DNA of 25,060 bases, from the IMG/VR virus record IMGVR_UViG_3300030328_002471, positions 1-25,060 of that record; one strand, written 5' to 3'. Below are positions 1 to 25,060 of this stretch, in pieces. The translations under genes and the position numbers were made by a program. The notes beneath the pieces were generated by a model, which did not search any database, had not been told where the DNA came from, and worked only from the letters and a program-made list of their open reading frames with translations. The DNA comes from a virus. Positions within the stretch are counted from its first letter, which is position 1. Each line of letters begins with the position of its first letter.

Positions 1-28
1 ATTACTGGGGATATTGTCTTTAAGATCG

Positions 29-361
29 TTACCCCCCCTCATCTTTTTTATTTTTATTTCTATACTCCCATCCTTCTTTACCGCTTTTACTATTATGGCA
101 AGGATGGCACATTGTTTGAAGATTGGATATGTCTGTTTTATGTCCACCCATATTAATAGCTTTAATATGATCCACCACTTCTCCAGCTGTTGTTTTACCT
201 CTCCTCTTACACGCTTCGCATAATGGATTCATTTGTATATAATAATTCCTTAAGCTTCTCCATTGCTTACTATGGTAAAAGCTGCTATTAGGATTTAACC
301 TTGCTTGCTGCTCTTTCTTTGGCTGCCAAGGCCTACGTTTGCTGTCTGGTAGTTTAGGCAT
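29..361 (-). CDS. HNH endonuclease, packaging-associated
   Basis: A 110-residue protein: WRSLRNYYIQMNPLCEACKRRG (C48, C51), D64-H65 in VVDHIKAINMGG, N80 in ISNLQTMC, and C85-x2-C88-H89-N90. All residues of the HNH centre and its zinc site are present. Proteins of this type beside terminase genes help terminase to cut cos ends, as in HK97 gp74 (established knowledge). In this window the terminase genes are at the other end, which would be adjacent on a circular map. The C-terminus is basic and charged. Confidence 0.9.
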   Translation of the reverse strand: MPKLPDSKRRPWQPKKEQQARLNPNSSFYHSKQWRSLRNYYIQMNPLCEACKRRGKTTAGEVVDHIKAINMGGHKTDISNLQTMCHPCHNSKSGKEGWEYRNKNKKDEGG

Positions 362-692
362 TAAGTTCTGTTATTAAAAAATAATATTCTGTATCCTCTT
401 GCAATATATATTCCAGATTCTTATGGTAACATAATAACTGATCCTTCTCTCTGCTCTCCCATTTCTCATGGCATCCTTTACGCTCTCCCATTGATAAGCA
501 AAGATATTGAATGTTATCTTTAATGCATACTAAATCTCCTCTTCTGCTTCTTGGTATTATATGGCTATGGCTTAATGGTATATCACTTCTGCCGCATCCC
601 TCACAGTATGCTGCTCTTTCTTGAGCTATCTCTTTATATACTTTATTTAACTTTCTTTTTATTTCTTTCTGTTTACTGCTTATCTTTTTCAT
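354..692 (-). CDS. HNH-type endonuclease-like protein with zinc centre
   Basis: A 112-residue protein. C30-x2-C33 (YCEGCGR), then the LSHSHIIPRSRR segment with H42 and H44, N60 in DNIQYLC, C65, and G-C74-H75-EKW. The order Cx2C - SHSHIIPRS - N - C...CH is an HNH-related zinc finger nuclease arrangement and reminiscent of NinG-like or McrA-like proteins. Its neighbours, NinB-like and VRR-NUC, suggest recombination or concatemer processing. It overlaps the next HNH gene by eight bases. Confidence 0.8.
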   Translation of the reverse strand: MKKISSKQKEIKRKLNKVYKEIAQERAAYCEGCGRSDIPLSHSHIIPRSRRGDLVCIKDNIQYLCLSMGERKGCHEKWESREKDQLLCYHKNLEYILQEDTEYYFLITELNA

Positions 693-763
693 AATGATAT
701 TAATATTAATAGAATCATTATTAGAATCAATAGCATTGGATATAAGTTTATTGTTCTCTTCAT
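689..763 (-). CDS. 24-residue hydrophobic micro-protein
   Basis: Encodes MKRTINLYPMLLILIMILLI then LISL: two basic residues followed by an uninterrupted hydrophobic helix. It exactly fills the gap between the VRR-NUC gene and the HNH-like gene, with ATGA overlaps at both ends (763-760 and 692-689). Such double coupling is hard to explain unless it is translated. Confidence 0.6.
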   Translation of the reverse strand: MKRTINLYPMLLILIMILLILISL

Positions 764-1116
764 ATAATTCTGGTTCTCTCTTTACTTAAATACTCATCAA
801 TAACACTTATAGTTTCCTTATATCCTCTTGTTACCATTGCACAATATCCTCTCTCATTCATAGCTTCTATCCATTCCTTCTGGGCTTTAGTAGGATATGC
901 CTTTTCTTTTAGCTCTAACATTAAAGCAAAGTAACCGCCCCTTGCTTCATATATATCTAAATCATTCTTTCCTCTTACATATCCATTCCTTACTATTTTT
1001 GCTCTTTGTACTCTACTGCTTATATAAGCTCCAGCTATAGATGAGCAATACTTTACATTAGGATGATATTCTTTTAAATACCTTACTACTTTTGATTGTA
1101 ATATATCCTCACTCAT
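760..1116 (-). CDS. VRR-NUC domain nuclease
   Basis: A 118-residue stand-alone VRR-NUC protein. The PD-(D/E)xK centre is seen as D52/D54 in GKNDLDIY, E68-L-K70 in LMLELKEK and Q79, followed by EWIEAMNERGYCAMVTRG, the conserved C-terminal part of the fold. The N-terminal SEDILQSKVVRYLKEY helix is also typical. Small VRR-NUC phage proteins are thought to resolve branched DNA, such as Holliday junctions, before packaging. It is coupled by ATGA to a 24-codon membrane peptide. Confidence 0.87.
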   Translation of the reverse strand: MSEDILQSKVVRYLKEYHPNVKYCSSIAGAYISSRVQRAKIVRNGYVRGKNDLDIYEARGGYFALMLELKEKAYPTKAQKEWIEAMNERGYCAMVTRGYKETISVIDEYLSKERTRII

Positions 1117-1495
1117 TTGGCAAATTTATACTGAAGTTTTTAGCTGCCCATATTATAACCTCATCTACTAACTTCTTAAATTCTTTCTTTGTTAATTGTG
1201 CAGTTGATTTAAGATATTCTACTTGTACTCCATCTTCATATCTTTCTCTCTTTAGGAATTTTAATTTGCATATATCATGCATCTCATTTTTGGAATAACC
1301 TAAAGTATCTCCCATTATTTCCATATACTTCCACCAAAGCTTATTCTGCTTATTAGTTCGGTAATCTCTATTAATCTTTATTTCAAAGACAATATCTTTC
1401 CCCTCAAGGCTTACTAAATCCTCTACGAATCTCTCCTCATCTAAAAAATCAATCTTTAGATTCTTTATGCTCCCATAGTGTTTCATGTACTGCAA
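1109..1495 (-). CDS. ninB: NinB-like recombination protein
   Basis: A 128-residue protein. RDYRTNKQNKLWWKYMEIMGDTLGYSKNEMHDICKLKFL (about 43-81) is the NinB/YbcN landmark 'R...QN...W.....ia...G.s..e.H...K..f', followed by KSTAQLTKKEFKKLVDEV and a C-terminal INLPNE. In lambda the NinB (Orf) protein binds single-stranded DNA and SSB and helps annealing-type recombination. That fits the SSB-like and annealing-like genes in this operon. It may start at 1495 or at Met4 (1486). It overlaps the nuclease gene by eight bases. Confidence 0.85.
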   Translation of the reverse strand: MQYMKHYGSIKNLKIDFLDEERFVEDLVSLEGKDIVFEIKINRDYRTNKQNKLWWKYMEIMGDTLGYSKNEMHDICKLKFLKRERYEDGVQVEYLKSTAQLTKKEFKKLVDEVIIWAAKNFSINLPNE

Positions 1496-1592
1496 ATTGT
1501 AAAGCTATTACTAACATTAAAATTAATATTATAACTGTTATTGGTAAAACTAATATAGATACAAATATTTTAACTAAATCTATTGTGTTCAT
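1449..1592 (-). CDS. 47-residue single-helix membrane micro-protein
   Basis: Encodes MNTIDLVKIFVSILVLPIT then VIILILMLVIALQF and a charged end (AVHETLWEHKESKD). One membrane helix covers about residues 9-33. Its start overlaps the previous frame as ATGA, and its end overlaps the NinB-like gene by 47 bases. The layout resembles a small inhibitor or superinfection-exclusion protein, but that is speculation. Confidence 0.62.
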   Translation of the reverse strand: MNTIDLVKIFVSILVLPITVIILILMLVIALQFAVHETLWEHKESKD

Positions 1593-1705
1593 GTATTTTT
1601 AAATATATCTCTCCAATAATTTCTTTCCCTTTCAAGTTTGCTGCATTTCAAGTTATACAATAATAGTAAAATTATTAATATGATTATTATGGATGTTAAA
1701 AACAT
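1589..1705 (-). CDS. 38-residue single-helix membrane micro-protein
   Basis: Encodes MFLTSIIIILIILLLLYNLK followed by CSKLERERNYWRDIFKNT. A strongly hydrophobic helix (2-17) and a charged C-terminal helix give a classic one-pass topology. It ends with an ATGA overlap into the next small membrane frame (1592-1589). Too short for most gene finders, but topology and coupling support it. Confidence 0.62.
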   Translation of the reverse strand: MFLTSIIIILIILLLLYNLKCSKLERERNYWRDIFKNT

Positions 1706-1708
1706 TTA

Positions 1709-1906
1709 TCAAAAAGCTTTTGTTAATATGTCTATTATCTCTCTGTCTGTGTAAGTGGGCCTTGATCCATTATATTCTTTTGGATTGAATAAGCTCTTAA
1801 TTTCTATTATCTCATGCTTATCATTATAATATATAATCCATTTTCTTGGCACTCCCCACTTATCCTTAACTCCCATTGTTTTTTTTATTATACCTATTGT
1901 GTTCAT
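1709..1906 (-). CDS. hypothetical 65-residue protein
   Basis: A small protein with a beta-hairpin-like part (GVPRKWIIYYNDKHEIIEIKSLF) and a short helical end (DREIIDILTKAF). It is coupled to the DUF3310-like gene by ATGA and is followed after three bases by a 38-codon membrane frame. No family is recognised. Confidence 0.65.
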   Translation of the reverse strand: MNTIGIIKKTMGVKDKWGVPRKWIIYYNDKHEIIEIKSLFNPKEYNGSRPTYTDREIIDILTKAF

Positions 1907-2115
1907 GATCTCTTTATTTTCTCTAATTCAAATTCTAAATGAGCTATTGCTTTTGTAATACATTCTATTGGAGTTTTATGTTTTCTTTCTGCTCTTAATA
2001 AATAAGTTACAGCAGTGCCTATGTTATATGATAATTCAAAATCTTCTACAACTTTTCTGGCTTCATATTTATGATACTTGCCAATATAATATTCTGGTAT
2101 CCTTTTATCTTTCAT
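1903..2115 (-). CDS. DUF3310-like small protein
   Basis: A 70-residue protein. YHKYEARKVVEDFELSYNIGTAVTYLLRAERKHKTPIECITKAIAHLEFEL matches the DUF3310 pattern: HY near the start, 'G.A..Y..R...K....E...KA..HL'. These proteins are frequent in phage early regions and are related to the nucleotide-metabolism protein gp1.7 of T7 (from memory), with helices like those of MazG-type folds. The role here may be nucleotide handling. It ends in an ATGA overlap with the next gene at 1903-1906. Confidence 0.72.
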   Translation of the reverse strand: MKDKRIPEYYIGKYHKYEARKVVEDFELSYNIGTAVTYLLRAERKHKTPIECITKAIAHLEFELEKIKRS

Positions 2116-2197
2116 CTTCCATTTCTTTAGTACAGAAATAAGCTTCTGTAATGCATATTATTATTACTATTGAATATATTACTAAAATTGTTTTCAT
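2105..2197 (-). CDS. 30-residue single-helix membrane micro-protein
   Basis: Encodes MKTILVIYSIVIIICITEAYFCTKEMEDER: a hydrophobic helix at residues 3-17 and an acidic cytosolic-type end, with two cysteines. It begins in an ATGA overlap and its end overlaps the DUF3310-like gene by 11 bases. It is one of several tiny hydrophobic frames in this operon. Confidence 0.55.
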   Translation of the reverse strand: MKTILVIYSIVIIICITEAYFCTKEMEDER

Positions 2198-2262
2198 ATC
2201 TTATATGTAATTTTTGGGGGAATCAGTTGTATAATAAATCTTCCTATTTTAAATTTAAACAT
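2194..2262 (-). CDS. 22-residue micro-ORF linking two early genes
   Basis: Starts at a TAATG with the preceding gene (2264-2260) and ends in an ATGA with the following 30-codon frame (2197-2194). The peptide MFKFKIGRFIIQLIPPKITYKI is basic and hydrophobic, without acidic residues. It could be a translated coupler or a small membrane-active peptide. The two tight overlaps argue for translation, but its short length means coincidence cannot be excluded. Confidence 0.42.
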   Translation of the reverse strand: MFKFKIGRFIIQLIPPKITYKI

Positions 2263-2621
2263 TATTTTAATAATTTTTGATTACTTAATAAAGCTTTTGT
2301 TTTACTATCTATTAAATGCGTTGCACCATTTTGCTCATTGTACCACCCTTCCCAAATCATCTTTTTTATTCTATAAAGCCATTTATTCATAGTTTTAGCA
2401 CATAGATGAAATTCATCAGAATCTAATATACCATCTTCAAAAGCTTGCTCTACAGCTTGCCAACTTAAATTATAATATCTTTTAGTAAGTATTTGGCTTA
2501 ATCTTTGAGCTAATACCCATTTCTCATTAGCTGGCTTTACTTGCCCAAGATCAACTAAAGTCTTCCCTATTAAGTGTAAGCATTTCTGATCCAGCTCCTT
2601 TTCATTAATATTACTTATCAT
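2262..2621 (-). CDS. hypothetical helical protein of replication module
   Basis: A 119-residue all-helical protein (ALAQRLSQILTKRYYNLSWQAVEQAFEDGILDS, CAKTMNKWLYRIKKMIWEGWYNEQN). Proteins with 'L...Y..L....V..AF..G......F.L..KT...W' recur beside replication initiators in Bacteroidota phages and plasmids (from memory). It may be a helicase loader-like or initiator partner, unproven. Its stop overlaps the start of a 22-codon frame as TAATG. Confidence 0.7.
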   Translation of the reverse strand: MISNINEKELDQKCLHLIGKTLVDLGQVKPANEKWVLAQRLSQILTKRYYNLSWQAVEQAFEDGILDSDEFHLCAKTMNKWLYRIKKMIWEGWYNEQNGATHLIDSKTKALLSNQKLLK

Positions 2622-3325
2622 TTTGTTTTACTATATTTTTTAGTTAATAATTCCTCTGCTTCTTTTTGACTTTGTAAATGCATATCTATTTTAGAATATT
2701 TTTTTCTTTCTTTTGCATTAAATCCTTTATTCCAATTCTTATTGTTATTCTGCCATCTTTTAAGCCTTAAATTCAAATCCCATGTTTTTTCTAACTCCCA
2801 TCTCATATATGTTTTTGATTTATTAGGCTCTGACCAGTATGAGAAGAAATTATTAGCCTCTTCAACACTCATACCAATCTCTGCACTTATTTCACTTACT
2901 TCAGTTCCAAATTTCATTTTTCTAAATTCAAGCATATTATTATAGTTATTTTTGTTAATTCTTTCTTTTGTTACTTCTTTACTTATTTGTAGGCTGTTAT
3001 CCTTTTTTGGTTTTACCGAAGTCGGTTTTGCTGCTTGCGGTTGCTCAAATACAAAATAATCATATCCCAAAAATTTTCCCTTATCTCTTATTTGTTGTCT
3101 TTCAATATATCCAGCTGCTATTAATTCATTAAAAATATTTCTAATTGCTGTTCTACCTTCTTTTGAGCAAGCTACTATTCCATTAATACTTAAATTCCAA
3201 TCATTAGGTAAGCTTAAAAGATATCCCATTAATCCTTTTGCTTTTAAGCTGATCCCTTTATTCTTAAAGAGCTGGTTACTTATTGTAGTGTAGTTTTTGT
3301 TTTTTATTACTCTTATTACTTCCAT
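2618..3325 (-). CDS. replication initiator / replisome organiser, winged helix
   Basis: A 235-residue protein. The N-terminal 95 residues (VIKNKNYTTISNQLFKN, LSLKAKGLMGYLLSLPNDWNLS, AGYIERQQIRDKGKFLG) form the winged-helix start common to phage replication proteins of the DnaD/RepA_N-like group. A polar linker with lysines follows, then a helical C-terminal domain (SAEIGMSVEEANNFFSYWSE, MRWELEKTWDLNLRLKRW) and a basic tail. It probably binds the phage origin and loads host replication factors. It overlaps the next gene as ATGA. Confidence 0.78.
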   Translation of the reverse strand: MEVIRVIKNKNYTTISNQLFKNKGISLKAKGLMGYLLSLPNDWNLSINGIVACSKEGRTAIRNIFNELIAAGYIERQQIRDKGKFLGYDYFVFEQPQAAKPTSVKPKKDNSLQISKEVTKERINKNNYNNMLEFRKMKFGTEVSEISAEIGMSVEEANNFFSYWSEPNKSKTYMRWELEKTWDLNLRLKRWQNNNKNWNKGFNAKERKKYSKIDMHLQSQKEAEELLTKKYSKTK

Positions 3326-3696
3326 TATTCAAATATTGATAATTGGCCAACACCACCAAACATAATTGTCTGCCTTTCTAATGCATTTAATACCTTTACT
3401 TGGCTTGCAATCCTTTGTTTAAGGCTAATTAGACAGCCCTCAAGCTCTTCTAATGTATTTGCAGTATAGTACCCTTTACCACAACTACAAAGGCCGTTAT
3501 GTAAATTATTGATTCTTATATAATTAATAATCTTTCTTAATCTTGGGCCTTTTAGATTCATTTTTTTGCAAATAAGAGAACCAGATACTGCCATATCCTT
3601 TCCAGTTCTTAATGACAATCCCTTAATTAATAATGGTACTTTATTTAGCTCATCTTCTGTAAGCTCATAAGTAATATCCTCAAAATCATTTATCAT
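3325..3696 (-). CDS. winged-helix-like replication accessory with clamp-binding-like C-terminus
   Basis: A 123-residue protein. Residues about 36-70 (MAVSGSLICKKMNLKGPRLRKIINYIRINNL) look like a small helix-turn-helix, with a GYYTANTLEELEGCLISLKQRIASQVKVLNAL helical arm after it. The last residues are GQLSIFE; Q118-L-S-I-F122 closely matches the QL[SD]LF peptide that binds the bacterial sliding clamp. A Cys pair (CSC at about 93-95) may bind metal or be incidental. The protein may bring the host polymerase clamp to the phage origin. No family name is claimed. TAATG coupling to the next gene is seen at 3325. Confidence 0.72.
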   Translation of the reverse strand: MINDFEDITYELTEDELNKVPLLIKGLSLRTGKDMAVSGSLICKKMNLKGPRLRKIINYIRINNLHNGLCSCGKGYYTANTLEELEGCLISLKQRIASQVKVLNALERQTIMFGGVGQLSIFE

Positions 3697-3698
3697 AA

Positions 3699-4019
3699 TT
3701 AAAATGGAGTTTCATCATTATTAGTATTTGATTCAGTTGATTCAGTAGGTAGAATTGAATGAGAGCCAGTAACATTTGTATAGTATCTACCATTCCACTC
3801 TCTACTTTTGATTGTTATTTCAAATTCATAAGGCTGGCCAACATTTAGCTCATAAGCTCCTTTTGGTATCCAATCATTAAAAAACTCTATGACAAGTTCA
3901 TCTCTAAAATCATTATTTAATTGAGTTACCAATACTCTTTGCTTTTTCCAATCCTTTCCAGCTTTTGTTGATCCTTGTTCTATTTCAAAAATTTCTTTTA
4001 CTCTTGCTAATATTTTCAT
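3699..4019 (-). CDS. SSB-like OB-fold protein (DUF3127-like)
   Basis: A 106-residue protein. Strands KILARVKEIFEIEQG, KKQRVLVTQLN, ELVIEFFNDW, PYEFEITIKSREWNGRYYTNVTG form an OB-fold pattern, and 'F.I..REW.G.Y....' is the DUF3127 landmark. The C-terminus is a disordered Ser/Thr/Asn tail ending NNDETPF, close to the acidic DDIPF tip by which bacterial SSB recruits partner proteins. It therefore probably coats single-stranded DNA and recruits host or phage enzymes. It sits between the DnaA-like and winged-helix genes. Confidence 0.8.
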   Translation of the reverse strand: MKILARVKEIFEIEQGSTKAGKDWKKQRVLVTQLNNDFRDELVIEFFNDWIPKGAYELNVGQPYEFEITIKSREWNGRYYTNVTGSHSILPTESTESNTNNDETPF

Positions 4020-4437
4020 ATAATTTATTTTTTAAGTTAGTATTTAATTCTCTAATTTCCATATTTAAGTAATCTGCTTGCTTTCTTTTTATTTTTAATA
4101 ATGTATCTAATACATCAAATTCATTTGCCAAAACTAAAAATTTATTATATTTATTTCTTAATGGCTTCTCAATTTTTAATAAATCTTCCAGCTTTTTACA
4201 TTGATACATAGCAGTAGAATGGTGTAGGCCTTTTATATAATCTTTGAGTCTATTATATGGAATCTTTAACTCTACATTTAAATAGTAAATAAAAAATCTT
4301 CTGGCTTCAATTACTTCTTTTTTTCTATTTGTATTATTCTCTAAATAGAATAGATCAATATCAAAAAGTTCTAATAATACTTCTTTTGCCTTTCTTATTC
4401 TATCGTATTTAAATAGCTCTTTAGTTCTATTATCCAT
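3985..4437 (-). CDS. DnaA domain IV-like DNA-binding protein
   Basis: A 150-residue protein. Residues about 38-90 resemble the C-terminal DNA-binding domain of DnaA: EVIEARRFFIYYL corresponds to the 'xARxIAMYL' helix, then IPYNRLKDYIKG and LHHSTAMYQCKKLEDLL, matching the 'xDHTTVxHAxxKI' signature with HHST in place of DHTT. The ATPase domain of DnaA is absent. This suggests a stand-alone origin-binding or DnaA-mimic protein in the replication module. A basic coiled-coil end follows. It overlaps the SSB-like gene by 35 bases. Confidence 0.75.
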   Translation of the reverse strand: MDNRTKELFKYDRIRKAKEVLLELFDIDLFYLENNTNRKKEVIEARRFFIYYLNVELKIPYNRLKDYIKGLHHSTAMYQCKKLEDLLKIEKPLRNKYNKFLVLANEFDVLDTLLKIKRKQADYLNMEIRELNTNLKNKLYENISKSKRNF

Positions 4438-4440
4438 ATT

Positions 4441-4815
4441 TTAATTTTTTTGATAATTAATTTCATCCTCTCCTAATACATTAGTGTAATGCATTGTCTT
4501 TATAATAACTCTTGCTAAAGCTCTTTTCTCTGCTATCTCCATCTTAAATGATTGTCTACAATTGTCTTTAGTAGCTGATCCAAAAGTTTCCATTTTAGGT
4601 ATCCACTCATCCCCTTCTCTAATTAAGCTGGTAGCTTTTACTATACAATTATCAAGCTCTGCTTTTATCACTTCAAAAGAAACAGAAATTGAATGCTTAT
4701 ACTGAATTTTTTCAATACCAGATCTTGTAATGCAAGTAAATCCTCTGGGATCACTAAATACATCTTTTTCAGTTAAATTATTATCCTTGTATATTTTGTT
4801 CATTAAATCTTTCAT
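4441..4815 (-). CDS. putative recombination protein (Rad52/ERF-like annealing protein?)
   Basis: A 124-residue protein. FTCITRSGIEKIQYKHSISVSFEVI forms strands, followed by CIVKATSLI, a turn, METFGSATKDN and then EIAEKRALARVIIKTM. The order 'beta strands - FGSA..N - AEKRALAR' is the pattern I associate with short relatives of phage single-strand annealing proteins, often next to an SSB-like gene as here. The domain is shorter than full Erf or Rad52 proteins, so the call is tentative. The start may be the ATG at 4815 or 4803; both overlap the upstream gene. Confidence 0.6.
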   Translation of the reverse strand: MKDLMNKIYKDNNLTEKDVFSDPRGFTCITRSGIEKIQYKHSISVSFEVIKAELDNCIVKATSLIREGDEWIPKMETFGSATKDNCRQSFKMEIAEKRALARVIIKTMHYTNVLGEDEINYQKN

Positions 4816-5131
4816 TTCTATTTATTTCTTTTTGAGTTCTTATTAAGTGAGTTATAGTTTTTCTTATTTCTACTCCAGAATTATAATGGTGTTCAGATTC
4901 GTTCTGCCAATATACAGAGCTATCATTAAGATTCTCTTGAGAAAAATTAATATATTTAGTAAAAAGATTTTCATGATATGATGCTAATGAGTTTAAATTA
5001 TCCATTACTAATTTTGAGCTAAAGCTATCTATTCCTTTATAATTAGCTTTTAAATCTACTTCTGCTGATATTCTTTTAGATTCTAAATCTAATTTCTCTA
5101 TCTCTGCTTGAAGTTCTTGTATTGTTTTCAT
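4781..5131 (-). CDS. hypothetical coiled-coil protein, first early gene
   Basis: A 116-residue protein with a long N-terminal coiled coil (IQELQAEIEKLDLESKRISAEV, residues 4-25) and further charged helices (IRKTITHLIRTQKEINRNERF). There are no cysteines or known motifs. As the first gene behind the early promoter, with the good leader AAAAACAATTATG, it should be made early and well. Possible roles are host takeover or recombination accessory, but nothing in the sequence decides. Its end overlaps the next gene by 35 bases. Confidence 0.75.
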   Translation of the reverse strand: MKTIQELQAEIEKLDLESKRISAEVDLKANYKGIDSFSSKLVMDNLNSLASYHENLFTKYINFSQENLNDSSVYWQNESEHHYNSGVEIRKTITHLIRTQKEINRNERFNEQNIQG

Positions 5132-5160
5132 AATTGTTTTTATTTATAGTTAATAATAGG

Positions 5161-5186
5161 CAAATATATAAAGCTCTTTTTAACAA
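5161..5186 (-). promoter_or_regulatory. early promoter, Bacteroidota type (TTG / TAnnTTTG)
   Basis: The minus strand has TATATTTG at 5168-5161, an exact TAnnTTTG -7 box, with TTG at 5186-5184 upstream. The spacing of 15 bases is a little shorter than the usual 17-23. Transcription would start near 5155, giving a leader of about 24 bases before the ATG at 5131. An imperfect palindrome (TTAACAATTGCTAA on the plus strand, 5180-5193) covers the TTG and a perfect TGTTAACA lies at 5219-5226; either could bind a regulator. Confidence 0.68.
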
Positions 5187-5229
5187 TTGCTAAAAACTAA
5201 TATAAAATTATGTAACCTTGTTAACAGAC

Positions 5230-5266
5230 TTATTAACAAAAAGAAAGCCACCTATAATAGATGGCT
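5230..5266 (-). terminator. intrinsic terminator at end of late gene block
   Basis: On the minus strand AGCCATCT (5266-5259) pairs with AGGTGGCT (5253-5246) around a five-base loop, with one G-U pair that would be a C-A mismatch on the other strand. It is followed by TTCTTTTTG. It lies after the metallophosphoesterase stop and before the early promoter. A second weaker hairpin (AAGCC / GGCTT, 5294-5314) precedes it and shares the motif GAAAGCCA on the plus strand, so the two may act in tandem. Confidence 0.8.
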
Positions 5267-5342
5267 ATCCCCTAAAACAAAAACAAAGTTGAAAGCCATT
5301 TGGAGAGCGGCTTACTCTATTTTATTAACTGATGCAATAATA

Positions 5343-6422
5343 CTAAAAATAATGAACTAACCTTGCTACTTGGCCAGAATCTTTTTCATGTACAAATCCT
5401 TCTACAGCAGCTTGACTACAAAATCCTTTCCGATGATGCCAACTGTCTGAAGAAGATGGGCTTCTCATATATTCAACTGTTACTCCAATATAATCTTTAG
5501 CATCTAACCATTTATGCTTAACTTTATGATGTATATGGTGCAAATACCAGTATCTATATTTAGTTTCTGCCCATAATTTTGGCTGTTCTTGAGCCATTAA
5601 TAATGGTAGATTAATCATTTTAGCTCCATCCCCATGTTCTAAACCTATTAAGCTATTTCCAAATTTATAATATTTACGATGGCTTACACCAGCATCTATC
5701 TTAATCTCTGGGCAATTTCTAAACCAAGCTTTTAAGCTATGAGCTAAATGAAAGCCACTTTGATAATCATGATTGCTCATTGAATGGATAACATCAACTG
5801 GAGCTAACTCTCTTAATATCTCAATGCATTTTACATAAAGTTGTAAGCCTACCTCATAATGCTCCCACCATTTTCCATCTGTATCTTGATAAGTACCTTT
5901 AGTGGTACTTCCATATACATTGTCAATATGCAATACATCATTCCCAATGCAAAATAATACTCTATCTATACTAAACCCTTTAGCTTTATCAATAAGGCCT
6001 AAAACGCCCTCTATTACCCTTTTAAAGGCAATATCACTATTATACTTATCTCCAGTTTCTCTTTCAGCTGCATACTTACCTATATGTATATCAGCTGGAT
6101 TAATAACTAATAAGCATTCTCCTTTCTTATATATAACTTCTGGATATTCTGGAGCATAATCTCTTATAAGATTTTGTACGCCATCAAATATTTTGCTTTT
6201 ATCAATATTATCTTTTGTAACTATAGAAAATCTATACTCTCCATTAGCAGACTGCCAATGCTTAACACTAATAATATCATCTTTATTAATACCCCTTTCT
6301 TTAATGTGTAAATCTAAAGCAGTATTGCTATTAATATTATCAAGAGGTGTTGCTCTATGCTGATATATTATTTCCTCTTCCTCTTTAGTTAAGCGTAATC
6401 TTCTACCATATTTTTTTGCCAT
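5343..6422 (-). CDS. calcineurin-like metallophosphoesterase
   Basis: A 359-residue protein with a basic N-terminal helix-turn-helix-like part (GRRLRLTKEEEEIIYQHRA) and a phosphoesterase core. Metal-binding motifs appear in order: D111-I-H113 (PADIHIGK), G160-N-D162 (IGNDVLH), S216-N-H-D219 (MSNHDYQ), H263 (LEHGDG) and H295-H-I-H298 (LHHIHH). These match the GDxH / GDxxD / GNHD / GHxH set, with the usual GDxxD replaced by GNDxxH. Related phage proteins act as nucleases or phosphatases on DNA; the substrate here is unknown. It is the last gene before the terminator at 5230-5266, placed after the lysis-like genes. Confidence 0.85.
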   Translation of the reverse strand: MAKKYGRRLRLTKEEEEIIYQHRATPLDNINSNTALDLHIKERGINKDDIISVKHWQSANGEYRFSIVTKDNIDKSKIFDGVQNLIRDYAPEYPEVIYKKGECLLVINPADIHIGKYAAERETGDKYNSDIAFKRVIEGVLGLIDKAKGFSIDRVLFCIGNDVLHIDNVYGSTTKGTYQDTDGKWWEHYEVGLQLYVKCIEILRELAPVDVIHSMSNHDYQSGFHLAHSLKAWFRNCPEIKIDAGVSHRKYYKFGNSLIGLEHGDGAKMINLPLLMAQEQPKLWAETKYRYWYLHHIHHKVKHKWLDAKDYIGVTVEYMRSPSSSDSWHHRKGFCSQAAVEGFVHEKDSGQVARLVHYF

Positions 6423-6480
6423 GTAGTAAAATTAGAAAATTTAAATCCTTGTATTTCAAGTGGGGATTTATACTTACTAA

Positions 6481-6663
6481 CTACTTCTTGTTTATATCTG
6501 CAATTCCTTGCCCTACAATTAAACTCACAAAAGAATAAAACATTTTTGTACAAGTTTCTTCATCTAATCCTAAAGCTGTTGAAATCATTGGCACTACAAT
6601 ACTTGCTACTGCATACCAAAACTTTTTACTTTTTAAGATTGATCCTAAAACTAAATTTTTCAT
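6481..6663 (-). CDS. small membrane protein, holin-like
   Basis: A 60-residue protein. It has a basic N-terminus (KNLVLGSILKSKKFW), a first hydrophobic helix at about 16-32 (YAVASIVVPMISTALGL), a short acidic loop (DEETC) and a second weaker helix at about 41-55 (FYSFVSLIVGQGIAD), ending basic. Two short helices with a polar turn fit a class II holin. It lies two bases downstream of the DUF5675 gene, which supports a lysis pair. The pattern SKKFWYA...VGQG.AD is familiar from small marine phages, always unassigned. Confidence 0.72.
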   Translation of the reverse strand: MKNLVLGSILKSKKFWYAVASIVVPMISTALGLDEETCTKMFYSFVSLIVGQGIADINKK

Positions 6664-6665
6664 TG

Positions 6666-7103
6666 TTATCGGTTTTTAATTATTAATTCTATTTCCTCAA
6701 AACTTCCTAAATCGTACATCAATTTGTAAAATGCCTTTCTGCTATCTCCAACAAAATTTAAAGCTCTTGTATTCCCTAATAATATACATCCTTTTGAATT
6801 TTTTGGATAGTTTCCAATATGCATTAATATCATTTCTCTATTTGGTACATCTAAAATATGTAGATGCTCATACTTATATTTGCTCTTTTCAGTATGCCTT
6901 TTTTTTACTTCATATACTCCTTTAGGAATGCAAGATACTCTTTTTTTGTTATCATTCCAAGCCAGTTCTAAAGTATGGCCATAAAATTCAGAGTTAAAAT
7001 AAAGCTTTCCAAGAACAGATTTATCAGTAAATTGATCCCTAATAATTAATAGATTGGCCTTATCTGCCTTGCCCTCTATATTTCTTCTTTTTGCCATTAC
7101 CAT
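6666..7103 (-). CDS. DUF5675-like protein, candidate cell-wall lytic enzyme
   Basis: A 145-residue protein if started at the ATG at 7103; the frame is open to an ATG at 7163, but that would overlap the basic gene by over 100 bases. The domain runs NLLIIRDQFTDKSVLGKLYFN, TLELAWNDN, CIPKGVYEV, HLHILDVP, MLMHIGNYP-like MILMHIGNYPKNSKGCILLG. These are DUF5675 landmarks. The H-x10-GC arrangement (H115, G125, C126 in the long frame numbering) recalls the His/Ser/Cys centre of L,D-transpeptidase-like enzymes. No other lysozyme, amidase or peptidase is visible in the window, and holin-like genes flank it, so it is the best endolysin candidate, by inference. Confidence 0.8.
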   Translation of the reverse strand: MVMAKRRNIEGKADKANLLIIRDQFTDKSVLGKLYFNSEFYGHTLELAWNDNKKRVSCIPKGVYEVKKRHTEKSKYKYEHLHILDVPNREMILMHIGNYPKNSKGCILLGNTRALNFVGDSRKAFYKLMYDLGSFEEIELIIKNR

Positions 7104-7194
7104 ATTTATTAATTCCAGTAGAACTTTTACTATGTCTATTAGGCCTTTTTTTAGTTTTTTCATTTCTATAGCTAAATACTTTTACTTTAGCCAT
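7060..7194 (-). CDS. 44-residue highly basic protein
   Basis: A short frame encoding MAKVKVFSYRNEKTKKRPN, a polar middle rich in Ser, Asn and Gly, and the ending KKKKYRGQGR. About a third of the residues are Lys or Arg. I recall similar 'FSYRNEKTK...YRGQGR' peptides in small Bacteroidota phages but could not check this. It may bind nucleic acid or anionic membrane. It overlaps both neighbours: the membrane protein by eight bases, and the DUF5675 gene more deeply, depending on which start the latter uses. Confidence 0.7.
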   Translation of the reverse strand: MAKVKVFSYRNEKTKKRPNRHSKSSTGINKYGNGKKKKYRGQGR

Positions 7195-7360
7195 CTCTCC
7201 ACTCTTTTACTACTTTAACAATTCTAACTATTGTAAATATTAATGTTCCTACTAATATTAATGTCCTTAATACTGCATCTATATTAGTTAAGCTTATTCC
7301 AATTCCAGTTGCATTAATAGCCATTAACTCCATTGTATCTTTTATATATTGCTGGTTCAT
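7187..7360 (-). CDS. 57-residue membrane protein, holin-like
   Basis: A short frame starting MNQQYIKDTMELMAINATG. It has one clear hydrophobic helix, about residues 33-50 (LRTLILVGTLIFTIVRIV), flanked by an amphipathic N-terminal part and a basic end (KVVKEWRDG). It fills an otherwise empty gap between the 78-residue gene and the basic gene, and its end overlaps the next start by eight bases. Single-helix proteins before a wall-active enzyme often act as holins or pinholins, which is inference here. Confidence 0.72.
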   Translation of the reverse strand: MNQQYIKDTMELMAINATGIGISLTNIDAVLRTLILVGTLIFTIVRIVKVVKEWRDG

Positions 7361-7367
7361 CTCTCTA

Positions 7368-7604
7368 CTATTCTATTTCTTCATTCCATTCTGATCCATT
7401 TAAAATCTCTAAAATTTCATTATGATTATATATTGTTTTACCTTCTAAAAAAGATGGAGTTACTCCTTCAAATTTTACAAAGGTTTTTGATTCATCTATT
7501 GAATATCTTAAAGTATTTTCTGATGATTCATTTACTTGTGAAAAATCAATGCTGCTTATGTCAGAAGCATCTATTATTATATATTTTCTATTTTCGGTAC
7601 TCAT
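7368..7604 (-). CDS. hypothetical 78-residue protein of tail-fibre region
   Basis: The protein reads KYIIIDASDISSIDFSQV, SENTLRYSIDESKTFVKFEG and NHNEILEILNGSEW. I recognise this pattern as a small protein that recurs beside tail fibre genes in uncultivated marine phages, from memory and unverified, and always without known function. It is acidic, has no membrane segment and no cysteine. It starts within the stop of the preceding gene. A fibre chaperone or attachment protein is a reasonable guess. Confidence 0.75.
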   Translation of the reverse strand: MSTENRKYIIIDASDISSIDFSQVNESSENTLRYSIDESKTFVKFEGVTPSFLEGKTIYNHNEILEILNGSEWNEEIE

Positions 7605-7822
7605 TATTTTAAAAGTTGCACTGGCTCTGCTTCCCCAAATTCATTATTAAAATCAACTTCTGATAATTGTATTTCATTCTCCATAAAAATCTCATTATCT
7701 GGCAAACTAAATCCCATATACTCACTACTTTCTACAAAATATGCCATTAATGAAGTCTTTATATTTAAAGTGTTAAAATCAATTAATCCCAAATCTGTTT
7801 TTTTTATTTTTAAATATTTCAT
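7604..7822 (-). CDS. hypothetical 72-residue protein following fibre gene
   Basis: A small acidic protein right after the fibre gene and overlapping the next gene as TAATG at 7604. It starts MKYLKIKKTDLGLIDFNTLN. The pattern K-Y-[IL]-x-I-x3-D-[IL]-x2-I-D-F is shared with the next gene product, so the two may be distant paralogues. The function is unknown; a fibre chaperone or minor tail part would fit the place. Confidence 0.7.
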   Translation of the reverse strand: MKYLKIKKTDLGLIDFNTLNIKTSLMAYFVESSEYMGFSLPDNEIFMENEIQLSEVDFNNEFGEAEPVQLLK

Positions 7823-7835
7823 TTTATTTTATTTA

Positions 7836-9569
7836 TTACCAATCTACTATATCTGAACTATCCATATTGTTCATTGTTAAATCACAACTTCCTTCCATAT
7901 CATATATTAAGCTACTACTACCATCAGCATTACCAGCTCCATCATCTCCATCTCCCATTAACCAATAATGCTCTAAATAAGCAGCTTGGCTGTGAGTAGT
8001 CATATCCAAAGTAGTACCACTATTATAAGCTTCTGTAGCTTGAGCTTCAGTAAAAGCAACACCAAATATAGCAAAATCATTAAACTTCTTCCCATTAAAA
8101 TGAAATACTGTATCTCTTCTACCTAATGCTAAAGTAGTCATAGATGAAGTAAATTTTGGCATAGTAACAGTTTGATTTTGACCAGAATTATGAGCGCTTC
8201 CACCATTTACATATAAATCAATATCTGCTACTGTATCTCCAGTTGCAGTTAATGTTAGTGTTACTTTTTCATCTCCTATTTCTCCAGTTGATGTAACCAT
8301 TGGAGCATGAGTTGTAGAATCATCTCCATAATAGAATAACCAAAACAAGGTAGCCCCAAAGTTTTGCAAGAATATATACTTGTTACTACCAAAATCAAAA
8401 TCAAAAAATCCAGAATTGGTAGTAGTATCATGTTCAAAATGCATTACTATAGTCCAATATTGATGATCTGATGCATGAGTAAAAGTAGTTGGTAGATTAG
8501 TTGTAGCACCTAAATAATCCCAAGTGGCAGCCAGTCCAGTAATGCATTTATTATCGTTAAAAGTAGCCCCTAATGAAGTATCATTAATAGTTACATTAGC
8601 AGTCTGGCTTTGAGAAGTCATTGTTAAAGTTTCAGCTCCCTCTGTTGTTGTATCTTCTGTAATGTTAATAGTTGTAGTACCAGTATTACTATTAATAGTA
8701 AAATTACCAGTTAAGCTTTGAGTAATATCGCCAGAAGTTACTCCAGAAATTGTATAAGGTACTGATGTGCCATCTTGAATGCCAGTTGTGTTCATGGTAA
8801 ATATAATAGAGCCACCCTCATTAACAGATGCTACATTGGCAGAAAGTGAATAAGTAATTGGTACTGATGTGTCAGTAATAGATACATTAGCAGAAATTCC
8901 TTGAGATGTCATTGTCATAGTTTCAGCTCCTTCAGTTGTTTCATCAGCTACTAAATTAATTGTTTTAGACCCTACATTGCTACTAATGGTAAAATTACCA
9001 GTTAAGCTTTGAGTAATATCACCAGCTGCAATACCACTTATTGTATATGGTATCGTTGTACTATCTGCTACATTAAATGTATGCATATTAAACACAACAG
9101 AGTTAAACTCATCAACAGTTGTAGCACTTGCACTTAAATGATATAAAGCATCAGATGCAGTTATTTCAGTTCCTATTAACATTAATTTTAAACCGCTTCC
9201 AGCTGTTGAACTACCCACTTGATCAATATCAACTGTAATCTCATCATCATTAGATAAGAAAGGATTTTTTAAACTATAAGAAGTGTCTGATAATGTTGAA
9301 GATTCTTCTGTAACATCTATATTTATTTTAGTATTTAAGATAGATGTACCATTTTGATTTATATCTACTAATATATTACTACCTACTGGAGCTGTATTTA
9401 CGCTTGCTCTAACATCTGATAAATTAAAGTTATAAGGTAATCTAAAAGTCTTTTTAGCTGCTCCAGTTGTTAAATCTCCAGATTCAGCTGATACATCTAT
9501 TAAGATCATTTGCTTTGCATTCCCAGCACTTACTTCTAATGTTACTCCGCCTATTTTATTTATTCCCAT
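7836..9569 (-). CDS. tail fibre / receptor-binding protein with beta repeats and LamG-like domain
   Basis: A 577-residue protein. Residues about 25-132 (KKTFRLPYNFNLSDVRASVNTA, NGTSIL, DEITVDIDQVG) are a common phage fibre module. Residues about 142-335 hold two Calx-beta-like repeats of 97 residues, sharing PYTISG, GDITQSLTGNFTI and TEGAETMTMTSQ. From about 335 to the end is a LamG-like domain with WTIVMHFEHD, LYVNGG and a closing WLMGDGDDG...TMNNMDSSDIV. That ending resembles the one in the neighbouring tail-tip protein. The protein probably extends from the tail tip and binds the receptor. The repeats are visible in the DNA at a 291-base offset. Confidence 0.85.
   Translation of the reverse strand: MGINKIGGVTLEVSAGNAKQMILIDVSAESGDLTTGAAKKTFRLPYNFNLSDVRASVNTAPVGSNILVDINQNGTSILNTKINIDVTEESSTLSDTSYSLKNPFLSNDDEITVDIDQVGSSTAGSGLKLMLIGTEITASDALYHLSASATTVDEFNSVVFNMHTFNVADSTTIPYTISGIAAGDITQSLTGNFTISSNVGSKTINLVADETTEGAETMTMTSQGISANVSITDTSVPITYSLSANVASVNEGGSIIFTMNTTGIQDGTSVPYTISGVTSGDITQSLTGNFTINSNTGTTTINITEDTTTEGAETLTMTSQSQTANVTINDTSLGATFNDNKCITGLAATWDYLGATTNLPTTFTHASDHQYWTIVMHFEHDTTTNSGFFDFDFGSNKYIFLQNFGATLFWLFYYGDDSTTHAPMVTSTGEIGDEKVTLTLTATGDTVADIDLYVNGGSAHNSGQNQTVTMPKFTSSMTTLALGRRDTVFHFNGKKFNDFAIFGVAFTEAQATEAYNSGTTLDMTTHSQAAYLEHYWLMGDGDDGAGNADGSSSLIYDMEGSCDLTMNNMDSSDIVDW
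8701..9020 (-). repeat. 291-base tandem repeat within fibre gene
   Basis: A 29-base stretch at 8701-8729 (beginning AAATTACCAGTTAAGC on the plus strand) recurs at 8992-9020, exactly 291 bases or 97 codons away. It encodes the QSLTGNF part of two successive beta-sandwich repeats. Near-identity at DNA level indicates a fairly recent duplication or continued recombination between the repeats. Confidence 0.8.
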
Positions 9570-9570
9570 A

Positions 9571-12500
9571 TTAGCTTAATTCTACCCAGATACTATCTGG
9601 ATTATACCATATTAATCCACTTGAGCTATTTAAACAGTAGCCCATTATTCTCACTATCTCTCCAGCTGTTGTTGGAATAGTGCTTGTTATTTGTCCAGCA
9701 GTAGGAGATAAATATAAAACATCTCCAATAGTGCCAGGATCATGATTTAAAGTAACCATTCCTTTTAATAATATTCCATCAGTTACTCCAGTTCCTAATG
9801 CTATTCCTAATAATCCAGTTGATGTACCAACAGCGCTTGCATCAGCTGGAGTCCAAGTATTATCACTTTTAAAAGTATATAATGTTCCCTTTGTTAATGT
9901 ATCAGCAGTTCCAAAATATACTATATCTCTATTTTGATATTGCTGGATTAAGTTTTTAAAATCTATACTTATTAATGCTCCTGGAGCTATTTCATTTTCT
10001 ATAGAGAATGCATCAACACTTAATGAAGTATCTCCGCTTGTTTGATTTGCATTTAATGTTAATAAGTGAACATTTCCAGAATTACTATCTACTAAACTTA
10101 CTCTATCATTTATTGATAATAATGTTTCTCCAATATCTTCTATTGGTACAGATGTAATTCTTTCAGTTATTATTATACCGCCTATATTTAATGTAGTAGA
10201 TGGCTCTACAGAACTAACATCTGTAACTATATCTCCAGAAGCCATATTAGTCATTGTACCGCTATTACTATTTGTACTTGCATCTGGTATTGTAGGATAG
10301 GTAGCATCATCTCCCATTCGCCACCATCCTATTAATGAAGATGTACTACTATAGCTACCTACATTACTTAATAAATCAGTTGGATTTCCTAAATTCCTAA
10401 TAGAAGATATTGCAGTAGCTGATAATGCACTATCCCATAATGCTACCTCATCTATATTTCCAAGCCAATAAGATGTAGAAGATACTGTATAACGGCCTAT
10501 ATGAACTGTATCTATTGTACCAGCCCAAGTTCCGCTCATTGTACCAGTAGCTACTTCAGTTCCATCTAAATAACCTTTTAAATCGTTATTATCCCAAGTC
10601 ATAGCTATATGATGCCAATTGCCATCTCCCTCAATAGAAGTTGAATAGTCAATAACATTATTTGTACCACCTCTTTTAATTTGCCACTTTAAATCGCTAT
10701 CATCATTCTTATACCATAATCTAATAAAATTATTAGCATCTACTGAAGCCATAAAAATAGTACAACTTACTCCAATTGTATCTAATTTAACCCAAGCTGA
10801 TACACTACCAGTAGTTGTATTTATAGTTGTATCTACACCACTTATATCTACATAATCATCAGAGCCATCAAAATCTAAACTTTTAGTATTAGTAAGATTA
10901 CTTTTATTTGCTAATAGTTGTATAGTTGTAGATGTTTCTGGTATTATATTTTGATTATAATCTCCATCTGCCATTACAGTAATTCCAGAAGTTGCTCCCA
11001 GTTTTACATATACACCGCCAGAAGTATATTCAGATACTGCAAATCTTACATTATATTGTTTACCTAATGTTACAGTAGATGCAGTACTTAAAGCTCCAGC
11101 TCCAGTTGTTACACTGGCAAATTTTAACTTACTATCAGCTATTGTTACATTAGTTCCTTTAGTCCAATCACTATCAGTTGTAAATTGCCCATTAGTTAAA
11201 ATATCAGTTGCAGCTAAATAAGAGCTTGTAGTTGTTATTGCTAATGGATTGGCTAATTTTTGAGAGATATTTCCACTACCGCCACCAATCACATTCATAG
11301 GTAGGGCAGTTGGCTCTGGAGTATTTTTACCATATATATCAGTAGAAGTAGTTGTTATAGTTGGAGTTCCTACTCCTATATTAAACCATTCTCCATCCCA
11401 AGTATCATTACCAGTTGTAAATGTACCCCTTAAAAACACATAGCTTTTGCCATCTACATCATTTATTCTACCAACTGGATTTATATATTTTGGGTATGTT
11501 CCACTTGAATCTACGCTATATTTATTATGGGTGCTTAATGTAATTCTTGCATTCATTTTATATACATGAAAGCTCTGCCCATCTAAATACTGCTTTAAGA
11601 GTAATTTAGTTAAAGATGAATTTCCAGATGTAGTATTAACTCCCCATTCTCCAACTGCTGCTGTAAATACCCAGCTACTTCCATTCCAAACTTGAATACT
11701 TGAAGAATCAGAATCCATTGGAGCATCTCCCCATCTCATCTGACCTAAATTTAATTGAGAGGTATCTGTTTCATTAGTTGAGCTTACTATTCTTTGCCCA
11801 AGTGGGCCTACGCTTGATGAAGTATTTAATAAAAATAATTGGCCTAAAAAAGGATTTCCATTAGTTGTAGTCCAAGATTGAGTACTAACCAGTCCTAAAC
11901 CAGGAGAGCTTATCACTGTATTAGAAGTGGTAGATACATTTGGATTTAATGCATTTACCCACTTTACACCATGAGTAGTATAAGATGATCCATTTGCTAC
12001 AGAAAGCGGGAATCCAGTCTGCGGATCTTTCCAAACTAATACCGGATCTTTTGGGCTACCATTAGAAAAATAGGATGCTAATTTTATAGTTATTTGCCAG
12101 CTACCAGTAACCCCAGTTAATTTTGGTAATGTACCATTAGTTCCTTTTGGAGTTAATGTTTGCACTCCAGTATTAGCAGCAGTTAAAGTATTAGTTTCAA
12201 ATACTACAAAATCATTATTATTAGCGTTATAAGCAGCAGTAGTCCAAGCATAGTTTCCACTTCCATTATATTTAAGATTATAAGTTGTAGCTGCTGGAGT
12301 ACCAGTTGCTCCACTTGGAATAGTAGCAGTAACTCTACATTTAAACTCTACTTTATAGCTTAAAAAATTATTACTAAAACTTGCTACGCTTGTATCTTGT
12401 TGAAATATTAATGGTACAGTTAAAAATAAATTTTGGCCAGCTGATGGATCATCCATCTGCTCCTGTACAACTTGCACAACTGTAGTACCATCTGCACTAC

Positions 12501-13563
12501 TGCTCTCTGGGAATCCTCTATAAAAGTTTTGTGTTTCCGCACTAATATAATCAGCAGTAACTCTTTTTAGTATTGGATAATTCTGATAAGTTGTACCAGA
12601 TAATTTTTGGATTCCCTTTCCAGGAGTTGTAACATTTTCTATATTTTGATTATATCTTGTCCACCAAGCTGTACCTAAATAATCTCTACTTGCTGTATGT
12701 ACTGGCGGATCGGCTAAACTATAATCTCTTGTATTTATATTTGTTGGATTTGCTAAAGTACCAGATTCTGCTGTATTATATCCATCTAATTGAATAAAAT
12801 AAAATGAATGTTTCCAATAAACAACTCGCATTCCTAATGCAATACATAATGTTTTTAAAACTTCATAGCAATTAGATACAGTACTATTCCCAGCTCCATC
12901 TTGTTGCTCAAACATTCCCATCTTTATTTGAGTTTGGTATAAAGGCCCAAAAGATGTTGCAGCAGATTGATGCCTCTGATTATACCAATTTACAGCTGCT
13001 CTAATATTAGCATTTTGTGAGATTCCTTGAGTTGTGCCAGGTGGAGTTACTTTGTTAAGGATTTCTCCAATCCAATAAGTAATTCTTTCATGACCTTTAT
13101 GCTTATAAGTAATGCTATTAACTTCATCACTCCAAAAGCCAATATCTTTTAATCTTGCTAATCCATCTGTTGCAGTAATCTTAACTTCATATGGATAATC
13201 TACATCTTGCTGCGCTCCTAAATCCATTAATAGATAGCCAGCCCAGACTGGCCTATAGTTAGCTCCATTACCTAAATATAATGCTACAACTACATCTCCC
13301 TCATTATAATCTTCTATTAAGTTTTTTATAAATATTTTATCTGTTGCATCTTTTACCATAAATGGAATATCCATTTTAGATGCAATGATTGGAGAATATT
13401 TCTCCTCTCCTTCCATATCGTATTGGATAGAGCATCCGCCAACTCCTAAATCTGCTTCCTTAACTCCAACACCAGAAGGCCAATTTTGATCCCTTATTTC
13501 AAGATAGTATTGCCTTCCATTAAGTGAAAAATATGTACTCTCATATCTTCTATTGTATGCCAT
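9571..13563 (-). CDS. large tail-tip protein with LamG-like lectin domain
   Basis: A 1330-residue protein directly after the tape measure, where distal tail and hub proteins lie. The first 300 residues (FSLNGRQYYLEIRDQNWPSG; YEVKITATDGLARLKDIGFW) look like the structural hub part. Residues about 893-1085 form a LamG/concanavalin-like module (SLDFDGSDDYVDIS, SAWVKLD, GNWHHIAMTWDNNDLKGYLDG, IDEVALWD, WWRMGDD). The C-terminal 110 residues (DGILLKGMV, GDVLYLSPTAGQIT, VRIMGYCL, WYNPDSIWVEL) match a domain often found at the ends of phage fibres. The likely role is tail tip assembly plus binding of host surface sugars. No peptidase or glycosidase motif is evident. Confidence 0.85.
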   Translation of the reverse strand: MAYNRRYESTYFSLNGRQYYLEIRDQNWPSGVGVKEADLGVGGCSIQYDMEGEEKYSPIIASKMDIPFMVKDATDKIFIKNLIEDYNEGDVVVALYLGNGANYRPVWAGYLLMDLGAQQDVDYPYEVKITATDGLARLKDIGFWSDEVNSITYKHKGHERITYWIGEILNKVTPPGTTQGISQNANIRAAVNWYNQRHQSAATSFGPLYQTQIKMGMFEQQDGAGNSTVSNCYEVLKTLCIALGMRVVYWKHSFYFIQLDGYNTAESGTLANPTNINTRDYSLADPPVHTASRDYLGTAWWTRYNQNIENVTTPGKGIQKLSGTTYQNYPILKRVTADYISAETQNFYRGFPESSSADGTTVVQVVQEQMDDPSAGQNLFLTVPLIFQQDTSVASFSNNFLSYKVEFKCRVTATIPSGATGTPAATTYNLKYNGSGNYAWTTAAYNANNNDFVVFETNTLTAANTGVQTLTPKGTNGTLPKLTGVTGSWQITIKLASYFSNGSPKDPVLVWKDPQTGFPLSVANGSSYTTHGVKWVNALNPNVSTTSNTVISSPGLGLVSTQSWTTTNGNPFLGQLFLLNTSSSVGPLGQRIVSSTNETDTSQLNLGQMRWGDAPMDSDSSSIQVWNGSSWVFTAAVGEWGVNTTSGNSSLTKLLLKQYLDGQSFHVYKMNARITLSTHNKYSVDSSGTYPKYINPVGRINDVDGKSYVFLRGTFTTGNDTWDGEWFNIGVGTPTITTTSTDIYGKNTPEPTALPMNVIGGGSGNISQKLANPLAITTTSSYLAATDILTNGQFTTDSDWTKGTNVTIADSKLKFASVTTGAGALSTASTVTLGKQYNVRFAVSEYTSGGVYVKLGATSGITVMADGDYNQNIIPETSTTIQLLANKSNLTNTKSLDFDGSDDYVDISGVDTTINTTTGSVSAWVKLDTIGVSCTIFMASVDANNFIRLWYKNDDSDLKWQIKRGGTNNVIDYSTSIEGDGNWHHIAMTWDNNDLKGYLDGTEVATGTMSGTWAGTIDTVHIGRYTVSSTSYWLGNIDEVALWDSALSATAISSIRNLGNPTDLLSNVGSYSSTSSLIGWWRMGDDATYPTIPDASTNSNSGTMTNMASGDIVTDVSSVEPSTTLNIGGIIITERITSVPIEDIGETLLSINDRVSLVDSNSGNVHLLTLNANQTSGDTSLSVDAFSIENEIAPGALISIDFKNLIQQYQNRDIVYFGTADTLTKGTLYTFKSDNTWTPADASAVGTSTGLLGIALGTGVTDGILLKGMVTLNHDPGTIGDVLYLSPTAGQITSTIPTTAGEIVRIMGYCLNSSSGLIWYNPDSIWVELS

Positions 13564-15350
13564 TAGATAAATCTATTTCTGCTTACGCCAGCCTTTTCAT
13601 TACTTAAATATATATCATTTCCTACTAATCTGCCAGTTACTCTCATATCTCCACCCATATAATTCTTTAATTTATCAAGAGGTGCTATTACTTCTGGATT
13701 GCTTATACTTGTACCGCTTCCCTCTCCTACTAATGCCATTGTAGGGCCAGTAGCTAAACCGCCACTTGCAAGACCTAATACGCTATCTTTTGCTTTACCA
13801 AAAGCATCTATAAATTTAGTTCCTTTCCCCCCAAGCATTAGATTTATAGTTGTTAATACTGCTAATTTAATTAACATAGCTTTTATAGCTTCTTTTATAT
13901 TCTTTAAAAAAGATTTGAAAAATCCTTCTTGTGAATGTGCAGCATTCATCATAGCTCTTTCCATTGTAAAGCCAAATTTTTCATAAGCAGCATTCATTCT
14001 ATCAGTTAAAGTAATAGTTTTAGTAATTTCATTATTAAAAAAATCTAAACTTTCTAATCCACCCTCATCTCTCTTTTGAAAAGGTTGCAATGGCCCTATA
14101 AAATCAGCTGGAAGAGTTTGGCTTTTTTTGTTAGGAAATAGCCAATCTGGAGCTGCTTTAGATACTTTATATAAATTAGTAAGAAAAGTATCCAGAGTTT
14201 TATTATCAGTTTGTAAGGTTTTATCTAAAATTTCAAATTCTTTTGTTAAATCATCTACACTCTTTCCAGCTTTTACCCCACTATCTTCCATATCATCTGT
14301 GTTGCCAAGCCATTTATCAAAAGCTCCCATTGCATCAGCTATTGCTACTCCTAAAGCTGCGATCCCAGTTGCTAATAAAAGCCAAGGATTCTTTCTTATC
14401 ATAGTTAGCATTTGGAGTCCAAGCCATTTAATGGCTTTACCTATTTTATTAATCCAAGGTAATAGGTAACCAAAAGCTAAAATTACTTTAGCAACACCAA
14501 TAGTTATTGGCCCTAATGCAGCTGCAAAAGCTAACCATTTGACTGTATTTACTTTAGCTTTATCACTTAAATTATCAAATTTTGTAGCTAATCTATCTAT
14601 AAATTTAGCAAACGAAATTAAAGATGGTAAAATTATTTTACCAATATCTTCAGTTAAATCCATTAAAGTATTTTGTAAAGCCTGAATTGGCCCTAATCCT
14701 GCCTCTCTGGCTGCTTTTGCACTACCCCCATATTGCTTTTCTAATTCATTTAAAATAATAGTTTGAGCATCTGCCAGCCTATTTGTTTCTACTAAAGATT
14801 TAACTAATTCTTTTTGCTCGGTAGAAAACTGTATACCAGCTCTACTTAATGCAGATAAATTAGCTACTGGATCATTTAAAGCTTTACCAAGCATAATAGA
14901 TGCACTTTTTAAATCTCCCTGCAATCGTGTAGCTAAATCTAAAGCCATTTTTTGCGTTCTCTCAAATTGCTCTCCAGCTATGTTTGTAAAGGTTAAAAGT
15001 TGAGCTGTAGCTCCTTGCAAAATATCTTCATCTCCAAATAAAGTAGTTTTTTGTAAATCAGAAGCCATTTTTTGCAGCTCCTTTGATGTTTTGCCTACTT
15101 GGTTTCCTGTAGATTTTAATCCAGCTTCAACTTGAGCTATAGCTTTTTGTTGTTTATCAAAACTTCTTACACTAACTGCACCTAAAGCTAAAATTGGTAG
15201 AGTTAAACTGGTAGATAAAGTTTTACCAGTTTGCTCCATTTTTTTACCAAACTTTCCTATGCTCTTCTGGGCTTTTTTCATTGCCCTATCAAATCCCCTT
15301 AAATCAGCTCCAAATACTATGTTAAGTAATCCTATACTTTTATTTGCCAT
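13563..15350 (-). CDS. tape measure protein
   Basis: A 595-residue tail length protein. The N-terminus (VFGADLRGFDRAMKKAQKSIGKFGKKMEQTG) is the standard opening of siphovirus tape measures. It is followed by helical repeats and three hydrophobic segments near residues 48-60, 270-300 and 320-343 that may reach the host membrane on injection. The C-terminus (GGLATGPTMALVGEGSG...NPEVIAPLDKL) is also typical. At the usual 0.15 nm per residue this predicts a tail of about 90 nm, an estimate only. It overlaps the chaperone gene upstream and the tail-tip gene downstream (TAATG at 13563). Confidence 0.93.
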   Translation of the reverse strand: MANKSIGLLNIVFGADLRGFDRAMKKAQKSIGKFGKKMEQTGKTLSTSLTLPILALGAVSVRSFDKQQKAIAQVEAGLKSTGNQVGKTSKELQKMASDLQKTTLFGDEDILQGATAQLLTFTNIAGEQFERTQKMALDLATRLQGDLKSASIMLGKALNDPVANLSALSRAGIQFSTEQKELVKSLVETNRLADAQTIILNELEKQYGGSAKAAREAGLGPIQALQNTLMDLTEDIGKIILPSLISFAKFIDRLATKFDNLSDKAKVNTVKWLAFAAALGPITIGVAKVILAFGYLLPWINKIGKAIKWLGLQMLTMIRKNPWLLLATGIAALGVAIADAMGAFDKWLGNTDDMEDSGVKAGKSVDDLTKEFEILDKTLQTDNKTLDTFLTNLYKVSKAAPDWLFPNKKSQTLPADFIGPLQPFQKRDEGGLESLDFFNNEITKTITLTDRMNAAYEKFGFTMERAMMNAAHSQEGFFKSFLKNIKEAIKAMLIKLAVLTTINLMLGGKGTKFIDAFGKAKDSVLGLASGGLATGPTMALVGEGSGTSISNPEVIAPLDKLKNYMGGDMRVTGRLVGNDIYLSNEKAGVSRNRFI

Positions 15351-15681
15351 GCTCTTCTAACTTTTTAATATATTCAGCTTTCGCTTTTAATTTTTCAAAA
15401 TCCACCTCATCTTTTTTATCCCAATCAAATTTAATCAAGTCAGTAAGTTTCAATTTTTTACCTTTTGCTATTTGGATATTTAATAAGTAGCAAGTTTGCC
15501 ATCTTGTTCTCTCCCATTCATTCCTCTCTCTCATCTGCTCTAATTCAAAGAAGCCATTTAACTTATTAAAAAAATGCTTTGGAATCATATCATAAAAGTC
15601 CGCTACACTCATTCCTAATTGCCCTAAAGCAATTCCCTCAAGTTTATCCCAAGTTAGCTTTTCGCTTTCTTGGGCTTCGGC
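15340..15681 (-). CDS. tail assembly chaperone -1 frame extension (gpT-like)
   Basis: This frame is open from the slippery site to 15340. It reads KLTWDKLEGIALGQLG before the first Met codon (15612), then MSVADFYDMIPKHFFNKLNGFFE. The pattern W..L...A.G.LG.S..DF..M.P..F is typical of the second half of phage tail chaperones. The coding signal begins well before the ATG, so the segment is best explained as the T part of a G-T fusion of about 216 residues (103 from the first frame plus 113). A separate product from 15612 (90 residues) is possible but I see no good start context. It overlaps the tape measure gene by 11 bases. Confidence 0.85.
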   Translation of the reverse strand, partial: AEAQESEKLTWDKLEGIALGQLGMSVADFYDMIPKHFFNKLNGFFELEQMRERNEWERTRWQTCYLLNIQIAKGKKLKLTDLIKFDWDKKDEVDFEKLKAKAEYIKKLEEHGK

Positions 15682-15687
15682 TTTTTT
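15648..15687 (-). promoter_or_regulatory. programmed -1 ribosomal frameshift signal
   Basis: On the minus strand the zero-frame codons GAA AAA AAG form the slippery heptamer A AAA AAG at 15687-15681, the same as in E. coli dnaX. After a six-base spacer (CCGAAG), bases 15674-15648 fold into a hairpin: CCCAAG pairs with CTTGGG and AGC with GCT, separated by a symmetric AA/AA internal loop, with loop GAAAA. The zero-frame TAA lies in the hairpin. After slippage the -1 frame continues without a stop into the gpT-like region. Confidence 0.9.
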
Positions 15688-15989
15688 TCATTATTTCCCC
15701 CCATCATATCGGTTAGCACTTCCATACATCTTGAGATGCCTTCCATATCTCCATCCATCTTATCAGCTAAATCATCTACTGATAATTCGCATTTTTGCTT
15801 TGCTGCTCTGTATCCATCCTCAATACCGCAATGTATTAAAATAAGAGCATCATTTAAACTCATATCCGCTCCTAATTTATTTAATTCATTTAAGGTAGTT
15901 CCAGTTTTCATTGAGTATTTACGCAATGCATTAAATCCAAATTTAATAGGATATTTTTCTCCCCCTAATTTTACAAAAGTATATTCCAT
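15654..15989 (-). CDS. tail assembly chaperone, short form (gpG-like)
   Basis: A 111-residue product starting at the ATG at 15989. A TTG three codons upstream lies within the inverted repeat and is less likely to be used. The domain (YTFVKLGGEKYPIKFGFNALRKYSMKTG, then LILIHCGIEDGYRA) resembles phage tail assembly chaperones, and it sits exactly where lambda G / HK97 gp14 lies, between tail tube and tape measure. The C-terminus is a short charged tail (NNEKKPKPKKAKS). A slippery heptamer near the end lets some ribosomes move to the -1 frame and make a longer fusion. Chaperones of this type bind the tape measure and tail tube protein during assembly and are absent from the virion. Confidence 0.88.
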   Translation of the reverse strand: MEYTFVKLGGEKYPIKFGFNALRKYSMKTGTTLNELNKLGADMSLNDALILIHCGIEDGYRAAKQKCELSVDDLADKMDGDMEGISRCMEVLTDMMGGNNEKKPKPKKAKS

Positions 15990-16003
15990 TTTTTTCAAGT
16001 TTT

Positions 16004-16068
16004 AAAAATACTCTCACCCTAAACGCAACCCACTTGAAAAAAGGAATGCGTAAGGGATGTTGAGTATT
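16004..16068 (-). terminator. long imperfect hairpin with T run after major tail protein gene
   Basis: On the minus strand AATACTC (16068-16062) pairs perfectly with GAGTATT (16013-16007). The arms continue inwards with matched blocks CA/TG, CCC/GGG, ACGCA/TGCGT and a closing CC/GG, broken by U-U mismatches and single-base bulges. The loop is 11 bases (16042-16032). A T run (ATTTTT, ending at 16004) follows. This looks like an imperfect intrinsic terminator or attenuator between the tail tube gene and the chaperone gene. The loop is complementary to bases next to the following start codon (see findings). Confidence 0.7.
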
Positions 16069-16074
16069 AGGTTA

Positions 16075-16530
16075 TTACGCAGTCGTTACAGTTATTCCAC
16101 CAGTTCCAGTAAAGCTCATGCTATAAGTTGCAGTATCTTCAGTTCCACCAGTAGCTGAAAATGAAGTTAAAAATGCATCTCCTTCATAAACAGTATCTCC
16201 AGTAGTTGATCCAGTATTTCCCCATTTTAGTGTAAATGCTTCTCTGGTATTAGTACCAGCTTCCAGTAAATATTTCTTTACTAAATCATCCGCACTATTA
16301 CTTAAATCAGCTCCAGATGAATTAGTCCACGCATAAGCTCCATCTAAACTTACTTCCCAATTTCTTTGGCCTTCTAAACTCTGCGCAAATCCTGCGCTCT
16401 CTTTGTTAGAGATATCTCTTGTATCCATATTAATTGTAATTGAAGCTGATTGAGCAAAAGCTACTAATATATTAGAACTATCATAAACTTTTAAATTTGT
16501 ACCATTTAATATTCCATTACCTATTGCCAT
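16075..16530 (-). CDS. major tail protein (tail tube, TP901-1-like)
   Basis: A 151-residue protein. IGNGILNGTNLKVYDSSN (about 2-20), ITINMDTRDISNKESAGFAQSLEGQRNWEVSLDGAY (about 32-67) and the beta-rich C-terminus are typical of the TP901-1-type major tail protein family (Phage_tail_2). It polymerises into the tube around the tape measure. It has an A-rich leader and is followed by a long hairpin with a T run, so it seems to be the second gene after the capsid gene that is placed for high output. Confidence 0.88.
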   Translation of the reverse strand: MAIGNGILNGTNLKVYDSSNILVAFAQSASITINMDTRDISNKESAGFAQSLEGQRNWEVSLDGAYAWTNSSGADLSNSADDLVKKYLLEAGTNTREAFTLKWGNTGSTTGDTVYEGDAFLTSFSATGGTEDTATYSMSFTGTGGITVTTA

Positions 16531-16550
16531 AATTTTATCATTTTAATTTG

Positions 16551-16573
16551 TTATTTATTTATTTATTTATTTT
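16551..16573 (-). repeat. TAAA tandem repeat in major tail protein leader
   Basis: Between the beta-rich gene and the major tail protein gene the plus strand holds about five copies of TTTA (TAAA on the transcript). The repeat overlaps the stop codon of the upstream gene and makes the leader of the tail protein purine-rich and probably unstructured, which may favour strong translation in a host that does not depend on Shine-Dalgarno pairing. Confidence 0.8.
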
Positions 16574-16916
16574 AAACATAAAGAGCTGCTATTGTTACAC
16601 TCGTTACAGCAGTATAAGTTATTGCTATCTCCCCATTTCCATCATTGAAAGCAGCTGGAGCAAATCCACCAATAAAAGCTTCTCCACTTCCAGCAATTGC
16701 TATTGTTGCATTAGCTTTAGTTAAATCCCCATAAGCTCCACTATCAACAGTTGTAGTTTGAGCTGTTACAGTTACAGTTATCTCACTACCACCCCCATTT
16801 TTTATATGCAGAAATAAATGCCCATTATTATTTGCTGTATCTCCACCAGATGCAGCACTAACATAAGTTGCTGCTCCCCCAGTTTCAGTTATTTGTTGAA
16901 CTGTTAGCTCCGCCAT
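16572..16916 (-). CDS. probable structural protein, beta-rich, 114 residues
   Basis: A Gly/Thr/Ala/Val-rich protein of small residues with alternating beta-strand pattern (GHLFLHIKNGGGSEITVTVTAQ; EIAITYTAVTSVTIAALYV). There is no signal peptide or cysteine. Its composition and its place just before the major tail protein gene suggest a virion component, perhaps a head decoration or tail accessory protein. It overlaps the preceding small gene. No family name is claimed. Confidence 0.7.
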   Translation of the reverse strand: MAELTVQQITETGGAATYVSAASGGDTANNNGHLFLHIKNGGGSEITVTVTAQTTTVDSGAYGDLTKANATIAIAGSGEAFIGGFAPAAFNDGNGEIAITYTAVTSVTIAALYV

Positions 16917-17073
16917 CTTTCTTTATTTTTTTAGTTTTTTTATTTGGATTTTCTATATATCCATCTTTCATTGCTTGTTTAGCTAAATCATCATTTAAGC
17001 ATACCATTCTACCTACATTAAATGTTTTACCTACGCTAAACTCCCATTCTTTTATTACTTTATAATCTTTCAT
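16885..17073 (-). CDS. hypothetical 62-residue basic-tailed protein
   Basis: A small protein with a compact N-terminal domain (KVIKEWEFSVGKTFNVGRMVCLNDDLAKQAM, about residues 5-36) and a lysine-rich disordered tail (NKKTKKIKKDGGANSSTNN). Its 3' end overlaps the next gene by 32 bases. Short proteins of this shape are often found among head decoration and tail genes of siphoviruses, but I cannot name a function. Confidence 0.65.
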   Translation of the reverse strand: MKDYKVIKEWEFSVGKTFNVGRMVCLNDDLAKQAMKDGYIENPNKKTKKIKKDGGANSSTNN

Positions 17074-17078
17074 GTTTA

Positions 17079-17495
17079 TTAATTTGATACTGGATTAATT
17101 TGTCTTAAATTAAAAGATAATGTATGAACATAAACTCCTTGCCCATCTCCCTTCATATCAAAATCTTCATCAAAGCTTGTAAATTGTATGCTTTGTACTT
17201 CTACTCCAGAAGCTGGATAAGTTCCAGATTTCCTATCCAATGCTATTCTTACCTTTTGTGCTAAATCTGCTACTTGAGAATATTTATCAGAGTAGCATAT
17301 AATTGTAAAATTATTTGTATCTAATGTACTTACTCCATCTTTTGTATCATTTGGATCAACTCCAGTTGTTGTATATATAAGAAATGGAAATGCAGTAGAT
17401 TCTCTTGCTACATTTGGAAAAATCCTTGTAGATACAATAGCTGATACATCACTATCAGTACTTAAAATATTATATATTGCGTATCCTATCTTCAT
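17079..17495 (-). CDS. DUF3168 tail completion / tail terminator protein
   Basis: A 138-residue protein starting IGYAIYNILSTDSDVSAIVSTRIFP, which is the typical opening of DUF3168 proteins, followed by FPFLIYTTTGVDP and a C-terminal VYVHTLSFNLR strand. The family includes SPP1 gp17-like tail completion proteins, which cap the tail tube next to the head. It starts one base past the stop of the gp10-like gene and fits the neck order closure, gp10-like, DUF3168. Confidence 0.85.
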   Translation of the reverse strand: MKIGYAIYNILSTDSDVSAIVSTRIFPNVARESTAFPFLIYTTTGVDPNDTKDGVSTLDTNNFTIICYSDKYSQVADLAQKVRIALDRKSGTYPASGVEVQSIQFTSFDEDFDMKGDGQGVYVHTLSFNLRQINPVSN

Positions 17496-18080
17496 TTAAT
17501 ATCCCCATTTACCATATTTCTGCATTCTCTTCTCATGTCTTTTTATTGCTTTAGCTGCTATATTTGCAGCTTTTGAAAATGCTGTTCTTGTCATTTTTAC
17601 TTTATTTCTATCCCACGCTGGCTGCATAAATTTAGTGGCTCTACTTCTATACTTTCCAAAATGCATAACCTCATTACCATACTCAAGCCAAGCTCCATAA
17701 TATCCACCCTTATTTTTCGCATACGCTCTCTTTACTCTTGGGCCTAAATATAAACCCAAATGATTCTTACTATCTCTTGTTGTAAAGAAATGGATGCTCT
17801 TTTTTAGAGTTCCTTTAGCTATCCTCTTATTTTCATCTGGCGGATATACTACTCCCCTTACTTCTGTTCTATCACTTACATTCTTACTATCTCCCAGTTT
17901 TGGAGCTAACTCTTGAGCATCTTTTAATGCTTCTCTACCTACTTCTCTCCAAAGAGCTTTCCATACTGTATATCTTTTTATTTGTTTTGGCAAAGCAGCA
18001 AACATATCATTAATCTCTTTAGCACCCATCAGCTTAACTGCGGATTTCATTTGCTGCGATTTTTTACCAAAATTTGCCAT
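17496..18080 (-). CDS. HK97 gp10-like neck/tail protein
   Basis: A 194-residue, strongly basic protein in the position of the HK97 gp10-like family. It has an N-terminal helical part (LMGAKEINDMFAALPKQIKRY), a central KGTLKKSIHFFTTRDSKNHLGLYLGP segment that is the usual family landmark, then ARGAWLEYG-like GGYYGAWLEYGNE and KFMQPAWD, followed by a basic tail. Members help to join tail to head. It is slightly longer than many gp10-like proteins because of the N-terminal extension. Confidence 0.85.
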   Translation of the reverse strand: MANFGKKSQQMKSAVKLMGAKEINDMFAALPKQIKRYTVWKALWREVGREALKDAQELAPKLGDSKNVSDRTEVRGVVYPPDENKRIAKGTLKKSIHFFTTRDSKNHLGLYLGPRVKRAYAKNKGGYYGAWLEYGNEVMHFGKYRSRATKFMQPAWDRNKVKMTRTAFSKAANIAAKAIKRHEKRMQKYGKWGY

Positions 18081-18454
18081 TAATCTTTTTGCTCTGTTTT
18101 AATTTTTACAAATCTATCTCTTCCTTCTATTTGTTCTATATTATGAAGATAATAATATTTTAATGCACCTCCATCAGTATATCTTATTCTATATTCCATT
18201 GTAGGCCTTGCAGCTCCCTCACTATCTGTACCAGAAATAAAGCTATCTAAATCTAAATTTCTTATATAAAAATTTACTTTTGTTAAGCTTGTAATCTTAT
18301 CAGTTTCATCTGATTCACTTCCGCCATCCCATTCCATTTTAGCCCATACAGTTCTGTAATTAGTCCACTCACTAACTTCTATACTTCCATAATCAGTAGA
18401 TGCTACTGTAGGATATTGTAAAGTAATTCTTCTATCAAGCTCTCCTATTGTCAT
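18080..18454 (-). CDS. head-tail adaptor / head closure protein
   Basis: A 124-residue protein. Its N-terminus IGELDRRITLQYPTVASTDYG, the middle VWAKMEWDGG and the C-terminus YYYLHNIEQIEGRDRFVKI match the Phage_H_T_join family (SPP1 gp16 type), small beta-barrel stoppers that close the filled head and bind the tail. Usual length is 100-130 residues. It overlaps the connector gene upstream and the next gene downstream (TAATG at 18080), as expected for neck genes made in fixed ratio. Confidence 0.87.
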   Translation of the reverse strand: MTIGELDRRITLQYPTVASTDYGSIEVSEWTNYRTVWAKMEWDGGSESDETDKITSLTKVNFYIRNLDLDSFISGTDSEGAARPTMEYRIRYTDGGALKYYYLHNIEQIEGRDRFVKIKTEQKD

Positions 18455-19029
18455 AAAGTCTGTACTTTAAATTGCTCTAATAAATATTGTGCAGATTTAG
18501 GTAATTCAGTAGATATTCTTCCAATTACAACTTCTTGCCTATTCTCATACCAATTACCAATAGTTAAAAGTACTGCTTCTCTTATTCCCTCTGGCACATC
18601 AGATGCAGCTGATCCATATCCTACTACATACGTACATTGAACTGCATTAATTCTATCTGCTAATGTAGGGAATGTTTTATTTGGCTTTAATCCTATTCTT
18701 GCTGGCTGATGAACTATATCACTTAAATACACATCAGTAGATAATGTTTGTAAACTATTATTACTATCATAATATTGTATCCTTGTAATAGAGCTTACTT
18801 TACTTTTAAATAATGTAGCAAGATCACTCCACTTATCTCCATGTTGAGTTATAGTAGTATTAATAAAATATCTATTAGTAAATATTTGAGCTGATTCAGT
18901 AGCTGCACTTATTAAATTATCTATATAAGTGTCATCAGCTGATGTATCTACTTTTAAATGAGTTTTAGCTTCAGCAGTTGTTAATATTGCTGCTGCGGCT
19001 GCTGTATCTACTCCATAACTTTTTGCCAT
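18451..19029 (-). CDS. head-tail connector protein, gp6-like
   Basis: A 192-residue connector. The region LTTAEAKTHLKVDTSADDTYIDNLISAATESAQ (about residues 16-48) is the recognisable start of the phage gp6-like / phiE125 gp8 connector family, and the helical C-terminus EGIREAVLLTIGNWYENRQ fits too. Such proteins form the ring beneath the portal that receives the tail. It lies immediately after the capsid terminator and overlaps the next gene by four bases (ATGA), which opens the neck module. Confidence 0.87.
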   Translation of the reverse strand: MAKSYGVDTAAAAAILTTAEAKTHLKVDTSADDTYIDNLISAATESAQIFTNRYFINTTITQHGDKWSDLATLFKSKVSSITRIQYYDSNNSLQTLSTDVYLSDIVHQPARIGLKPNKTFPTLADRINAVQCTYVVGYGSAASDVPEGIREAVLLTIGNWYENRQEVVIGRISTELPKSAQYLLEQFKVQTL

Positions 19030-19040
19030 TTTATTTTAGT

Positions 19041-19077
19041 TTTAAAAAAAAGGGATGGTAGCTATTACCACCCCTTT
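19041..19077 (-). terminator. rho-independent terminator after major capsid gene
   Basis: Read on the minus strand, arm AAAGGGGTGGTA pairs with TACCATCCCTTT over 12 base pairs around a five-base ATAGC loop, and is followed by a run of eight T. One pair is G-U on the minus transcript but would be an A-C mismatch on the plus strand, so the structure favours minus-strand termination. It sits 20 bases after the capsid stop codon and just before the connector gene, so it would lower but need not abolish expression of the downstream genes. Confidence 0.88.
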
Positions 19078-19096
19078 AATTATTAATTCCTAATTA

Positions 19097-20323
19097 TTAT
19101 GCTTCAATTAAGTTAGCAAATGCAGTTGCATTTTGAACAGCATCTCCATCAGCTAATGATGTAACTACTAATCTTGGTATGCCTATACCACCATAAGTAT
19201 ATGGATCGTAAAGCATATCAAGACCACCAAATTGAGCAATGTGTACTTTAGAGAAATCTCCATAAAGCACATGACCTTTAGTAGAAGCTCCACTTGATGC
19301 TACATTAGATGAAACAAAAGCAAAAAATCCGTTTACAGTTTTATCTCTCATATCATAAGCAGCAGAAACATTACTTACCATAGCAGATGATTTAATATCA
19401 GCATAAGCATCTCCATCCATTAAATAAGCCATTCTTGCACCTTCATAAGTACCATCATTACCTATATAAGTATTATCTAAAGCAGATGCAGAAGCACCAC
19501 TAAAAGCAGCAGTTGATCCAGCAGCAGCATCAGCAAAAATAGAAGCTGGTGCATTAGATACATCTCCAGTATCAAGCAAAGCAGTTTCAATTGTTGCAGC
19601 TATATTAGCAGCCATATTTCTTTGTAGAGCAGCTTCAAGAGATGAATTTTGTACCATTGACTCCTGAGATACATTTACTATAGAAATTATCTTTTTTGGT
19701 GTAAGAGTTACATTAGTAGTAGCTCCAGTTCCATCAGCTTCAGTTCCACCAGTTTCTGGTTGCCAAGCTGAAGTTATTCCACTAATTACAGGGAATTTCA
19801 TATTCTCAACACCAAAATAAGTGTTTGCTCCAGCAGAAGCTAAAACTAAATTAGACTCTAACTGATCTGTAAAGCTCATAGTAGATACAGAATTTTGATT
19901 TGTTGTATCAACATAATCTTGTGCTCTCGTTAAAACACAAGAAGGAATAGCAACTCCTCTATAGTTTTGTCCTGTATATCTTGCTTTAGTTCTTGCTTCC
20001 TCATCCATCTCTTTATAGATTCCAGTTAAGTTTCCGCTATATGCAGCTCTAACAGCTCCTTGGAAAGTAAACTTTTCTAAATCTTTATCTTCTTTTTTAG
20101 AAACAACTCCAGATACTACCGCAGCATTACGTTTAACTGTTTCAAGCTTTTCAGCTCTTTCAATCTTAATATCTAACTCATCAACTTCTGCTAATAAGCC
20201 ATCTACTTGATTGTTCTCATCTTGCGTTAAATCTCTTTCTTCAGTAGTAGCAACATCTTTGATGTTCTCTAAATTAGAAATAATATCAGAACGCAATTCT
20301 TTTAATTCAATACTATTTTTCAT
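19097..20323 (-). CDS. major capsid protein, HK97 gp5-like
   Basis: A 408-residue major head protein. Residues 1-70 form a charged coiled coil (LRSDIISNLENIKDVATTEERDL) like the scaffolding delta domain that the neighbouring protease removes. The mature part starts around residues 80-95 and shows HK97-fold landmarks: the MSFTDQLE region near 150, WQPETGG near 190, and a C-terminal KGHVLYGDFSKVHIA followed by GIPRLVVTSLADGDAV. The start has the leader AAAATAACAATTATG with no Shine-Dalgarno, a good context in Bacteroidota. A strong intrinsic terminator follows at once, so this is probably the end of the most abundant part of the message. Confidence 0.94.
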   Translation of the reverse strand: MKNSIELKELRSDIISNLENIKDVATTEERDLTQDENNQVDGLLAEVDELDIKIERAEKLETVKRNAAVVSGVVSKKEDKDLEKFTFQGAVRAAYSGNLTGIYKEMDEEARTKARYTGQNYRGVAIPSCVLTRAQDYVDTTNQNSVSTMSFTDQLESNLVLASAGANTYFGVENMKFPVISGITSAWQPETGGTEADGTGATTNVTLTPKKIISIVNVSQESMVQNSSLEAALQRNMAANIAATIETALLDTGDVSNAPASIFADAAAGSTAAFSGASASALDNTYIGNDGTYEGARMAYLMDGDAYADIKSSAMVSNVSAAYDMRDKTVNGFFAFVSSNVASSGASTKGHVLYGDFSKVHIAQFGGLDMLYDPYTYGGIGIPRLVVTSLADGDAVQNATAFANLIEA

Positions 20324-20341
20324 AATTGTTATTTTAATTTA

Positions 20342-21355
20342 TTATTTTCTCTTTTTTAATTCTATCTTTAATGCAACAAGAGAACGCTGCACCAAATCTT
20401 TTTCTTGTCTTTTATTTTCTTCTTTTTCTTTATGTAAAGCCAATGAGCGTTTAGCTAATGTTAAATCATCAGCATCAGGATATGCTGGATAAGTTACTGG
20501 AGAAACATCATAAAGGTTTTTAACTTTATTTATAGTTCTTATCTCTCCATCTTCTGTAGATTCCCAGCTATCTTCTTCAATTGTAAATGCAAAACTTGAC
20601 TGTGTAATATCTCCACGCTCCATTGAAATTATTAAATCTCTACCATAAGTAGTATCTGGCACATCAAATGTATATTGTAATCCATCAGCAGTCTGCTCTA
20701 AATTAAGAGTTCCACTTGTTGTTCTTGCCAGTAATAGATTAGGATCATGATTTACTAATGCTCTTACATCATCCGTTAATACATTCTCAAAAGCATTAGG
20801 AGCAATCACTTCTCTAAAGCCGCCTAAATCACTTGAAAGCTGATTAAATACAGCAGCATGACCAGTTATGGTGGTTGAGCCATCTTCCCTTTTTTCTGTT
20901 CTGGTTTCAATGTTAAAATATCTTTTCTCCATAGTTATAGTTTTAGTCCATATATCTTCCGCCTTTCTTGTTAAAGGCATATTTCTTTCAGTATCAAAAA
21001 AGCTTTCATGCTTTTCTTCTTTTAATTTATCTCTTTTTTCTTCATCTGTTTGAGGGCCTATAGGATCAAATGATTCATCTCTCTCATCTTCATCTGTATT
21101 ATTACTTGCATAAGTAAAAAGAATATTCATAGTATCTCCATCATCTCCGCTTACTTCAATTAAAACTTCCCCTTTATTATGCAGCTCTTCCATTTGCTCT
21201 TCAGTAAAATTCATTGTAAAATCTATATCATCTGAATCTATATCATTTTGATAATAGCCCTCATTGTCTTTTTCACATTCTTCTTTGGAATCATATTGGC
21301 AAGCACCAGTCTTGCCCCATTTCCATTTCCCATTATTACATTCTTCACACGGCAT
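20342..21355 (-). CDS. prohead protease (S78-like) with 140-residue N-terminal extension
   Basis: A 337-residue protein. The protease domain spans about residues 142-300, starting MEKRYFNIETR, with the likely catalytic histidine H203 in VNHDPNLLLARTTSGTL and serine at 253-254 in ITQSSFAF. This domain cleaves the capsid delta domain during head maturation. The first 140 residues are extra. They contain a small Cys/Trp module (CEEC at 3-6, then GKWKWGKTGACQYDS, C27) followed by a very acidic stretch. The annotated start has a rare good Shine-Dalgarno (AGGAG). Met142 at 20932 is also preceded by AAAACTATAACT, the leader type used by other genes here, so a shorter product starting there is possible. 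The C-terminus is a basic helix. Confidence 0.9.
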   Translation of the reverse strand: MPCEECNNGKWKWGKTGACQYDSKEECEKDNEGYYQNDIDSDDIDFTMNFTEEQMEELHNKGEVLIEVSGDDGDTMNILFTYASNNTDEDERDESFDPIGPQTDEEKRDKLKEEKHESFFDTERNMPLTRKAEDIWTKTITMEKRYFNIETRTEKREDGSTTITGHAAVFNQLSSDLGGFREVIAPNAFENVLTDDVRALVNHDPNLLLARTTSGTLNLEQTADGLQYTFDVPDTTYGRDLIISMERGDITQSSFAFTIEEDSWESTEDGEIRTINKVKNLYDVSPVTYPAYPDADDLTLAKRSLALHKEKEENKRQEKDLVQRSLVALKIELKKRK

Positions 21356-22529
21356 CCTCTCCTATTTTTTCTATTGTTGTCATATTCATTTGCATAAAGT
21401 GTTTATCTCCACCCTCAATAGAGTTTAGATTTTCTTTTTGTCTTACTTCATTAATGCTCATATAGCCATTAGTAATGGCAGTTTTATAAGCTTCATTTCT
21501 TGTTTTTACATCTCCTCTTAATAATCCATTTACATTAAATTCTATAAATGTCTTTCCTATTTCATTTGTCCTAAACAATTTGTAATTCATTTCATTCTCA
21601 ATCCTTGTTAAATAAGGCATGAGAGTATAGGTAACAAATTCTTGACTTTGCATTTCTATATTATTAAAACTTGATTTACTTAAATCTTTAAGCATGTGAG
21701 GTGGTACATTAAATATTCTGGCTACCTCTTCTATTGAAAATTGCCTTGAGCTTAAAAATTGAGCTTGTTCTGGAGAAATACTTATTGGCTTAAATGTTAA
21801 TCCCTCTTCCAGTATTATTGTAGAATTACTATTTTTTAATTTAGCATAAGTATTACTAAAAGAATTTTTTAATCTTTCAATAGCTTGCTCACTTAATGCT
21901 CTATCAGTAGCTAATACTGAACTGGGCTTTGCTCCATTTTTAAAGAAAGTATTTCCAAACTCTTCCACATTCAATCCCCAGCTTAATGCATTTTTACATT
22001 GATCTATAGGACTTATTCCATCTATTCCATTATCAGTTAATGTTTTAAAATGTAACATATCAGCTGCATCTAATACTCCAGCTCCATCAGTTTGGTAAAA
22101 TAATTCTCCTTCATTAATAACTACAGTAACATCATCTGGAGATATTGGAATAAGTTGTATTGGCTTTCCGCTTCCATCTCTTAATATTTGCACATAACTA
22201 TTGCCAGCAGTGCATATGCTCATCATTATATACTCAAAAAATGTTATTTTATTTTGGTAATTATTAGGCCTATATTTTATTAAGTTATATATCCTATTAT
22301 TTGAATCTTCTATTTTATCTCCATTAGGTTGCTTGGTATAAACAGAGCAAGGTAATGAGGAAACGCTTTCAGATAATAATCTTATAGCACACCATACAGC
22401 AGTAAGAGTTAATGCTTTATCAGTATCTAATGAAGTGTTATCTGGAAATATAGAGCTTAATGATAATCCTCTTTGCTCTTTTTTAGGTGGTGCTTTAAAT
22501 AAGTTTGTAATAAAGTCTGTTATTGCCAA
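21345..22529 (-). CDS. portal protein, HK97 family
   Basis: A 394-residue portal protein. The N-terminal segment LTLTAVWCAIRLLSESVSSLPCSVY (split here by its motif core, roughly residues 40-65) is the hallmark of the HK97-type Phage_portal family. Later segments also fit: LLKYRPN-like turn at about 80-90, ADMLHFK at about 156-162, and FNVPPHMLKDL at about 268-280. Twelve copies form the dodecameric vertex through which terminase pumps DNA and to which the connector attaches. The length is typical. It overlaps the prohead protease gene by 11 bases, which is usual for this pair. Confidence 0.93.
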   Translation of the reverse strand: MAITDFITNLFKAPPKKEQRGLSLSSIFPDNTSLDTDKALTLTAVWCAIRLLSESVSSLPCSVYTKQPNGDKIEDSNNRIYNLIKYRPNNYQNKITFFEYIMMSICTAGNSYVQILRDGSGKPIQLIPISPDDVTVVINEGELFYQTDGAGVLDAADMLHFKTLTDNGIDGISPIDQCKNALSWGLNVEEFGNTFFKNGAKPSSVLATDRALSEQAIERLKNSFSNTYAKLKNSNSTIILEEGLTFKPISISPEQAQFLSSRQFSIEEVARIFNVPPHMLKDLSKSSFNNIEMQSQEFVTYTLMPYLTRIENEMNYKLFRTNEIGKTFIEFNVNGLLRGDVKTRNEAYKTAITNGYMSINEVRQKENLNSIEGGDKHFMQMNMTTIEKIGEDAV

Positions 22530-22560
22530 TGTTATATATTTTTAGGAATTTGCAAGAATA

Positions 22561-22794
22561 CTATTTATTATTATTTTTACTATGCAACTTATATGCATTT
22601 CTTTTAATTCTTTTATCTCTACTATTTCTGTAACTATTATAATCAGAATATTTCCTTTTGCCAAAATGTTTTTCAAACTCTTTCTCTGTTTTTTCGTATG
22701 CTTCTATATACGTTTTACAATCTTTAGAATGTTTCCAAAATCTTTCATCAAATCCTCTCGGACTTAATAAAGCAAGTATTTCTAAATCTATCAT
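22561..22794 (-). CDS. hypothetical 77-residue basic protein
   Basis: A small protein between large terminase and portal, coupled to the terminase by an ATGA overlap at 22791-22794. The N-terminal third is moderately hydrophobic (MIDLEILALLSPRGFDERFWKH) and the C-terminal half is strongly basic and polar (RDKRIKRNAYKLHSKNNNK). I do not recognise the family. The position and coupling suggest a packaging or portal accessory, but there is no motif to support that. Confidence 0.7.
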   Translation of the reverse strand: MIDLEILALLSPRGFDERFWKHSKDCKTYIEAYEKTEKEFEKHFGKRKYSDYNSYRNSRDKRIKRNAYKLHSKNNNK

Positions 22795-24329
22795 AATATT
22801 ATTAATCCTCTATTATCATATATACTATCTTCTTTTTCTTCTGTCATATATTCAGCCAGAGCCATTATAGTTGCTGCAACTCCATCAATTTTTTCTTTAC
22901 TTTTTTTCTTACTTGGCTTATGATTATCGGCTGCATCTATCTCCAATTGCACATTCCCCATCATCCATCTTAATACTGGGTTTCCATCATGCTGAATTTC
23001 TTTAGCTAAAATTAATTTCTCCAGTTGTTTTGTTGGTGCTGAAAGACTCGCAAATCCCTGCCCTAATGGACTCATGTTTGCCCCATCTCCCATAAGGTCT
23101 ATCACGAGCTGGCTGGAGTTCCAACGATCGTAACTTATGCTTTGAATCCTATATTTTTTAGATAGATCATTTATCTTTTTTCTTACAAAAGAATAATCAG
23201 TAACATTACCTTCAGTTGCTATTATATGTCCTTGACTTATAAAGCTCATGTAATCAACTCCATCTCTATCTCCTCTGGCTTTAGCGTTATCTCTTGGTAC
23301 AAAGAAGTAAGGCTTTATTTTGAAAATATTATCCACTCTAAAGAGTAAAACAAAAGCTGTTATATCTCTGGTACTTGCTAAATCCAATCCCCCCCAGCAT
23401 TCCATACCGCTTAAATCTCCAAGCTCTCCCTGGCAATCCATCCAATCTTTGTCGCTCATCCATTTGATTTCATTTTCAGTCCATTGCGAAAGATGAAGCC
23501 GCCTAAAGGAATTCATATAGCTGGGGATGTCTATAGCTTTTTTACTTTCCCTTTTCATATACTCTTTTTTTAAGCTAACTCCATAATTAGGATTGGCTTT
23601 CTTCCAGGTTTCTTCTTTTGTAATATCATCATCAATATCTGCTTCAAATATTATTGGAAGAAATGACTCATCTTTAATAGAGCCATCTAATACTTTTTTA
23701 GCATAAGAGTACACCTCATAACAAATACTTTGCTTATCATATCCAGCTGTAGTAATAGCAACTACCAAAGGTTGCCTTCTACTTCCAGTTGAAGTTAAAA
23801 GAGTATCCCATAAATCTCTATTTTTTTGAGTATGCAATTCATCAAATATAACACAGTTAGCATTGAAGCCATGCTTGGTTTTACTATCAGAGCTAATGGC
23901 TTGAAAGTAATTACCCTTGCTTTCATTTACAATTGAGTTTCTTAATATCTTTGATCTTGCAGTTAATTCTGGATTATTAAGAATCATTCCTTTAGCTATC
24001 TCATGAACTAATCCAGCTTGATTTCTATCTCCAGCAGCTGCATATATTTCACTCCCTCTCTCGTTATCTGCAAATAACATATATAGAGCAATCCCAGCAG
24101 TGAGAGTTGTTTTACCATTCTTACGCCCAAGAATAATTAGGCACGTTCTGTATTGCCTTAAATTGGTTTTTTTATTCTTCCATCCAAAGAGTTTATTTAC
24201 TATTTCCTTTTGCCATTTTTCTAATAGCAATGGTTGGCCAGTAAGCTCTCCTTTTGTATGAGTAATAAATTTCTCAATAAAACTTACTGCTCTATCCGCT
24301 GCTTCTTTGTCATAATAGTATTTACTCAT
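22791..24329 (-). CDS. terL: terminase large subunit
   Basis: A 512-residue packaging motor of the HK97-like Terminase_1 family. Residues 68-75 (GRKNGKTT) are the variant Walker A loop and 160-164 (VIFDE) the Walker B segment with its catalytic glutamate. ITTAG at 192-196 fits the ATPase coupling motif. The C-terminal nuclease half shows the expected acidic residues: D316 in GGLDLAST, D401 in SYDRWN and D482 in KIDGVAATIMAL. The length is normal for the family and no motif is missing, so it should be active. It converts ATP into translocation of DNA into the prohead and cuts the concatemer. Its stop overlaps the next start as ATGA. Confidence 0.95.
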   Translation of the reverse strand: MSKYYYDKEAADRAVSFIEKFITHTKGELTGQPLLLEKWQKEIVNKLFGWKNKKTNLRQYRTCLIILGRKNGKTTLTAGIALYMLFADNERGSEIYAAAGDRNQAGLVHEIAKGMILNNPELTARSKILRNSIVNESKGNYFQAISSDSKTKHGFNANCVIFDELHTQKNRDLWDTLLTSTGSRRQPLVVAITTAGYDKQSICYEVYSYAKKVLDGSIKDESFLPIIFEADIDDDITKEETWKKANPNYGVSLKKEYMKRESKKAIDIPSYMNSFRRLHLSQWTENEIKWMSDKDWMDCQGELGDLSGMECWGGLDLASTRDITAFVLLFRVDNIFKIKPYFFVPRDNAKARGDRDGVDYMSFISQGHIIATEGNVTDYSFVRKKINDLSKKYRIQSISYDRWNSSQLVIDLMGDGANMSPLGQGFASLSAPTKQLEKLILAKEIQHDGNPVLRWMMGNVQLEIDAADNHKPSKKKSKEKIDGVAATIMALAEYMTEEKEDSIYDNRGLIIL

Positions 24330-24802
24330 TAATCAAAATAATTTATTTGAGTATTATTAGTTATTTTAGGAGCTGAAATTCCACCTCTGCTGCTTGGCGT
24401 AAATCCAAACTCTCTGGCAATCTTTAGAGCATTGGCTAAACTATCATTGCTAATTTTTACCTCTGGCTTACTTTGGCTATGCCTTAAACTTCCATCCTCA
24501 TTATAGTAATGATTAACTCTCCCTTTCTCCATTAGTAATTGCTCCATCTCAATATGTAAAGAGATAGCATTGCAATAAGCAGCCAGTAATACTAAATCTA
24601 TTTGATGTAACATTTGTAAATTTAATAGCTCATTAGTTACATTACGCCATTCTATTTGAGCTGTTTCTCTTAACCATTCTGGAGCTTCTGGTAATTTATT
24701 TAAGGTGCTTACTTGCATCTCATTTTTAACTTGTCTTGATGCATCCAGAGTACCTTGCATTTCCTTAACCTTTGTAGGTAGTTTTTTTCTCCCTTTAGCC
24801 AT
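24329..24802 (-). CDS. terS: terminase small subunit, P27-like
   Basis: A 157-residue protein. Its N-terminus (AKGRKKLPTKVKEMQGTL) matches the basic 'GR.P.......GT' opening of the P27 family of small terminases, followed by a helical region (APEWLRETAQIEWRNVTNEL) and a conserved-looking C-terminus with LKIAREFGFTPSSR. Small terminases recognise the packaging site of phage DNA and hand it to the large subunit. It overlaps the start of the large terminase by one base (TAATG arrangement at 24329), the classic order. The start has the leader AAAAAAATAACAATG, with no Shine-Dalgarno. Family assignment is from remembered motifs, not a search. Confidence 0.85.
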   Translation of the reverse strand: MAKGRKKLPTKVKEMQGTLDASRQVKNEMQVSTLNKLPEAPEWLRETAQIEWRNVTNELLNLQMLHQIDLVLLAAYCNAISLHIEMEQLLMEKGRVNHYYNEDGSLRHSQSKPEVKISNDSLANALKIAREFGFTPSSRGGISAPKITNNTQINYFD

Positions 24803-24804
24803 TG

Positions 24805-24987
24805 TTATTTTTTTAAGCTTGGCTCTGTTCTTATTAGATAAGGTATGCCCTTTTGTGTTTTAGATTCCATGTAATTTCCACAAATACAGAGAGCTTCTTT
24901 TACCATCCAATTTTTTTTGATTAGAACTAAAGTTTGTTTTTTTAATTCCTTTTGATTTTTACATTTATTACAAATATATAAAGCCAT
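24805..24987 (-). CDS. small zinc-ribbon protein upstream of terminase
   Basis: A 60-residue protein with a C6-x2-C9 pair and a C34-x-C36 pair, spaced like a small zinc ribbon, and a basic middle (KKQTLVLIKKNW). It lies directly before the small terminase gene, with a two-base gap, and is the first gene of the packaging block. Small zinc proteins near terminase genes are common in phages, but I cannot assign a function; DNA binding during packaging is a guess. The start ATG follows an A-rich leader (ACTAAAACCAAAAA), as elsewhere in this genome. Its first codons contain TATATTTG, which also matches the host-type -7 promoter element (see findings). Confidence 0.7.
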   Translation of the reverse strand: MALYICNKCKNQKELKKQTLVLIKKNWMVKEALCICGNYMESKTQKGIPYLIRTEPSLKK

Positions 24988-25060
24988 TTTTTGGTTTTAG
25001 TTTGAACTTAAACTGATAGCTATACCCATATATCCAATTTTGCGATATTGATAGCGAAAG
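24988..25060. other. right-end non-coding stretch, possible packaging-site region
   Basis: These 73 bases, together with bases 1-28, would form a 101-base gap between the HNH gene and the zinc-ribbon gene if the molecule is circular. The word GATATTG occurs on both sides of the junction (11-17 and near 25047). I see no terminator, no clear TAnnTTTG promoter and no terminal repeat. A cos site would be expected near here, but nothing proves it. Confidence 0.35.

Follow-up and report, generated by a model that had tools for sequence, protein, structure and literature searches.

The tail gene cluster of this marine bacterial virus raises the question of how a reading frame that opens before any Met codon, here called T, comes to be translated behind a short gene, here called G. 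An earlier note on this DNA had proposed that a complete -1 frameshift cassette joins G and T as the two halves of a tail chaperone. We analysed the whole stretch of 25,060 nucleotides, hereafter the window, which is an IMG/VR virus record (IMGVR_UViG_3300030328_002471) with a GC content of 31.6%, together with related loci. With a probability of about 95%, the cassette serves a siphovirus tail chaperone pair, G and the fusion GT, as its -1 programmed ribosomal frameshift signal, where the slip is read from its evolutionary traces. The kind of signal is already known from the tail chaperone -1 frameshift family; judged by its evolutionary conservation, the one described here is a genuine case in a little-annotated family of Bacteroidota viruses.

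Organisation of the junction in the window

The tail genes are found on the minus strand in siphovirus order, running from terminase, portal, capsid and connectors through the tail tube, the short gene G and the frameshift site to the tape measure and large distal genes (Table 1). The G/T pair is placed between the tail tube gene, which lies just upstream of G, and the tape measure gene, which shares 11 nt with the end of T; the same placement is observed in isolated phages. Further along the strand, a distal tail gene of 1330 aa (9571-13563, minus strand) matches the C-terminal half (residues 970-1116) of PHROG 347, a family named tail terminator whose N-terminal third is matched by the likely tail terminator at 17079-17495. 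PHROG 347 may be a chimeric profile.

Table 1. Features of the G/T junction and its flanking genes in the window.
Feature	Position	Strand	Evidence or remark
Major tail (tube) protein	16075..16530	-	phrog_1407, E 7.7e-25; Phage_tail_2, E 1.8e-9
Zero-frame gene G, tail assembly chaperone (probable)	15654..15989	-	111 aa, from ATG to TAA
Second heptamer G GGG GGA	15696..15702	-	judged not to work for a -1 shift into T
Slippery heptamer A AAA AAG, probable -1 slip site	15681..15687	-	right phase here and, as either A AAA AAG or G GGA AAG, in 66/66 distinct junctions
Spacer CCGAAG, 6 nt	15675..15680	-	length 6 in 65/66 junctions, sequence variable
Stimulatory hairpin (predicted), 27 nt	15648..15674	-	fold and compensatory changes
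Zero-frame stop TAA within the hairpin	15654..15656	-	reading of the G frame
-1 frame T segment	15340..15687	-	113 codons follow the slip; stop at 15342-15340; match to phrog_16333
GT fusion, predicted, 216 aa	15340..15989	-	103 zero-frame residues and 113 from the -1 frame
Tail length tape measure protein	13563..15350	-	phrog_27166, E 2.5e-63; TMP_2

The zero frame of G ends in GAA AAA AAG CCG AAG CCC AAG AAA GCG AAA AGC TAA. The elements which the earlier note had described, namely a heptamer in the zero frame, a six-base spacer, a 27-base hairpin and a zero-frame stop within this hairpin, were all recovered at the positions given in Table 1, and the length of 216 residues given for the fusion is correct. 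The -1 frame, also said to be open from the site, is closed by a TGA directly before the heptamer and then stays open for 115 codons. The hairpin, CCCAAG-AA-AGC-GAAAA-GCT-AA-CTTGGG, consists of an outer stem of 6 bp (15674-15669 with 15653-15648) and an inner stem of 3 bp (15666-15664 with 15658-15656). On its own it folds at -12.8 kcal/mol (z -5.8), a value that none of 200 shuffled sequences reached, and in a 61-nt context the fold reaches -13.1 kcal/mol (z -2.6).

In-frame heptamers of the form X XXY YYZ are common in the window, with 86 instances in 7771 codon positions, seven of which are A AAA AAG. The heptamer alone is therefore weak evidence, and it is its conservation together with the spacer, the hairpin and the open frame that excludes chance.

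Conservation among relatives and competing explanations

When the T and G parts were used as queries, 198 loci were obtained, which gave 66 distinct junctions with a conserved Trp in the T frame; two human-gut contigs (L119 and L120) lack this Trp and were left out. For a second locus collection (A2), the query began after the slip site, so that the heptamer was not built into the search. The earlier note had named, as evidence against a frameshift, homologues that encode T with its own conserved start and no heptamer. The relatives show the reverse: each of the 66 junctions has one of the two heptamers, A AAA AAG or G GGA AAG, in phase, and in 65 of them the T frame has no ATG, GTG or TTG before the conserved Trp. 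The spacer is 6 nt in 65 junctions, its length having been chosen in each case by the best stem pairing within a range of 3 to 12 nt, with ties assigned to 6. The zero-frame stop (TAA, TAG or TGA) lies at varying sites, 5-32 nt before the Trp.

The outer 6-bp stem is perfectly paired in 63 of the 66 junctions despite base changes, and its arms differ by lineage: CCCAAG/CTTGGG, GCCAAG/CTTGGC, GCCAAC/GTTGGC, GCCAGC/GCTGGC and CCCAGG/CCTGGG. Three of the six pairs show compensatory double changes, and pairs 1 and 6 switch between G-C and C-G in different arm combinations. Among 44 distinct rows, 99.6% of the stem cells are paired, against 84.9% in shuffles, and 29 cells have changed on both sides, against 7.5 in shuffles. 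The covariation score is 0.341 against 0.096 (0/500 shuffles) and falls to 0.055 or less when the partner arm is slid; an arrangement of the rows centred on the stem somewhat favours it, and related sequences are not independent. The other three pairs are invariant, and the Trp codon forces part of that invariance. The inner stem, whose sequence varies from lineage to lineage, was left out of the covariation count.

In the stretch from the conserved Trp to the first ATG, pS is 0.69 and pN 0.19 for the T frame, whereas the other two frames have no such excess. Ahead of the ATG the T frame encodes the conserved residues LxWxxLExIAxGQ. On this evidence the stretch before any ATG is under purifying selection and translated as T; the ribosome must therefore enter upstream of any ATG. 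These values bear directly on the possibility that G and T are separate proteins and that T starts at an internal ATG (15612) by coupling or re-initiation. An open reading frame with an ATG is present (90 aa, 15340-15612), the Met at this position is nearly invariant, and isolates are annotated as carrying two genes. Nevertheless, independent initiation at 15612 is already largely refuted by the pS and pN before the ATG and would leave the heptamer, the spacer and the covarying stem unexplained, and we regard it as very unlikely.

The exchange of A AAA AAG for G GGA AAG is relevant to another possibility, in which the fusion arises from transcriptional slippage on the run of seven A rather than from ribosomal slippage. 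A run of seven A does precede the G of the heptamer, and several distant relatives carry poly-A runs. However, a long A run is absent from those relatives that use G GGA AAG, yet their spacer and stem are kept, and slippage by RNA polymerase requires no hairpin at a fixed distance of 6 nt. Seven A are also short for efficient transcriptional slippage, and this explanation is highly improbable. Two further ideas, that the hairpin terminates transcription and that the layout arose by chance in an A-rich genome with frequent in-frame heptamers, are already refuted by the conservation and covariation across the 66 junctions, and a terminator search found no terminator-like site, the stem not being followed by a T run.

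Two in-phase heptamers near the junction, for example A AAA AAG and G GGA AAG, were observed in four relatives (L096, L138, L181 and L200), which are perhaps intermediates of heptamer exchange.

The relatives comprise marine contigs, one Flavobacteriales MAG, Cellulophaga phages and Bacteroides phages. The hosts are likely Bacteroidota, since Cellulophaga and Bacteroides phages carry the pair and one relative is found in the Flavobacteriales MAG. In Cellulophaga phages phi39:1 and phi17:1 and in Bacteroides phage F4, the pair occupies the same place as two adjacent "hypothetical protein" genes. For phi39:1, MS/MS virion evidence is recorded for most of the annotated neighbours but for neither half of the pair, an indirect hint that would fit chaperones absent from virions. 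One finding stands against the frameshift reading: the halves of phi39:1 (L116, NC_021804.1, junction near locus 2440-2460; also L202) are, as sequenced, not in a -1 relation. They are related by +1/-2 at a run of eight A, and in L202, one of the 66 junctions, the heptamer has the right phase for the T frame, whereas the long G frame is another one. In a relative of phi39:1 (L203), G and T stand in a -1 relation and the heptamer is G GGA AAG. The frame relation in phi39:1 may be a homopolymer sequencing error, or else a -2 shift.

The second heptamer and an upstream SD-like element

The earlier note had also pointed to a second heptamer, G GGG GGA, which soon meets a stop and might yield a truncated form. 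The heptamer is indeed present, and a -1 slip on it would reach a TAA (15693-15691) after one further codon, leaving T out of reach. A useful truncated form did not find support, as just 21 of the 57 junctions retaining Met-Gly-Gly at this place have G GGG GGN. The first Gly codon is GGA in 24, GGG in 21, GGC in 6 and GGT in 6 of them. Met-Gly-Gly is kept as protein while the Gly codon varies, and the heptamer is therefore not maintained as such; with its -1 frame stopping before T, it was rejected as a functional site.

The Met-Gly-Gly codons (15701-15696 in the window and the same place in relatives) also form an SD-like GGNGG about 10 nt, or about three codons, before the slippery heptamer. 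Using the element list and spacing of PMC4066793, according to which this distance is stimulatory in Escherichia coli, we found the element in 63 of the 66 junctions, against 11% at control positions in each of G and T and 15% in the window genes, counts in which the lineages are not independent. Codon usage is mildly skewed, with GGG at 37% for the first Gly (13% elsewhere) and GGT at 58% for the second (27% elsewhere). Protein-level conservation of Met-Gly-Gly could explain most of the enrichment. Bacteroidota ribosomes have been reported not to recognise SD sequences (PMC9976891), and it is improbable that the element acts on elongating Bacteroidota ribosomes although these reportedly hide their anti-SD. 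Its action might be confined to ribosomes without bS21; if true, such dependence would tie the G:GT ratio to ribosome composition. We treat the element as a lead and not as a claim.

Protein identities, known systems and implications

The assignment of the pair as a tail chaperone is backed for the G part by its fold and by weak profile matches. The window protein matches PHROG 2115, "tail protein" (E 1.3e-7), as do 37 of the 42 aligned G proteins. Among these 42, six weakly match PHROG 183, "tail chaperone protein" (phrog_183), and nine weakly match Pfam Phage_TAC_12, with a best E of 0.0078 in relatives; for the window G protein itself, Pfam gave no Phage_TAC_12 match above the family cut-off. 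The AlphaFold model of G (pLDDT 82.6) was found by Foldseek against BFVD to resemble several models named "Tail assembly chaperone protein" (best E 8.6e-6, probability 1.00), and a protein of Cellulophaga phage phi18:2 appears further down the same list. The model thus supports a fold like that of annotated tail assembly chaperones. The search of the PDB with this model gave no convincing solved structure, YqbN (3klu) appearing at E 6.3, which is chance level, and profile searches of the PDB returned chance matches only. No match to the G part was obtained by tblastn in the phage collection. The T part matches PHROG 16333, listed as of "unknown function" (E 5.3e-29), and has no match in Pfam; its structure model is of low confidence (pLDDT 53). 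The weak matches of G and T to curated chaperone families, the poor model of T and the lack of a convincing solved structure count against the frameshift reading.

The slippery heptamer of lambda is G GGA AAG, which is also used by some relatives of the window. As in lambda G/GT, the order is tail tube, G, T and tape measure, the -1 shift lies near the end of G, a stop follows soon after the slip, and the T part has no start of its own. In contrast to lambda, the window has A AAA AAG with a conserved hairpin exactly 6 nt downstream, and the proteins are not recognisably related by the searches used. In lambda, the tape measure protein is bound by both G and its frameshifted product GT (Levin 1993, Xu 2004 and 2013, reviewed in PMC5009743). 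The tail tube subunit is bound, and may be recruited, by T, and the virion retains neither G nor GT (PMC5009743). The E. coli dnaX cassette combines A AAA AAG with an upstream SD-like element and a downstream hairpin (PMC7282821). The window shares with it the heptamer, a hairpin a few bases downstream and the GGNGG at a stimulatory spacing, whereas the gene and its purpose differ and the likely hosts are reported to be blind to SD sequences (PMC9976891). A likeness is also seen with the pairs of phi39:1, phi17:1 and F4, whose T halves match PHROG 16333, several of whose G halves match PHROG 2115, and which have the same gene order; unlike in our reading, these are annotated as two separate genes with frameshifting unmentioned. 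In the literature searched, of which coverage was partial, we found no description of this frameshift in Bacteroidota phages.

The frameshift reading suggests the following mechanism. Most ribosomes would translate G (111 aa) up to the TAA within the hairpin. The hairpin, starting 6 nt downstream of the heptamer, would slow the ribosome while AAA AAG is decoded, and in some of the passes both Lys-tRNAs would re-pair one base back on AAA AAA. Translation would then go on in the -1 frame and yield the GT fusion of 216 aa. By analogy with lambda, the tape measure protein may be coated by many copies of G and few of GT, and tail polymerisation may start when the T part recruits the tail tube protein.

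This reading would give a function, that of the T part of a frameshifted tail chaperone, to PHROG 16333, a widespread family listed as unknown, and suggests that the annotation as two genes be corrected in the isolated phages of Cellulophaga and Bacteroides. The compensatory changes found when heptamer and hairpin were compared among relatives, as the earlier note had proposed, add a further aspect. That A AAA AAG and G GGA AAG replace each other while the spacer stays constant and the stem covaries constitutes a clean natural experiment on frameshift signals, and this experiment sits in a phylum whose ribosomes reportedly do not use Shine-Dalgarno pairing.
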